From NCBI GenBank assembly GCA_023657425.1, contig JAGTJW010000001.1, positions 806,001 through 870,000 on the forward strand: a stretch of 64,000 nt of DNA. The letters run 5' to 3'. Positions 1 to 64,000 of the stretch are shown here, piece after piece. The notes beneath the pieces are model-generated. The model worked only from the letters and a program-made list of their open reading frames with translations. It was not told the DNA's origin and did not search any database. A program made the position numbers and the translations under genes. The stretch is from Ideonella sp. WA131b. Lineage in GTDB: Bacteria; Pseudomonadota; Gammaproteobacteria; Burkholderiales; Burkholderiaceae_C. Numbering within the stretch: the first letter of the stretch is position 1; each line of letters starts with the position of its first letter.

Positions 1-1
1 G

Positions 2-2857
2 GGCGGCCTGCACATCCGCTGGCCCGACGCGCCGCTGGAGCAGGAGGCGCGGCTGATGGACTACAAGTGGTACGCCGCGCTCGCCTATGTGCGCGCCAAC
101 CGGCTCAACCACGACGTCATCCGCACGGACCGCGACCGCTTCGGCATCATCGCCAGCGGCAAGGCCTACAACGACACGCGCCAGGCGCTGGCCGACCTGG
201 GCCTTGACGACTCCACTTGCCGCGCCCTCGGCATACGCCTGCACAAGGTGAACGTGGTGTGGCCGCTGGAGGCCACCATCACGCGCGACTTCGCCACGGG
301 CCTGCAGGAGATCCTGGTGGTGGAGGAAAAGCGCCAGGTCATCGAGTACCAGCTCAAGGAAGAGCTCTACAACTGGCGCCCCGACGTGCGCCCCAACGTG
401 CTGGGTAAGTTCGACGAACCCGAGGGGGACGCCACTGGCGGCGAATGGAGCATGCCCAACCCGAGCGAGAACGGGCTGCTGCGCGCCAAGGCCGATCTCT
501 CGCCCGCGATCATCGCCAAGGCCCTGGCCAGGCGACTCAAGAAGCTCGGCGTGCCGGAAGACATCGAGCGCCGCATGGCACAGCGCCTGACGGTGCTCGA
601 CGCACGCGCGCGCGAGCTCGCCGTGCTCAAGACCGACACCGGCGACCGCGCTCCCTGGTTCTGCAGCGGCTGCCCTCACAACACCAGCACGCGCGTGCCC
701 GAGGGCAGCCGCGCCGTGGCCGGCATCGGCTGCCACTACATGGCCGTGTGGATGGACCGCAGCACCAGCACCTTCACGCAGATGGGTGGCGAGGGTGTGC
801 CCTGGGTCGGCCAGGCGCCGTTCACGACCGAGAACCACGTGTTTGCCAACCTCGGCGACGGCACCTACTTCCACAGCGGCCACCTGGCCATCCGCCAGAG
901 CATCGCGGCCGGCGTGAACATCACCTACAAGCTGCTCTACAACGACGCGGTGGCCATGACCGGCGGTCAGCAGGTGGGCGAGCGGCCCGAGGGCCACAGC
1001 GTGCTGCAGATCCAGAAGAGCCTGGTCAGCGAGGGCGTGAAGAAGCTCGTGATCGTCACCGACGAACCGGCCAAGTACCAGGGCGCGGCGCTGGAGGCCG
1101 GCGTCACCGTGCACCACCGCGACGAGCTCGACCGCATCCAGCGCGAGCTGCGCGAGGTCCCCGGCACGACGGTGCTGATCTACGACCAGACTTGCGCCAC
1201 CGAGAAGCGCCGCCGCAGGAAGCGCGGCAAGATGGTCGACCCGGCCAAGCGCGTCGTCATCAACGAGCTGGTCTGCGAGGGCTGCGGTGATTGCTCGGTG
1301 CAAAGCAATTGCCTGAGCGTGGAGCCGCTGGACACCGAGTTCGGTCGCAAGAGACGCATCAACCAGAACTCCTGCAACAAGGACTTCTCCTGCGTCAAGG
1401 GCTTCTGCCCGAGCTTCGTCACCGTCGAGGGCGGGCAGCTGAAGAAGCCCAGGAAAGAGAAGAAGGGCACGCTCGACGGCCTGCCGGCACTGCCCGAGCC
1501 GGCGCTGCCGCTGTCCGTGGGTGGCAGCGAGCGCGCATGGGGCATCGTGGTGGGCGGCGTCGGCGGCACCGGCGTCATCACCATCGGCCAGATCCTGGGC
1601 ATGGCTGCACACCTCGAGGGCCGGGGTGTGGTCACGCAGGACGCCGGTGGCCTGGCGCAGAAGGGCGGCGCCACCTGGAGCCACATCCAGATCGCCAACC
1701 GCTCCGACGCCATCCACACCACCAAGGTCGACACCGCACAGGCCGACCTCGTGATCGCCTGCGACAGCATCGTCGGCGCCAGCAAGTACACCCTCACGGT
1801 GATGCAGCACGGCCGCACCTACGTGGCGCTCAACACCCACGGCACGCCGACAGCCGGCTTCGTGAAGAACCCGGACTGGCAGTTTCCCGGCAGCAACTGC
1901 GAGACCGTGCTGCGCGCCACCGTCGGCGAGGGCCTGGTGGGCGCCTTCGATGCCGAGCAGGTGGCCGAGCAGCTGCTCGGCGACAGCATCTACACCAACC
2001 CGCTGATGATGGGCTACGCCTGGCAGCAGGGGCGCATCCCGCTGAGCCTGGCCGCCATCCTGCGCGCCATCGAGCTCAACGGCGTGCAGGTCGAGAACAA
2101 CAAGGCCGCGTTCGAATGGGGTCGGCGCTGCGCCCACGACCTGGCCTCGGTCACCGCCCTCTTCAAGGCGCAGCAGGTGATCCAGTTCGCCAGGAAGCCG
2201 TCGCTGGACGAGCTGCTCCAAACTCGCGTGGCCTTCCTCACCGGCTACCAGGACGCTGCCTACGCGCAGCGCTACGCCGGCTTCGTGGAGAAGGTGCGCG
2301 CGGCCGAAGCGCCGCTGGGCGGGGGCACGCCGCTGGCCGAGGCCGTGGCGCGCTACCTCTTCAAGTTGATGGCCTACAAGGACGAGTACGAAGTCGCGCG
2401 GCTGCACACCGACGCGGCCTTCACGGCCAAGATCGACGCGATGTTCGAGGGCGACTACAAGCTCGTGCACCACCTGGCGCCGCCGCTGCTGGCAAAAACC
2501 AACGAGAAGGGCGAGCTGGTGAAGCGCCCTTACGGCCCCTGGATGCGCACGGCCTTCGGCCTCCTGGCCAGGCTCAAGAGCCTGCGCGGCACGGCGCTTG
2601 ACGTCTTCGGCCGCACCGAGGAGCGTCGCACGGAGCGCGCGCTCATCGCCCGCTACGAGTCCACCGTCACCGAGCTGCTGAAGACGCTCGCCGCAACCAA
2701 CCGCACGCAGGCGGTGGAGATCGCGCGGCTGCCGGAGGACATCCGCGGCTTCGGCCACGTGAAGCTGCGCCACCTCAAGGCCGTGGAGCCGCGCTGGGAC
2801 GCGCTGATGCAGCGCTGGCGCGCAGGACCCGTGGGCGACGGGCGCCGCGCCTTTTGA
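2..2857 (+). CDS. Indolepyruvate ferredoxin oxidoreductase, fused alpha/beta type (5' truncated by window edge)
   Basis: The reading frame is open from base 2, so the gene starts before the window; about 951 residues are visible and the family is usually about 1150-1200 long, so the N-terminal part is missing. The enzyme oxidatively decarboxylates aryl pyruvates from amino-acid breakdown to aryl-acetyl-CoA, passing electrons to ferredoxin. Visible parts: a TPP-binding segment with CSGCPHNTST, then a Cys-rich 4Fe-4S stretch (CEGCGDC ... CNKDFSCVKGFCPSF) near residues 420-475, then the gamma-type domain starting with GGVGGTGVITIGQ, and a C-terminal DUF6537-like region. The downstream NUDIX gene overlaps its stop codon. 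Identity is firm; cytoplasmic location is from the family. Confidence 0.93.
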   Translation, partial: GGLHIRWPDAPLEQEARLMDYKWYAALAYVRANRLNHDVIRTDRDRFGIIASGKAYNDTRQALADLGLDDSTCRALGIRLHKVNVVWPLEATITRDFATGLQEILVVEEKRQVIEYQLKEELYNWRPDVRPNVLGKFDEPEGDATGGEWSMPNPSENGLLRAKADLSPAIIAKALARRLKKLGVPEDIERRMAQRLTVLDARARELAVLKTDTGDRAPWFCSGCPHNTSTRVPEGSRAVAGIGCHYMAVWMDRSTSTFTQMGGEGVPWVGQAPFTTENHVFANLGDGTYFHSGHLAIRQSIAAGVNITYKLLYNDAVAMTGGQQVGERPEGHSVLQIQKSLVSEGVKKLVIVTDEPAKYQGAALEAGVTVHHRDELDRIQRELREVPGTTVLIYDQTCATEKRRRRKRGKMVDPAKRVVINELVCEGCGDCSVQSNCLSVEPLDTEFGRKRRINQNSCNKDFSCVKGFCPSFVTVEGGQLKKPRKEKKGTLDGLPALPEPALPLSVGGSERAWGIVVGGVGGTGVITIGQILGMAAHLEGRGVVTQDAGGLAQKGGATWSHIQIANRSDAIHTTKVDTAQADLVIACDSIVGASKYTLTVMQHGRTYVALNTHGTPTAGFVKNPDWQFPGSNCETVLRATVGEGLVGAFDAEQVAEQLLGDSIYTNPLMMGYAWQQGRIPLSLAAILRAIELNGVQVENNKAAFEWGRRCAHDLASVTALFKAQQVIQFARKPSLDELLQTRVAFLTGYQDAAYAQRYAGFVEKVRAAEAPLGGGTPLAEAVARYLFKLMAYKDEYEVARLHTDAAFTAKIDAMFEGDYKLVHHLAPPLLAKTNEKGELVKRPYGPWMRTAFGLLARLKSLRGTALDVFGRTEERRTERALIARYESTVTELLKTLAATNRTQAVEIARLPEDIRGFGHVKLRHLKAVEPRWDALMQRWRAGPVGDGRRAF

Positions 2858-3711
2858 GCGCCAGGCCCGGGGCCATTCCGGCGCTGGCAGCGGCCCGCCG
2901 CGCCGTGCGACCGCGCCGCGCGGTCTGGCTGGACGGCGAGCGCGTGGGCTGCGTGGCCGAGCCGCACCTGCCCTTGCTGGCGGCCGAGGTCGGGGCGTTC
3001 GAGGTCGGCGCCCAGCGCGTAGACATCGTGCTGCCGCCAACAGAACGCCAGGCCCAGTTGGCCCGGCTGCACCACGGCTGGCACGCCCAGGGCGCCATCG
3101 TCGGCTGGCGCGACGAGCCCTACGCCCTGGCGCCGCTCGACGGCCCGGCCGCCGGCACGCCGCGCGTGGCCATCGAGCGCGCGGCGTCGCGCTTCTGGGG
3201 CAGCCTCACCTTCGGCGCGCATGCCAACGGCTTTGTGCGCGGGCCCGATGGGCGGGCGGCCGCGCTGTGGATCGCGCAGCGTTCGTCCAGCAAGCCCACC
3301 GACCCGGGCCTGTTCGACAACCTGGTGGGTGGCGGCGTGCCGCTGGGCCAGCGGCCGGCCGAGACGCTGGTGCGCGAGGCCTGGGAGGAAGCCGGCCTCG
3401 CGGCCGACCTGGCCACGCGCGCCACGCCGGTGCGCGTGCTGCGCATCGAGCGCGACATCCCGGAAGGCCTGCAGCGCGAGCGGCTTTACGCCTTCGACCT
3501 CGAATTGCCTGCGGGCCTGACACCACAGAACCAGGACGGCGAGGTGCAGGGCTTCCGCCTGCTGGCCCTGCAAGACGCCCTGGCACTGGCCCTGGGCGAG
3601 GCCATGACGGTGGACGCGGCGCTCGTGACGCTGGACTTCGCGTTCCGTCACGGCGTGCTGCCGGCCGCGCTGGCCGAGTCCTGGCGATCTTTCCTCGCCA
3701 GTCCATGCTGA
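2854..3711 (+). CDS. NUDIX hydrolase with N-terminal DUF4743-like domain
   Basis: 285 residues from a TTG start that overlaps the stop of the preceding gene (TTGA), which implies translational coupling. The NUDIX box is seen at about residues 150-173 (GGGVPLGQRPAETL then VREAWEEAGL), holding the REXXEE metal-binding core. The N-terminal 120 residues look like the DUF4743 domain found with Tnr3-type thiamine-related pyrophosphohydrolases. The substrate is therefore probably a nucleoside diphosphate derivative or thiamine diphosphate-like compound, but nothing in the sequence fixes it. The preceding enzyme uses thiamine diphosphate, so a role in clearing damaged cofactor is possible; that is speculation from context. 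Confidence 0.85.
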   Translation: MSARPGAIPALAAARRAVRPRRAVWLDGERVGCVAEPHLPLLAAEVGAFEVGAQRVDIVLPPTERQAQLARLHHGWHAQGAIVGWRDEPYALAPLDGPAAGTPRVAIERAASRFWGSLTFGAHANGFVRGPDGRAAALWIAQRSSSKPTDPGLFDNLVGGGVPLGQRPAETLVREAWEEAGLAADLATRATPVRVLRIERDIPEGLQRERLYAFDLELPAGLTPQNQDGEVQGFRLLALQDALALALGEAMTVDAALVTLDFAFRHGVLPAALAESWRSFLASPC

Positions 3712-3754
3712 TTCCGCCTTGCCGGCAGCTCTGCAAGTGCTGTCGGCGCGACGC

Positions 3755-3771
3755 CTGGGGGAAACCCCCGG
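3755..3771. terminator. Short GC hairpin after the NUDIX gene
   Basis: GGGGG-AAA-CCCCC with flanking T-G and C-G pairs lies in the 154-bp gap between the NUDIX gene and dctP. There is no U-run on either side, so it is only a weak terminator candidate. Nothing else was recognised in this gap apart from the dctP ribosome-binding site (CGGAG) about 10 bases before its ATG. Confidence 0.3.
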
Positions 3772-3865
3772 TTGCCGCAACGCGTCCGGGCGGTGACAGT
3801 CCCGCAGTTCAGCGCGTGTCCTGGACATGCCCGAATCAAGAACCCCGCCACCCGGAGACCACCCC

Positions 3866-4990
3866 ATGAGCGACCCCTCCACCGCGGCCAAGCGCCGTGG
3901 CTTCCTGAAGACTGCCGCGGCCGGCGCCGTCGGCTCGGCCGCGATGGCCGCGCCGATGGTGTCGATGGCCCAGACCACGACCTTCCGCTTTCAGAGCACC
4001 TGGCCGGCGCGGGACATCTTCCACGAGTACGCCAACGACTTCGCCAAGAAGGTCAACGACATGGCGGGCAACCGCCTGAAGATCGAGGTGCTGCCCTCGG
4101 GCTCGGTGGTGCCGGCCTTCCAGTTGCTCGACGCGGTGAACAAGGGCACGCTCGATGGCGGCCACGGCGTGCTGGCCTACCACTACGGCAAGGCCAACGC
4201 GCTGGCCCTGTGGGGCAGCGGCCCGGCTTACGGCATGGACCCGAACATGGTGCTCTCGTGGCACTACTACGGCGGCGGCAAGGCGCTGCTGGAGGAGATC
4301 TACAAGTCGCTGAACATCGACGTGGTCTCTTTTGTCTATGGCCCGATGCCGACGCAGCCGCTGGGCTGGTTCAAGAAGCCCATCGCCAAGGTCGACGACC
4401 TCAAGGGCCTGAAGTACCGCACCGTCGGCCTGGCCATCGATGTGTTCAAGGAGCTGGGTGCTGCCGTCAACCCGCTGCCCGGCGGCGAGATCGTGCCGGC
4501 GCTGGACCGCGGCCTCATCGACGCGGCCGAGTTCAACAACGCCACCTCCGACCGCATCCTGGGTTTCCCCGACGTGGTGAAGAACTGCATGCTGCAGAGC
4601 TTCCACCAGAGCGGCGAGCAGTTCGAGATCCTGTTCAACAAGGACAAGTACAACGCCCTGCCCGCCGAACTGAAGTCGGTGATCGACTTCGCCGTGCAGG
4701 CGGCCAGCGCCGACATGTCCTGGAAGGCCATCCAGCGCAACAGCCAGGACTACATCGAGCTCAAGACCAAGGACAAGGTCAACTTCTTCAAGACGCCCGA
4801 CGCCGTGCTGCGCGCGCAGCTGGCGGCCTGGGACAAGGTGACGGCCGCCAAGAGCGCCGAGCAGCCGATGTTCAAGAAGGTCATGGACAGCCAGCGCGCC
4901 TACGCCGAACGCGCCGGGTCGTGGCAGAACGACTACATGGTCGACTTCAAGATGGCCTGGAACCACTACTTCCGCGCCCGCAAGAGCTGA
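3866..4990 (+). CDS. dctP: TRAP transporter periplasmic solute-binding protein, DctP family
   Basis: 374 residues. The start was set at the ATG behind CGGAGACCACCCC rather than an upstream in-frame ATG, because it gives a proper Tat signal: KRRGFLKTAAAGAVG at residues 9-23, with a cleavage region near MAQTTT. The mature protein shows the DctP fold features TFRFQSTWPA at its start and the conserved LKGLKYRT / IDAAEFNN stretches. It captures a carboxylate-type substrate in the periplasm and hands it to the DctQM membrane part encoded next. The family commonly binds C4-dicarboxylates, keto acids or amides; the ligand here is unknown. It heads the dctPQM operon. Confidence 0.93.
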   Translation: MSDPSTAAKRRGFLKTAAAGAVGSAAMAAPMVSMAQTTTFRFQSTWPARDIFHEYANDFAKKVNDMAGNRLKIEVLPSGSVVPAFQLLDAVNKGTLDGGHGVLAYHYGKANALALWGSGPAYGMDPNMVLSWHYYGGGKALLEEIYKSLNIDVVSFVYGPMPTQPLGWFKKPIAKVDDLKGLKYRTVGLAIDVFKELGAAVNPLPGGEIVPALDRGLIDAAEFNNATSDRILGFPDVVKNCMLQSFHQSGEQFEILFNKDKYNALPAELKSVIDFAVQAASADMSWKAIQRNSQDYIELKTKDKVNFFKTPDAVLRAQLAAWDKVTAAKSAEQPMFKKVMDSQRAYAERAGSWQNDYMVDFKMAWNHYFRARKS

Positions 4991-5014
4991 AGTCTCTTTC
5001 CGCCCGGCACCCGG

Positions 5015-5044
5015 GGGCCACCGTTGCCGCAAGGCCGGTGGCCC
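5015..5044 (+). other. Intercistronic stem-loop between dctP and dctQ
   Basis: GGGCCACCG (5015-5023) and CGGTGGCCC (5036-5044) form a perfect 9-bp stem around a 12-base loop, in the 105-bp gap between dctP and dctQ. There is no following U-run, so it looks like an mRNA stabiliser or partial terminator that lets the binding protein be made in excess of the membrane subunits. That role is inferred from analogous transport operons. Confidence 0.6.
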
Positions 5045-5095
5045 TCGGGCCGTCTGAGCCTTACCTGACTGTTTCCTGAATCACCGGATCACACC

Positions 5096-5716
5096 ATGCA
5101 ATCGCTGCTGCTGCGGGTCGATCGGCTGTCCACCGGGCTGGGCCAGTTCTTTGCCTGGCTCATCATCCTGCTCACGCTCATGATCACCTGGGAAGTGTTC
5201 TCGCGCTACGCGCTGAACAGCCCGCACGACTGGGCGCTCGACGCCCAGGTGATGATGTACGGCACCCTGTTCATGATGGCCGGCGCCTACACGCTGGCCA
5301 AGAACAGCCACGTCCGAGGCGACGTGCTCTACGGCTTCTTCCGCCCGCGCACGCAGGCCACGCTGGACCTGATCCTGTACGTGCTGTTCTTCCTGCCCGG
5401 CATCGTGGCGCTCACCTGGGCGGGCTGGACCTTCGCGCAGGAGTCGCTCGCCATCCGCGAAAGCACCTTCAGCGCCACGCCGCTGCCGCTGTACCCGTTC
5501 AAGTTCGTCATCCCGGTGGCCGGCGGCATGCTGCTGCTGCAGGGTCTGGTGGAGATCGTGCGCTGCGTGCAGTGCATCCGCAGCGGCGAGTGGCCCTCGC
5601 GCGAGCAGGACGTCGAAGAGGTCGACGTCGAAAAGCTCAAGGCCATGGTGCACGTGAAGGACGAGGACATCCAGGCGCTGGACAAGTTCGTCGCTCCGCA
5701 GGGGGGCACGAAGTGA
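5096..5716 (+). CDS. dctQ: TRAP transporter small permease, DctQ family
   Basis: 206 residues with four predicted membrane helices (about residues 15-40, 52-72, 90-112 and 137-160) and the small-permease signature EVFSRYALNSPHDWALD near residue 33. It forms the membrane complex with DctM and docks the loaded binding protein. The C-terminal tail is unusually charged (EEVDVEKLKAMVHVKDEDIQ), longer than in typical DctQ. Its stop overlaps the GTG start of dctM by four bases, so the two are translationally coupled. Confidence 0.92.
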   Translation: MQSLLLRVDRLSTGLGQFFAWLIILLTLMITWEVFSRYALNSPHDWALDAQVMMYGTLFMMAGAYTLAKNSHVRGDVLYGFFRPRTQATLDLILYVLFFLPGIVALTWAGWTFAQESLAIRESTFSATPLPLYPFKFVIPVAGGMLLLQGLVEIVRCVQCIRSGEWPSREQDVEEVDVEKLKAMVHVKDEDIQALDKFVAPQGGTK

Positions 5717-7854
5717 AGATCCGCAAGGAACTCTGGTTCGGCTTCATCCTGATGGCCCTCATCATCGCCGGCACGGCGGTGATGCTGCTGTCGGCCGACA
5801 AGATCACCAGCGGCCACCTCGGCCTGATGATGCTGGCGCTGGTGGTGGTGGCCATCATGCTGGGCTTCCCCACGGCATTCACGCTGATGGGCATGGGCAT
5901 GATCTTCACGTGGATCGCCTACGAGGAGAACACCAGCAAGACGCTCACCCTGATGGTGCAGAGCGCGTTCAAGGTGATGGGCAACGACGTGCTCATCTCG
6001 ATCCCGCTGTTCGTGTTCATGGGCTACCTGGTCGAGCGGGCCAACCTGATCGACAAGCTGTTCCGCAGCCTGCACCTGGCGCTGGCGCGCGTGCCGGGCT
6101 CGCTGGCGGTGGCCACCATCTTCACCTGCGCGGTGTTCGCCACGGCCACCGGCATCGTGGGTGCGGTGGTCACGCTGATGGGCCTGCTGGCGCTGCCGCA
6201 GATGCTCAAGGGTGGCTATGACGTGCGCGTCTCGGCCGGCGCCATCACCGCCGGCGGCTGCCTGGGCATCCTGATCCCGCCCAGCGTGATGCTGATCGTC
6301 TACGGCGCCACGGCGGGCGTCTCGGTGGTGCAGTTGTACGCCGGGGCGTTTTTCCCGGGGCTGATGCTGGCGGGGCTGTACATCATCTACGTGATCCTGC
6401 TGGCCAAGCTCAAGCCCAACCTGATGCCGCCCCTGACGGCGGCGCAGCGCTTCGTGCCGCTGCTGCCCGCCGTGCAGCCGCTGGCCGACCGGGGCGCGAA
6501 GCTGGCGCTGCCGGCGCTGCTGGGCAGCGCCTTCGGCACGGCCGAGGCCGGCACACGGCAGGTGCTGCGCAAGCAGCTGTTCATCGCCTTGCTGCCGCTG
6601 GCGGTGTTTCTGGTGGTGGCCTTCACGAGCTGGCACCTGAACACGCGGCCCGGCGCGGCCCCCGCGCCGGCACCCGTGACCACGGGCGATCTGGCCACGC
6701 CTGCAGGCAGCGGTGATCTGGCCGAGCCCGCCAGCGCGGGTGGGCTGCAGGAGCCGCCCAGCAGCGAAGGGGGCCTGAAGGAGCCGCCGGCCGCTGGCGG
6801 CCTGGCCGAGCCGCCAGCGGCCGGCGGCGTGCAGGAGCCTCCCGGCGCGGCCGGCATGCAGGAGCCCCCGGGGGCCGCCCCCGCCGCCGAGGCCCCGCGC
6901 GAGCGCAGCGAGCCCACGCGCGGCTTCTGGATCGGGCTGGGTGTCGGCGCCGGTGCCCTGCTGCTGTTCTACGGCCTGCTCAGCTTCCAGCGGCTGGAGG
7001 TGTTCAAGATGCTGCTGGGCAGCTTCTTCCCGCTGCTGCTGCTCATTCTGTCGGTCCTGGGTTCCATCGTGCTGGGCCTGGCCACACCCACCGAGGCCGC
7101 CGCCGTGGGTGCCTTCGGCGGCTACCTGCTGGCCGCCGTCTACGCGGTGCTGGGCAAGGGGGCGGGCGGGCGACGGCGCATCTTCGGGCTGTGGCTGCTG
7201 CTGTGGTCACCGGCGATCGCGGTGCTCACGTGGTTCCTGCTGCACGAAGAGGGCTTCGGTGCGCCGCCGGTGCCGCTGTGGCTGGGCAGCGTGGCCGCGG
7301 TGGGCGTGCTGGGTTGGGTGTTCGCGGCCTACCGGCAGTCGGGCCTGCAGACCGAGGTCAAGGAGTCGGTGCTGCTGACGGCCAAGACCAGCGCCATGGT
7401 GTGCTGGCTGTTCGTGGGGAGCGCCATCTTTTCTGCCGCCTTCGCGCTGCTCGGCGGCCAGGAGCTGGTCGAGAAGTGGGTGATGTCGCTCAACCTGAGC
7501 AAGACCGAGTTCCTGGTGCTCAGCCAGGTGATCATCTTCATCCTCGGCTGGCCGCTGGAGTGGACGGAGATCATCGTGATCTTCATGCCCATCTTCATCC
7601 CGCTGCTCGACAACTTCGGCGTCGACCCGCTGTTCTTCGGCCTGCTGGTGGCGCTGAACCTGCAGACGGCCTTCCTGAGCCCACCGGTGGCGATGGCGGC
7701 CTTCTACCTGAAGGGCGTGAGCCCGCCGCACGTGACGCTGAACCAGATCTTCGCGGGGATGATCCCGTTCATGGGCATCCAGATCATCGCCATCGTGCTG
7801 CTGTACAACTTCCCGGCGATCGGGATGTGGCTGCCGGAGGTGCTGTACCGGTAG
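5713..7854 (+). CDS. dctM: TRAP transporter large permease, DctM family, with a repeat-rich insertion
   Basis: 713 residues from a GTG that overlaps the dctQ stop (GTGA). Family members are usually about 430 residues, with a longer subgroup near 600. The ion-coupled channel helices are present in an N-terminal block (residues 1-230, including the GGCLGILIPPSVMLIVYG loop) and a C-terminal block (residues about 430-713, including PTEAAAVGAFG and the NLQTAFLSPPVAMAAFYLKG end). Between them sits an extra membrane region and a roughly 75-residue Pro/Glu/Gly/Ala repeat (see separate entry). The gene is last in dctPQM and is followed by a hairpin. The transporter part is sure; the role of the insert is unknown. 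Confidence 0.92.
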   Translation: MKIRKELWFGFILMALIIAGTAVMLLSADKITSGHLGLMMLALVVVAIMLGFPTAFTLMGMGMIFTWIAYEENTSKTLTLMVQSAFKVMGNDVLISIPLFVFMGYLVERANLIDKLFRSLHLALARVPGSLAVATIFTCAVFATATGIVGAVVTLMGLLALPQMLKGGYDVRVSAGAITAGGCLGILIPPSVMLIVYGATAGVSVVQLYAGAFFPGLMLAGLYIIYVILLAKLKPNLMPPLTAAQRFVPLLPAVQPLADRGAKLALPALLGSAFGTAEAGTRQVLRKQLFIALLPLAVFLVVAFTSWHLNTRPGAAPAPAPVTTGDLATPAGSGDLAEPASAGGLQEPPSSEGGLKEPPAAGGLAEPPAAGGVQEPPGAAGMQEPPGAAPAAEAPRERSEPTRGFWIGLGVGAGALLLFYGLLSFQRLEVFKMLLGSFFPLLLLILSVLGSIVLGLATPTEAAAVGAFGGYLLAAVYAVLGKGAGGRRRIFGLWLLLWSPAIAVLTWFLLHEEGFGAPPVPLWLGSVAAVGVLGWVFAAYRQSGLQTEVKESVLLTAKTSAMVCWLFVGSAIFSAAFALLGGQELVEKWVMSLNLSKTEFLVLSQVIIFILGWPLEWTEIIVIFMPIFIPLLDNFGVDPLFFGLLVALNLQTAFLSPPVAMAAFYLKGVSPPHVTLNQIFAGMIPFMGIQIIAIVLLYNFPAIGMWLPEVLYR
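6684..6878 (+). repeat. In-frame degenerate repeat coding (G)GLxEPPAA units in dctM
   Basis: About eight tandem degenerate units of 8-9 codons encode variants of GDLAEPAS, GGLQEPPS, GGLKEPPAA, GGLAEPPAA, GGVQEPPG and GMQEPPG. The stretch sits between two predicted membrane segments, so it forms a hydrophilic loop. The reading frame is kept throughout. Confidence 0.85.
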
Positions 7855-7869
7855 CGCGCCCGTGAAGAC

Positions 7870-7899
7870 GGCCCGCGCGTCGAAAGCGACGGGCGGGCC
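7870..7899. terminator. Hairpin between dctM and the convergent Rrf2 gene
   Basis: GGCCCG ... CGGGCC outer stem and GTCG-AAAG-CGAC inner stem form one hairpin in the 94-bp gap between two convergent genes. It is placed to end transcription from both sides, but lacks a clear U-run. Confidence 0.5.
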
Positions 7900-7948
7900 T
7901 GGCGGACCGGGGGCAAGCGGGCCCCCGGGAAGGGCGGACGGCGGCCGC

Positions 7949-8458
7949 TCAGCTGCCCAGCGAACGCGCCAGCGCGAACACCGAGTTCGGCGCCGTCGTG
8001 CGCACCGGCTTGACCGCCGGTTGCGGCGCAATGGCCCGGCGCGCGGGGCGGGCCTCGACGCTGATGCCCGAGTCCTTCTGCTCCTGCACCAGGCTGGCCA
8101 GCGTGATCGTGGCCATGTGCTCCAGCATGGTGGCGTTCAGGCGCTGCCACAGCGCGCGGCTCATGCCCAGGCTGCGCTCTTCCTCGCCCTGGCTCTCCAG
8201 CGGCTCGTCGACGGCCGAGACGATATCGGCCACCGTGATGCGCTCGGCGGGCCGGCCCAGCGTGTAGCCGCCACCGGGGCCGCGTGTGCTCTCGACGAGG
8301 CCGTCCTTGCGCAGGCGACTGAACAGCTGCTCCAGGTAGGACAGCGAGATCTGCTGGCGCTGGCTGATGGTGGCCAGGGCCACGGGCCCAGCCGGCTCGC
8401 GCAGGGCGAGGTCGATCAGCGCGTTGACGGCAAAACGGCCCTTGGTGCTCATGCGCAT
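7949..8458 (-). CDS. Rrf2/IscR-family transcriptional regulator without the cluster-binding cysteines
   Basis: 169 residues. The winged helix-turn-helix (residues 1-70) is a clear Rrf2 type: MRMSTKGRFAVNALIDLAL, then LATISQRQQISLSYLEQLFSRLRKDGLVESTRGPGGGY. In IscR three cysteines near residues 92-104 hold a 2Fe-2S cluster; here that stretch reads ESQGEEERSLGMSRALW, and the protein contains no cysteine at all. The flanking ALWQRLNATMLEHMATITLASL matches IscR well, so it is an IscR relative that cannot bind the cluster in the usual way. No suf/isc genes are adjacent. It is divergent from the NhaR-like gene with a 159-bp AT-rich gap. Confidence 0.87.
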   Translation of the reverse strand: MRMSTKGRFAVNALIDLALREPAGPVALATISQRQQISLSYLEQLFSRLRKDGLVESTRGPGGGYTLGRPAERITVADIVSAVDEPLESQGEEERSLGMSRALWQRLNATMLEHMATITLASLVQEQKDSGISVEARPARRAIAPQPAVKPVRTTAPNSVFALARSLGS

Positions 8459-8549
8459 GGGGTGTGCTCCTTGTGAAGCGCAGCGGGCTGTCGCAAGCCC
8501 TGGTGTGACACGACAACACTGAATGTAGGGTCAGGTTTTATTCGCGTAA

Positions 8550-8564
8550 ATTCGATAATTGAAT
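8550..8564. promoter_or_regulatory. Candidate LysR-type operator between the Rrf2 and NhaR-like genes
   Basis: ATTCGATAATTGAAT is a T-N11-A dyad (ATTC-N7-GAAT) about 55 bases before the NhaR-like start, in the only AT-rich stretch of the divergent gap. It could be the autoregulatory site of that LysR protein; this is inferred from position and symmetry. Confidence 0.4.
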
Positions 8565-8617
8565 AAGTAAACTTCGTAAAAAACGCATCGTTCCACGGAA
8601 CCTCCAGCCGAGTCTGC

Positions 8618-9541
8618 ATGAACTTCAAGCACCTGCACTACTTCTGGGTGGCCGCCAAGGCCGGTGGCGTGGTGAAGGCCGGGGAGCAGTTGCACACCAC
8701 GCCGCAGACGCTGTCGGCGCAGATCAAGCTGCTCGAAGACCGGCTCGGCCGGCGCCTGTTCCGCAAGAGTGGCCGGCAGCTCGAGCTCACCGAAGACGGC
8801 CGCGTGGCGCTGCGCTACGCCGACGAGATCTTCGCGCTCGGCGGCGAGCTCGAGACGGCCCTGCGCGAAAAGCGCGGCACACGCGAGCAGGTGCTGGAGC
8901 TGCGCGTCGGCCTGGAAGACGTCGTGGCCAAGTCGGTGGCCTACAAGCTGCTGGAGCCGGCGCTGGGCCTGGCCGAGCCGATCCGGCTGATCTGCACCGA
9001 AGGTGGCTTCAACGAGCTGATGGCCCAGTTGGCGCTGCACCGCGTCGACCTCGTCATCGCCGACGAGCCGCTGACGCGCAAGCTCAGCGTCAAGGCCTTC
9101 AACCACAAGCTGGGCAGCTCGACGGTGACCTTCTTCGCCGCGCCCGGGCTGGCGGCGCGGCTGCACCAGCCCTTCCCGGAGTGCCTGGACGGCGCCCCGA
9201 TGCTGGTGCCGGCAGGCAGCTCGGCGGTGCGGCCGCAGTTCGACGCCTGGCTCGAGCGCGAGCGGCTGCACCCGCGCGTGGTGGCGGAGTTCAGCGACGG
9301 CGCGCTGATGAAGGCCTTTGGCCGCCAGGGCCGCGGCGTGTTTCTCTCGCCCAGCGTTGTCGAGGAGGAGACGGTGGCGCAGTACGGCGTGCAGGTGATC
9401 GGGCGCTGCGACGAGATCAGCGACGACTTCTACGCCATCACCGCCGAACGGCGCATCACCCACCCCGGTGTGGCCGCCATCACGCAGGCGGCGCGCGCAG
9501 AGCTGTTCAGCGGGGCCCGCGGCGGGGTGGCGACGGGCTGA
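8618..9541 (+). CDS. LysR-family regulator, NhaR-like
   Basis: 307 residues. The N-terminal HTH begins MNFKHLHYFWVAAKAGGVV and continues with TTPQTLSAQIKLLEDRLG and GRRLFRKSGRQLELTEDG, closer to NhaR (HLYYFW ... LTPQTITGQIRALEERL) than to ordinary LysR proteins. The effector domain follows from about residue 90. In E. coli NhaR activates the Na+/H+ antiporter gene nhaA in response to sodium; no antiporter gene is present here, so the target is unknown. It converges on the glucokinase gene with a 22-bp gap. Confidence 0.85.
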   Translation: MNFKHLHYFWVAAKAGGVVKAGEQLHTTPQTLSAQIKLLEDRLGRRLFRKSGRQLELTEDGRVALRYADEIFALGGELETALREKRGTREQVLELRVGLEDVVAKSVAYKLLEPALGLAEPIRLICTEGGFNELMAQLALHRVDLVIADEPLTRKLSVKAFNHKLGSSTVTFFAAPGLAARLHQPFPECLDGAPMLVPAGSSAVRPQFDAWLERERLHPRVVAEFSDGALMKAFGRQGRGVFLSPSVVEEETVAQYGVQVIGRCDEISDDFYAITAERRITHPGVAAITQAARAELFSGARGGVATG

Positions 9542-9563
9542 AGCCGCCGTCACGCGCCTGCCG

Positions 9564-10613
9564 TCACTCGGCCGAGGATCCCTGCGCCAACGACGCGCCC
9601 GCGCCGGTGAGCGCGGCCATGGTGTCCGTGATCAAGTGCGTGGGGATGGCCTGCAGGAAAGGGCGGAAGCGGCCCTTGGCCTCGAAGCGCTCGCGGAACG
9701 ACGAGCGGAAGAAGCGTTCGCCCAGGCGCGGCACGATGCCGCCGCCCACATAAAGACCGCCACGGGCGCCGACGGTGAGCGCGACGTTGCCGGCGAAACC
9801 GCCCAGCAGCGCGCAGAACAGGTCGAGCGTACGGCCACACGGCGCGTCGCTGCCGGCGATGCCGCGCTCGACGATGTGCTCGGCGCTCAGCGTGTCCGCC
9901 ACGCGCCCCTCCACCGCGGCGATCGCGCCGTGCAGCACCGGCAAGCCGATGCCCGACAGCAGCCGCTCGGCCGAGACGTGTGCGAACTCGCGCCTGGCCG
10001 CCGCGAGGACGGCGCTCTCCAGATCGTCGGCCGGCGCCAGGGTGGCATGTCCGCCTTCCCCCGGCACCGCCACCCACGCGCCCCGGTGCGGCAGCAGGGC
10101 CGCCACGCCCAGTCCTGTGCCGGGCCCCACCACCGCCAGCACGCCGCCGGGGGCGGGCCGTGGCGTGCAGCCGACCGGGCGCAACTGCGACGGCTCCAGG
10201 CAGGGCAGGGCCAGGGCCAGGGCCTCGAAGTCGTTGAGCACGTCCAGGCGGTCGAGCCCGAGCTGGGCGCGGGCATCGCGGCGCGAGAAACTCCAGCCGC
10301 TGTTGGTGAGCGTGATGCGGTCATCGGCCACCGCTGTGGCCACGGCCCAGGCGGCGGCACCCGGCGCCTCGAAGCCGTTACCGAGCTGCTCGCGCAGCTC
10401 GGCCAGGTAGGCCAGGGCGGCCTCTGTCGGCCCCGCGTGCGCCGCGCACGGCAGACTGCGAACGTGCGCCACGCCGGTGCCCGGACGGGCCATCCAGCCG
10501 AAACGCGCGTTGGAGCCGCCGATGTCGGCCACCAGCCAAGGAGCCGGCGGCACCTGGGCGTGCCGGGGCGAATGCCCCGCGGAACGCCCCGCGCCGGGAT
10601 GGAGATCGTTCAT
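9564..10613 (-). CDS. glk: Glucokinase (stand-alone paralogue)
   Basis: 349 residues from the ATG at 10613. It phosphorylates glucose with ATP to glucose 6-phosphate, feeding the Entner-Doudoroff or pentose phosphate route. Motifs: phosphate-1 loop VADIGGSNARFGW (residues about 23-35), GPGTGLGVAALL, the catalytic-region EGGHATL, and GGIVPRLGERFF with the IPT motif near the end. It belongs to the E. coli Glk type rather than the ROK type. It diverges from a second glucokinase gene fused to a regulator; two HexR-like dyads lie in the shared 231-bp region, which suggests common control by that fused regulator. Confidence 0.92.
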   Translation of the reverse strand: MNDLHPGAGRSAGHSPRHAQVPPAPWLVADIGGSNARFGWMARPGTGVAHVRSLPCAAHAGPTEAALAYLAELREQLGNGFEAPGAAAWAVATAVADDRITLTNSGWSFSRRDARAQLGLDRLDVLNDFEALALALPCLEPSQLRPVGCTPRPAPGGVLAVVGPGTGLGVAALLPHRGAWVAVPGEGGHATLAPADDLESAVLAAARREFAHVSAERLLSGIGLPVLHGAIAAVEGRVADTLSAEHIVERGIAGSDAPCGRTLDLFCALLGGFAGNVALTVGARGGLYVGGGIVPRLGERFFRSSFRERFEAKGRFRPFLQAIPTHLITDTMAALTGAGASLAQGSSAE

Positions 10614-10647
10614 GGACGGCTTCGCAACAAAGGAATGGCGCGCGGAC

Positions 10648-10662
10648 GGTAGCAAAACTACA
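10648..10662. promoter_or_regulatory. HexR-like operator, glk side
   Basis: GGTAGCAAAACTACA lies 35 bases upstream of the glk start. It matches the dyad pattern TGTAG-N5-CTACA with one mismatch (G for the first T). The published HexR consensus of gammaproteobacteria is TGTAATTAAATTACA, which has the same spacing. Assignment to the neighbouring HexR-domain protein is inferred. Confidence 0.6.
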
Positions 10663-10735
10663 TCTATTGAACAAGCGGACAGCTTCCATCGAGCGCCCAT
10701 GCGACAGCTTGACACCGATCGAATCGGGTTGACCC

Positions 10736-10750
10736 TGTAGTGAAGCTACA
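10736..10750. promoter_or_regulatory. HexR-like operator, glk-hexR side
   Basis: TGTAGTGAAGCTACA is a perfect TGTAG-N5-CTACA dyad 95 bases before the chosen start of the fusion gene. A TTGACA element lies just upstream at 10709-10714, so a bound repressor would sit over the promoter. A possible GTG start at 10740 falls inside this operator and is therefore unlikely. Confidence 0.65.
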
Positions 10751-10844
10751 GCTTCGGCACCCAGACTTCAAGCTGCCGTCAAGCCCCCGACCTCACGCAC
10801 AATCCGGTCCATCCGGCCCATCCGGCCCCGGACGGCCCCGCCGC

Positions 10845-12749
10845 ATGACCGCCCCCTTCGACAGCCCGCGCCTGCTCGCCGACATCGGCGGCACCTACGC
10901 CCGCTTCACGCTGGAGAGGGCGGCCGGCCAGTTCGAGCATACGGCCTCGCTGCTGTGCGCGGAGCACGCCGACTTTCACGCCGCCGTCAGCGCCTACCTG
11001 CTGGGCCTGCCGCCTGGGCTCGCCGAGCGCATCGAGCACGCCGCGATCGCCATCGCCAACCCGGTGGAAGGCGACGAAGTGCGGATGACCAACTACCACT
11101 GGCAGTTCTCCATCGAGCAGATGCGCCAGCGCCTGGGCCTGCTGACGCTGGTGGTGGTGAACGACTTCACGGCGCTGGCGATGTCGCTGCCGCGCCTGGC
11201 GCCGCACCACCGCCGCCAGGTCGGCGGCGGGCTGTCGCGCGAGCGCAGCGTGCTGGGTGTGCTCGGCGCCGGCACGGGCCTGGGCGTCAGCGGCCTCATC
11301 CCGGCCGCAGAAGGCTGGGTGGCGCTGGGCACCGAGGGCGGCCACACCAGCTTTTCGCCCCGCGACGAGCGCGAGATCGCGATCTTGCGCTACGGTCTGG
11401 CGCAGTACTCGCACCTGTCGCACGAGCGGCTGCTGTCGGGGCCGGGGCTGGAGCTGATCCACCGCGCGCTGCGCGCTCACGCAGGCCTGGCCCCGCAGGC
11501 GCTGGCCGCGCCCGAAATCACGCGGCGCGCGCTCGAGGGCCAGGACGCCCTGTGCGCCGAAACGCTGCAGGCCTTCTGCGCTGTGCTGGGCAACGTGGCG
11601 GGCAACCTGGCTGTGACCCTGGGGGCGCTGGGCGGCATCTACATTGGCGGCGGCATCGTGCCGCGGCTGGGCAGCTACTTTGACCGCAGCCCGTTCCGCG
11701 CCCGCTTCGAGGACAAGGGCCGCTTCTCCGACTACGTCAAGGGCATCCCGACCTACGTGGTGACCGCCGAGCACGCCACCTTCGTCGGCGCCTCGGCCAT
11801 CCTCGCGGCGCAGCTGCGCACCCTGCAGGCCGAAAACGGCTCGCCGGTCCTCGGGCAGATCGAGCGCGCCCGCGACAGCCTCTCACCGGCCGAGCGACGT
11901 GTGGCCGACCATGTGCTGGCGCACCCGCGCGCCGCCCTGGGCAACCCCATTGCCGAGATCGCGCGTGCGGCGCAGGTCAGCCAGCCGACGGTGATCCGCT
12001 TCTGCCGGAGCCTGGGCTGCGAAGGCCTGTCGGACTTCAAGCTGCGACTCGCCTCGGGCCTGAGTGCCACGGTGCCGATCACGCACACGCAGGTCACCGG
12101 CGAAGACAGCATGCTCGAGCTCGGTGTCAAGGTGCTGGGCAATACCGCGAGCTCGATCCTGGCGCTGCGCGAGCAGCTCAACCGCGAGACCCTGGCCACC
12201 GCCATCGAGCTGCTGGCTGGCGCGGCGCGCATCGAGTTCTTCGCGGTGGGCCACTACGGCGTGGTGGCGCTCGACGCGCAGTTCAAGTTCCTGCGTTTCG
12301 GCGTGCCCTGCGGCAGCCACACCGACGTGCGCCTGCAGCCGCTGGCCGCGGGCGTGCTGAAGCCCGGTGACGTGGTGGTGGCGATCAGCAGCAGCGGCCG
12401 CATCGACGACCTGCTGGCGGTGGTCGACACCGCTCACGAACGCGGCGCCAAGGTGCTGGCCGTCACCGCCAGCCAAAGCCCGCTGGCGCGCAAGGCCGAC
12501 GTGGCGCTGATCGTCGACCACGTGGAAGACGTGGCCACCCACGTGCCCATGGTCAGCCGCATCCTGCACCTGCTGGTGGTCGACATCCTGGCCGTGGGTG
12601 TGGCCATGCGCCTGGGCGGCGACGCGGCGCTGCCGCAGGGCCCGGCCGCCGAACTCGACGAGGCCACCGCGCCGACCGGAGCACGCCCGGTGGCACCGGG
12701 GGTGAGCACGGCGCGGCCTTTGGCGGGACTTACTTCACACAGCCGCTGA
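10845..12749 (+). CDS. Bifunctional glucokinase / RpiR-type (HexR) regulator fusion
   Basis: 634 residues from the ATG at 10845. Residues 1-330 are a complete glucokinase: LADIGGTYARFTLE, GAGTGLGVSGLIP, GTEGGHTSF, GGIYIGGGIVPRLGSYF and GIPTYV. Residues about 345-634 are an RpiR regulator: an HTH (ADHVLAHPRAALG ... AQVSQPTVIRFCRSLGCEGLSDFKLRL) and a sugar-phosphate-binding SIS domain (FAVGHYGVVALDAQFKF, VVAISSSGRIDDLL). Such fusions are known from Burkholderia, where the regulator is expected to sense 2-keto-3-deoxy-6-phosphogluconate or another hexose phosphate. The enzyme thus makes a precursor of the signal read by its own C-terminal half. It diverges from stand-alone glk. Confidence 0.92.
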   Translation: MTAPFDSPRLLADIGGTYARFTLERAAGQFEHTASLLCAEHADFHAAVSAYLLGLPPGLAERIEHAAIAIANPVEGDEVRMTNYHWQFSIEQMRQRLGLLTLVVVNDFTALAMSLPRLAPHHRRQVGGGLSRERSVLGVLGAGTGLGVSGLIPAAEGWVALGTEGGHTSFSPRDEREIAILRYGLAQYSHLSHERLLSGPGLELIHRALRAHAGLAPQALAAPEITRRALEGQDALCAETLQAFCAVLGNVAGNLAVTLGALGGIYIGGGIVPRLGSYFDRSPFRARFEDKGRFSDYVKGIPTYVVTAEHATFVGASAILAAQLRTLQAENGSPVLGQIERARDSLSPAERRVADHVLAHPRAALGNPIAEIARAAQVSQPTVIRFCRSLGCEGLSDFKLRLASGLSATVPITHTQVTGEDSMLELGVKVLGNTASSILALREQLNRETLATAIELLAGAARIEFFAVGHYGVVALDAQFKFLRFGVPCGSHTDVRLQPLAAGVLKPGDVVVAISSSGRIDDLLAVVDTAHERGAKVLAVTASQSPLARKADVALIVDHVEDVATHVPMVSRILHLLVVDILAVGVAMRLGGDAALPQGPAAELDEATAPTGARPVAPGVSTARPLAGLTSHSR

Positions 12750-12787
12750 CCGCGCCGCTTCGGCCGCGCTCCTAGAATCCGTTTCCG

Positions 12788-12877
12788 CTTCGAGGAGCGC
12801 TGCGACGGGCCCCGCTCCCGCCAGGCTCGAGGTGGCGGCCGCCCGCACGGCCGCGGTTCAAGCAACGGCGCTCGATC
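12788..12877 (+). ncRNA. S-adenosylhomocysteine (SAH) riboswitch upstream of metH
   Basis: The leader carries the three conserved SAH riboswitch blocks in order: CGAGGAGCGCTGC (12791-12803), CCAGGCTCG (12831-12839) and AACGGCGCTC (12864-12873). CGAG pairs with CTCG as the first helix, and GAGCGC can pair with GCGCTC. The motif matches the Ralstonia structure in sequence and spacing, with a longer middle hairpin. SAH binding usually turns on genes that recycle SAH to methionine. The metH Shine-Dalgarno (CGGAG) follows at about 12886-12890. Confidence 0.87.
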
Positions 12878-12899
12878 TCCCCGCCCGGAGTCGAGTTGC

Positions 12900-15656
<2,757 letters not shown>

Positions 15657-15814
15657 AACCCCTGCCTGCCGGCCGGCGAAAAGGGGATTTCACTTCAGCA
15701 ATGCGCGCCAAGCTAAAGCGCGAGAATCGAGCTCAAGCTTCTGCGGCTGGCTGCCGAAGAAGCGTCGTTCACTGACGCGCGCGCCCCCCGAAGCCGCGCG
15801 GCTTGTCCCGGGAG

Positions 15815-17599
15815 ATGTTGATCGTGCGCCTCACCTTGCTTGCCATGCCCCGCAGGCACGTGCTGGCCCTGCTTGCCGCACTGACGGTCTCCGCCTGCGG
15901 CAGCGGCGGCGTGGCCAACCAGACCGACCCTGGCAGCCCTCCGCCTGCCAAGCCGCTGCAGCCGCCTCCGGTGGTCGCGCCGTCCGTCACGCGGGCACAG
16001 GCGGCGCGCTTCCTCACCCAAGCCAGCATGGGCCCCACCGAGGCCGAGATCACGCGCGTCGTGAACCTTGGCTACGCCGGCTGGATCGACGCCCAGCTTG
16101 CGCTGCCGGCCACCTCGCACCGCGCGTACTGGGAGGTGCGCGACGCCGCCATCCGGGCCGCCACGCCCGGGAGCACGGCGGGCCAGGACCAGGTGTACGA
16201 AAGTTTCTGGAAGCAGGCCGTCACTGGCGAGGACCAGCTGCGCCAGCGGGTGGTCTGGGCGCTGTCGCAGATCTTCGTCATCTCCTTGGCCGACAGCAAC
16301 GTGGGTGGAAACCCGCGTGCCGTGGCCGCCTGGCTCGACATGCTCGGCGAACAGGGCCTGGGCAACTATCGGCAGCTGCTGGAAAGCGTGTCGCGCCACC
16401 CGATGATGGGCCTGTACCTGTCGCACCTGCGCAACCAGAAGGCCAACCCGAACACCGGCCGTGTGCCCGACGAGAACTACGCGCGCGAGGTGACGCAGCT
16501 GTTCTCCATCGGCCTCGTGGAGCTTAACGAGGACGGCACACCGCGCCTGACCGGCGGCAGCCCCACGGACACCTACAGCAACGCCGACATCAGCGGCATC
16601 GCCCGCGTGTTCACCGGTTGGAGCTGGTCCTGCCCCAACGGCACCGACAACACCTGCTTCATCGTCGGCATCGTCGACGGTGTGTCGGACCCCGACCGTG
16701 GCATCAAGCCGATGCAGGCCTTTCAGCAGTTCCACAGCATCGAGGAGAAGCGCTTCCTGAGCGCCGTGATCCCGGCCCAGACCACGCCCGACCCGCACAG
16801 CAGCCTGCGCGTCGCGCTGGACACCCTGGCCAACCACCCGAACGTCGGCCCGTTCATCGGCCGTCAGCTGATTCAGCGCCTGGTGACGAGCAACCCCAGC
16901 CCCACCTATGTGCGCGACATTGCACGGGTGTGGGCCAACAACGGCCAGGGCGTGCGCGGCGACCTGCGCGCCGTGGTGCGCGCCATCCTGCTGCACCCCG
17001 AGGCCCGCGGGCCGGCCACCGACACCAGCGGCAAGCTGCGCGAACCGGTGCTGCGGCTGGCGGCCGCGATGCGTGCGCTCGGCTTCCAAAGCGACACCGG
17101 CTGGTGGCGCGTGGGCAACACCGACAATGCGGCCACCGCGCTGGGCCAGACGCCGATGCGTGCGCCGTCGGTGTTCAATTTCTACCGCCCGGGTTACATG
17201 GCACCCGGCACCAGCAGCGCCGCGCGCGGGCTGGCGGCGCCGGAGCTGCAGATCGCCTACGAAACCAGTGCCGCCGGCTACGTCAACTACATGCGCGATG
17301 CCGTTTCGGCGGGTGTCGGCAGCAGCAACACCCTGAACGGCGTCACGCGCCGCGACATCCAGGCCGACTTCAGCGCCGAGATCGCGCTGGCCAACGTCCC
17401 GGCGGCCCTGGTCGATCGCGCGTTCTTGAGGCTGTTGCCGCACGTCACGGTGTCCGATGAGCTGCGCAACGACATCGTCGCCGCGGTCGGCTCGATCGCG
17501 CTGCCCACCAGCGGCAGCACGGCCACGGCGCTGCGCAACCGCGTCAACACCGCCCTCTTGCTGACGCTGGTCAGCGCCGAATTCCAGGTGCAGCGATGA
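15815..17599 (+). CDS. DUF1800 family lipoprotein
   Basis: About 594 residues. Three in-frame starts are possible (ATG 15815, GTG 15824, ATG 15845); GGGAG at 15810-15814 best serves the GTG, while the ATG at 15815 is the longest with a sensible signal. LALLAALTVSACGSGG gives a lipobox cysteine, so the protein is probably membrane-anchored outside the cytoplasm. The body carries DUF1800 features: RAQAARFLTQASMGPTEAEI, NYAREVTQLFSIGLVELNEDG and FTGWSW. The function of this family is unknown. It is coupled by an ATGA overlap to a DUF1501 gene, the usual partner. Confidence 0.88.
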   Translation: MLIVRLTLLAMPRRHVLALLAALTVSACGSGGVANQTDPGSPPPAKPLQPPPVVAPSVTRAQAARFLTQASMGPTEAEITRVVNLGYAGWIDAQLALPATSHRAYWEVRDAAIRAATPGSTAGQDQVYESFWKQAVTGEDQLRQRVVWALSQIFVISLADSNVGGNPRAVAAWLDMLGEQGLGNYRQLLESVSRHPMMGLYLSHLRNQKANPNTGRVPDENYAREVTQLFSIGLVELNEDGTPRLTGGSPTDTYSNADISGIARVFTGWSWSCPNGTDNTCFIVGIVDGVSDPDRGIKPMQAFQQFHSIEEKRFLSAVIPAQTTPDPHSSLRVALDTLANHPNVGPFIGRQLIQRLVTSNPSPTYVRDIARVWANNGQGVRGDLRAVVRAILLHPEARGPATDTSGKLREPVLRLAAAMRALGFQSDTGWWRVGNTDNAATALGQTPMRAPSVFNFYRPGYMAPGTSSAARGLAAPELQIAYETSAAGYVNYMRDAVSAGVGSSNTLNGVTRRDIQADFSAEIALANVPAALVDRAFLRLLPHVTVSDELRNDIVAAVGSIALPTSGSTATALRNRVNTALLLTLVSAEFQVQR

Positions 17600-19188
17600 G
17601 TGCCGACAGCCGCTACCGTTCAGTTCCCGTGCTCGACGCCGCGCAGCGCGGCGGCCGCCGCGTGTTCCTGCGCCAGGCCGGGGCGATGGGCGTGCTGGCC
17701 GGTGCGGGCGCGCCGCTGGCCTTGAACCTTCTGGCCGCCAGCCACGCCGCTGCGCAGAGCGCCACCGACTACCGCGCCATCGTCTGCGTGTTCCTGTTCG
17801 GCGGCAACGACAGCTTCAACATGGTGCTGCCCACCGACAGCAGCAGCTTTGCCGCCTACACCAGCACGCGCAACCAGGCGCCCGACTCGATCGCGCTGCT
17901 GGCGCCGGGCACGGCACCGGTCACCAGTGCGGCGGCGGGATCGCCGGCCCGGCTGGGTGGCGTGCTGCCGATCAAGCCGATCGATGCCCAGGGCCGCAGC
18001 TTTGCGCTGCACCCGTCGATGGGCGCGCTGGTGCCGCTGTTCGACACCCAGCGCCGGCTGGCCGTTCTGCCCAACATCGGGCCGCTGATCCTGCCCACGA
18101 GCAAGGCGCAGTTCTCGCAGGTCGCGCACCCCAAGCCGGCCCGGCTGTTGTCGCACAACGACCAGCAGAACACCTGGCAGGCCCTGAGCCCGGAGGGAGC
18201 GATCATCGGCTGGGGCGGGCGCATCGGCGACCTGCTCGCCAGCGGCAACACCACCGCGGCCTTCACCACCGTCTCTGCCGCAGGCAACGGCGTGTTCCTG
18301 TCCGGCCAGGTGGTGCGCCAGTACCAGATAGGCACCAATGGGCCGACGCGGGTGGCGGCCGACTCGGCCGGTCGTGTCTACGGCTCCACCGCGGTGACCA
18401 CGGCGCTGGAGCGCATCGTCTCGCGCAGCCGGGGCGGCCACGTGTTGGAGGCCGACCTCTCGGTCGTGGCCAAGCGCGCCATCGAGGCCGAGCTGCTGTT
18501 GCGCAACTCTCTGGCTGCGCAGGACGCAGCCCCGTTCGGCACACCCGTCACCAGCGGCACCTACAACGCCGCCAACGACCCGCTGCTGCGCTACACCAAC
18601 CCGGTCACCGGCGCGGTCGGCGTCAACAACCTGGCGCAGCAGTTCCAGGTGGTGGCACGCATGATCGACGCCAGCCGCCGCGGCGCAACGGGGGTGCGGC
18701 GCCAGGTGTTCTTCGTCAGCCTGGGTGGCTTCGACACCCACGACTTCCAGAACCGCGACCACACCGACCTCTTGGCCAGGCTGGCGCACGCGATGGTCTA
18801 CTTCGACAGCGTGCTCGGCAGCCTCGGGGCGCAGGGCGGCGTCACCACTTTCACGGCCAGCGACTTCGGGCGCACCTTCACCAGCAACGGCGACGGCACC
18901 GACCACGGCTGGGGCTCGCACCAGTTCGTGATGGGCGGCGCGGTTCGGGGCGGCAGGCTGTTCGGCCAGTTCCCCGTGCTGGCCACCAAGAACGCCAACA
19001 ACAGCAACTTCGACGGCAGCCCCGACCAGCTGGCCAACGGCAACCTGCTGCCCAGGACCAGCGTCGACCAGCTCGGCGCCACGCTGGCGCGCTGGATGGG
19101 CGTGTCGGAAAGCGGCGTGCAGGACATCTTCCCGAACCTCGCGAACTGGAACGTGTCGGCGCGCGACCTGGGCCTGTTCAACACCTGA
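17596..19188 (+). CDS. DUF1501 family Tat-exported protein
   Basis: 530 residues, start overlapping the DUF1800 stop (ATGA). A Tat signal is visible: GGRRVFLRQAGAMGVLAG followed by a hydrophobic stretch and SHAAAQS cleavage region. The mature part has the DUF1501 motifs VFLFGGNDSFNMVLP, FFVSLGGFDTHDFQN, TASDFGRTFTSNGDGTDHGWG and an alkaline-phosphatase-like metal-site flavour (D, H residues). DUF1800 and DUF1501 proteins occur together widely in bacteria with a still undefined extracytoplasmic role. Nothing recognisable lies in the 268-bp gap that follows. Confidence 0.88.
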   Translation: MSADSRYRSVPVLDAAQRGGRRVFLRQAGAMGVLAGAGAPLALNLLAASHAAAQSATDYRAIVCVFLFGGNDSFNMVLPTDSSSFAAYTSTRNQAPDSIALLAPGTAPVTSAAAGSPARLGGVLPIKPIDAQGRSFALHPSMGALVPLFDTQRRLAVLPNIGPLILPTSKAQFSQVAHPKPARLLSHNDQQNTWQALSPEGAIIGWGGRIGDLLASGNTTAAFTTVSAAGNGVFLSGQVVRQYQIGTNGPTRVAADSAGRVYGSTAVTTALERIVSRSRGGHVLEADLSVVAKRAIEAELLLRNSLAAQDAAPFGTPVTSGTYNAANDPLLRYTNPVTGAVGVNNLAQQFQVVARMIDASRRGATGVRRQVFFVSLGGFDTHDFQNRDHTDLLARLAHAMVYFDSVLGSLGAQGGVTTFTASDFGRTFTSNGDGTDHGWGSHQFVMGGAVRGGRLFGQFPVLATKNANNSNFDGSPDQLANGNLLPRTSVDQLGATLARWMGVSESGVQDIFPNLANWNVSARDLGLFNT

Positions 19189-19456
19189 CGGCGGCCTCGG
19201 CCGCGCGCCGCGCGGGCGGATCGGCACGCCCGCGGCTTCTGGCCGAGCGGCACCCGGAACACCCGGTTGAGGTGCGGCGCCCGGACGCCTGCCGCCAGGC
19301 CCCGCCCCGGCCAGGCCCACCGTCTGAACGCCGCGCAGCGCGACGGCGCGCGCCCGTGCTGCCCCGGCGCGCCCGAAGGCGCAGCGGTCGACACCCGCAA
19401 GAATCCGGTCATCGGCCCGGCCTGCACGGCCCGCCTTCACGCAAGGAGACCCCCCG

Positions 19457-20437
19457 ATGAACCTGCACGACCCGATGCGCCGCCGCCTGCTGGCCGCCGG
19501 CACGCTGCCGGCGTGGGGCTTGGCCGCGGGCTGCGCCACGCCCACGTCGCAGCCCTCATCGCAGCCCTCATCGCAGCCCGCCCCGCCACCCGCGCTGCCG
19601 AGCGTGCCCGTGGGCCGCGTCGAGCGGCTGCCCGGCCTGGCCTCGCGCCACGTCGCACCGCGCCCCGTGGACGTCTGGCTGCCGCGCGGCTACGACGGCA
19701 CCCGGCCGCACGCCGTGCTGTACATGCACGACGGCCAGATGCTGTTCGACGCCCACACCACCTGGAACCGGCAGGCCTGGGAGGTGGCGCCGACGGTGCA
19801 GCGGCTCATCGACGCCGGGGCGCTGCGCGACACGATCGTCGTCGGCGTGTGGAACACCGGCCCGACGCGCTTTGCCGAGTACTTCCCGCAGGGCTTCATC
19901 GAGCACGTGCCCGAAGGAGCGGCGCGGCAGGTGCTGATGGCGCGCGGCTACGCCAGCCGGCCGCCCCTGGCCGACGCCTACCTGCGATTTCTTGTCACCG
20001 AGCTCAAGCCCGCCATCGACGCGCGCTACCGCACGCGACCCGGCCGCGAGCACACCGCCGTGGCCGGCAGCAGCATGGGCGGGCTGATCTCGCTGTACGC
20101 GCTGTGCGAGTACCCGCAGGTGTTCGGCGGCGCGGCCTGCCTGTCCACGCACTGGATCGGCGGCTTCGAGCGCAACGCCGAGATCCCGGCCGCCGGCCGC
20201 GCCTATCTGCGGCGCCGGCTGCCGGCACCCGGGGAACACCGCCTCTACATGGACCGCGGCACCGCCGAGCTCGACGCGCTGTACGACGAGGCGCAGGCGC
20301 AGGTCGACGCGCTGATGCGCGAGCGGGGCTTCGGGCCGCCGCACTTCGTGACCCGCGTGTTCGAGGGCGAGGGCCACAACGAGCGGGCCTGGGCCCGGCG
20401 CCTGGAGATCCCGCTGCGCCACCTGCTGGGCGCCTGA
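19457..20437 (+). CDS. Alpha/beta-hydrolase fold esterase, enterochelin-esterase-like, lipoprotein
   Basis: 326 residues; AAGERGACC-type ribosome site just upstream. RRRLLAAGTLPAWGLAAGC suggests a Tat-like or lipoprotein signal with lipobox GLAAGC. A Ser/Pro/Gln linker made of a 12-bp tandem repeat follows. The catalytic domain matches the putative esterase family: YMHDGQMLFD (about residue 93), nucleophile elbow GSSMGG (about 203), and a C-terminal His in EGEGHNERAW. It probably hydrolyses an ester outside the cytoplasm; the substrate is not evident. Its stop overlaps the MATE gene start (ATGA-type), so both are likely co-expressed. Confidence 0.85.
   Translation: MNLHDPMRRRLLAAGTLPAWGLAAGCATPTSQPSSQPSSQPAPPPALPSVPVGRVERLPGLASRHVAPRPVDVWLPRGYDGTRPHAVLYMHDGQMLFDAHTTWNRQAWEVAPTVQRLIDAGALRDTIVVGVWNTGPTRFAEYFPQGFIEHVPEGAARQVLMARGYASRPPLADAYLRFLVTELKPAIDARYRTRPGREHTAVAGSSMGGLISLYALCEYPQVFGGAACLSTHWIGGFERNAEIPAAGRAYLRRRLPAPGEHRLYMDRGTAELDALYDEAQAQVDALMRERGFGPPHFVTRVFEGEGHNERAWARRLEIPLRHLLGA
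19547..19582 (+). repeat. Three tandem 12-bp units in the esterase linker
   Basis: TCGCAGCCCTCA occurs twice exactly and a third time as TCGCAGCCCGCC, coding SQPS-SQPS-SQPA just after the lipobox. It is an in-frame microrepeat that could vary linker length by slippage. Confidence 0.85.
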
Positions 20438-21840
20438 TGGCACCGCGGTCTGCGGCCCTGCAGCGGATGAGCCCGTCTGCACGCTCGCACTCCTCTCCCC
20501 GGCTCGCGGCCCTGGCGGCGCCGCTGCTGCTGGAGCTGCTGCTGGCCTTGCTGGCGGGCATCGTGGGCACGGTGCTGGCGGCGCGCCTGTCCGATGCGCA
20601 CGGCGCCGGCTTCGCGCTGGCGCACCACGTGTTCGGCACCCTGTTCCTGCTGTTCCGCATCGTGGGCGCCGGGGCCGGCGTGGTGCTGACGCAGGCGCTG
20701 GGCGCCGGCCGCCGCGACGAAGCCGACGCCGTGGCGCGTGCGCTGCTCGGCGCCAGCACCTGGATCGGCCTGGCGGTGGCCCTGCCCGCAGCGCTGGCCG
20801 CCGCGCCCTTGATGCGGCTGATGAACGCGCCGCCGGAGGTGCTGCCGCTGGCCACGACGCTCTTGGTGGCGCTGGCGCCGGTGCTGGTGCTCGACGCCTG
20901 GTGCGCCAGCCTCACCACCGTGCTGCGCAGCCACCTGCGCGCGCGCGACACGCTGGCCGTGATGACCGCGATGCAGGGGCTGCAGCTGCTGCTGATGGGG
21001 CCGCTGATGCTGGGCTGGGGCCCGTGGCCCGACGACTGGGCGCTGGGCCTGCCGGGCTTTGCGCTGGCGGTGCTGCTGTCGCGCCTGCTGGCGATCGGGC
21101 TGCTGCTGGCCTTGTGGCGGGCGCGGCTGGGCCTGGTGCCGCAGCCGGCCGACGGGTGGCGCTGGCGGGCGCCCGAGCTGCGCGCGGTGGCGCGCATCGG
21201 CCTGCCCGGCGCGGCCGAGAACGCGGCCTACCGGCTGGCCTTCCTGGTGAGCGTGGCGGTGGTGGGGCAGATGGGCGCGGCGGCGCTGGCCACGCACGCC
21301 TACGCGCAGCAGGTGATCATGGTGGTGCTGCTGTTCGGGCTGGCCACGGGGCTGTCGGTGGAGGTGATCGTGGGCCACCGGGTGGGCGCCGGCCGGCTGC
21401 ACGAGGCGCACGCGCTGGTCAAGCGCGCGCTGGCGCGCGGCCTGGCGGTGAGCGTGGCGGTGGCCACGGCGGCGGCACTGCTGGGGCCGTGGCTGATGCC
21501 GCTGTTCACGCAGGACGCCGCCATCGCTGCAGCGGCGGTGACGCTGCTGTGGTGGACCGTGCTGCTGGAGCCCGGCCGCACCTTGAACCTCGTCGTCATC
21601 AACGCGCTGCGCGCTGCGGGCGACGCACGCTACCCGGTGCAGGTGGGCGCCGTCAGCATGGCCGTGGTGCTGGCCGGCGGCAGCTGGCTGCTCGGCCACG
21701 TGCTCGGCTGGGGCCTGGTGGGCGTGTGGATCGCCTACGCGGCCGACGAGTGGCTGCGCGGGCTGCTGATGTGGCGGCGCTGGGTGCGGCTGCAGTGGGT
21801 GCCGATGGCGCGGGGGAGTCGGAGGCGGTTGGGGCGCTGA
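20437..21840 (+). CDS. MATE family multidrug/toxin exporter
   Basis: 467 residues from an ATG sharing a base with the esterase stop (TGATG). Twelve hydrophobic segments are seen in two related halves, with MATE features near the start (LAALAAPLLLELLLALLAGIVGTVLAARLS) and in the second half (RIGLPGAAENAAYRLAFLVS, GLATGLSVEVIVGHRVGAG). MATE proteins export cationic compounds in exchange for Na+ or H+. The coding sequence is very Leu/Ala rich. An alternative start is the ATG at 20467. The substrate is unknown. Confidence 0.9.
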   Translation: MAPRSAALQRMSPSARSHSSPRLAALAAPLLLELLLALLAGIVGTVLAARLSDAHGAGFALAHHVFGTLFLLFRIVGAGAGVVLTQALGAGRRDEADAVARALLGASTWIGLAVALPAALAAAPLMRLMNAPPEVLPLATTLLVALAPVLVLDAWCASLTTVLRSHLRARDTLAVMTAMQGLQLLLMGPLMLGWGPWPDDWALGLPGFALAVLLSRLLAIGLLLALWRARLGLVPQPADGWRWRAPELRAVARIGLPGAAENAAYRLAFLVSVAVVGQMGAAALATHAYAQQVIMVVLLFGLATGLSVEVIVGHRVGAGRLHEAHALVKRALARGLAVSVAVATAAALLGPWLMPLFTQDAAIAAAAVTLLWWTVLLEPGRTLNLVVINALRAAGDARYPVQVGAVSMAVVLAGGSWLLGHVLGWGLVGVWIAYAADEWLRGLLMWRRWVRLQWVPMARGSRRRLGR

Positions 21841-21847
21841 GTGGGCG

Positions 21848-22413
21848 TCAGCGCGGCGGAATGCTGCGGACCAGGAACTTCTCCACACGGGTCCAGAAGT
21901 CGATGCGGTTCGCCGGCTTGTCATGGGCGGCACGCGCCGATCCTGCGCACCCCAGGCCAGCAGCACGGCGCGGCGGCCTGATGCGGTTGACGGCGCCCGG
22001 CAGCCGCCGGTCCACCTCGGCCTGCAGCGCCTTCATGCCCTCGTCCCGCAACCGCGTGACCTCGCCGTCGCCCTGGAGGCGGATGCCCAGCACCCACTCA
22101 TCGTTGGCCACGAACTCGGGCACCAGCTCGAAACCAGCCACGGCCAGCAGCGGCTTGTCGGAGAGCCGCCCGGTGCGCGGGTCCAGCCTGTGCAGCACCT
22201 GGGTGCGCCGGGCATCGGGCGCGGCCACGTAGAAGGTGCCGTCGGAGCCTACGACATCGCCACCGAGCGCCCCGACGGCGCGAGCTTGACATCGGCCACC
22301 GGCGAGTCGGCGAAGAACGCCTCGGCTGGCACCGGCACCGGCGCCTGCGCCTGCGCGTTCCACACCGGCAGCATCAGTACGGCCACCCAGCCCACCCACC
22401 GGCTCATGTCCAT
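21848..22413 (-). pseudogene. S9-family peptidase remnant (internally deleted, frameshifted)
   Basis: From the ATG at 22413 the frame reads a signal peptide and start typical of S9 peptidases (SRWVGWVAVLMLPVWNAQA, then EAFFADSPVADVKLAPSGRS) and stops at TAG near 22250. In another frame follow a beta-propeller piece (VLHRLDPRTGRLSDKPLLAV, LRDEGMKALQAEVDRRLPG) and, after a large loss, a C-terminal tail (NRIDFWTRVEKFL). Catalytic Ser-Asp-His parts are absent. The real gene would be about 2 kb; under 0.6 kb remains, so it is a dead gene beside the halogenase/TonB locus. Confidence 0.75.
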
Positions 22414-22455
22414 GCCTTTGCTCCGCAAAGCCTCGTCACGATGAAGCCGCCCCGC

Positions 22456-23994
22456 TCAACGCAGCGGCGCCGCCTTGCAGTGCCGAGCGATGTAGTCCTC
22501 GTGCGTGGGCATCAGCTCCACACACTGGGCGATGACGCCCTCGACGCTGGCCAGGTACGCGGCCGTCTCGTCCTCGTCGATGAGCGCCGCCAGCGGGTGC
22601 GCCTGCGCCGGCTTGAGGCCCTGGCCCTCGAAGACCTGCAGCCAGGCGACCTCGGCGAACAGTTCGCCGGCCTCGCGGAAGATGCGGCCGCGGCTGCGGT
22701 AGAGGTTCATGCGCCGCGTGAGCGAGGCCGGCACGTCCATCGTGCGCACGTGGCGCCAGAACGGCGTGTCGTCGCGCTCGGTGAGGTGGTAGTGCAGGAT
22801 CAGGAAGTCGCGGATAGTCTCGAACTCCATCCGGTTCTGGCGGTTGAACTCGTCGATGTCGGCCTGCACGAAGGCGCCGTCGGGCCAGAAGCTGATCAGC
22901 CGCGCGATGCTGGCCTGGATCAAGTGGATGCTGGTGCTCTCCAGCGGCTCCATGAAGCCCGAGCTCAGGCCCACGGCCACGACGTTGGCGTTCCAGCCCA
23001 GGCGCCGCATGCCAGTCGTGAAGCGCAGCGGCCGGGGCGCGGCCAGCGCTTCGCCGGGCAGGTGGGCCATCAGCAGCGCGGTGGCCTCGTCGTCGCTGAT
23101 GAAGCGGCTGCAGTAGACATGGCCGTTGCCGATGCGGTGCTGCAGCGGGATGCGCCACTGCCAGCCCGCCGTGCGCGCGGTGGCGCGGGTGTAGGGCGTG
23201 ATCGGGTGCACCGACGCGCAAGGCACGGCCACGGCGCGGTCGCAGGGCAGCCAGTGCGTCCAGTCCTCGTAGCCGGTCTTCAGCGTCTGCTCGATCAGCA
23301 GGCCGCGAAAACCCGAACAGTCGATGAACAGCTCGCCCTCGACGCGCTGACCGTTGTCGAGCGTGACGGCCGAGACGTGGCCTTCGCGGCCGGCCGCCTG
23401 CGTCTGCGCGACCTCGACGATCTTGCCCTCGATGCGCTGCACACCCCAGCCCTCGGCCAGCTTGCGCAGGTGCCGTGCGTACAGCGAGGCGTCGAAGTGA
23501 AAAGCGTGCGCGATCTCGGCCAGCGGCGAGTTGCCCAGGCTGGCGTCGGCGCGCATGAACTTGTTCGCCTTGGCCGCGGCGCGGGTGATCGAGTAACGCT
23601 CCAGCTCACTGGCACGGCCGGCGGCGCGCAGGCGGTTCCAGTACTGGTCGAAGCCCACCGTCCAGAGGTCCTGCCCGATGCGGCCGAAGCCGTGCATGTA
23701 GACCTCGCCCAGGCGGCCCCAGTCGACGAACTCGATGCCGAGCTTGAAGCTGCCCTGCGTCTCGCGCAGGAACTCGTCTTCGTCAATGCCCAGCACGGCG
23801 TTGAAGCGCTGGATCATCGGGATGGTGGCCTCGCCGACGCCCACGATGCCGATCTCGTCGCTCTCCACGAGGCGGATGCGGACGCGGTGCGCAGCCTCGC
23901 CGATGCGCAGCACCTTGGCCAGCGCGGCCGCGGTCATCCAGCCGGCGGTGCCACCGCCGACGATGACGACGTCCTTGATGAGGGTGTCTTGCAT
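22456..23994 (-). CDS. Flavin-dependent tryptophan-halogenase family protein
   Basis: 512 residues. Flavin-binding GGGTAGWMTAAALAKVL lies at residues 11-27 and the halogenase signature WQWRIP is present around residue 275, so both hallmark motifs are intact. In secondary-metabolite clusters such enzymes chlorinate or brominate tryptophan using FADH2. In TonB-receptor sugar loci of Caulobacter- and Xanthomonas-type bacteria, relatives occur next to the receptor with no known halogenated product, and that is the context here: the receptor gene is 107 bp upstream on the same strand. The enzyme is recognisable; its substrate is not. Confidence 0.88.
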   Translation of the reverse strand: MQDTLIKDVVIVGGGTAGWMTAAALAKVLRIGEAAHRVRIRLVESDEIGIVGVGEATIPMIQRFNAVLGIDEDEFLRETQGSFKLGIEFVDWGRLGEVYMHGFGRIGQDLWTVGFDQYWNRLRAAGRASELERYSITRAAAKANKFMRADASLGNSPLAEIAHAFHFDASLYARHLRKLAEGWGVQRIEGKIVEVAQTQAAGREGHVSAVTLDNGQRVEGELFIDCSGFRGLLIEQTLKTGYEDWTHWLPCDRAVAVPCASVHPITPYTRATARTAGWQWRIPLQHRIGNGHVYCSRFISDDEATALLMAHLPGEALAAPRPLRFTTGMRRLGWNANVVAVGLSSGFMEPLESTSIHLIQASIARLISFWPDGAFVQADIDEFNRQNRMEFETIRDFLILHYHLTERDDTPFWRHVRTMDVPASLTRRMNLYRSRGRIFREAGELFAEVAWLQVFEGQGLKPAQAHPLAALIDEDETAAYLASVEGVIAQCVELMPTHEDYIARHCKAAPLR

Positions 23995-24030
23995 GGTGCT
24001 GCGATGCTAGACGCCAGACCCTGTTGGAAG

Positions 24031-24062
24031 AAGGCCCCGGCCACGCGGGTGGCAGGGGCCTT
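24031..24062 (-). terminator. Strong hairpin between the TonB receptor and the halogenase
   Basis: A 14-bp stem with one mismatch (AAGGCCCC... at 24031-24044 with ...GGGGCCTT at 24049-24062) closes on a GCGG loop. Read in the gene direction it is followed by CTTCTTCC, a weak pyrimidine run. It may end most receptor transcripts or reduce halogenase expression. Confidence 0.6.
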
Positions 24063-24101
24063 CGGGGGCTTCCGCGCGTCAGCGCGCGGCGGTGCGGTCG
24101 A

Positions 24102-26918
24102 TCAGAACTTGTAGTTCAGGCCGACCTGGTAGTACTTGCCGTCCCTCTTGTTCTCGACCTGGTTGGACAGCACGTTCGGGTCGCCGCCGCGGTAGCGGAT
24201 GAAGGGCGTGTTGTCGGCATTGCTCATCTCGCCGCGGATCGACAGGCCCTTCAGGGCGCCGCTCTGGAACTCGTAGCCGACCTGGACGTCGGTGATCGTC
24301 TCGCCCTTGATGTAGGTCAGGCGGCGGTCGCCCGCGAAGTCGGCCACCTCGCCGACGAAGTCCGAGCGCTTGCGCGCGGCCACGCGGGCCGAGAAGCCCC
24401 ACTTCTCGAAGTAGACCGCGTAGTTCGTCACCCGCTCCGACAGGCCCGGCAGCGGAATGTTCGGCGTGGCCACTGAGTCCACCGACACCCCCTGGGTGGG
24501 GATGTTGATGCTGCTGGAGGTGTCAGAGTGGTTGACGAAGAACCCGAAACCGTCGAGCGCGCTGCTCACCATGTTCAGCGGGAAGTTCGCGGACAGCTCG
24601 ATGCCCGAGATACGGCCGCCCGAACCGTTGACCGGCTGCGTGAAGCTGCCGATCAGGATGTCGGTCACGCCCGGGGGCGCCGGCGGGATCACAGCGCCCG
24701 GCGGCAGGAAGCGCCGGAAGTCGTAGTTGCGGTCGGTGACGCTGACGATGAAGGTCTTCAGGTCCTTGTAGAAGCCGGCGATGCCAATGTAGGCCTTGCT
24801 GCCGAAGTACTTCTCGTACGACAGGTCGATCTGGTTGGCGCGGAATGGCTCGAGCTTCGGGTTGCCGCCGCTACCGGTGAAGCGGTTCTCGTTGGCGTTG
24901 AAGTCGAAGGTGCGGCTGGCGCGCATGTCGTCGACCTTGGGCCGCGCCATCACCTGGGCCAGGCCCAGGCGCACGATGCCTGCGTTGCCGAGGTCCCAGT
25001 TCAGGTTCAAGCTCGGCAGCACATCGGTGTAGGTGGTGCCCTCGGTGAACTCCGGTGCCGGGCACACAAAGTCCGAGGTGCAGGTGCGGCGGTCGACGTT
25101 GAAGGCGCGCGAGCTCTGGTCGGTCTGCACGAACTGCAGGCCGACGTTGCCGCGCAGGCCGGCACCGAACAGCTGGCTGTCGATGTCGCCCTTGGCGTAG
25201 AAGGTATTGACCTTCTCTTCGACAAACCAGTCCTTGTTGAAGATGTCGGCGTTGAGCTTGCGCTCGACGCGGTAAATCGAGCCGACCGACTCCGACGAGT
25301 CGAACGACGCCACGCTGATGGTGCCGCCGCCCGGCATGGGGATCGCGGTGGTGGCGCTGCCCGGCACCGAGGCCGAGCCCAAGCCGGTGGTGTCACCCAG
25401 GATCACCAGGCGGCCTTCGGTGAACGAACGCTCCTTCTCGCGCTTGGATGCATGCACGCCACCTTCCACCGAGACCAGCGGGCCCCAGCTGACGTCGGTC
25501 TTCAAGGCCAGCCTGAGGCCGTTGATCACGTCCTCGACCTTGGGCAGCTTGCTGTACCCGGCCTGCGGCTGCGCGGTGCCACCCCCCCAACCCTGCACAT
25601 CGGTCAGCCGGATGATGCTGCGGTCGGCGTAGTTGAGCCCGGGCGTGAATCTGGCGGTGTTCGTGAAGCGGACCGTATCCAGCTGCGCCGTGCCCAGCGT
25701 GCTCTGCGCCGTGCCGGCGGTGGTCTCGATGATGCCGCCGCGCCGCTCGGCCTTGCTGTGGCTGAGGTCGGCGATCGCCGTGAAGCCGCCCACCTTGAAC
25801 TGCGTGTTCCAGCCGATGGACAGGTTCTCGTCCTTCGTGCTCTCGCTGTCGTTGCGCACGACGGCGCGCACGTTGTTGAAGACGCCGGTCGTGACGTCAC
25901 TGCCGCTGGTCGTGGCTTCGGTCAGCACGCCCGCGACGTCGTAGTTGAAGGTGCCGTTCCAGGAGTCGTTCAGCGGCGCCTGGAAGCCGGTCGTCGTCTT
26001 GACCTTGTCGAAGGTGCTGTGGAAGACGTCCAGCGTGGTGTTGAAATCCTTCGATGGGCGGTACTGCAGCGTGGCGGCGACGCCGTCGCGCTTGCGGTTT
26101 TCCTGGTCGGCGAAGATGCCGAAGCCGTTGTACGGAACGTTGAGCTCGGGGTTGGCCGGGTTGCCGTTGAGGCGTGCCTTGCCACCGCCCCAGCTGTCGA
26201 AGCGTGCCGTGGAGCCGCCCTGCTCGTCGAGCCGCGCGAAGCCGATGGCCACACCGAGCTTGCGGTCCAGGAACTGGTCGACGTAGCTGATGGCGAAACG
26301 GTCGCCGTCGCCTTCGGTGCCGGCGCCGCCGACGTTGAGTTTGTTCTTGCGGTATGACAGCGCCACCTGGCGATTGGCAAAGTCGAGCGGCCGCACCGTC
26401 TGCATGTCGACCGTGCCCGACAGGCCCTGCCCGACGAGGGCGCCTTCCGGCGTCTTGTAGATCTTGACGCCACCGAGCAACTCGGCCGGGTACTGGTCGA
26501 ACTCGACGCTGCGGCTGTCGCCGGTGCTGGCCTGTTCACGGCCGTTCAGCAGACTGGTGGCGAAGTCAGGCGGCGTGCCGCGGATGCTGATCTGGCTGGC
26601 GCGTCCGGCCGTGCGCTGCGCCGAGACACCCGGCAGGCGCGAGACGCTTTCGGCGATCGAGATGTCAGGCAGCTTGCCCAAGTCCTCGGCCGAGATCGCC
26701 TCGACGATCTGGTCGGCGTTCTTCTTGACGTTGATCGCACTCTCAATGCCGCGGCGAATGCCGGTGACGGTGACCACCGCGGGCGTCTCGGTGGCGGCCG
26801 GCGCAGCCTGCTGCGCCTGTGCGGCACCACCGCTGGCCAGCACGGCGGCCACGGCAGCGGCCACGGGGGTGGCTCGCCACAGCACGGCCGGGGTGCGGGC
26901 GGAGAGGGACTTCTTCAT
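24102..26918 (-). CDS. TonB-dependent outer-membrane receptor, carbohydrate type
   Basis: 938 residues from the ATG at 26918, which follows AGGAGACACCC. Signal peptide: MKKSLSARTPAVLWRATPVA then cleavage near AQAQQ. A TonB-box-like VVTVTGIRRGIESAI (about 50-64) precedes the plug domain (KLPDISIAESVSRLPGVSAQ, then LLGGVKIYKTPEGALVGQG), and the 22-strand barrel ends in a C-terminal YQVGLNYKF aromatic residue. This is the long family used for oligosaccharide uptake in Xanthomonas/Caulobacter-type loci. The neighbouring halogenase, the GH13 amylase remnant and the HexR-like dyads upstream point to maltodextrin or a related glucan; that is inferred. Confidence 0.9.
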   Translation of the reverse strand: MKKSLSARTPAVLWRATPVAAAVAAVLASGGAAQAQQAAPAATETPAVVTVTGIRRGIESAINVKKNADQIVEAISAEDLGKLPDISIAESVSRLPGVSAQRTAGRASQISIRGTPPDFATSLLNGREQASTGDSRSVEFDQYPAELLGGVKIYKTPEGALVGQGLSGTVDMQTVRPLDFANRQVALSYRKNKLNVGGAGTEGDGDRFAISYVDQFLDRKLGVAIGFARLDEQGGSTARFDSWGGGKARLNGNPANPELNVPYNGFGIFADQENRKRDGVAATLQYRPSKDFNTTLDVFHSTFDKVKTTTGFQAPLNDSWNGTFNYDVAGVLTEATTSGSDVTTGVFNNVRAVVRNDSESTKDENLSIGWNTQFKVGGFTAIADLSHSKAERRGGIIETTAGTAQSTLGTAQLDTVRFTNTARFTPGLNYADRSIIRLTDVQGWGGGTAQPQAGYSKLPKVEDVINGLRLALKTDVSWGPLVSVEGGVHASKREKERSFTEGRLVILGDTTGLGSASVPGSATTAIPMPGGGTISVASFDSSESVGSIYRVERKLNADIFNKDWFVEEKVNTFYAKGDIDSQLFGAGLRGNVGLQFVQTDQSSRAFNVDRRTCTSDFVCPAPEFTEGTTYTDVLPSLNLNWDLGNAGIVRLGLAQVMARPKVDDMRASRTFDFNANENRFTGSGGNPKLEPFRANQIDLSYEKYFGSKAYIGIAGFYKDLKTFIVSVTDRNYDFRRFLPPGAVIPPAPPGVTDILIGSFTQPVNGSGGRISGIELSANFPLNMVSSALDGFGFFVNHSDTSSSINIPTQGVSVDSVATPNIPLPGLSERVTNYAVYFEKWGFSARVAARKRSDFVGEVADFAGDRRLTYIKGETITDVQVGYEFQSGALKGLSIRGEMSNADNTPFIRYRGGDPNVLSNQVENKRDGKYYQVGLNYKF

Positions 26919-27029
26919 GGGTGTCTCCTGAGAGCTTCTTGGAGGTGGGGTGCGGGCCGGCCACCCGGGCTGGGAGGGGGCTGCCGTCCGCTGCCGCCGG
27001 AACGGGAACACGCTTGCGGACCCGAACTT

Positions 27030-27044
27030 TGTATCAAAACTAGA
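27030..27044. promoter_or_regulatory. Degenerate HexR-like dyad upstream of the TonB receptor
   Basis: TGTATCAAAACTAGA matches TGTAG-N5-CTACA except for one mismatch in each arm. It lies about 112 bases upstream of the receptor start and accompanies the perfect site at 27193. Low confidence on its own. Confidence 0.35.
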
Positions 27045-27192
27045 TCATCCGTACCCCTGCGGAAACCCTAGATCGGTGCGCACGGCCCGGCCCCATGGTG
27101 CGCTTGATCGGCGATTTACCCAGAACGACGCGGCCTTCAGCGCCGAAGACACGCACCGAATTGGGGATTGTCCAAGCCATGTCCTGTCAACT

Positions 27193-27207
27193 TGTAGCCA
27201 AACTACA
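27193..27207. promoter_or_regulatory. HexR-like operator near the TonB receptor and amylase remnant
   Basis: TGTAGCCAAACTACA is a perfect copy of the dyad found between the two glucokinase genes (same arms, same 5-base spacer). It lies immediately before the amylase remnant on the + strand and 275 bases upstream of the receptor on the - strand. It suggests that the HexR-type fusion regulator controls this locus; the link is inferred from sequence identity of the arms. Confidence 0.6.
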
Positions 27208-27210
27208 GAA

Positions 27211-27460
27211 GTTTGTCGGGGCGCGCCGCTGTGGCTGCACCGGCCCTCGCCCGACTGGCGCGACCAGATCCTGTGCTTCGTGATGGCCGTCCGATGGGCC
27301 GACGGCGACCCGGCCCACAGCGACCAGGACGCGGGCGAGCATCGCCCTGGCTACCGCTGGCACGCCGACGACACCCAGCCGCTGCAGGCGGCCAGCGTCC
27401 AGCTGGGCGGGCTTGGCGACCTGGCCACCGACAAGCCGGTGGCCCGACGCCGCTGCGCGC
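27211..27460 (+). pseudogene. GH13 alpha-amylase N-terminal remnant
   Basis: In one + frame this stretch encodes LWLHRPSPDWRDQILCFVM then AVRWADGDPAHSDQDAGEHR, which follows the family start pattern (DWRDxVxYFVMxDRFxDGDPxNNDQGxGE) of secreted amylases. Key residues are damaged (DRF reads VRW), there is no start codon in frame, and similarity fades within about 60 codons before running into the CYTH gene. It is a leftover of an amylase gene divergent from the TonB receptor. The remaining gap 26919-27210 holds only the receptor promoter area and the two dyads. Confidence 0.55.
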
Positions 27461-27462
27461 GA

Positions 27463-27993
27463 TCAGGCCCGGGGCGGCGCGGCGGCCAGCAGGTCGAGGT
27501 AGGCGCCGGCCACGCGCGGCGCCTGGGCCAGGCCCAGCGCCTGCATCAGGGCCTCGGCCTCGGCCACGCCGTCGGCATCGGGCTCGCCCTCGCGCAGCAC
27601 GACCTCGAGCTCCATGAAGTCGCCCAGGCCCTCCACCGCATCGAGGTGGATGCGCGTGCGCCCGGCCATCAGCACGCTGCGCTGCTTGCGCACGCGCCCG
27701 AGCAGGCCGAGGCCGCGCGCCAGCGCCTCGCGGCAGGCCGCGCCGTCGGCCAGCGGCACGCGCACGTAGTCGCTGCCCTTGGCCGCCGTGTCGTCGCTGC
27801 GCTGGTAGTGGATGAGCTCGGCGCTGCCGTCGGCAAACTGCCGCAGCTTCAGCCGCCCGCGGCCGGCCGGCAGCACAAAGAAGCTGTCGTCCTGCCCGAG
27901 CCGCTGCTCGGGCGCCGTGGCCAGGGCCAGCGCCCGCTGGCGCAACGCGGCCGGGTCGGCCACGCGGGCCTTGATCTCGATGTTGCGCGGCAT
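27463..27993 (-). CDS. CYTH domain protein (class IV adenylate cyclase / thiamine triphosphatase-like)
   Basis: 176 residues. The CYTH signature is at the start (MPRNIEIKARV, the acidic/Lys metal-binding strand), followed by RLKLRQF, ELIHYQR, VRKQRSVLMAGRTRIHLD and FMELEVVL, the alternating charged strands of the triphosphate tunnel. CYTH enzymes act on organic triphosphates such as thiamine triphosphate, on inorganic triphosphate, or make cAMP. The small single-domain form leaves the activity open. It lies 14 bp after the DsbA-like gene on the same strand and probably shares its transcript. Confidence 0.83.
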   Translation of the reverse strand: MPRNIEIKARVADPAALRQRALALATAPEQRLGQDDSFFVLPAGRGRLKLRQFADGSAELIHYQRSDDTAAKGSDYVRVPLADGAACREALARGLGLLGRVRKQRSVLMAGRTRIHLDAVEGLGDFMELEVVLREGEPDADGVAEAEALMQALGLAQAPRVAGAYLDLLAAAPPRA

Positions 27994-28007
27994 GGCGTCG
28001 CAGGCCT

Positions 28008-28652
28008 TCAGTCGGCGGCGGCCAGGCGGCGGCGCAGCGCGTCCTCGAACACCTCAGGCGGCTGGCCGCCCTGGATGAGGAAGCGGCGGTCCAGCACCAC
28101 CGAGGGCACGCTGCGGATGCCGGCGGCCTGCCAATCGGATTCGGCCTCGCGCACCTCGGGCGCGAAGCAGTCGCGGTCGTCGATGACGGCGGCGGCCTCG
28201 GTGGCATCCAGGCCCGCGGCACCGGCGGCCTCGAGCAGCACCTCTCGCGCGGCGGGGTTGCGGCCTTCGCCGTGGTACGCCTGCAGCAGCGCGCGCTTCA
28301 TCGCGCGCTGCGGCGCCGGGCCCTGCAGGCCGGCCCAGTGCAGCAGCCGGTGGGCGTCGAAGGTGTTCCACACGTGGGCGCGCTCGCCGAACGCAAAGCC
28401 CAGGGCCGCGCCGCGCGCGCGGATGTTCTCGCGGTTGGCCGCCAGCTGCGCATCGCCCAGGCCGTACTTGGCCTTGAGGTAGGCCGCCGCATCGGCGCCC
28501 TCGGGCGGCATCTGCGGGTTCAGCTCGAAGGGCTGGAAGTGCAGCTCGATGGCCTCGGCCTCGGGGCCTAGGGCGGCCAGTGCCTGCTCCAGACTGGCCA
28601 GGCCGATGGCGCACCAGGGGCAGGCCACGTCGGAGATGAAGTCGATGCGCAT
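28008..28652 (-). CDS. DsbA family oxidoreductase, FrnE-like
   Basis: 214 residues without a signal peptide, so cytoplasmic. It has the thioredoxin-fold active site CPWC at residues 11-14 (SDVACPWCAIG) and the FrnE/2-hydroxychromene isomerase-like helical insert (FQPFELNPQMPPEG). A cis-Pro loop GIRSVPSVV is seen near residue 182. FrnE-type proteins catalyse thiol-disulfide exchange or cis-trans isomerisation; the partner is unknown. It sits between an ABC permease gene and the CYTH gene, all on the minus strand with short gaps. Confidence 0.88.
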   Translation of the reverse strand: MRIDFISDVACPWCAIGLASLEQALAALGPEAEAIELHFQPFELNPQMPPEGADAAAYLKAKYGLGDAQLAANRENIRARGAALGFAFGERAHVWNTFDAHRLLHWAGLQGPAPQRAMKRALLQAYHGEGRNPAAREVLLEAAGAAGLDATEAAAVIDDRDCFAPEVREAESDWQAAGIRSVPSVVLDRRFLIQGGQPPEVFEDALRRRLAAAD

Positions 28653-28677
28653 GGGGTGGCGGCGGTGGCGAGGGGTG

Positions 28678-29559
28678 TCAGCGGCTGCGCGACAGGCGCG
28701 GATCGAGCAGATCGCGCAGCCCGTCGCCCATCAGGTTGAGGCCCAGCACGCTGAGCATGATGGCCGCGCCCGGCCACACCGCCAGCAGCGGCGCCTGGAA
28801 CATCTGCGTCTGCGCCTCGGCCAGCATGCGGCCCCAGCTGGGCTGCGGCGGCTGCGTGCCCAGGCCCAGGAAGCTCAGCGCCGCCTCGGCCAGGATGGCG
28901 GTGGCAAAGCTGATCGTGGCCTGCACGATGAGCACGCCGCCGATGTTGGGCAGCACGTGGTCGCGCGTGATGGCCAGGGGGCCCAGGCCGGCGGCGCGTG
29001 CGGCCGTCACGTACTCGCGCGTCCAGATGGCCTGCGCGCTGCCGCGCGCAATGCGCGCGAACACCGGGATGTTGAAGATGCCGATGGCCACGATGCTCAT
29101 CAAGAGGCCCGGCCCGTAGATGGCCGTCAGCATGATGGCCGTGAGCAGCGCCGGGAAGGCGAAGGTGAAGTCGCTGGCGCGCATCACCAGCTCGTCGAAG
29201 CCGTTGCGGCCTGCCGCCTGCGCGGCGGCGGCGGCGCAGCCCAGCGCCACGCCGATCACGAGGCCGATGCCCACGGCCACCACGCCGACGACGAGGCTGT
29301 TCTGCGCTCCCACCATGAGCTGGCTCACGATGTCGCGGCCCAGGCTGTCGGTGCCCAGCGGGTGCGCAGCCGAGGGCGGGGCCAGCTTGTTGGGGATGTC
29401 GATCTCGGCCACCGGGTGGGGCGCCCACAGCAGCGACAGCAGGGCCACCAACACCAGCGCCCCGCTGAGCACGGCGCCGACGGCGAAGCTCTTGTGGCGC
29501 CAGGCGCGGGCCCAGAAGCCGCGGGGCGGCGGGGTGGCGTCGATCACGGCCGATGGCAT
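28678..29559 (-). CDS. ABC transporter permease, DppC/OppC family (orphan)
   Basis: 293 residues with the OppC-type N-terminal helix (HKSFAVGAVLSGALVLVALLSLL), a periplasmic segment ending HPLGTDSLGRDI, five further helices, and the EAA loop (EYVTAARAAGLGPLAITRDHVLPN). These permeases move di- or oligopeptides and work with a DppB-type permease, one or two ATPases and a binding protein. None of those genes is adjacent on either side, so the gene is isolated from its system. It may serve a transporter encoded elsewhere, or be a leftover of a lost operon. Confidence 0.9.
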   Translation of the reverse strand: MPSAVIDATPPPRGFWARAWRHKSFAVGAVLSGALVLVALLSLLWAPHPVAEIDIPNKLAPPSAAHPLGTDSLGRDIVSQLMVGAQNSLVVGVVAVGIGLVIGVALGCAAAAAQAAGRNGFDELVMRASDFTFAFPALLTAIMLTAIYGPGLLMSIVAIGIFNIPVFARIARGSAQAIWTREYVTAARAAGLGPLAITRDHVLPNIGGVLIVQATISFATAILAEAALSFLGLGTQPPQPSWGRMLAEAQTQMFQAPLLAVWPGAAIMLSVLGLNLMGDGLRDLLDPRLSRSR

Positions 29560-29610
29560 GGCCGCGAGTGTAGGCAGCGCGGCCGGATGGGCCGGGTTCG
29601 CGCCACCGCT

Positions 29611-30279
29611 TCAGCGCGACAGCAGCCCGGCGGCCTGCAGCGTGCCCAGAAGCCCGCGCGCAAAGGCCTCGTAGCCGGCGGCGTTGCCGTGGATGGCGTC
29701 GCTCTTCAGGCGCTTGTCGGCCAGCACGGTGCTCCAGCCCTGGGGGTGCAGCGGCACGCCGGCTTCGGTGGCGATGTCGGCGTACAGCGGGTGGTCGTCG
29801 AGCGAGCCCGTCAGGTGCGCGGCCAGCGTGGGCTGCGGCACGGCCACCAGCAGCGCCTGCGCGCCGGCCCCGCGCACGGCGGCGAGTGTGCGGCGCAGGT
29901 TGTCGCGCAGCGCACCCTCGTCGCCACGGCGGAGCAGATCGTTGCCGCCGATGGAGACGATCACCAGCGCCGGCCGGTGCTCGGCCAGCAGCGCGGGCAG
30001 CCGCTGCAGCGCCTGTGCCGAGGTGTGGCCCGGCACGCCGGCATTCACCACCGCCCAGCCCGTGAGGCCGGCCAGCACCGCGGGGTAGGCGGCCTCGGGC
30101 GGGGCGCCAGTGCCGAAGGTGATGGAGTCGCCCAGGGCCAGCACGGTGGCGCCGGGGGGCACGGGGGTGCCGCGCGCGGCGGCGGGCTGCTTGCTGCAGG
30201 CGCTGAACGACGCCGCGAGCGCTGCTGAGACAACCCAACGGACCGCACCGTCCAAGAAATGCCTGCGGTGCAAGAGCAT
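29611..30279 (-). CDS. SGNH/GDSL esterase (arylesterase TesA-like), probable lipoprotein
   Basis: 222 residues from the ATG at 30279, chosen because it begins the signal region LLHRRHFLDGAVRWVVSAALAA ending SACS. SGNH blocks are all visible: block I LALGDSITFG, block II Gly in NAGVPGHTS, block III GGNDLL, and block V DAIHGNAAGY (catalytic Asp-His). It hydrolyses short-chain or aryl esters or thioesters in the cell envelope. TesA-like genes often neighbour an ABC transporter of the YbbA type; here the neighbour is an OppC permease instead. Confidence 0.88.
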   Translation of the reverse strand: MLLHRRHFLDGAVRWVVSAALAASFSACSKQPAAARGTPVPPGATVLALGDSITFGTGAPPEAAYPAVLAGLTGWAVVNAGVPGHTSAQALQRLPALLAEHRPALVIVSIGGNDLLRRGDEGALRDNLRRTLAAVRGAGAQALLVAVPQPTLAAHLTGSLDDHPLYADIATEAGVPLHPQGWSTVLADKRLKSDAIHGNAAGYEAFARGLLGTLQAAGLLSR

Positions 30280-30433
30280 GCCTTCTCCGTCCTCTGCACA
30301 TGGCGACGGCTTGGCTGGAACGGTTGGCCGCATGAAGTCGATTGTCGGGCGTTCAAGCATGGATCGTAGGCGGCGCGCGCAACAGCTCGGCCGCAAGCGC
30401 GTGTGTGTTGGAATCGCAGCCGGGAGATAGGCG

Positions 30434-30904
30434 ATGCCACTCAGTTGGAACGAAATCCGCGATCGCGCCACGGCTTTTGCGCACGAATGGCAGCACACCA
30501 AGGACGAAGACGCCGACGCCAAGAGCTTCTTGGATGCGTTCTTTGGGGTGTTCGGCGTTCGCCGCCGCAAGGTGGCGAGCTTCGAAAAGCGCGTCAAGAA
30601 GTTGGACGGCCGTGGCGGCTATGTCGATCTCCTCTGGAAGGGCACCTTGCTCATCGAGAAGAAGAGCCGCGGCAAAGACCTGGCGAGGGCCTAACAGCAG
30701 GCACTGGACTACTTCCCGGGCATCAGTGACGACGACCTGCCGCGCTGGGTGCTGGTGTCGGACTTCTGGCGATTCGAGCTGCACGACCTCGAAGACGACA
30801 AGGCCACCGCTTCACGCTGAGTGAGCTGCCTCAAGGGGTCATCCTGTTCCACTTCATCGCGGGCTGCACGCCGCAGCGTGTCGTTGGGCGCAGCAATTGC
30901 TGAG
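30434..30904 (+). pseudogene. MmeI-like restriction/methyltransferase, N-terminal fragment
   Basis: Residues 1-86 (MPLSWNEIRDRATAFAHEWQ ... FEKRVKKLDGRGGYVDLLWKGTL) match the N-terminal domain of MmeI-like type IIG enzymes. GYVDLLWKGTLLIEKKSRGK holds the nuclease D-x(n)-ExK pattern. An in-frame TAA at 30692 interrupts it; the frame then resumes (ALDYFPGISDDDLPRWVLVS, RFELHDLEDDK) and a frameshift near 30800 moves it to FTLSELPQGVILFHFIAG before a stop at about 30902. The matching C-terminus lies 8 kb away, fused to a recombinase (37491-39383). The ribosome site GGGAGATAGGCG is intact. Confidence 0.82.
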
Positions 30905-31526
30905 ACAGGATGGCAACTCGTTTACCTGTAAAGCTCCACGCTACGCGCAGCAGGAGGTTCAAGAAGGCTGCAGCCGTTGTCGAGACTGGCGCGCAATCGC
31001 GCAGAAGTTCCTGCACAGGCCACCCTGGGCACCGATTCCCGGCCTCTGCCTTCGATGGCCCGGCCCGCAGACGCGAACTCAGCGCCACGTCCGCTCTCTG
31101 CGGGCACCACCTGCTGGTCAAGACCCTTACCAGCCGATCGACGCGATCCGAAGCTGTCGGATGACCGACCCGGCCCCTTCACGTTCCGCATCTATGGAGC
31201 AGCCGTTCGTGGCCACCGGCAGTCGGCCAGGACCAGACGCTCGTCGACCCCAACCTCAACGTCAGCTCAGGCGATCAAGGCTGTCAGTGAAGCGGAGGCC
31301 GGCGCTGCGCGCCGCAGAATCGAGGGCCTCAGCGCCCGCGATGGCGTCGGGAAGAGGTCTGCGTGACAGGTTGGTTGAGCGCCATTTGCGACCGTGGGAC
31401 GCCTGCAGCGCGCGCCCAGTCCTCGGCTTCGTGCGGCGCGCAGTCCCAGTCTTTGCCGAACAGCGCCGGGCCCTGCTCGCACATCCGCAGGGCGCAACAC
31501 GCCGAAGCGGGGTGGCCCGTATTCGC
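30905..31526. other. Unassigned degenerate DNA between MmeI fragment and MITE
   Basis: About 620 bp with no gene I can recognise. A 50-codon minus-strand stretch (EQGPALFGKDWDCAPHEAED, AAGVPRSQMALNQPVTQTSS, roughly 31330-31490) has protein-like composition but no known family. The rest looks like scrambled remnants, consistent with its place between two broken genes. Confidence 0.5.
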
Positions 31527-31800
31527 TAGGAGCGTGGGCGGCAGAAATCCAGCCCCGCGCCGGGGCGGCCAAAGCCACTGGCGTAGACGCGTCGCGCAGC
31601 GCGGGCTTGACGCCCGCGCCAGCGGCGCAACACCCGCCAGCGGCTTTGGCCGCCCCGGCCCTTCGGGTTGGGCCGATTTCGGGGCCCATGCGGCGTTGCC
31701 ACGCTGGCCCGGGCGCACAGCCCGGGCTGCGCGCGGCGCCTGGCCTGGGCCCCGAAGTCGGCCCAACGCGGGGCTGGATTTCTGCCGCCCACGCCCCTAG
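31527..31800. mobile_element. MITE with IS5-type CTAG target duplication
   Basis: The 266-bp body (31531-31796) starts GAGCGTGGGCGGCAGAAATC and ends with the inverse complement GGGCGTGGGCGGCAGAAATC; the terminal repeats extend about 30 bp with one mismatch. Both sides carry CTAG, which fits the YTAR target duplication of the IS5 group. It encodes no transposase. Inside are further inverted repeats (31561-31584 with 31636-31659, one mismatch; and about 31668-31691 with 31748-31768), so most of the element can fold on itself. It interrupts the Bug receptor gene after codon SAER. Confidence 0.82.
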
Positions 31801-32505
31801 GCGTTCCGCCGACAACACTGCCAGCGCCTTGAGGCGCCCGCTCTTGACCAAGGGGACGGCCGCAGCCGACGGCAGGACCGCGTACGCCAGCCGGCCGCCG
31901 ACGAGATCGTTGATGGGGCTGTCCTTGTATGGAACGTGTAGGGACTTGAAGCCCAGTGCACGAGCCAGCCGCTCGGCCTGCAGATGCGGCGTGCTGCCCT
32001 CGCCCGGCGAGGGGTAGGCCACGGGCTCGGCGGCGGCCTTCGCCTTGCCTGCGAGGTCCGAAAGCGACGCCACGTCGCTGCTGGAGGGCACCAGCACGAG
32101 CCAGTGGTCCAGCAGCAGCCGCCCTACCGGCGTGAGGTCCTTGAAGAGCGCCAGCGGTGTCCGACCCTGGCTGACGAAGGCGTGGGTGATGGAATCACCC
32201 GAGCAACCGCTGACGTTGAGCGTGTGTCCATCGGCCGCCGCGGCGGCCACGGCTGCGGTGGCGATCGTGCCGCCCGCGCCAGGGCGGTTCTCAACCACCA
32301 CCGGCTGCCCCAGCGAGGAGGCCATAGCTTCGCTCAGCAACCGCGTCACGACGTCTGGAGAAGAGCCCGGTGGCGCGCCAATGAGCACGCGCACGGGCTG
32401 AGTCGGGAATGAGGCCGCTGCAATCGACGTTGCCAACAGAGTAAGCGTGAGACCCCATCGAACTGACTGGGAGAGACGACGTCGGGCATGGGGAACGGAA
32501 CGCAT
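31798..32505 (-). pseudogene. Bug/TctC-type tripartite tricarboxylate receptor, truncated by MITE
   Basis: The reading frame from the ATG at 32505 has a signal peptide (QSVRWGLTLTLLATSIAAAS) and Bug-family motifs: FPTQPVRVLIGAPPGSSPD, VVENRPGAGGTIA, PHLQAERLARALG, VPYKDSPINDLVGG, and ends at KSGRLKALAVLSAER where the MITE begins. About 235 of the usual 320 residues remain; the C-terminal lobe is gone and is not found beyond the MITE. Such receptors bind carboxylates or aromatic acids in the periplasm. The gene is divergent from a lysR gene, a standard Bug-regulator arrangement. Confidence 0.85.
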
Positions 32506-32583
32506 GGTGTGAGTCGTGAATTCGGGTTGGCCAATGCCGCGGGCTGTGGCCATGAATGGCAATGCTTACTTCTGTTAACCTAA

Positions 32584-32602
32584 CTTCAGCAATTTGCTGA
32601 AG
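32584..32602. promoter_or_regulatory. Perfect LysR-type operator between the Bug gene and lysR
   Basis: CTTCAGCAATTTGCTGAAG is a perfect 19-bp dyad containing the LysR pattern T-N11-A, centred 24 bases before the lysR start and about 88 bases before the Bug gene start. It is the expected site for the adjacent LysR regulator, even though that regulator is now interrupted. Confidence 0.75.
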
Positions 32603-32617
32603 GCGTGAAAGTGCGCG

Positions 32618-32780
32618 ATGGGCATCCACAAGCTGCGCGGTCTTGAGTACCTGGTGGCGGCGGTCGACAGCGGCAGCTTCAGCGCCGCGGCCCGTCGCCT
32701 CGGGGTGGCGACACCTTCGGTCCACCGCCTAGTGCAGGCCCTGGAGGCCGAGCTGGGCGTCTCACTGATTGATCGCTCTG
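32618..32780 (+). pseudogene. lysR regulator, N-terminal part (interrupted by IS21 element)
   Basis: Codes the HTH of a LysR protein (MGIHKLRGLEYLVAAVDSGS, ARRLGVATPSVHRLVQALEA, ELGVSLIDRS) and is then cut by the IS21-family element at 32781. Joining this part to base 36230, after removing the element and one CTCTG copy, restores a continuous frame of 334 residues (IDRS-GQPLRPNPY). Confidence 0.9.
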
Positions 32781-32896
32781 TGTGGGCGCCGGTGCGAACG
32801 TGTTGAGTTCTGGCCGGTTTCGAAATGCTGAGGGGATCGCGGAGGGAGTGGCGTGATGCCGGCGCTGACGCGGCACGCAGTGGATGCCGGCGTGCT

Positions 32897-33658
32897 TCAG
32901 ATCTCGGCGTGTGACTGGCCGCGGTAGCTCTTGCCTTCGATCACGACGGTCTCGACGTGGTGCAGCAGCCTGTCCAGGAGTGCCGAGGCCAGGGTCGCGT
33001 CGTTGTTGAAGATCCCGGCCCATTGCTTGTACGGGCGATTCGTTGTCAACAGCGTGGTGCCGCGCTCGTAGCGGTGGCTGATGATCTGGAACAGGCAGTC
33101 GGCGCCGAACTTGTCGATGGGCAGGTAGCCCAGCTCGTCGATGCACAGCACCTCGGGCTTGACGTAGGCTGCCAGCGCCCGCTTGAGGCCGCCGGCGGCC
33201 TGCGCGGTGGCCAGCGTGTTGATGATGTCGATGGCGCCGGTGAACAGCACCGAGTGCCCGCGCTGGCACGCTGCATAGCCCAGGGCCGTCATCAAGTGGC
33301 TCTTGCCCAGGCCGACGCCGGAGATGAACACCACGTTGGCGTGCCGGGCCACGAAGTCCAGGTGGAACAGGTTCTGTATCTGCGGCCGGTTGATCTTGGT
33401 GGGCCAGTTCCAGTCGAACTTGTCGATGGTCTTGAGCACGGGGAAGCGGGCCTGGCGGATGCAGCGCTGCACGCGTCGGTCCTCGCGCTGGGCGGCCTCG
33501 CCGTTGAGCAGCTCGGCGAAGTAGGCCAAGTGCGACCACTGCTTGTCGGCGGCGGCCTTGGCCAGTGGCTGGTAGTTCTCGCGCATGAACGGCAGGTTCA
33601 GCGCGGTGAGCTTGGCCTGCGCGGACAGGGCATCGGGGTGGGCGTGGCGTGCTCGCAT
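32897..33658 (-). CDS. istB: IS21-family helper ATPase IstB
   Basis: 253 residues from the ATG at 33658 behind AAGGAGCGACAACC. AAA+ ATPase related to DnaC: Walker A GVGLGKSHL (about residue 106), Walker B VLCIDELGYLP, sensor region LLTTNRPYKQW. It regulates target choice and activates the IstA transposase. It starts 13 bp after the istA stop. The gene appears intact. Confidence 0.93.
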   Translation of the reverse strand: MRARHAHPDALSAQAKLTALNLPFMRENYQPLAKAAADKQWSHLAYFAELLNGEAAQREDRRVQRCIRQARFPVLKTIDKFDWNWPTKINRPQIQNLFHLDFVARHANVVFISGVGLGKSHLMTALGYAACQRGHSVLFTGAIDIINTLATAQAAGGLKRALAAYVKPEVLCIDELGYLPIDKFGADCLFQIISHRYERGTTLLTTNRPYKQWAGIFNNDATLASALLDRLLHHVETVVIEGKSYRGQSHAEI

Positions 33659-33671
33659 GGTTGTCGCTCCT

Positions 33672-35132
33672 TCACTCACGGTCGTAGATGGACAGGTCGG
33701 GCGCGGGGATCTCGATGTCGAGCAGGTCGGCACTGCGGGTGAGCTGCAGGGCGGCGGGCTCGGCCCCGATGCGCCGGCGCGCGGCCAGGATGTGGGCGAT
33801 GTACTCGGCGCTGAAGGCCTGCAGCTCCAGACCGTCGTCGATGGCGCGCTCGACGGCCTCGCGGCCGTGCATCTCGGCCAGGGCGAGGATCTGGCGCAGG
33901 TGCACCCGGGCGTTCACACGCCGGGCCTCCAGGCCCTCGCGGTAGGCTTGGGCGCGCGGCGACAGGGCCAGGAACTGCACCAGCAGGCGTTGCTCGCGGG
34001 CGCTCTTGCGCTGCTGGGCGAGTTGCTGGGCGTGCTCGGCAAGCTCGAAGTCCTTGTTGCGCTGCATGCTTCGCGCGTGGAGCGCGACGAGTTGGTCGTG
34101 GGCATAGATGCACAAGCGGTCGGCCCAGGCCTTCAGGGTCAGGCGTTGACCCACATGGCGCGAGGGCACGGAGTAGGTGTTGGAGTCCAGCGCGACGCGG
34201 AACTGCTTGTTGACGCTTGCCGTGCGCACGCGTGCGAGGTCGAACCCGACGGGGTTGAGCCGCTTGAGGCGGGCGCGCTCTTCCTCGAACATGTCCACGG
34301 GTCGGCGCTGGGTGGCGCCGTGCACGCGCACGTCGGCCACCGTGTCCACCCACAGCTGCGCGGCGGGCTGCACGGCGCTGAAGTCGATGAACTCCTGGCC
34401 GGCCAGGAAGTTCTTCTTCACGTAACCCACGCCGTTCTCCACGCGTCCCTTCTCCCAACCCGAAGCCACGTTGCAGGGGGTGATCTGGAAGCCCCAATGG
34501 CGCGAGAAGTCGAGGTACTTGGGGTTGAACACCGGCGCCTCACCGACCAGGCGCTTGAGCACGGCGGACTTCAGGTTGTCGACCATCAGCCGCGCGGGCA
34601 CTGAACCGAAGGCGGCGAAGGCGTTCTCGTGGCAGGCCAGGAAGAACTCCATCTCCTGCGACACGGTGAACTCCAGGTACATGCGCCGGCTGTAGCACAG
34701 CACCATCACGAAGAAGCTCAGGCGCCGGCGCGTGTTGCCCACGGCGACGGTGCCGAACTCACCCCAGTCGAGCTGCGCGCACTCGCCCGGCTCGAAGTCC
34801 AGCTTGAGGAAGGCCGGCCGCTGTCGCGGGCGGATGCGGTGCACGTAGTCCTTGACGATGGTGATGCCGCCGCCGTAGCCGGCCTCGAGCAGCCGCTGGT
34901 AGATCTGCTGGGCGCTGTACGGGTGGGCGTCGAGCCAGCGCACGATCTGGCCCTTGAAGGCGTCGAGCTTGCTGGCGCGCAGCACGGCCTTGCGCGCTCG
35001 GAACTGTTCGGCCTGCGCCCACCGGGCGACGGTGCGTACATCCAGGCCCAGCGCTCGCGCGGTCTGCGCCACCGTGAGTTGCTGGCGCACCAGGTGGTCA
35101 CGGATGCGGCAGTAGGTCTCGTAGTCAACCAC
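33672..35132 (-). CDS. istA: IS21-family transposase IstA
   Basis: 486 residues from a GTG at 35132. An N-terminal HTH (QQLTVAQTARALGLDVRTVARWA) is followed by a DDE integrase core: ECAQLDWGEFG (first Asp, about residue 130), LMVDNLKSAV (second Asp), and the Glu in GWEKGRVENGVGYVK. It cuts and joins element ends with IstB. Its start overlaps the end of the upstream passenger gene by eight bases, implying one transcript for all four genes. Confidence 0.94.
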   Translation of the reverse strand: MVDYETYCRIRDHLVRQQLTVAQTARALGLDVRTVARWAQAEQFRARKAVLRASKLDAFKGQIVRWLDAHPYSAQQIYQRLLEAGYGGGITIVKDYVHRIRPRQRPAFLKLDFEPGECAQLDWGEFGTVAVGNTRRRLSFFVMVLCYSRRMYLEFTVSQEMEFFLACHENAFAAFGSVPARLMVDNLKSAVLKRLVGEAPVFNPKYLDFSRHWGFQITPCNVASGWEKGRVENGVGYVKKNFLAGQEFIDFSAVQPAAQLWVDTVADVRVHGATQRRPVDMFEEERARLKRLNPVGFDLARVRTASVNKQFRVALDSNTYSVPSRHVGQRLTLKAWADRLCIYAHDQLVALHARSMQRNKDFELAEHAQQLAQQRKSAREQRLLVQFLALSPRAQAYREGLEARRVNARVHLRQILALAEMHGREAVERAIDDGLELQAFSAEYIAHILAARRRIGAEPAALQLTRSADLLDIEIPAPDLSIYDRE

Positions 35133-35547
35133 GGCGCGCTCGAGCCTGCTGCAGCAGCGCGGCCAGGCTCACGGGCTGGCCGCCGGTGTTGGCCCCGGCA
35201 ACGCCCGGTGGACGCGGCGCCGGGCGCTGCGCCGCCACGGTCCCCGGCAGGGCCAGCACCTGGTACAGCGGCGAGCGATAGGCGATGAGATCCAGCTCGA
35301 TGAGCTGCTGGCGTGCCGCGGCGAACTGCTCGTCACTCAGGTGCAGCCGCCGGGCGAGCGTGGCCGAGCCGTAGTAGCTCAGGCCCTGGGCATCGGACAC
35401 CGTGACCAGGAACAGGTACAGCGCCGCCGAGCGGGCCTCACAGCGGTCGATGAAGTGCTGCTGCACGAGCGCCTGGTCAACCCAGCTGAACTGCTCGGGG
35501 ACCTGGCGCAGCCGCTCGGGCCGAAGTAGCTGCTTGATGGCCTTCAC
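35125..35547 (-). CDS. IS21-associated small HTH-like passenger protein
   Basis: 140 residues from a GTG at 35547. The sequence KQLLRPERLRQVPEQFSWVD then HFIDRCEARSAALYLFLVTV and SATLARRLHLSDEQFAAARQ contains a winged-helix-like pattern. No enzymatic motif is visible. It overlaps the zinc-ribbon gene by about 70 bp and istA by 8 bp, so it belongs to the element's operon. I know such proteins only as hypothetical neighbours of istAB; a role in target choice or control is a guess. Confidence 0.7.
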   Translation of the reverse strand: MKAIKQLLRPERLRQVPEQFSWVDQALVQQHFIDRCEARSAALYLFLVTVSDAQGLSYYGSATLARRLHLSDEQFAAARQQLIELDLIAYRSPLYQVLALPGTVAAQRPAPRPPGVAGANTGGQPVSLAALLQQARARRG

Positions 35548-36034
35548 CGCACCTCCCGTTGATCACGTCGCGCCCAAGTTGTACGAGGCGCCGGGTGGTG
35601 CTGGCCATGTCATCTTGTAGCGCCGGCTGGAACAGATGGGCCACAAGCCCCGCCAGCAAAGGCGATTCGGCGATCAAGAGATCTTGTAACGCCACGGTCG
35701 GGGGCGCCCCGGGAGCCTCGACACGATTGGCCGATTCCTCAATCGAATCAGGCACTTGCAGCGGCAAGAGATCTTGTAACGCCCGCGGCGGGCGCACCCG
35801 GTCGCAGCTGTAGCCGGGATGCGCGGCGCGCCAAGCCTGGACGCGGGCGACGTGCACGGGGCCGCTGAAGTAGTCGCGGTTGGATGGCTTGGACAACCAG
35901 GCGGCCTGGCTGGCTGCCTTGCTCGCGCGCCGGCAATCGACGGCGCAGCAGTAGCGCTGACGTTCACCGCTGCGATGGTCGGGGAGGAAAAACTCCCCGC
36001 ACGACATGCACTTGCGCTGTCCCGCCTTGGCCAT
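35477..36034 (-). CDS. IS21-associated zinc-ribbon passenger protein
   Basis: 185 residues from the ATG at 36034. The N-terminus has a zinc-ribbon pattern (KCMSCGEFFLPDHRSGERQR then YCCAVDCRRASK), followed by KPSNRDYFSGPVHVARVQAW and AHPGYS. The C-terminal half contains the motif ALQDLL twice and ALQDD once, encoded by an exact 19-bp DNA repeat. It looks DNA-binding. Widespread next to certain IS21-type elements as a hypothetical protein; function unknown. Confidence 0.72.
   Translation of the reverse strand: MAKAGQRKCMSCGEFFLPDHRSGERQRYCCAVDCRRASKAASQAAWLSKPSNRDYFSGPVHVARVQAWRAAHPGYSCDRVRPPRALQDLLPLQVPDSIEESANRVEAPGAPPTVALQDLLIAESPLLAGLVAHLFQPALQDDMASTTRRLVQLGRDVINGRCGEGHQAATSARAAAPGPRAVQLG
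35675..35783. repeat. Direct repeat of 19 bp, 90 bp apart, in the zinc-ribbon gene
   Basis: CAAGAGATCTTGTAACGCC occurs at 35675-35693 and 35765-35783. Each codes GVTRSL on one strand reading and ALQDLL in the gene frame. The core AAGAGATCTTGT is near-palindromic, so it might also be a protein-binding site. Confidence 0.7.
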
Positions 36035-36229
36035 CGTCGCTCCCCAACGAACCCGTCGAGCGCGACAACCACCTCGAGCGAACACTCGTCGGCGCAGAGT
36101 CTGAAGAAGAAGGAGAACGGAGCTGAAGAAGACCGTCAGAGACGGTGATCCGAAGAAGACGGATCAGCAAGAACACGCACGTTCAGACCGGCTGAAAGAA
36201 GACAAATTCAAGCCGGCGCCCACACTCTG

Positions 36230-37071
36230 GGCAGCCCTTGCGACCGAACCCCTACGCCGCGGCCTACGTTGACCGTGCGCGCGTGCTGCTGTCCGAGCTG
36301 CGCGAACTCGACGCGAGCCTGCACGACCAGAGCAGCGCGCCCCAAGGCACCATCTCGTTAGCGGCCGACAATATGGTGCGAGAGTACCTGATGCCCGACC
36401 TGTTGGCGGCGTTCCACGTGCGCTTTCCCGACATCGAGGTGCAGGTACTGGAGGCTGGCTCGGTGCGAGACCTTGCACGCCTCGGCACGGACCTGCTGAT
36501 GCAGTCGGGCTGGCCGCCGCACCAGGATGCGGTGCTGCGTACGTTGACAGAGACTCGCTGGCTGATCGTCGCCACTCCGGCTTACTGGTCTCGCCAAGGT
36601 CAGCCGAAGCTGCCATCGGATCTGGCCCGTCATGGCTGCGCGCTTTACCGCACCCCTTCTGGCGAGGTGCTCAGGCGCTGGCTGTTCGAGCGCGACGGCC
36701 AGAAGCAGGCGGTGGACGTGGAAGGTTGGCTCGTCAGCGACAGCCGCAGAGTGCTCGATGGACCGCTTCTGGCTGGACAGGTGGTGGCGCGGGTCAACGA
36801 TCTGTCGATACGTCGCGAACTCACTGAAGGCGGCTTGCAACCGGTGCTGTTGGACTGGACCGGCCTGCATGCGCCGCCCATCAGCCTGGTCGCCAAACGT
36901 TCGCTGACGCGCCAGCCCCGCGTCCGCGCCTGGATCGACTTCGCGGCGGAGTACACCGCAGAGCTGGCCCGCGAGCGGCTTCCCGGAGGTCTGCCGACCG
37001 TACGGCCTTCGGAGCGGCCCGAATGGTGGAAGCGACGCGTGTCGGCCGGTCCCCGAAGTACCCGCTCGTAG
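36230..37071 (+). pseudogene. lysR regulator, effector-domain part (downstream of IS21 element)
   Basis: The frame continues from the interrupted 5' part: GQPLRPNPYAAAYVDRARVL, SELRELDASLHDQSSAPQGT, then the substrate-binding fold (FHVRFPDIEVQVLEAGSVRD, ADNMVREYLMPDLLAAF) through RELARERLPGG and a stop at 37071. No stop or frameshift is seen, so only the IS insertion breaks the gene. The intact protein would be 334 residues and would have controlled the divergent Bug receptor gene. Confidence 0.87.
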
Positions 37072-37164
37072 CCTCGCGCAGCACGAAGGGAGGCATGTTG
37101 CTGGCATGCGTCCGACCAAACCCGAATGGCTGCTTTGTGTCGTTCCCGTCAGTGGAACAAATGA

Positions 37165-37494
37165 CGGCTCGGGTTCGGTCGCGGCGTCGAACGACCGCTG
37201 ACCAGCGACACAGCCGTTTTCGTGCGTCGCCTGGCGCCGCATGACGAACCCATCGGCGTGGACGCCATCCGACGCATCGTCCGCGATGCCTTCCGGCGCG
37301 TAGGCATCCAGGATGGCCGCGGCCATGCGCTGCGCCACACCGTCGCCTGTCGGATCGTCAACCAGGGCGGCTCGATCAAGGAGGTGGCCGACGTGCTGCG
37401 GCACCGGTCGTTGAACACCTCGATGATCTACGCCAAGGTTGACCATGGCGCGCTGTCTCGCGTCGCGCTGCCGTGGCCCGGGAGCGCGACATGA
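37165..37494 (+). pseudogene. Tyrosine recombinase, first of a RIT-type trio, C-terminal remnant
   Basis: The frame is open from 37165 but has no start and lacks the N-terminal two thirds. It keeps the catalytic end: HALRHTVACRIVNQGGSIKE (H-x-x-R) and VLRHRSLNTSMIYAKVD (the H/W box and nucleophile Tyr). Its stop overlaps the next recombinase start by ATGA at 37491-37494, the usual arrangement of recombinase-in-trio elements. Sequence upstream is the end of lysR. Confidence 0.78.
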
Positions 37495-39383
37495 GCGCCC
37501 GTGTCAGCCTGCAGGCCAGGGTCGAGCAGTACCTGGCCGAGCGACGCCTGCTGGGCTTCAAGCTCGACAACATGGCGCACCGACTGGCGAGCTTCGCGCG
37601 CTATGTGGCCAACGCCGGCCATGCCGGACCGCTCACCGTCGATCTGATGGCGGACTGGGCGCGCCAGGCCAAGGCCGGCCACGGCGACCGCGCCACCTTG
37701 GCGCGTCGGCTGAAGATGCTGCGGCCGTTCACGGCTTGGTTGCGCCAGTTCGACCCTGCCACCGAGGTGCCCGACGAAGCCGTCTTCGGTCGATTGCCAG
37801 GGCGGATGACGCCGCACGTCTACCGTGAACCCGAGATCGTCGAGTGGCTGGCCGCGGCCAGGCAGCTCGGGCCCCAGGGTGGACTGCGCCCGGCGGTGAT
37901 GGAGACGCTGCTCGGGTTGGTCGCCTGCACAGGGCTGCGCATCTCCGAGGCGCTGGGCCTGCTCGATGCCGATGTCGACCTGCGCGTCGGCTTGCTGACG
38001 GTCCGGCAGAGCAAGTTCGGCAAGACACGCTTGGTGCCGCTGCATCCGAGTGCCGTCCACGCATTGGAGCGCTACCGAGATCAACGCGCGCGCCATGTGA
38101 GCACAACGCCTGAGCGGCCGTTCTTCGTTGCCAGCCGCGGGCAGTTGCTGGGGCAGCCCGTCGGGGATCGCCAGGTCCACCGCGTCTTCGGTGATCTGCG
38201 CCGCCAACTGGGATGGGTCGATCGAGGCAGCCATGGCATGCCGTTCCTCGACCACTTGGAACAAGACCGCGGCAACACGGTGCGCACCCGCAATGCCCGG
38301 CTGGCGGCGATGCGCGCGTTCCTGAAGTTCGCCGGGCACCGCGACGTCAACGCGCTGCACATCGTCGAACAGGCCCTGGGCGTGCCGATGAAGCGCTACG
38401 AGCGGCCGATGCTCGGCTTCCTGTCGCGCGAGGAGATGCTGGCGATCATCGGCAAGCCGGGTTCAAGCTGGACCAGCCAGCGCGACCATCTGCTGCTGCA
38501 CATGCTCTACAACACCGGTGCCAGGGTGTCGGAGATCATCGGCGTGCGGCTGGCCGATGTCGTGCTGGAAGGTGCGGCCTGCGTGCACCTGCATGGCAAG
38601 GGGCGCAAGCAACGGACGATGCCGCTGTGGCGCTCGACGGTGAAGGCAGTTCGATCATGGTTGAGGTTCAACCCGGACCTGCTGCCAGCCTCGACGCTGC
38701 TGCCCAACCGGGATGGGCACACGATGACAAGGAACAACGTCGCGCAGCGCCTGGCGCTGGCAGTGGTGGCGGCGACTCCGAAGGTGCCCAGCCTGCGTGA
38801 CCGGCACATCTGCCCGCACACCATCCGCCACACGACGGCCATGCATCTGCTGCAGTCGGGCGAGCCGATCGATGGCATTGCCCTGTGGCTTGGTCACGAG
38901 AGCCCGACGACGACGCATCAGTACACGGAGGCCAACCTGGCTCCCGACTCAAGCCCCTTGAGCCTCTTCGACTTCGGCATCCTGTGCTCGACGATGCACA
39001 ACGCCTGGGTGCGTTGCACCTGTGGTCGCTTGGAGAGCCGCTACCGCTACAGCGCCGGCTTCGTCTACAACAACTACCCCTGGCCCCTGCTGCGGAGCGA
39101 CAAGCACGACCGGGCTTTGGCCCAGACCGCACAAGCCGTGCTCGACGCGCGCTTGGCGCAGGCCGGCCAGACCTTGGCCGCCTTGTACGACCCAGACACC
39201 ATGCCACCCGCGCTGGTGAAGGCCCACCGCGAGCTGGACCGCGCCGTCGATGCCGTCTACCTGGCCGAGTTGCCGCCTGGCATGAAGACCAAACCCAAGC
39301 TCGCGGGCGACGCCGAGCGCGTGGCGTTCCTGTTCAGCCTGTACCAGCACCTCACCGAGCTGGCCGCGCCGGCCGAGCAGTGA
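37491..39383 (+). CDS. In-frame chimera: recombinase B / recombinase C / MmeI-like methyltransferase C-terminus
   Basis: 630 residues, ATG at 37491, no internal stop. Residues 1-245 are the N-terminal and early catalytic part of a tyrosine recombinase (EQYLAERRLLGFKLDNMAHR; CTGLRISEALGLLDADVD with the first Arg) that breaks off at WVDRGSHG before its H-x-x-R and Tyr. From about residue 250 (FLDHLEQDRGNTVRTRNARL) a second recombinase begins mid-domain and keeps its full catalytic set: TGARVSEI, HTIRHTTAMHLL, LGHESPTTTHQY. From about residue 490 (LSLFDFGILCSTMHNAWVR) the C-terminus of an MmeI-like enzyme follows (GRLESRYRYSAGFVYNNYPW; LYDPDTMPPALVKAHRELDR). So two deletions fused three genes. 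Probably inactive, though the middle recombinase catalytic domain is intact. Confidence 0.85.
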   Translation: MSARVSLQARVEQYLAERRLLGFKLDNMAHRLASFARYVANAGHAGPLTVDLMADWARQAKAGHGDRATLARRLKMLRPFTAWLRQFDPATEVPDEAVFGRLPGRMTPHVYREPEIVEWLAAARQLGPQGGLRPAVMETLLGLVACTGLRISEALGLLDADVDLRVGLLTVRQSKFGKTRLVPLHPSAVHALERYRDQRARHVSTTPERPFFVASRGQLLGQPVGDRQVHRVFGDLRRQLGWVDRGSHGMPFLDHLEQDRGNTVRTRNARLAAMRAFLKFAGHRDVNALHIVEQALGVPMKRYERPMLGFLSREEMLAIIGKPGSSWTSQRDHLLLHMLYNTGARVSEIIGVRLADVVLEGAACVHLHGKGRKQRTMPLWRSTVKAVRSWLRFNPDLLPASTLLPNRDGHTMTRNNVAQRLALAVVAATPKVPSLRDRHICPHTIRHTTAMHLLQSGEPIDGIALWLGHESPTTTHQYTEANLAPDSSPLSLFDFGILCSTMHNAWVRCTCGRLESRYRYSAGFVYNNYPWPLLRSDKHDRALAQTAQAVLDARLAQAGQTLAALYDPDTMPPALVKAHRELDRAVDAVYLAELPPGMKTKPKLAGDAERVAFLFSLYQHLTELAAPAEQ

Positions 39384-39465
39384 GTGGCACGGTCCGTCGC
39401 GCACGACGCCGCAGGCCGCGATAACCCGGAAGCGGGTTTTCCCGCAATCGCGAACAATCACACCC

Positions 39466-40236
39466 ATGGAAGCGCAGCGCATCCGCATCGCCTTGCACGA
39501 CGAGTCTGCCGGCTACGCCGTGTCGCCGGCACGCGTGCCGCTGGCCGTGCTGCGCGCCTTCGCCAAAGACGTCGACGAACTTCTGCGCGGTGATGCCGGT
39601 GATCTGCCGGCCCGCGAGCTGGAAGTCGCCGTGGTCGATGGCTCGCTGGCGATCGAGACCCAGCCCACCGCCAACCCCGGGCTGGTGCAGGACCTGCGCC
39701 TGCTGGCGAGCTCGTCCTTGATCAACGGCATGAACGGCAAGCGCAGCGCGGTGGTGGAACGCTGGCAGCGTGCCGCCCGGTCGACGCGGCAGGTGCGCTA
39801 TGAGGTCACTGCAGCGTGGCTGCCCCGCTCGGTGGTGATCAGCGCCGACAGCGACTTCCACACCGACGACGCCGACCAATGGGTGCGTGTCGAACGCTAC
39901 GTGCAGGGCGAGGTCTTTGAACTCGGCGGCCTGAACAACGTGAACGCCCACCTGCGCCTGGCCGATGGTTCGACCATGCTGGTGAGCGCGGCCCGCGATG
40001 CTCTGAGCAAAGACCCGAAGAACCGCCTGTTCAAGCAGGCGCTGGTGCGCATCGTCGCGGACTACAACGTGCAGACCCGCGAGCATCGCAACGCGCAGCT
40101 GCTGGGCTTCGAGCCCCAGGACAACCGGGTCGACAAGCAGGCGGTCGCGCGCATGCTGGCCCGGGGCCGGCAGGCCTGGGCCGATGTGCCCAGCGCCGCC
40201 GACTGGGTGGAAGACCTCCGGGGCAACGAAGCTTGA
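39466..40236 (+). CDS. Hypothetical protein, 256 aa, upstream of a PIN gene
   Basis: ATG at 39466, 82 bp after the methyltransferase end. It begins EAQRIRIALHDESAGYAVSP and has no signal, membrane helix or known motif; predicted mixed alpha/beta with RVERYVQGEVFELGGLNNVN and HLRLADGSTMLVSAARDALS in the second half. Its stop overlaps (TTGA) the start of a PIN-domain gene that is cut after about 17 codons. The coupling suggests a two-gene unit, perhaps defence-related given the restriction-enzyme neighbour, but no function can be named. Confidence 0.75.
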   Translation: MEAQRIRIALHDESAGYAVSPARVPLAVLRAFAKDVDELLRGDAGDLPARELEVAVVDGSLAIETQPTANPGLVQDLRLLASSSLINGMNGKRSAVVERWQRAARSTRQVRYEVTAAWLPRSVVISADSDFHTDDADQWVRVERYVQGEVFELGGLNNVNAHLRLADGSTMLVSAARDALSKDPKNRLFKQALVRIVADYNVQTREHRNAQLLGFEPQDNRVDKQAVARMLARGRQAWADVPSAADWVEDLRGNEA

Positions 40237-40285
40237 GCGCGTTCCTGGTCGACACGAGTTTCCTCATCACCCTGGCGGACGACTC
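40233..40285 (+). pseudogene. PIN-domain protein, 5' stub
   Basis: MSAFLVDTSFLITLADDS is the first strand and first catalytic Asp of a PIN ribonuclease (FLVDTSFLITLADD). The gene is then replaced by GGGGTCA-type repeats and a transposase fragment. Only about 17 of some 140 codons remain. Confidence 0.7.
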
Positions 40286-40286
40286 G

Positions 40287-40347
40287 AATCTGTGGGGTCA
40301 GAATCTGTGGGGTCACAAATCTGTGGGGTCAAAGATCTGTGGGGTCA
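40287..40347 (+). repeat. Four copies of (A/G)ATCTGTGGGGTCA at 15-16 bp spacing
   Basis: Units start at 40287, 40302, 40318 and 40334; each is 14 bp with at most one change. They lead into a GGGGTCAAGTCTCCCATCTC end identical to the flank of the REP-associated transposase at 42955. This looks like stepwise duplication at an element boundary, not a CRISPR. Confidence 0.8.
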
Positions 40348-40490
40348 AGTCTCCCATCTCTCTTCCTTCCTCAACCCTCTCTGAGCCTTGGCGATCAGGC
40401 GGCTCACATGCGACAACGACAGGCCGCTGTGTCGCGCCCACTGTGTCATGGTCACGCCAGCGATCGTGTGGGCCTGCCGCAGTCGCTGAA
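40343..40490 (-). pseudogene. REP-associated (Y1) transposase, C-terminal fragment
   Basis: About 148 bp are nearly identical to 42956-43102, the 3' end of the transposase gene there, including the downstream GGGGTCAAGTCTCCC flank. It codes the C-terminal HTH (QAHTIAGVTMTQ ... SGLSLSHVSRLIAKA). Beyond 40490 similarity stops abruptly. Confidence 0.82.
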
Positions 40491-40513
40491 CCGGGGGCGG
40501 CGTTGAGCCGCGC

Positions 40514-40975
40514 TCAGGCCTCGGCCTCTTCGGTGGGTTCGGCCTTTGCCTGCCACCCCCGCCGAGGCGTGGTCTTCAGCACCAGCCGCTGGTGGATGAG
40601 CCGCTCCACGTCGTTCACGCGCTGCATCACGCGCGCGATGGTCTCGTTGCCGTCGTGCCGCTCGCTCCACAGCAGCCGCAGGTGCTTGTCGGCCAGCAGC
40701 GGGATGCGGCTGCGCTTTTCCCATAGCGCCACGCTCTGCTCCGACACGCCCAGCAATCTTCCCAGCGAGGCCTGCGACAGCAGCAGATGCTGGCGCAGGT
40801 AGCGGAACTCGGCGCCGGTCAGATGGCCCGGTTTGCGTACCAGCGTCGCGCAAATGGAGTAGATCAGGCCATCGAGGTCGTGGATCGCCGTGGCATCACC
40901 GTAGGGGGTCTTTCGCGTCTCGTAACCGTTGGCCAGCCAGACGTTCCGCAGTCCTCCGTCATCGAATTTCAACAT
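40514..40975 (-). CDS. HTH antitoxin-type regulator
   Basis: 153 residues from the ATG at 40975. The N-terminal region LKFDDGGLRNVWLANGYETR is followed by a helix-turn-helix at about residues 52-85 (GAEFRYLRQHLLLSQASLGR, LLGVSEQSVALWEKRS), and a C-terminal helical tail. It starts two bases after the stop of a DUF4258 gene, toxin first, as in HigBA and MqsRA systems. It probably neutralises the DUF4258 protein and represses the operon. Family match is by HTH and context. Confidence 0.82.
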   Translation of the reverse strand: MLKFDDGGLRNVWLANGYETRKTPYGDATAIHDLDGLIYSICATLVRKPGHLTGAEFRYLRQHLLLSQASLGRLLGVSEQSVALWEKRSRIPLLADKHLRLLWSERHDGNETIARVMQRVNDVERLIHQRLVLKTTPRRGWQAKAEPTEEAEA

Positions 40976-40977
40976 CG

Positions 40978-41292
40978 TCACTCCTTCAGGTCGATCACCG
41001 TGACCACAACGACCCCGGGGTGTTCGTCGCTCACCGCGGCCACAGCCGCCAGCTCGCGCCCGGCCACGTAGTGCTCCATGCGGCACACCAAGGTACCGAG
41101 CCGAGCATCCGGCTCGGCCGGCCTGCGCAAACGCCCATTCCGCAAGACCTCGAGCACCAATGCCATGCCGATATGCCGCTGCTTCATTCGCAGCCGGCAG
41201 TGCACGGTCACGAAGACGCTGGCCGCATCAAGGCTGCGCTTCCGGATCAGCGCCTGCAACTGCGCCATCGAGAGGCTGTGCATCGAAGCCAT
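40978..41292 (-). CDS. DUF4258 protein, probable toxin of a toxin-antitoxin pair
   Basis: 104 residues. The DUF4258 pattern is visible: VFVTVHCRLRMKQRHIGMAL (H/R-rich helix) and GRLRRPAEPDARLGTLVCRMEHYVAG, then VAAVSDEHPGVVVVTVI. This fold resembles RelE/BrnT-like small ribonuclease toxins. The gene is immediately upstream of an HTH antitoxin gene, and a perfect 7-bp dyad with a TATACT element lies just before its start. An alternative start is the ATG at 41283, giving more leader. Confidence 0.78.
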   Translation of the reverse strand: MASMHSLSMAQLQALIRKRSLDAASVFVTVHCRLRMKQRHIGMALVLEVLRNGRLRRPAEPDARLGTLVCRMEHYVAGRELAAVAAVSDEHPGVVVVTVIDLKE

Positions 41293-41293
41293 A

Positions 41294-41312
41294 ACCTATA
41301 AAAAGTATAGGT
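41294..41312 (-). promoter_or_regulatory. Operator/promoter of the DUF4258-HTH pair
   Basis: ACCTATA-AAAAG-TATAGGT is a perfect 7-bp inverted repeat with a 5-base spacer. On the minus strand it contains TATACT, a near-consensus -10 element, about 12 bases upstream of the first toxin codon. Binding of the antitoxin here would shut the promoter; inferred from symmetry and position. Confidence 0.65.
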
Positions 41313-41373
41313 GACCCCGCGGCGATGCGCTACAGCATCGCGTCCCGCGCCGCCACGTCCTCGGGCGTGCCCG
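41306..41373 (-). pseudogene. Duplicated, internally deleted uvrA 3' end
   Basis: Reads [13 protein letters not shown]-stop on the minus strand, against [20 protein letters not shown] plus LRAML-stop in the real uvrA (46051 onward). About 36 bases are missing in the middle. The copy extends 20 bases past the stop (to TATAGGTGAC) with a few changes. It is a direct repeat of 46026-46130. Confidence 0.82.
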
Positions 41374-41683
41374 AGCCAGGGTCAGGTCTCGCCTGTTGCC
41401 GGAGCGGAACTTGGGGTCAGGTCTCTCCTGTTGCCTAACCACCCGCCACAGGCACATGGCGACAAAGTCTGACGGCGCAGACGCCGGAGCGCTGAACGGA
41501 CTGCTCGCGCACTGGTCCGCTCGCTGGGGCTGCGGCCGGGGCCGCCGCCGCCAACGCCATCGACCCCACACCCGGCCCCATGGCCCGGCTGAACCCCCTT
41601 CTGACGCCAGGGTAGTCCTGCACCGTCTCCGCCTACCCGAAGAATGTGGCGGCAAGATCGCGCGAGAAAATCTGGAGAACCCC
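41374..41683. other. Gene-free stretch with REP-like motifs upstream of the desaturase
   Basis: Holds two copies of (A/G)GGGTCAGGTCTC(G/T)CCTGTTGCC (41378-41400 and 41413-41435). The remaining 250 bp shows no gene; it ends with the desaturase ribosome site CTGGAGAACCCC. Confidence 0.6.
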
Positions 41684-42913
41684 ATGGCCTTGCACACCGG
41701 GGCGCCGAAGGCGCCGGCTGGCGGTCTCGACCCCTCGCCCACGGCGCAGCCCGGCATGACGGACGAAACCTGGGAAGGCGCGCAGGTGCGCGGCCACGTG
41801 CGCCCGGTCTCGGGCTACACGCGGGCCGACCTGGTGCGTGCGCTGGCGCGCTTCCGCCAGCTCGACACCGCCCTGGGCGTGCGCCTGCTGGTGGTGGACC
41901 TGCTGATGATCGCCGGCGGCTTCGCCCTCGTGCTGCTGGCCGATGCGCTGTGGCTGCGCGTGCTGGGCTCGCTGCTGGTGGGCTTCAAGCTCGGCGCCGT
42001 CTACACGCTGGCGCACGACGCCGTGCACGGCAACCTCGTGCGCGGCGCAGCGCTCAACCGCTGGATCGCCACCTTCTGCTACTGGCTCACCTTCCACAAC
42101 TACCGGATCCGCCAGTACGACCACCTGCAGCTGGGCCACCACCCGCACCTCAACGGGCCGCAGCACGACGCCTGGCGCCCGCTGAGCCCGCAGGAGTTCG
42201 CGGCCGTGTCGCCCCTGCGGCGCGCCTGGGAGCGCTTCCTGCGCGCGCCCATCGTCGTCTCGTTCTTCGCCTACGGCGTGGCCGAGCGCTGGTGGCGCGC
42301 CGAGTTCTTCCTGCCGGCGCCGATGCCGGCGCGGCACAAGCCCGAGGCGCGCTGGCTGCAGGCCGCGGTGGTGGCCTGGATCGGGGTGCTGGTGGCGCTG
42401 GGCGTGGCCTCGGCGCAGTGGCGCGGCAGCCCGGTGTGGCTGGAGGTGCTGCTCGTCTTCGGCGTGCCGGTGTTCCTGTTCCAGACGCTGCAGGGGATGG
42501 TGCTGTACGTGCAGCACACGCACCCCGACGTGCCCTGGTTCGGCCCCGGCGATGCCCTGATCGAGCGCTTCGGGCCGGAGTCGCTGACGGTGCACGTGCA
42601 GGCGCCGCGCATCCTGGGCGCCGGCACGCACGACATCCTTGAGCACCCGGTGCACCACGTCGTGCCGGCCATCCCCTGCTACCGGCTGCACGCGGCGCAG
42701 GCCGAGCTCAGCCGGCTGCTGGGCGCGCACGCGCTGCGCACGCACCTGTTCGCCTTCCGGCGCCTGGCCCAGGTGATGCGCACCTGCAAGCTCTACGACT
42801 ACGAGCACCACCGCTGGACCGACTTCGCCGGCCGGCCGACGGCCACGACCCAAGCCGCCGCGCTGCTCGCCGAGCGGGCGACGGCGCCGGCTCACCCCCC
42901 GCTGGCGGCCTGA
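41684..42913 (+). CDS. Membrane fatty acid desaturase family protein
   Basis: 409 residues from the ATG at 41684, seven bases after GGAG. Di-iron histidine boxes are present: HDAVH (about residue 113), HLQLGHH (about 148), and HDILEHPVHH near residue 320. Two pairs of membrane helices (about residues 65-110 and 225-275) frame them, as in FADS-type proteins. It should introduce a double bond or hydroxyl into a lipid acyl chain or carotenoid, using reduced ferredoxin or similar. Neighbours are mobile DNA, so no pathway is implied. It may be cargo of the island or a core gene stranded in it. Confidence 0.87.
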   Translation: MALHTGAPKAPAGGLDPSPTAQPGMTDETWEGAQVRGHVRPVSGYTRADLVRALARFRQLDTALGVRLLVVDLLMIAGGFALVLLADALWLRVLGSLLVGFKLGAVYTLAHDAVHGNLVRGAALNRWIATFCYWLTFHNYRIRQYDHLQLGHHPHLNGPQHDAWRPLSPQEFAAVSPLRRAWERFLRAPIVVSFFAYGVAERWWRAEFFLPAPMPARHKPEARWLQAAVVAWIGVLVALGVASAQWRGSPVWLEVLLVFGVPVFLFQTLQGMVLYVQHTHPDVPWFGPGDALIERFGPESLTVHVQAPRILGAGTHDILEHPVHHVVPAIPCYRLHAAQAELSRLLGAHALRTHLFAFRRLAQVMRTCKLYDYEHHRWTDFAGRPTATTQAAALLAERATAPAHPPLAA

Positions 42914-42953
42914 GCGTCGCGCGGGTCAGGCGGACGCCCTTCAGCAGAGGGAG

Positions 42954-42973
42954 TTAGGGGTCAAGTCTCCCAT
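42954..42973 (+). repeat. REP-like end motif at the 3' side of the transposase gene
   Basis: GGGGTCAAGTCTCCCATCTC, shared exactly with 40343-40362 and present in inverted form (ATGGGAGACCTGACCC) three times beyond the 5' end of the transposase gene. Confidence 0.75.
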
Positions 42974-43759
42974 CTCTCTTCCTTCCCCACCCCACTCTCT
43001 GCCTTGGCGATCAGGCGGCTCACGTGCGACAACGACAGGCCGCTGAGTCGCGCCAACTGTGTCATGGTCACGCCAGCGATCGTGTGGGCCTGCCGCAGTG
43101 CCTCGGCACGATCTCCATCGCACTTGGCGAGGTGCTCGTGCCAATCGAAAACAACCAGCGGGCGCCGCTGCGTGCGCGGGATCGGGCGTGCAGCCAGGCG
43201 CTGCGGTTCGGCCTGTGCCTGCATGCGATGAACGAAGTTTTCGTCACCCAGATAGATCTGGCCGCGCAAGGCCGTCTGCCAGAACTGGGCGTCTTCGGCC
43301 TTAGCGCCATCTACCAAGGCGCGGTAACGTCTGATCGCCAGCTGTCGATCGCGCGCCGTGGTGACTGGTCGGCCGATGAGGTAGCCATGCAGGCCGTCGG
43401 TGTCCAGCCAACTTGGCGTGGGCGTCAAGCCCAGGTGGGCGCGGCAGCTCGACCACTCCCAGTTCGCGGGCTCTGCCACCAAGTTGGCCGCCACCGGGTT
43501 GCGCTCGATGTACCGACACAAGGAGAGCAGGTACGCGTCGCGATTGACCAAGATGGCCTTGAAGCGCCCTTGGAACAGGTGCCCTACAAGGCCGTGGCGT
43601 CGATTGAACGCCTGTGTATACACCCCATTGAGGTGCCGCATGAAGCGCGAGAGATTCGACTGCCTCGTATGCACCACGAGGTGATAGTGGTTGCCCATCT
43701 GGCACCACGCCAACACCTCGGCGTCGAATCGTTCGGCCGCCTGCGCCAGCACCTCTAAC
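42961..43759 (-). pseudogene. REP-associated tyrosine (Y1) transposase, main part (5' end split off by IS)
   Basis: Codes VLAQAAERFDAEVLAWCQMG then NHYHLVVHTRQSN with the HUH-type metal motif, the LFQGRFKAILV stretch, and a C-terminal HTH. The first 35 codons are missing here but are found at 45730-45836 on the far side of the IS element. Rejoining the two parts without one TCTAAC copy gives 906 bases, a 301-residue uninterrupted protein (...DRSRQLE-VLAQAAERF...). RAYT proteins move or copy REP-type repeats. Confidence 0.9.
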
Positions 43760-45723
43760 CTGAAGTTCCCCGCCCCAACGTAAGGCGTGGCTGAGCCAAG
43801 TATCTGTCACGACTCACAATTTCGGCCCTTCCGGGCCTTTTTTGTGCCTGACTGTGTAGTCACTAAAAAGTGTTGCTTCTGTGCGCCTTCTGAGGCAGAA
43901 TTGCCAGCATGGCATCCCGCACAGGAACCGCTCACGTCGTCACCACCAAGCGGGCGTACAAGGACAAGGTCTACTTCACCCACCTGCTGCGCCGCAGCTA
44001 CCGCGAAGACGGCAAGGTCAAGAACGAAACCCTGGGCAACCTGTCCCACCTGCCCGATGCGCTGATCGACATCATCCGGCGCTCGCTGCAAGGCGAGACC
44101 TTCGTTCCCGCCTCCCAGGCCTTCGAGGTCGTGCGCTCGCGCGCCCATGGCCACGTGCAGGCCGTCGCTGTGGCCATGCAGCGCCTGGGGCTGGCCTCGG
44201 TTGTCGCGTCGCAGCCCAGCCGTGAACGCGACTTGGTGCTGGCCATGGTGGCCTCGCGCATCGTGCAACCCGACACCAAGCTGGCCACCTCCAGGCGCTG
44301 GCACAGCTCGACCCTGGCCGAGGACTTCGGCGTTGCTGACGCCACCGAGGACGATCTGTATGTCGCCATGGATTGGCTGCTGACGCGCCAGGACGCCATC
44401 GAGAAGAAGCTCGCCGCACGTCACCTGCGCGAGGGTGCATTGGTGCTGTACGACTTGTCTTCGAGTTACTTCGAGGGCAGCACCTGCCCGTTGGCCAAGC
44501 GGGGCTACAGCCGCGATGGCCGGCCCGGCACGTTGCAGGTCAACTACGGGCTGCTCACCGATGCGCGTGGCTGCCCTGTGGCGGTCTCGGTGTTCGAGGG
44601 CAATACGTCGGACAGCCTGACCTTCCTGCCCGCCGTGCAGCGTGTGCGCGAGCGCTTCGGCCTGGCGCAGGTGGTGATGGTGGGCGACCGCGGGATGGTG
44701 TCGCAAAAGGCCATCGACGAGCTTCGCGGCCAAGGCGGCATCGACTGGATCACAGCGCTCAAGAGCGTCTCGATCCGCTCCCTGGTCGAGCAGGGCCATT
44801 TGCAGCTGGGCTTGTTCGATCAGCGCAACCTGGCCGAGATCACGTCGCCCGACTATCCCGGCGAGCGCCTGGTAGCCTGCCGCAACGACGCCCTGGCCAG
44901 GCTGCGGGCGCACAAGCGTGAGAGCCTGCTGCAGTCCACCGAGGCCTTGCTGGGCCTGGTCAAGGCCAGCGTGGATGCGGGCCGGCTCACCGGGCAGGAC
45001 AAGATCGGCGTGCAGGTGGGCAAGATCATCAACCGCCACAAGGTGGCCAAGCACTTCGAGCTGAGCATCGGAGATGCGGCGTTGAACTGGGCGAGAAGGC
45101 AAGACGCCATCAACGCCGAGGCGGCGCTGGACGGGCTGTATGTCATTCGCACCTCACTGGACGCCAAGCGCATGGGCGCACCGGATTGCGTGCGCAGCTA
45201 CAAAGCCCTGTCCAACGTGGAGCGGGCGTTCCGATCATTGAAGACGGTGGACCTGAAGGTGCGGCCCATCCACCATCGGTTGGCCGACCGGGTGCGCGCG
45301 CACATCCTGCTGTGCATGCTGGCGTTCTACGTCGAGTGGCACATGCGCGAGGCCTGGCGCGAGCTGATGTTCGCCGACACCGATCAGGCCGCCAAGGCCA
45401 CGCGCGATCCAGTAGCGCCAGCCATGCGCTCGGCTTCGGCAAGCGCCAAGGCTGCATCGAAGGTGCTCGAGGACGAGCAGCCTGCGCATAGCTTCGCAAC
45501 CCTGATGGCAGAGATGTCCACCCTCGTGCGCAACACCTGCCGCGCACCGAGCGCTGGCGCAGATGCGCCAACCTTCGAGGTGCTCACCACCGCCACGGCA
45601 CACCAACAGCGCGCCATGGCGCTGATACAGGCCATCCAGCCGTAGTCAGAAAACCAAACCCGAAATCCATCGCAAGTGGTTGATGGAAAAGGGCAATTCG
45701 GCTCGGGTGTGGGGGAACTTCAG
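43760..45723. mobile_element. IS1634-like insertion sequence (1964 bp)
   Basis: Ends are CTGAAGTTCCCC and GGGGAACTTCAG as inverted repeats, with TCTAAC on both sides (43754-43759 and 45724-45729) as a 6-bp target duplication. It carries one transposase gene. It splits the REP-associated transposase gene. Confidence 0.9.
43909..45645 (+). CDS. IS1634-family (IS4-type DDE) transposase
   Basis: 578 residues. N-terminal region HVVTTKRAYKDKVYFTHLLR typical of IS1634; catalytic core with LVLYDLSSSYFEG (first Asp), VVMVGDRGMVSQKAIDEL (second Asp) and the YREK-like ALSNVERAFRSLKTVDL (Glu), followed by VRPIHHRLADRVRAHILLCM. Cut-and-paste transposition of the surrounding element. The gene is complete, so the element may be active. 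Confidence 0.92.
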   Translation: MASRTGTAHVVTTKRAYKDKVYFTHLLRRSYREDGKVKNETLGNLSHLPDALIDIIRRSLQGETFVPASQAFEVVRSRAHGHVQAVAVAMQRLGLASVVASQPSRERDLVLAMVASRIVQPDTKLATSRRWHSSTLAEDFGVADATEDDLYVAMDWLLTRQDAIEKKLAARHLREGALVLYDLSSSYFEGSTCPLAKRGYSRDGRPGTLQVNYGLLTDARGCPVAVSVFEGNTSDSLTFLPAVQRVRERFGLAQVVMVGDRGMVSQKAIDELRGQGGIDWITALKSVSIRSLVEQGHLQLGLFDQRNLAEITSPDYPGERLVACRNDALARLRAHKRESLLQSTEALLGLVKASVDAGRLTGQDKIGVQVGKIINRHKVAKHFELSIGDAALNWARRQDAINAEAALDGLYVIRTSLDAKRMGAPDCVRSYKALSNVERAFRSLKTVDLKVRPIHHRLADRVRAHILLCMLAFYVEWHMREAWRELMFADTDQAAKATRDPVAPAMRSASASAKAASKVLEDEQPAHSFATLMAEMSTLVRNTCRAPSAGADAPTFEVLTTATAHQQRAMALIQAIQP

Positions 45724-45729
45724 TCTAAC

Positions 45730-45836
45730 TGGCGAGACCGATCGAAATCGTCGCGATAGATCGGCTCACGCCTGTCGCCGCGTGACGTGACGTGGTACAC
45801 GGCCCCGGGAAACTCGATGCGAAGCGGGCGGCTCAT
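45730..45836 (-). pseudogene. REP-associated transposase, 5' part
   Basis: From the ATG at 45836: MSRPLRIEFPGAVYHVTSRG then DRREPIYRDDFDRSRQLE, the standard RAYT N-terminus with the HVTSRG signature. It is cut by the IS1634-like element; the remainder lies at 42961-43759. Confidence 0.88.
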
Positions 45837-45856
45837 GGATGGTGACTTTACGGGAA

Positions 45857-46010
45857 ATGGGAGACCTGACCCCATCTATGTCACCCCATCTATGCGTGCA
45901 TCTACGGAAAATGGGAGACCTGACCCCCATTTATGTGACCCCCATTTATGACCCCCATTTACGCATTTATGTGTTTATGCACATCTATGGGAGATGGGAG
46001 ACCTGACCCA
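45857..46010 (+). repeat. Three copies of ATGGGAGACCTGACCC with AT-rich satellite repeats
   Basis: Copies at 45857, 45911 and 45994. Between them are short repeats of (C)CCCAT(C/T)TATG. This forms the 5' flank of the REP-associated transposase gene, inverted relative to the motif at its 3' flank. Confidence 0.8.
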
Positions 46011-46050
46011 TGTCGACATGTCGATTTATAGGTGACTCCGTAGCAATGCG

Positions 46051-49035
<2,985 letters not shown>

Positions 49036-49073
49036 ATCGACGCCCGACTCTTCGGGCGCCCTGCCCCACCCCG

Positions 49074-50032
49074 GTGAACTTCCAGCAACTCCGCGCCGTC
49101 CGCGAAACCGTTCGCCAGGGTTTCAACCTCACGCTCGTGGCCGAGGCGCTGCACACCTCGCAGCCGGGTGTGAGCCGCCAGCTCAAGGAGCTGGAAGACG
49201 AGCTCGGCGTGCTGCTGTTCCGCCGCGCCGGGCGGCGGCTGCTGGGCCTCACGCCCCCCGGCGAAGCGCTGCTGCCGGTGGTGGAGCGGCTGCTCCAGGA
49301 CGCCGAGAACCTCAAGCGCGCGGGCGCCGACTTCGCCGCCAGCGACCACGGCCTGCTGAAGGTGGCCGCCACGCATTCGCAGGCGCGTTATGCGCTGCCC
49401 GGCGCGGTGCGCGACTTCAGGGCCAGCCACCCGGGCGTGACGCTGCACCTGCAGCAGGGCTCGCCGCGCCAGGTGGCCGAGGCGGTGCTGTCGGGTGCGG
49501 CCGATCTGGGTGTGGCCACCGAGGTGCTGGCCGACTTTCCCGGCCTGCTCGCCCTGCCCTGCTACCGCTGGACACACGCCGTCGTCGTGCCGCGTGGCCA
49601 CGCGCTGGCGGCCGAGGCCGCCGCCGGCCGCACGCTCACACTGGCGCGGCTGGCGCAGTGCCCGCTCGTCACCTACGAGGCGGGCTACACCGGCCGGCGC
49701 CAGATCGACGAGGCCTTCGCGCGGGAGGGCCTGGCGGCCGACGTGGTGCTGCAGGCCATGGACGCCGACGTCATCAAGACCTATGTCGAGCTGGGCATCG
49801 GCGTCGGCGTGATCGCCGCGATGGCCTTCGACGAGGCGCGCGATGGGGGCCTCGCGGCCCTGGACGCGCGCCACCTGTTCCCGATGCAGACCACCCGCGT
49901 GGCCGTGCGGCGCGACGCCTTCCTGCGCGGCTACGTGTTCGACTTCATCGAGGCCTTCGCGCCCACGCTCACGCGCGCACTGCTGCAGCGGGCGCTGGCG
50001 GCGCCGGTAGGCGACGCCACCGACTTCGAAAT

Positions 50033-50036
<4 letters not shown>
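49074..50036 (+). CDS. cysB: LysR-family regulator of sulfur assimilation, CysB/Cbl-like
   Basis: 320 residues from a GTG. The HTH starts [20 protein letters not shown], with [20 protein letters not shown], both characteristic of CysB/Cbl rather than other LysR proteins. The effector domain ([36 protein letters not shown]) would bind N-acetylserine or adenosine phosphosulfate. It converges on and slightly overlaps the end of cysA, the last gene of the sulfate transporter it likely activates. Confidence 0.9.
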
Positions 50037-51088
<1,052 letters not shown>

Positions 51089-51121
51089 GAGGGCGGGCCT
51101 GGTTTCATTCCGAGCGGGGTG

Positions 51122-52024
51122 TCATTCGGCACGGTCGTGGGCTTCGCGCTTCTGCCCCTTGACACGCTGTTCGACGATGTACTTCAGCACCAGCGTCACC
51201 AGGGCCAGCAGCGCCAGCAGCGAGGCCACCGCAAACGCCGCCGCTAACTGGTATTCGTTGTAGACGATCTCGATGTGCAGCGGCATCGTGTTCGTCTGCC
51301 CGCGGATGTGGCCGGAGACCACGCTCACCGCGCCGAACTCGCCCATCGCCCGCGCGTTGCACAGGATCACGCCGTACAGCAGCGCCCACTTCACGTTGGG
51401 CAGCGTCACGCGCCAGAAGATCTGCCAGCCGCCGGCACCCAGCACACGCGCCGCCTCTTCCTGCTCGATGCCCTGGGCCTGCATCAGCGGTATCAGCTCT
51501 CGGGCGATGAAGGGCAGGGTGACGAAGACGGTGGCCAGCACGATGCCGGGCAGCGCGAAGATCACCTTCATGTCGTTGTCGATCAGCCAGGCGCCGAACC
51601 AGCCCTGCAGCCCGAACACCAGCACGTAGATGAGACCGGCGATCACCGGGCTCACGCTGAAGGGCAGGTCGATCAGCGTCAGCAGCACGTTCTTGCCGCG
51701 GAACTCGAACTTGGCGATCGACCAGGCCGCGGCCAGCCCGAAGGCCAGGTTCAGCGGCACGCTGATGGCCGCGGCGATGAGCGTCAGCCGAACAGCCGAC
51801 AGCGCATCGGGCTCGACGATGGCCGCGAGGTAGACGTCCCAGCCCTTCTTCAGCGCCTCGTAGAACACGGTGACCAGCGGGATGAAGAGGAACAGCGTCA
51901 TGAACGCCAGCCCCAGGCCGATGATCAGCCGGCGCACCCAGGGCGCCTCGGTGGTGGCGGCGCGCAGCACGCGCGGGCGCACGACGGCGGCCGCGGGCCC
52001 CGGCGCCACGGTGGCGGTGTTCAT
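51122..52024 (-). CDS. cysW: Sulfate ABC transporter permease CysW
   Basis: 300 residues with six membrane helices and the EAA loop ([20 protein letters not shown] then LGAGGWQIF). [20 protein letters not shown] and [20 protein letters not shown] are typical of CysW. The start overlaps the cysT stop by four bases (ATGA). Confidence 0.94.
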
Positions 52025-52863
52025 GCAATGCCCCCTTGCCGCCGCCGCGCCCAGGCCTGCAGCGCGTTGATGATGAGCAGCAGCACGAAGCTCGTCACCA
52101 GCATCACCACGGCAATGGCGGTGGCGCCCGCGTAGTCGTACTGCTCGAGCTTGGTGATGATGAGCAGCGGCGTGATCTCGCTGATCATGGGCATGTTGCC
52201 GGCGATGAAGATGACGCTGCCGTATTCACCCAAAGCGCGCGCGAAGGCCAGCGCAAAGCCCGTCAGCAGCGCCGGTGCCACGATGGGAAAGACCACCCGG
52301 CTGAAGGTCTGCCAGCGGTTGGCGCCCAGCGTGGCGGCCACCTCCTCGAGCTCGCGGTTCACGTCTTCGAGCACCGGCTGCACCGTGCGCACCACGAAGG
52401 GCAGGCCGATGAACACCAGCGCCACCCACACGCCGATGGGCGTGAAGCTCACCTTGAACGGCAGCCACTGGCCCAGCGTGCCGTTCTGCGCCCAGATGGC
52501 GGTGAGCGCGATGCCGGCCACGGCAGTGGGCAGCGCAAACGGCAGGTCCACCAGCGCGTCGACGATGCGCTTGCCGGGGAAGCTGTAGCGCACCAGCATC
52601 CACGCGATGAGCAGGCCGAACACGGCGTTGAGCGCCGCCGCCAGAAAGCTGGCGCCGAAGGTGAGCCGGTAGCTCGCCATCACGCGCGGCGTGGTCGTGG
52701 CATCGAGAAACTGCTGCCACGTCATCGTGAAGGTCTTCAGGAAGGCCGCCGACAGCGGGATCAGCACGATCAGGCTGATGTAGAGCAGCGCGAAGCCCAA
52801 TGCCAGGTCGAAACCCGGCAGCACGGTGTGGCGCTTGAGGAGGGCGCGGGAGAGGATCACCAA
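52021..52863 (-). CDS. cysT: Sulfate ABC transporter permease CysT
   Basis: 280 residues, six membrane helices, starting [40 protein letters not shown] then [12 protein letters not shown] forms the EAA loop; [15 protein letters not shown] is the CysT hallmark. It pairs with CysW in the membrane. It begins four bases after the binding-protein stop codon. Confidence 0.94.
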
Positions 52864-52867
52864 TGCC

Positions 52868-53884
52868 TCACCGGCCCTTGGCGGCGAGGATGACCTGGTC
52901 GTAGTGGCCGCCGTCGTTGAAGTGCTCGGTCTGCGCCTTCGTCCAGCCGCCGAAGACCTCGTCCACCGTGAAGGTGTTCACCTTCGGGAACTGCTTTGCA
53001 TAACGCGCCAGCACCTGGGCGTTGCGCGGGCGCAGGTGGTGCTTCGCGGCAATCTCCTGGCCTTCGGGCGTGTACAAGTACTGCAGGTAGGCCTCGGCGA
53101 GCCGGCGCGTGCCGCGCCGGTCGACCACGCGGTCGACCACGCTCACCGGGTTTTCGGCCAGGATGGTGCGGCTCGGGTAGACGAGCTCGAAGTTGTCGCC
53201 GAACTCGCGCGTGATCAGCGGCGCCTCGCTCTCGAAGGTGACGAGCGCGTCACCCAGGTTGCGCTGCGCAAAGGTGGTGGTGGCGCCGCGGCCGCCGCCG
53301 TCGAGCACCGGCACGTTGGCGAAGATGCGCGTCACCAGTGCCTTGGCCGCGGCGTCGCTGGCGCCGCCCTTCACGCCCGCGCCCCAGGCCGCCAGGTAGG
53401 TGTAGCGGCCGTTGCCGCTGGTCTTGGGGTTGGGGATGATGACCTGCAGGCCCGCGCGGCCGAGGTCGCTCCAGTCGCGGATGTTCTTCGGGTTGCCCTT
53501 GCGCACCAGGATGACGGTGATGCTGGTGGTGGGGCTGGCGTTGTTCGGCAGCCGCGTCGCCCAGTTCGCCGGCACCAGGCCACCCCGCGTGTGCAGGATG
53601 TCGATGTCGTTGTGCTGGTTCATCGTGATGACGTCGGCCTCCAGGCCGTCGGCCACGCTGCGCGCCTGGCGGCTGCTTCCGCCGTGGCTCTGGTTCAGCG
53701 TCAGGTCCTGGCCGGTCGTCTTCTTCCAGTGCGCGGCGAAAGCGGCGTTGAAGTCCTTGTAGAACTCGCGGCTCACGTCGTAGCTGACGTTGAGCAGGCT
53801 GGTGGCCGACTGGGCACGCGCGGCAGGCAGTGCCAGGGCCAGCGGCAGGGCCGCGGCAGACAGCATATGACGACGGGAAAACAC
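52868..53884 (-). CDS. cysP: Periplasmic sulfate/thiosulfate-binding protein (CysP/Sbp)
   Basis: 338 residues with a signal peptide (MFSRRHMLSAAALPLALALP, cleavage near ARAQS; the RR may allow Tat export). Family marks: LLNVSYDVSREFYKDFN, QSHGGSSRQARSV, NPKTSGNGRYTYLAAWG and the LYTPEGQEIAAKHHLRPR end. It delivers sulfate or thiosulfate to CysTWA, encoded next. The 180-bp region upstream contains AT-rich patches suited to CysB binding (for example ATTCGAAAAT) but no site I can define. A paralogue lies at 57357-58373. Confidence 0.92.
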   Translation of the reverse strand: MFSRRHMLSAAALPLALALPAARAQSATSLLNVSYDVSREFYKDFNAAFAAHWKKTTGQDLTLNQSHGGSSRQARSVADGLEADVITMNQHNDIDILHTRGGLVPANWATRLPNNASPTTSITVILVRKGNPKNIRDWSDLGRAGLQVIIPNPKTSGNGRYTYLAAWGAGVKGGASDAAAKALVTRIFANVPVLDGGGRGATTTFAQRNLGDALVTFESEAPLITREFGDNFELVYPSRTILAENPVSVVDRVVDRRGTRRLAEAYLQYLYTPEGQEIAAKHHLRPRNAQVLARYAKQFPKVNTFTVDEVFGGWTKAQTEHFNDGGHYDQVILAAKGR

Positions 53885-54066
53885 GGGAGGCGCCAGTCTT
53901 CAGTGAAACAAGGAGCGCGACTCTAGGCAGCCCCCTTGCATCGCCCAACGAATTCAAACGACATTGCACATTCGAAAATCGCATGTGGATGGCTACACCA
54001 CCGCCCACCCTCGTGATCGTCGGCGGCGCCGCACCGACCTTGGCTCAGCCCAAGACGCAGGCAGGC

Positions 54067-54356
54067 TCAGTGGCGGTGTGCCTGCGCGTCCTCGGCCGGC
54101 AGCACCTCCAGCAGCGCCGCCGGTGCCTTCAAGCCGGCCCCGGCTGGGCCGGCAGCTGGCCGCGCAGCACGAACTCGTCGTGGTGCGCATCGGCCAGCGT
54201 GGCCGTGCCCTCGCAGCCGTGGCTCACGCGCAGCGTGGCCTTGTAGGGCTTGCCGGCCTGGGCCTGGGCTTCTTCGAGCGTGACATGGGCCGAGGCCGGG
54301 CCCGCGCTGGCGGCCGCCAGCGAGATGCAGAGAAGGCTGAGGTGGATGGGCGTCAT
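54067..54356 (-). pseudogene. YcnI-like (DUF1775) copper-locus protein, decayed
   Basis: The frame from 54356 has a signal peptide and the DUF1775 start (SAHVTLEEAQAQAGKPYKAT then LRVSHGCEGTATL, with the copper-ligand His and conserved HGCEG). It then jumps straight to DEFVLRGQL, losing about 60 codons, and stops at 54129. The tail GLKAPAALLEVLPAEDAQAH is in another frame. So the gene has an internal deletion plus a frameshift. Family proteins bind copper at the cell surface. Confidence 0.75.
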
Positions 54357-54364
54357 GGCTTTGC

Positions 54365-56755
54365 TCACTGGTCGAACTTGCGTTCCGCCACGACGGTGCG
54401 CAGTGGGTAGGGGTGGAAGTTCCAGTACAGCTCGTTGCTGAGGTTGTCGATGCCCAGCGCAGCGCTCCATTGCCGCGTGGCCTGCCAGCGCAGACACAGG
54501 TCGGCCACGAGGAGCTTGCTCGCGCCTTGGTAGCGCGCGCCGTTCGGATCGCTGTTGTCGAGGCTGTTGAACTGCTGCCCGCCGTAGCGAACACCCAGGG
54601 TGCCGCTGAGTGCCTCGGTCGGCCGCCAGGTGGCCACGGCGTTGGCGCGCCAGCGTGGCACGCGCGGTTGCCACTTGCCCACGCTGGCCGGGAAGCGGCT
54701 GTTGGCGGTGATGATGGAATCGGCGAAGGTGAGGCTGCCGCTCAGGTCGAGCCGGCGCACGCCCAGGTCGCGGGCCGACGCCGCCAGCTCCAGGCCCTGG
54801 GTGCGGATGCGCTCGACGTTCTGGACGTTGGTGACGTTGGGCGTGACCGTGGTGTTGGTCTGGCTGTACAGCGCGTCACGCGTGGCCTCGGTGAACAGCG
54901 TGGCGCGCAGCGTGGCGCCCGGCTGCCAGGCCCACTCGCTGCTGAGCTCGGTGGTCCACGAGTCCTCGGGCTTGAGGTTCGGGTCGCCGTTGCTCAGCGC
55001 ACCGGTGCTGGCGTTGACGCCGCCCTGGAACAGCTCGCTCACGGTGGGGAAGCGCAGCGCCCGGCCGCTGGACAGCTTCAGCGACCAGTCGTCACGCGGC
55101 TGCCAGCCCACGGCCAGCTTGGGGCTGGCGGCGGCCTCGCGGCGCGTGGGGTGGGCAAAGGCACCGGCGCCGCTGGTCGTCAGGCCGCGTTCGGCCTGCC
55201 ACTGCTCCAGCCGCAGGCCCAGCACCGCCTTCCAGTCGGTGGCAAAGGCCCAGGCGTCCTGCGCCCACAGGCTGGTGAGCGAGGTGTTGCCCTCAAAGCG
55301 CGAGGCGGGGTTGCCGGCCGCTGGCGCGCCGGCCAGCCAGTCCGCCGTGGTGGAGACCTGGTTGCGCAGCTGGTGCGCGTCGCGCTGCAGGCCGAACTCG
55401 ATGATGTGGCGGCCGGCGTCCCCACCGCTCGCCCCACCGGGCCGCCAGGTGCCCTTGGCGGCCAGGCTGTGCCAGCCGGTGCCGGCCTGGTCGGTGATGC
55501 GGCCGCCGGCCGGGTTGGCGGCCGTGGCCGCGGTGGCGGCCACCGGCGCCCAGGCGCGCACCTCGTCGCGGGCGTAGTCGTACCGGCTGGCCGCGAGCTG
55601 CCCGTCGAACACCCCGCGCGTGGTCTGGCGCAGCGCCAGGCCGTGCATCACGTGCTGCAGCCGCTCGCGCGTGCGGCCGAAGTCGGCGGCGCTGAGCGTG
55701 TAGCCGCGGCCGTCGATGCGGATGGCGCGCGTGCCGCCCACGCTGGTGGGGAAGTTGTCGGGCCGGATGTCCACGCGCTGGCCGCTGCCGTCTTGCAAAA
55801 AGCTCTCGGGCTGGCGCTCGACGCTGTTGTCCCAGAAACCCAGCGTGTAGCTGGCGCGCAGCGTGGGCTGCAGCCGCCAGGCCAGTTTGAGCTTGGCGTG
55901 GTCCTGCAGCGTGCGGGCCTGGCTGCTGGTGCCGATGAGCAGCCCGTCCTGGTTGAAGCGGTTCTTCTCGGCCACGGCGCCCGTCACGGCCTCGGCGCCG
56001 GCGGCCGGGGCCGCGATGCTGGGTGCGCGTGTGGCGTAGACGAGCGGGTGGCTCTCGCTGTCCTGCCGGCTCAGGTTGAACCACCAGGCGACGTCGCCCG
56101 CGCGGCTGCCGATGCTGGCGCTGGCCTGGCCGCCGCCAAACCGGCCATCGGTGCCGTAGGCGTCGTAGCGCTGCGAAAAGCCCGCCACCTTGGCGTAGGG
56201 CTCAAAGCGCGTGGGCATGCGCGTCACGTGGTCCACCACCGCGCCCACGCTGTTGCCCGGGTAGGCGGCGCTGAAGGGGCCGTAGAGCACGTCCACGCGC
56301 TCGATCTCCTCGGGCGTGACGAGGCCCCAGCGCGGCGTGAAGCTGGCCCCGTTGCCCAGCAGGTTGCTCAGCAGGATGCCGTCGGCAACCACCCGCGAGC
56401 GCGCGCTGTTGCCGGTGCCGCTGGCGCGCGTGGACAGCACGGCGTGGTCGTAGTCGCCGATGTAGCGCTTGCGCACCAGCAGGCTCGGAAAGTACTTCAG
56501 CGCATCGGCGCTGTCGGTGGCATTGATGGTGGCGTCGATCTCGGCGCCGCTGATGCCTTCGATGGTGGTGGGGATCTGCGTGGGCAGCGAGCCCAGACGG
56601 TTGGCGGTGACGCTGACGATGCCGGCGTTGCGGCTGTTGGCGGTCGGGGCGTCGATGACGTCGGCGGCGCGACTCTGCCGCTGCGCAGGAACAGGCAATG
56701 CAAGGCACAACAGGCAGGCCCGCGTGGTGGCCCGCAATGGAAAACGAACACGCAC
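54365..56755 (-). CDS. TonB-dependent outer-membrane receptor, probably copper-related
   Basis: About 796 residues from a GTG near 56755 preceded by AGGAG. Signal: VRFPLRATTRACLLCLALPV. TonB-box region GIVSVTANRLGSLPTQIPTT, plug with ALKYFPSLLVRKRYIGDYDH, DGILLSNLLGNGASFTPRWG and ERVDVLYGPFSAAYPGNSVG, then a beta-barrel ending VVAERKFDQ (aromatic residue near the end). Neighbours are DUF2946 upstream and a YcnI pseudogene 8 bp downstream, a grouping seen in copper-uptake loci; the ligand is therefore inferred as copper or a copper chelate. An alternative TTG start lies at 56845. Confidence 0.85.
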   Translation of the reverse strand: MRVRFPLRATTRACLLCLALPVPAQRQSRAADVIDAPTANSRNAGIVSVTANRLGSLPTQIPTTIEGISGAEIDATINATDSADALKYFPSLLVRKRYIGDYDHAVLSTRASGTGNSARSRVVADGILLSNLLGNGASFTPRWGLVTPEEIERVDVLYGPFSAAYPGNSVGAVVDHVTRMPTRFEPYAKVAGFSQRYDAYGTDGRFGGGQASASIGSRAGDVAWWFNLSRQDSESHPLVYATRAPSIAAPAAGAEAVTGAVAEKNRFNQDGLLIGTSSQARTLQDHAKLKLAWRLQPTLRASYTLGFWDNSVERQPESFLQDGSGQRVDIRPDNFPTSVGGTRAIRIDGRGYTLSAADFGRTRERLQHVMHGLALRQTTRGVFDGQLAASRYDYARDEVRAWAPVAATAATAANPAGGRITDQAGTGWHSLAAKGTWRPGGASGGDAGRHIIEFGLQRDAHQLRNQVSTTADWLAGAPAAGNPASRFEGNTSLTSLWAQDAWAFATDWKAVLGLRLEQWQAERGLTTSGAGAFAHPTRREAAASPKLAVGWQPRDDWSLKLSSGRALRFPTVSELFQGGVNASTGALSNGDPNLKPEDSWTTELSSEWAWQPGATLRATLFTEATRDALYSQTNTTVTPNVTNVQNVERIRTQGLELAASARDLGVRRLDLSGSLTFADSIITANSRFPASVGKWQPRVPRWRANAVATWRPTEALSGTLGVRYGGQQFNSLDNSDPNGARYQGASKLLVADLCLRWQATRQWSAALGIDNLSNELYWNFHPYPLRTVVAERKFDQ

Positions 56756-56878
56756 GGAAAAACTCCTGAAGCCCGCCGCGCTTTTGCCCAGAGCATGGGC
56801 TGGCGGCAGGACGAACCCAGAGGGCCTCGCATCGCAGCCACCCAAAGGGCAGGCGCGACGGGGCCGGCGACGAGGGGT

Positions 56879-57280
56879 TCAGCCCAGGAGCGGAGGGCCG
56901 CGCGGCTGCGCGCTGCGCCACGTGTGCGCAGTGTGTGGCGCCGTCAGGAAGCGGGTCGGCACGTACGCCGGCCCGGCCGGGGCCACGCGCCAGGCCAGGG
57001 CCGGTGCCGGCATGGGCGGCGCGTCGTGCTGCAGCCGGCACAGCGGGCAGTGCTCGGTGTGCCCGGCCTTCGAACCCGGCTCGGCGGCATTGGCCGGCGC
57101 GCCAGGCTCGGCCAGACTCACCCAGCGCAGACCCTGCGGCGTGCAGATCTCGGCCCGGTAGGTGTCATCGGCCACCACGGCCGCCAGCAACTGCGAGACC
57201 GTCGGCAACAGGCTCACCGCAAAGATCGCGACCAGCGCGATCCAGTGCGGCAAGGGCGAGTGACGGCGCTTCCCAGTCAT
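56879..57280 (-). CDS. DUF2946 family protein
   Basis: 133 residues with an N-terminal membrane/signal helix (HWIALVAIFAVSLLPTVSQL) and the family motif HTEHCPLCRLQHDAP near residues 75-90, two cysteines and several histidines suited to metal binding. DUF2946 proteins are short and associate with copper-transport loci and TonB receptors. It is the first gene of the probable copper unit. Function not established. Confidence 0.83.
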   Translation of the reverse strand: MTGKRRHSPLPHWIALVAIFAVSLLPTVSQLLAAVVADDTYRAEICTPQGLRWVSLAEPGAPANAAEPGSKAGHTEHCPLCRLQHDAPPMPAPALAWRVAPAGPAYVPTRFLTAPHTAHTWRSAQPRGPPLLG

Positions 57281-57356
57281 GGCGGCGCGCGTGTAGGCGC
57301 ATCACGCTGCGGGTTCGGGGCACGGCCCTCGACTCGGGCCAGGCGCCTGTCGCGAC

Positions 57357-58373
57357 TCACTTGCGCGTGAAGATGCGGTCGAACACGCCGCCGTCGTTGA
57401 AGTGCGTCGCCTGCGCCTTGGTCCAGCCGCCGAACACCTCGTCGATGGTGAACAGGTTGACCTTCAGGTTGAAGGTGCTGGCGTACCTGGCCGCCACCTG
57501 CGGGTCGCGCGGGCGGTAGTAGTGCTCGGCGGCCAGCGTCTGGCCCTGCGGTGTGTACAGAAACTCCAGGTAAGCCTGCGCCACGGCACGCGTGCCCTTG
57601 CGGTCGACGTTCTTGTCGACCACGGCCACGGGCGGCTCGGCCAGGATGCTCAAGCTGGGCACGACGATGTCAAAACGCGTCGGGCCGAGCTCCTTCACGG
57701 CCAGGAAGGCCTCGTTCTCCCAGCTCAGGAACACGTCGCCCACGCCGCGCTCGGCAAAGGTGGTGAGCGAGCCGCGCGCGCCGCTGTCGAGCACCGGCAC
57801 GTTCTTGTAGAGGTCCGCGACGAACTTCTCGGCGCGGGCCGGGTCGTTGCCGTACTTGCGCAGCGCAAAGCCCCAGGCAGCGAGGTAGTTCCAGCGCGCG
57901 CCGCCGCTCGTCTTGGGGTTGGGCGTGATCACGCTGATGCCGGGCTTGACGAGATCGTCCCAGTCCTTGATGCCCTTGGGGTTGCCCTTGCGCACCAGGA
58001 ACACGATGGTGCTGGTGTAGGGGCTGGCGTTGTGCGGCAGGCGCTTTTGCCAGTCGGCCGGGATCAGCCCGGCCTTGGCGTGCAGCTCGTCGATGTCGTA
58101 GGCCAGCGCCAACGCCACCACGTCGGCGTCGAGGCCGTCGATCACGCTGCGCGCCTGGCGGCCGCTGCCGCCGTGGCTCTGGCGCACGGTGACGGTGTCG
58201 CCGGTGCGGGCCTTCCAATGCTCGGCGAAGGCTTTGTTGAAGTCGACATACAGCTCGCGCGTGGGGTCGTAGCTGACGTTGAGCAGGTTGACGGTCTTCT
58301 GCGCGAAGGCGGCCGGGGCGGCGGCCGTCAGCAGGGTGGCCAGCCAGGCCAGAAGCAGGAATCGAAGGCGCAT
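57357..58373 (-). CDS. sbp: Second periplasmic sulfate-binding protein
   Basis: 338 residues from the ATG at 58373 (signal [20 protein letters not shown], cleavage near AFAQK). [60 protein letters not shown] and [19 protein letters not shown] mark it as an Sbp. It is as long as the first copy and clearly homologous, but aligned positions differ widely (for example ITMNQHNDID against [10 protein letters not shown]), so it is an old paralogue. No permease genes adjoin it; it probably feeds the CysTWA complex 5 kb away. Confidence 0.92.
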
Positions 58374-58520
58374 GGCGTGAGGAGTCAGAAGAAGGGTTGA
58401 CCATGCTAGGAACGGCACCCTCGATCACCAACGAAGCTTTGGGCACTTGCTGATGCGGTGGGCGCAGCAGCGCCCGCGGATCGCGCCTGCTCGGTGACTC
58501 TGGAGTGACAACCGCGTCGG

Positions 58521-58538
58521 CTGTCGGAATTTCGTCCC
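58521..58538 (+). promoter_or_regulatory. Possible Pho box upstream of phoX
   Basis: CTGTCGG-AATT-TCGTCCC resembles two 7-bp Pho repeats (CTGTCAT) separated by four bases; the first matches five of seven, the second three of seven. Weak; position 70 bases before phoX is suitable. Confidence 0.3.
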
Positions 58539-58606
58539 CGTCACGGCACGTTCATGAAGGCGGGCAACGATCAGGCACTTTCCGACCACCATCTGCCGAG
58601 GCCCGC

Positions 58607-60820
58607 ATGGACACCAGCCGCACTTCGTCAACCGACTTCGTAGATCCCGACGATCTGCCCAACAACACCAGCGCCAACGCCCACTTCGGCGAGGTGCTGG
58701 ACCGGGGCCTGAACCGCCGCGGCCTGCTCAAGGGCGGCCTGGGTGGCGCGATGGCCGCCATGTTCGCGCCGGTGGCGCTCACGGCCTGCGGGGGCGACGA
58801 CGACGTGGTGGTGAGTCCGCCTGCGCCGCCCACCGAGACGCTGCTGGGCTTCGGCGCCGTGGCGCGCACGCTGGCCGACACCAACACCGTGCCCGCCGGC
58901 TACACGGCCCGCGTCATCTGGGCCTGCGGCGACCCCATCGCCACCGGCGTGCCGGCCTACAAGAACGACGGCACCGACACCAACTACGCGCAGCGCATCG
59001 GCGACTGCCACGACGGCATCCAGTATTTCGGGCTCAACGCTGCCGGTGCGCGCGACGACAGCGCCAGCAGCCGCGCGCTGCTGGCCATGAACCACGAGTA
59101 CATCACCCCGGTGGTGCTGCACGCGGCGGGCCCGAGCGCGCGCCCGCGCCCGGCTGCGGAGGTCGACATCGAGATCGACTGCCACGGCGTCAGCGTCGTC
59201 GAGGTGGCCAAGGACGCGGCCGGGGTGTTCCAGATGGTGCCCCAGGGCAGCCTCAACCGCCGCATCACCGGCCGCACGCCGATCGAGCTGTCGGGACCGG
59301 CGCGCGGCAACGCGCTGTTCGTCACCAAGTACTCGACCGGCGGCACCCGCACGCGCGGCACGCTCAACAACTGCGGCAACGGCAAGACGCCCTGGGGCAC
59401 GCTGCTGACGACCGAAGAAAACTGGAGCGGCTACTTCGCCCGCGCGGCCGGCGACCAGGCGCTGCGCAGCGCCAAGGTCAATGCCAGCTTCGCGCGCTAC
59501 GGCCGCAGCGTCACCGCCACCACCTCCGCCAGCAGCCGCTACGGCTGGGAAACCGGCGGCACCGGTGACGACTACGTGCGCTTCGACACCAGCGTCACCG
59601 GCACCAGCACCGACGGCAGCGACGACTACCGCCACGAGTGGTTCTGCCAGGGCTTCATGGTCGAGATCGACCCCTACAACGCCACCAGCACGATCAAGAA
59701 GCGCACCGGCCTGGGCCGCCTGGCGCACGAGAACGGCGCCTTCGGTCTGCCGCAGGCCGGCAAGCCGCTGGCGGTGTACATGGGCTGCGACTCGCAGAAC
59801 GAGTACGTCTACAAGTGGGTGTCCACGGCCACCTGGAATCCGGCCGACGCCAACGCCTCGGACCGCATGGCCATCGGCGACAAGTACCTCGACGCCGGCA
59901 AGCTGTACGTGGCGAAGTTCAACGACGACGGCTCCGGGCAGTGGATCGAGCTGAGCATCACCACACCGGCCATCGTCGCCGCCAGCTTCGGCTTCACGGA
60001 GCAGGCCGAGATGTACATCCACACGCGCATCGCCGCCGACGCCGTGGGCGCGACCAAGATGGACCGGCCGGAGTGGGTGGACGTGCATCCGACCACCGGC
60101 GAGCTCTACATCACGATGACGAACAACAGCAGCCGCCGCACCGTGCCCACCGGCACGCAGACGCTGGTGGACGCCGCCAACCCGCGCGCCTATGTCGATG
60201 TGCGCGGCGGCACGACCACGCAAAACGGCAACGTCAATGGCCACATCGTGCGCTTCAAGGATGCCAACCCCGAGTCCACCAGCTTCACCTGGGACGTGTA
60301 CCTCTTCGGCGCCGAGGCCGCGGCCGATCCGACCTACATCAACCTCTCGGGCCTGACGAACGACAACGATTTCTCCAGCCCCGACGGCCTGGCCTTCACC
60401 AAGAGCACGGGACTTTGCTGGATCCAGACCGACGACGGGGCCTACGTCGACGTCACCAACTGCATGCTGCTGGCCAGCGTGCCCGGCACGCTGGGCGACG
60501 GCGAGACGAAAACGCTGAACTACGGCGGCGGCGTCAGCGTCACCACGCGCCTGGGCAAGAAGCCGACGGCGGCGACGCTCAAGCGCTTTTACGTCGGCCC
60601 CTTCGACTGCGAGGTCACCGGCCTGTGCGAGGCGCCGGACGGCAAGACCATCTTCATCAACATCCAGCACCCGGGCGAGGGCACCGCGGCGGCCGACCTG
60701 GGCAACCCTGCCAAGTACACGAGCCAGTGGCCCAGCAACGTGGGCTATGGGGCTGGCAAGCGCCCGCGCTCGGCCACGGTGGTGATCACCAAGAACAACG
60801 GGCAGCGCGTGGGCACCTGA
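58607..60820 (+). CDS. phoX: PhoX-family alkaline phosphatase (DUF839), Tat-exported lipoprotein
   Basis: 737 residues from the ATG at 58607. NRRGLLKGGLGGAMAAMFAP is a Tat signal and ALTAC a lipobox. PhoX features: HDGIQYFG, LAMNHEYI, the Glu-rich LLTTEENWSGYF, GRLAHENGAF and EWVDVHPTTGELYITMTNNS. PhoX enzymes use calcium and iron to release phosphate from many monoesters outside the cytoplasm. A weak Pho-box-like CTGTCGG-AATT-TCGTCCC lies at 58521-58538. It ends against the convergent cytochrome gene at a shared hairpin. Confidence 0.9.
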   Translation: MDTSRTSSTDFVDPDDLPNNTSANAHFGEVLDRGLNRRGLLKGGLGGAMAAMFAPVALTACGGDDDVVVSPPAPPTETLLGFGAVARTLADTNTVPAGYTARVIWACGDPIATGVPAYKNDGTDTNYAQRIGDCHDGIQYFGLNAAGARDDSASSRALLAMNHEYITPVVLHAAGPSARPRPAAEVDIEIDCHGVSVVEVAKDAAGVFQMVPQGSLNRRITGRTPIELSGPARGNALFVTKYSTGGTRTRGTLNNCGNGKTPWGTLLTTEENWSGYFARAAGDQALRSAKVNASFARYGRSVTATTSASSRYGWETGGTGDDYVRFDTSVTGTSTDGSDDYRHEWFCQGFMVEIDPYNATSTIKKRTGLGRLAHENGAFGLPQAGKPLAVYMGCDSQNEYVYKWVSTATWNPADANASDRMAIGDKYLDAGKLYVAKFNDDGSGQWIELSITTPAIVAASFGFTEQAEMYIHTRIAADAVGATKMDRPEWVDVHPTTGELYITMTNNSSRRTVPTGTQTLVDAANPRAYVDVRGGTTTQNGNVNGHIVRFKDANPESTSFTWDVYLFGAEAAADPTYINLSGLTNDNDFSSPDGLAFTKSTGLCWIQTDDGAYVDVTNCMLLASVPGTLGDGETKTLNYGGGVSVTTRLGKKPTAATLKRFYVGPFDCEVTGLCEAPDGKTIFINIQHPGEGTAAADLGNPAKYTSQWPSNVGYGAGKRPRSATVVITKNNGQRVGT

Positions 60821-60836
60821 TGGCGCTGGGGCGCTC

Positions 60837-60867
60837 CGGGCCACTTCGGCGGCGCCGTTGTGGCCCG
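60837..60867. terminator. Shared hairpin between convergent phoX and cytochrome genes
   Basis: CGGGCCAC (60837-60844) pairs perfectly with GTGGCCCG (60860-60867) in the 50-bp gap between two convergent genes. No U-run, but the place suits a bidirectional terminator. Confidence 0.6.
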
Positions 60868-60870
60868 CGC

Positions 60871-61476
60871 CTACTTGAGGCCGCTGATGTAGCTGGCGAC
60901 CGCCTTGGTCTCGAGCTCGGTGAGCTTGCTGGCAATGGTGTGCATCACCGCGTTGTCGTTGCTGCGCTCGCGCTGGTTGAACTGGCGCAGCTGGCGCTCG
61001 GTGTAGGCCGCGTGCTGGCCTGCCAGCCGTGGCAGCTGTGCCGTGCCCTGGCCGTTGGCGCCGTGGCAGCCGGCGCAGGCTGGCACGCCCGCGTAGGGGT
61101 TGCCGCGGGCGTAGATGAAGCGCCCCACGAGCGCCAGCTCGTGGTCTTCGATGGCGTGCTGGTGCACCGGGCGGGACTCGTAGAACTGGCCCAGCGCCAA
61201 GAAGTCCGAGGACGTGAGTCCTTCGACCATGGGCTGCATCTGCGCACTCTTGCGGCGGCCGCTGGCGTAGTCGGCAAGCTGCCGCGCCAGGTACTGCGCG
61301 TTCTGCCCGGCCAGGCGCGGAAAGAGAGAGCTTGAGCTCTCACCGTCGACGCCGTGGCAGATGAAGCACTTGCCCTCGACGATCTCCTGCGCGCGCTTGA
61401 GGTCGGCGGCGGCGGGAGCCGGCGCGACGAGCACGGCCAGGGCGGCGATGGCCGGCGCGGCAAGGCGGTGGGCCAT
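60871..61476 (-). CDS. Di-heme cytochrome c, c4 type
   Basis: 201 residues from the ATG at 61476, with signal peptide (LAAPAIAALAVLVAPAPAAA). Two heme sites: CFICH (about residue 37) and CAGCH (about 133), each followed by PRLAGQNAQYL / PRLAGQHAAYT, the internal repeat of cytochrome c4. Distal Met ligands lie in SAQMQPM and NAVMHT. It can accept electrons from the Sox reaction and pass them to an oxidase. It starts two bases after the DsrE-like stop, so it is in the same operon as soxB. Confidence 0.9.
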   Translation of the reverse strand: MAHRLAAPAIAALAVLVAPAPAAADLKRAQEIVEGKCFICHGVDGESSSSLFPRLAGQNAQYLARQLADYASGRRKSAQMQPMVEGLTSSDFLALGQFYESRPVHQHAIEDHELALVGRFIYARGNPYAGVPACAGCHGANGQGTAQLPRLAGQHAAYTERQLRQFNQRERSNDNAVMHTIASKLTELETKAVASYISGLK

Positions 61477-61478
61477 GC

Positions 61479-61901
61479 TCAGGGCTTGATGTAGGCCGCA
61501 CCCGCCTTCTGCAGCCGGGCGAGGCGCACCACGCCGCTGGGCGTGAACTCGGCCTCCTGAATGAACTGCTCTTTTTTCAGGCTGCGGTTCCTCAGCGTGA
61601 TCTCGCAAATCTCGAACCGCACACCGCGCGCCACCAGGGCCGCAACGGGGCCGGCGTAGGGGCTGCCGGCCGGATCCTTGGCGCCTTCCATCAGGAAGTC
61701 CACGCCCTGGGCGTGCGTGACCACGGTGATCTTCGCCGTCGGGTCGACGTCCAGGTGGTTGCGGATGTTGCGCAGGCCCTTCAGGCCCTGCGCCGCGGCG
61801 TCGTCGATGTGGTAGACGACGGGGTCTTGCGCCAGGGCGTAGCCCGGTGCCGTCAGCGCAGCGGCGACGGCGGCGCTGACCATGAAGCGGCGAAAGAACA
61901 T
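61479..61901 (-). CDS. Periplasmic DsrE-family protein in the sox operon
   Basis: 140 residues from the ATG at 61901 behind GAGGAGATCACC. Signal peptide MFFRRFMVSAAVAAALTAPG, cleavage near ALAQD. Mature part VVYHIDDAAAQGLKGLRNIR, ITVVTHAQGVDFLMEGAKD and VRFEICEITLRNRSLKK fits the DsrE/DsrF-like fold with one cysteine (FEIC). Such proteins are found beside soxB and may carry or transfer sulfur; the exact job is not known. It lies 26 bp after soxB. Confidence 0.82.
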   Translation of the reverse strand: MFFRRFMVSAAVAAALTAPGYALAQDPVVYHIDDAAAQGLKGLRNIRNHLDVDPTAKITVVTHAQGVDFLMEGAKDPAGSPYAGPVAALVARGVRFEICEITLRNRSLKKEQFIQEAEFTPSGVVRLARLQKAGAAYIKP

Positions 61902-61927
61902 GGTGATCTCCTCGGTTGGGACGCGCA

Positions 61928-63682
61928 TCATGCCAAGCCCGGGTTGCCCTGCATGCCCAGGAGCCGCGGCGTGTTGATGCTGCGCGCCTTGACGCGGCCA
62001 CCCGGGTTGCGGCCCTGGTCCTTCAGCCAGGTCTCCACCAGGTCCCAGACCATGGGGTGGCCGGCCCGGGTGGCCTCTTCGGCCACCGGGGCCCAGCCGG
62101 CCACCTTGTAGGTCTTGCCCGCCTCCAGGGGCCGGCCCTTCAGGCGCAGGTCGGTGATGCGGCCGCCCATCTCTGCGCCGGGATCGCAGGTGTAGGTGAG
62201 GCCACCCACGCGCACCATGTCCCCGCCCTGCTGGTAGTAGGGGTCGGGGTTGAACAGGTTGTCGGCCACGTCCTCGAGCACGGTCTTGATCATCTCGCCG
62301 CTCATCTCGGTGACGGTGGCGTACGAGTAGGTGGTGGCCAGCTGGTCCATCATCAGCTCGCGCGTGATGGTCTCGCCGGGCAGCAGGCTCGTGCCCCAGC
62401 GGAAGCCGGGCGAGAAGGCGATGTCGGCGCCGCGCACGTCCATCAGCGCGTCGCAGATCAGCTGGTCCCAGCTGCCGTTGAAATTGCCGCGGCGGTACAG
62501 CAGGCCGTCGGTCACGGCGAGCTTCTCCGACAGCTTGGCCTCGAACGGGGCGCGGATGCGCGTGATCAGCGCGTCCATCTCGGCATCGGGCCTGAGCATG
62601 TTCGCGAACACCGGCAGCAGCCGCCAGCGGTGCTTGGCGATCTTGCCGTCCTTCACCTGGAAGTCCATCACGCCCAGGAACTTGCCGTTGCTGCCGGCGT
62701 TGGTGACGAGCGTGGTGCCGCCCGGGCTCTTGACGGGCACGGCCACGGGCACGCCGTCGTGCGTGTGGCCGCCGAAGATGGCGTCGATGCCGCGCACGCG
62801 GCGGGCCATCTTCAGGTCGACGTCCATGCCGTTGTGGCTGATGACGACGACCAGTTGCGCGCCCTGGGCACGCGCCTCGTCGACCGTCTTCTGCATGTTC
62901 TCGTCCTGGATGCCGAAGGCCCAGTCGGCCACCATGTAACGCGGGTTGGCAATCGGCGTGTACGGGAAGGCCTGGCCGACGATGGCCACCTGGACGCCGT
63001 TGATGGCCTTCATCGTGAAGGCCTTGAACACCGGGTCGCCGAAGTCGGTGGTCTTGACGTTCTGGGCGACGAAATCGATCTTGCCGGCGAAGTCCCGCTC
63101 GACGATCTGCGTCACGCGCTTCATGCCGAGCGTGAACTCCCAGTGGCCGGTCATCACGTCCACCGTCAGGGCCTTGCAGGCGTCGACCATGTCCTGGCCG
63201 TCGGTCCACAGCGCCGTGGCGCTGCCCTGCCAGGTGTCGCCGCCGTCGAGCAGCAGCGCGCCAGGGCGGCTGGCCTTCATGCGCTTGACGAGCGTGGCCA
63301 GGTGCGCGAAGCCGCCCACGCGGCCATAGCGCCGCGAGGCGCGCTCGAAGTCGATGGCGGTGTAGGCGTGCGCCAGCGCCGTGCCCGGGCGCACGCCCGC
63401 AGCCTTGAGCAGCTGCTCGCCCACCAGGTGCGGGATCTGCCCGCGCATGCCGCCCACGCCGAGGTTGACGCTGGGCTCGCGAAAGCGGATGGGCTTCAAC
63501 TGCGCGTGGCAGTCGGTCATGTGCAGCAGGCTCACGAAGCCCGGCCCGGTGCCCAGCGGCGGCAGGTCGTACAGCGCGTCCTCGGCCCGGGCGGCGTCGG
63601 CGTCCTCATGGGCCGCCAGGTTCATGCCGGCCACCGAGGCGGCGGCCAGCACCTGCATGAATTCGCGCTTGCTGAGGCTCAT
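61928..63682 (-). CDS. soxB: Thiosulfohydrolase SoxB
   Basis: 584 residues with a Tat-like start (SKREFMQVLAAASVAGMN). Metallophosphatase-type dimanganese motifs: LLHMTDCHAQ, LLDGGDTWQGS, MTGHWEFTLG (the SoxB-specific form of GNHE), ISHNGMD and GGHTHD. SoxB releases sulfate from cysteine-S-sulfate on the SoxYZ carrier during thiosulfate oxidation in the periplasm. It heads soxB-dsrE-cytochrome c4 and is separated from soxX by a terminator, implying some independent expression. Confidence 0.95.
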   Translation of the reverse strand: MSLSKREFMQVLAAASVAGMNLAAHEDADAARAEDALYDLPPLGTGPGFVSLLHMTDCHAQLKPIRFREPSVNLGVGGMRGQIPHLVGEQLLKAAGVRPGTALAHAYTAIDFERASRRYGRVGGFAHLATLVKRMKASRPGALLLDGGDTWQGSATALWTDGQDMVDACKALTVDVMTGHWEFTLGMKRVTQIVERDFAGKIDFVAQNVKTTDFGDPVFKAFTMKAINGVQVAIVGQAFPYTPIANPRYMVADWAFGIQDENMQKTVDEARAQGAQLVVVISHNGMDVDLKMARRVRGIDAIFGGHTHDGVPVAVPVKSPGGTTLVTNAGSNGKFLGVMDFQVKDGKIAKHRWRLLPVFANMLRPDAEMDALITRIRAPFEAKLSEKLAVTDGLLYRRGNFNGSWDQLICDALMDVRGADIAFSPGFRWGTSLLPGETITRELMMDQLATTYSYATVTEMSGEMIKTVLEDVADNLFNPDPYYQQGGDMVRVGGLTYTCDPGAEMGGRITDLRLKGRPLEAGKTYKVAGWAPVAEEATRAGHPMVWDLVETWLKDQGRNPGGRVKARSINTPRLLGMQGNPGLA

Positions 63683-63715
63683 GGTTTATCAGTGACTGCT
63701 GATGTTTTGATGCTG

Positions 63716-63738
63716 AAAAAGCCCGGCATCGCCGGGCT
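63716..63738 (-). terminator. Rho-independent terminator between soxX and soxB
   Basis: On the minus strand AGCCCGGC-GAT-GCCGGGCT (8-bp perfect stem) is followed directly by TTTTT (63716-63720). It is placed 15 bp after the soxX stop, facing soxB. Confidence 0.88.
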
Positions 63739-63752
63739 GGGCAGGCGCGGGC

Positions 63753-64000
63753 CTACTGGTTCACGGGCGACTTCGGATCGAGCAGCAGCGCCATCACGTG
63801 CGCAATCTGCTTTTCGTCGAGGATGCCCATGTGGCCGAAGCGCGGCATGTTGGAACAGGCGTTGTAGGTCTTGCTGTTCCAGATCTTCATCCAGGTGTAC
63901 TCGATGATCGACTGCGAGGTCGGCGCGAGGACGTCGCGCACGCCGCGGTTCTTGCCGTAGTTGACCAGGCTGGGTCCGATGGTGCCGAAGCTGACCTCTT
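63753..64000 (-). CDS. soxX: Cytochrome SoxX, C-terminal part (continues beyond the window)
   Basis: The last 81 codons are visible and the frame stays open to the window edge. EVSFGTIGPSLVNYGKNRG, YTWMKIWNSKTYNACSNMPR (the Met of NMPRFG is the distal heme ligand) and ILDEKQIAHVMALLLDPKSP match SoxX. The heme CxxCH lies outside the window. SoxX pairs with SoxA to join thiosulfate to SoxYZ; soxA and soxYZ probably lie just beyond the edge. Confidence 0.9.
   Translation of the reverse strand, partial: EVSFGTIGPSLVNYGKNRGVRDVLAPTSQSIIEYTWMKIWNSKTYNACSNMPRFGHMGILDEKQIAHVMALLLDPKSPVNQ

Follow-up and report, generated by a model that had tools for sequence, protein, structure and literature searches.

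Recombinase-in-trio (RIT) elements were first described in Cupriavidus metallidurans CH34 (PMC2864759, PMC3414803) and are given a length of ~3,500 bp (PMC3414803). RITs that inactivate radC and an IS66 tnpA are described (PMC2864759), as are RITs with missing or truncated genes on pHG1 and on plasmid 2 of Aromatoleum aromaticum EbN1 (PMC3414803). In the account of PMC3414803, the mobility of these elements was without experimental demonstration as of 2012. Since truncated and gene-inserted RITs are thus recorded in these sources, a decayed RIT is a locus of a known kind.

The locus described here lies in a 64,000-nucleotide stretch of the genome of Ideonella sp. WA131b, the whole of which is referred to as the window. 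It holds the remains of a RIT trio, the last part of which runs in frame into the 3′ end of an MmeI-like restriction-methyltransferase gene (Table 1). Nothing among the papers listed in literature searches resembles a RIT-MmeI or a recombinase-methyltransferase fusion.

Table 1 Features of the locus in window coordinates, except for the reference trio.
Feature	Position	Strand	Evidence or remark
MmeI-like 5′ fragment, ~residues 1–121	30434..30796	+	tblastn of the G045 and G031 MmeI proteins, 58% each; MmeI_N
tctC receptor gene, cut at its end	31267–32562
IS21 pair, istB	32897–33733
IS21 pair, istA	33672–35132
lysR without its DNA-binding head	36238–37071
ritA 3′ third, ~last 101 of 325 residues	37188..37494	+	L012 alignment from 806; C-terminal half of Phage_integrase
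ritB codons 1–251 of 324	37491..38243	+	aligned to L012 1109–1861
Joint 1	38243..38244		433-bp deletion relative to L012 across the ritB/ritC border, in frame
ritC residues ~74–305 of 338	38244..38941	+	aligned to L012 2295–2992
Joint 2, ritC end to late TRD of the MmeI-like gene	38941..38942		RIT matches stop at 38941, MmeI matches begin shortly after
MmeI-like 3′ tail	38942..39383	+	last 43 TRD profile positions, C-terminal domain and stop; 58% to G045 MmeI
256-aa gene without Pfam or PADLOC family	39466..40236	+	3′ of the mmeI tail
PIN-like gene, first 16 codons, broken off at ~40281	40233..40280	+	tblastn of the L052 PIN-like protein
Reference trio of L012 (own coordinates)	ritA 135–1112; ritB 1109–2083; ritC 2076–3092

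The RIT remnant and the MmeI-like gene pieces

The RIT part was compared with L012 (G006:C47), a 3,328-base contig of the same genus that carries three overlapping tyrosine recombinase genes, with overlaps of 4 bp between A and B and of 8 bp between B and C (ritC start at 2076). Two blocks of the window, 37188–38243 and 38244–38941, align without gaps and with 93% DNA identity to L012 806–1861 and 2295–2992, respectively. The residue count of ritA in Table 1 runs from the start codon listed for L012. Four other copies, L022 (G025), L023 (G008), L037 (G110) and L036 (G112), place the borders within 5 bases of the same positions, with the exception that the L036 match begins 12 bases later. Each of the five comparison copies is free of stops, with complete ritB and ritC and a ritA match that is close to full length. 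The stop of ritA in the window overlaps the ritB ATG as ATGA at 37491–37494, the B–C border is deleted, and ritB is cut ahead of the segment of the catalytic domain that contains HxxR...Y. The number of bases shared at joint 1 is zero with four of the copies and two with L023. The best matches of the three parts are to the respective genes (A, B or C) of a Paraburkholderia sprentiae plasmid trio or to the corresponding EbN1 genes, and the 60 plasmid records listed, of 682, contain full-length RitB matches.

Three distinct adjacent recombinase genes are thus represented, each in part, and the short A–B overlap is preserved. The window copy does not span ~3.5 kb between terminal inverted repeats. 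The element in L037 (~217–3716) is about 3.5 kb long and has inverted ends; exact end motifs are absent from the window. Among the best 40 of 274 candidates of the L012 search, the genome itself gave the two window blocks, a pair of weak matches (52 and 60 bases) and no element ends. The window therefore holds a RIT remnant, not an element.

The tail of the restriction gene and its putative start lie 8 kb apart on the same strand, with ~650 codons missing. A search of the genome with the G045 protein matched its residues 1–120 to 30434–30793 with 58% identity. The translation of the 5′ fragment has an in-frame stop after codon 86, and a further weak mmeI stretch follows in another frame at 30808–30924. 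The order and strand of the two pieces, together with their similar distance to the same relative, suggest that both derive from one gene. Two more MmeI-like genes are present elsewhere on the contig and are 28–36% identical to the G045 protein. Between the two pieces lie the cut tctC, the IS21 pair, open reading frames without family and the headless lysR. Since the cut tctC and the headless lysR flank the IS21 pair, the region from ~30.8 to 37.2 kb looks rearranged. The sequence-only reading had pictured a RIT inserted in or beside the methyltransferase gene. With the 5′ end of mmeI 8 kb upstream and these genes in between, a simple insertion in mmeI is not borne out.

On the 3′ side of the tail, the 256-aa gene has homologs in four congeners (L049, L050, L051 and L052), with 48–53% identity. 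The homolog is preceded by a type IIG-like restriction gene in L050 and L052 and by an MmeI-like fragment in L049; in L051, tblastn found no restriction-gene match upstream of it. It is followed in all four congeners by an overlapping PIN-like frame; the frame of L052 was compared with Pfam, and its PIN match is below cut-off. The restriction gene, the 256-aa gene and the PIN-like frame possibly form a three-gene module. The PIN-like stub of the window gave a weak match (E = 0.044), yet at the expected place and with the expected overlap. Short TGTGGGGTC-type repeats and then a copy of the 3′ end of a RAYT gene follow the stub. This copy is part of a 143-bp direct repeat (94%) at 40341–40483 and 42957–43099, the first copy of which is preceded by the TGTGGGGTC-type repeats, and the second of which includes the 3′ end of a RAYT/IS200-like transposase gene at 42961–43752.

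Composition of the fused reading frame

The fused frame extends over 630 codons, from the ritB ATG at 37491 to the stop at 39383, and contains no internal stop or frameshift; a GTG at 37473 is an alternative start. It encodes RitB residues 1–251, then RitC residues ~74–305 and finally the C-terminal ~147 residues of an MmeI-like (type IIL/IIG) enzyme, so that the joints fall at 251/252 and 483/484 in protein numbering. Pfam identifies two Phage_integrase stretches (6e-40), a weaker Phage_int_SAM_1 match (1e-5), MmeI_TRD (5e-15) over profile positions 164–206 of 207, and a nearly complete MmeI_C (2e-21, profile positions 2–80 of 83). By these E-values the homology of the parts is far beyond chance. 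NCBIfam yields Xer/integrase-type models only, all below their cut-offs. The MmeI-like protein of G045 (L020), 922 aa in length, carries the N-terminal, helicase-spacer, methyltransferase, TRD and C-terminal domains in one protein; the fused frame does not unite these five.

Active tyrosine recombinases share the residue pattern R...K...HxxR...H/W...Y. This pattern appears in the RitC part only, which is truncated at its N-terminal side. The RitC residues are R345, K370/K373, H443–R446, H469 and Y478 in the numbering of the fused frame, which we take to have the catalytic roles familiar from the tyrosine recombinase family. The RitC part is short by ~73 residues at its start and by ~33 at its end, which falls five residues past the catalytic tyrosine.

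What had been read from the letters alone is upheld in part by these comparisons. The uninterrupted frame of RitB, RitC and MmeI-like parts is confirmed by the frame itself, by Pfam and by the L012 alignment, and the preceding remnant does end in a recombinase box (the C-terminal half of Phage_integrase) with an ATGA overlap. Origin from a RIT trio agrees with the gap-free alignment to a full-length congeneric trio, and the MmeI type of the tail with its two Pfam domains and its identity to the G045 protein. The brackets that had been proposed for the joints, 38235–38245 and 38940–38960, each contain one, and the single recombinase catalytic domain that had been noticed, that of RitC, has its catalytic residues. 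The claim that the tail supplies a foreign DNA-recognition domain fails: the tail retains about a fifth of the TRD (43 of 207 profile positions) and is therefore not a whole DNA-recognition unit.

The region has a G+C content of 68%. A consensus scan found no sigma-70-like promoter, which is weak evidence for a pseudogene; the scan for promoters and terminators gave 0 and 1, respectively, compared with 0.2 and 1.2 in shuffled sequence. An Rfam search of 25000–50000 gave no matches.

Occurrence of the joints in other genomes

The fused protein was searched against 100 related genomes including its own, with up to the 12 best candidates per genome (21 for its own). Some recombinase or MmeI match was present in 98 of the 100, the genome itself included, and among the matches listed none in the 99 other relatives joined the parts: RitB matches end by residue 258, RitC-type matches start at residue 236 at the earliest and end by 493, and no MmeI match begins before 488. 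DNA across joint 2 was searched in 81 genomes of the genus, again including its own. Among the best seven candidates per genome, no match in the 80 others crosses the joint; the RIT matches extend no further than query position 62, which corresponds to 38941, and the matches to the two clear mmeI relatives begin at query positions 82 (G045) and 115 (G031). The protein across joint 2 (query residue 34) was searched in 399 genomes of the family, including its own, drawn from a larger group; 87 of the 399 had a match. None of the 398 others has a joining match among its eight or fewer best candidates. The RitC matches lie mostly in frames of ~350 aa and the MmeI matches mostly in frames of ~900–1080 aa; on the RitC side the matches reach query residue 49 at most, and on the MmeI side they never start before residue 17.

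A 20-mer across joint 1 has four exact matches in genome_contigs, all in unrelated bacteria. Since tblastn with the fused protein finds nothing at these four loci at 1e-3, and their flanks differ, the matches are taken as chance. Patterns of 24 bases for joint 1 and 23 bases for joint 2 have no matches in viral_contigs. The collections searched may lack records of the genome itself or of very near ones, and same-species strains thus lie outside their scope.

The earlier reading had favoured a deletion scar over a stable fusion, which would show itself by recurrence of the joints. No such recurrence was seen among the genomes searched, and a stable recurrent fusion is rejected, as neither joint was seen in the relatives or in the genus and family genomes searched.

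Origin of the fused frame and comparison with known systems

The fused gene is very probably a chimeric pseudogene, an accident of decay whose parts were joined by deletions that kept the frame. In this scheme, a RIT element (ritA-ritB-ritC) would have become located within or beside an MmeI-like restriction-methyltransferase gene. Three losses, by deletion or rearrangement, would have followed: that of the ritA start together with the left element end, that of 433 bp spanning the ritB/ritC border, and that of the ritC end together with the right element end and ~650 mmeI codons. Two joints would have kept the frame, so that the ritB start codon reads through to the mmeI stop. We infer both the order of these events and a product that does nothing. 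The two deletions proposed from the sequence-only reading stand as deletion joints, but the number of cuts is three, ritA also being without about its first two thirds (cut at 37188). The decayed locus is also wider (the stop in the 5′ part of mmeI, the cut tctC, the PIN-like stub and the headless lysR). Against the pseudogene reading can be set the 630 codons without stop or frameshift and the intact catalytic residues of RitC.

The open frame itself needs no special cause, because a substantial share of random double deletions stays open. When deletions with random ends were simulated in pairs on L012 and the G045 mmeI gene (n = 20,000), 11.3%, or near 1 in 9, kept one frame from the ritB ATG through the native mmeI stop.

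The substitution pattern of the window copy suggests relaxed selection. Private changes were counted among six copies (the window, L012, L022, L023, L036 and L037), L014 (G035) being left out because it is more divergent and gapped. The window has 17 nonsynonymous and 8 synonymous private changes, compared with a total of 73 and 160 in the five other copies (Fisher p = 0.0006), and without L036 the counts are 21:13 and 70:133 (p = 0.004); as the copies are related, the p-values are guides only. The ratio of 17:8 is near the neutral value, since the ratio of nonsynonymous to synonymous sites in ritB is ~556:197. By part, the window counts are 4:1 in A, 8:4 in B and 5:3 in C, so that the nonsynonymous excess spans the whole remnant, not the fused frame alone; private changes are undatable and some may therefore precede the deletions. 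The ritB of L023, a full-length copy, has 19 nonsynonymous and 15 synonymous private changes, a similar nonsynonymous share.

Plasmid 2 of EbN1 offers another route to joint 1. There, a related ritB ends abruptly within its HDLRH (HxxR) codons, ~7 codons beyond the position of joint 1, and a second RIT, which has a terminal inverted repeat of 30 bp, starts at the break (L008 4435–7868). A RitC-like tail, residues 268–338 with 69% identity, resumes behind the second RIT (L061 9183–9395). RITs may insert in recombinase genes, and joint 1 could by this parallel be the scar of a second RIT that had entered ritB near the HxxR codons and then disappeared together with DNA on its flanks. This is improbable: no terminal repeat or other RIT sequence is present at 38243, none was found among the candidates scored in the genome, and the parallel is a single case. 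The joint would be a decay scar even so.

A functional chimeric recombinase, whose RitC catalytic domain would still bind or cut DNA with an arm from RitB at its N-terminus and a tail from MmeI at its C-terminus, is highly unlikely. The open frame, the R, K, HxxR, H and Y positions of RitC and the nearly complete MmeI C-terminal domain speak for it. However, both termini of RitC and most of the TRD are missing, as are most of ritA and both element ends; the substitutions have the relaxed pattern described above, and the joints were seen in none of the other genomes searched. There is very little chance that the chimera is expressed and its RitC catalytic domain active, with new contacts to partners or DNA made through the RitB arm or the MmeI C-terminal domain, and the fused product most likely does not work. 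Were the chimera functional, deletion would here have given rise to a new protein, a recombinase born from a deletion scar. An assembly or library chimera, to which the 0–2 shared bases at joint 1 might point, is just as remote, since the genome is in only 3 contigs and holds no second RIT copy and no intact mmeI copy that was found and could serve as parent DNA (the other MmeI-like genes being distant), and the neighbouring DNA is decayed as well.

At base resolution, the probable chimeric pseudogene illustrates that a decaying mobile element can be left by deletions with a long open frame, which automatic annotation might mistake for a real recombinase with a methyltransferase tail. Its overall importance is little, and the joining of such pieces is ordinary.

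Like RIT elements, the window copy has three tyrosine recombinase genes and an ATGA overlap, but it is without the 5′ part of ritA, both element ends and the ritB/ritC border, and is therefore not expected to be autonomous. The EbN1 locus and the window are alike in that RIT genes are cut, with a loss that begins late in ritB and extends into ritC. The truncated ritB of EbN1 borders on the second RIT, whereas in the window ritB is joined to ritC, and ritC to the restriction gene, in frame. The tail of the fused frame follows the order of MmeI-family enzymes, in which the end of the TRD is followed by the C-terminal domain and the stop; unlike these enzymes, the fused frame has only a small part of the TRD and no N-terminal, helicase-spacer or methyltransferase domain.
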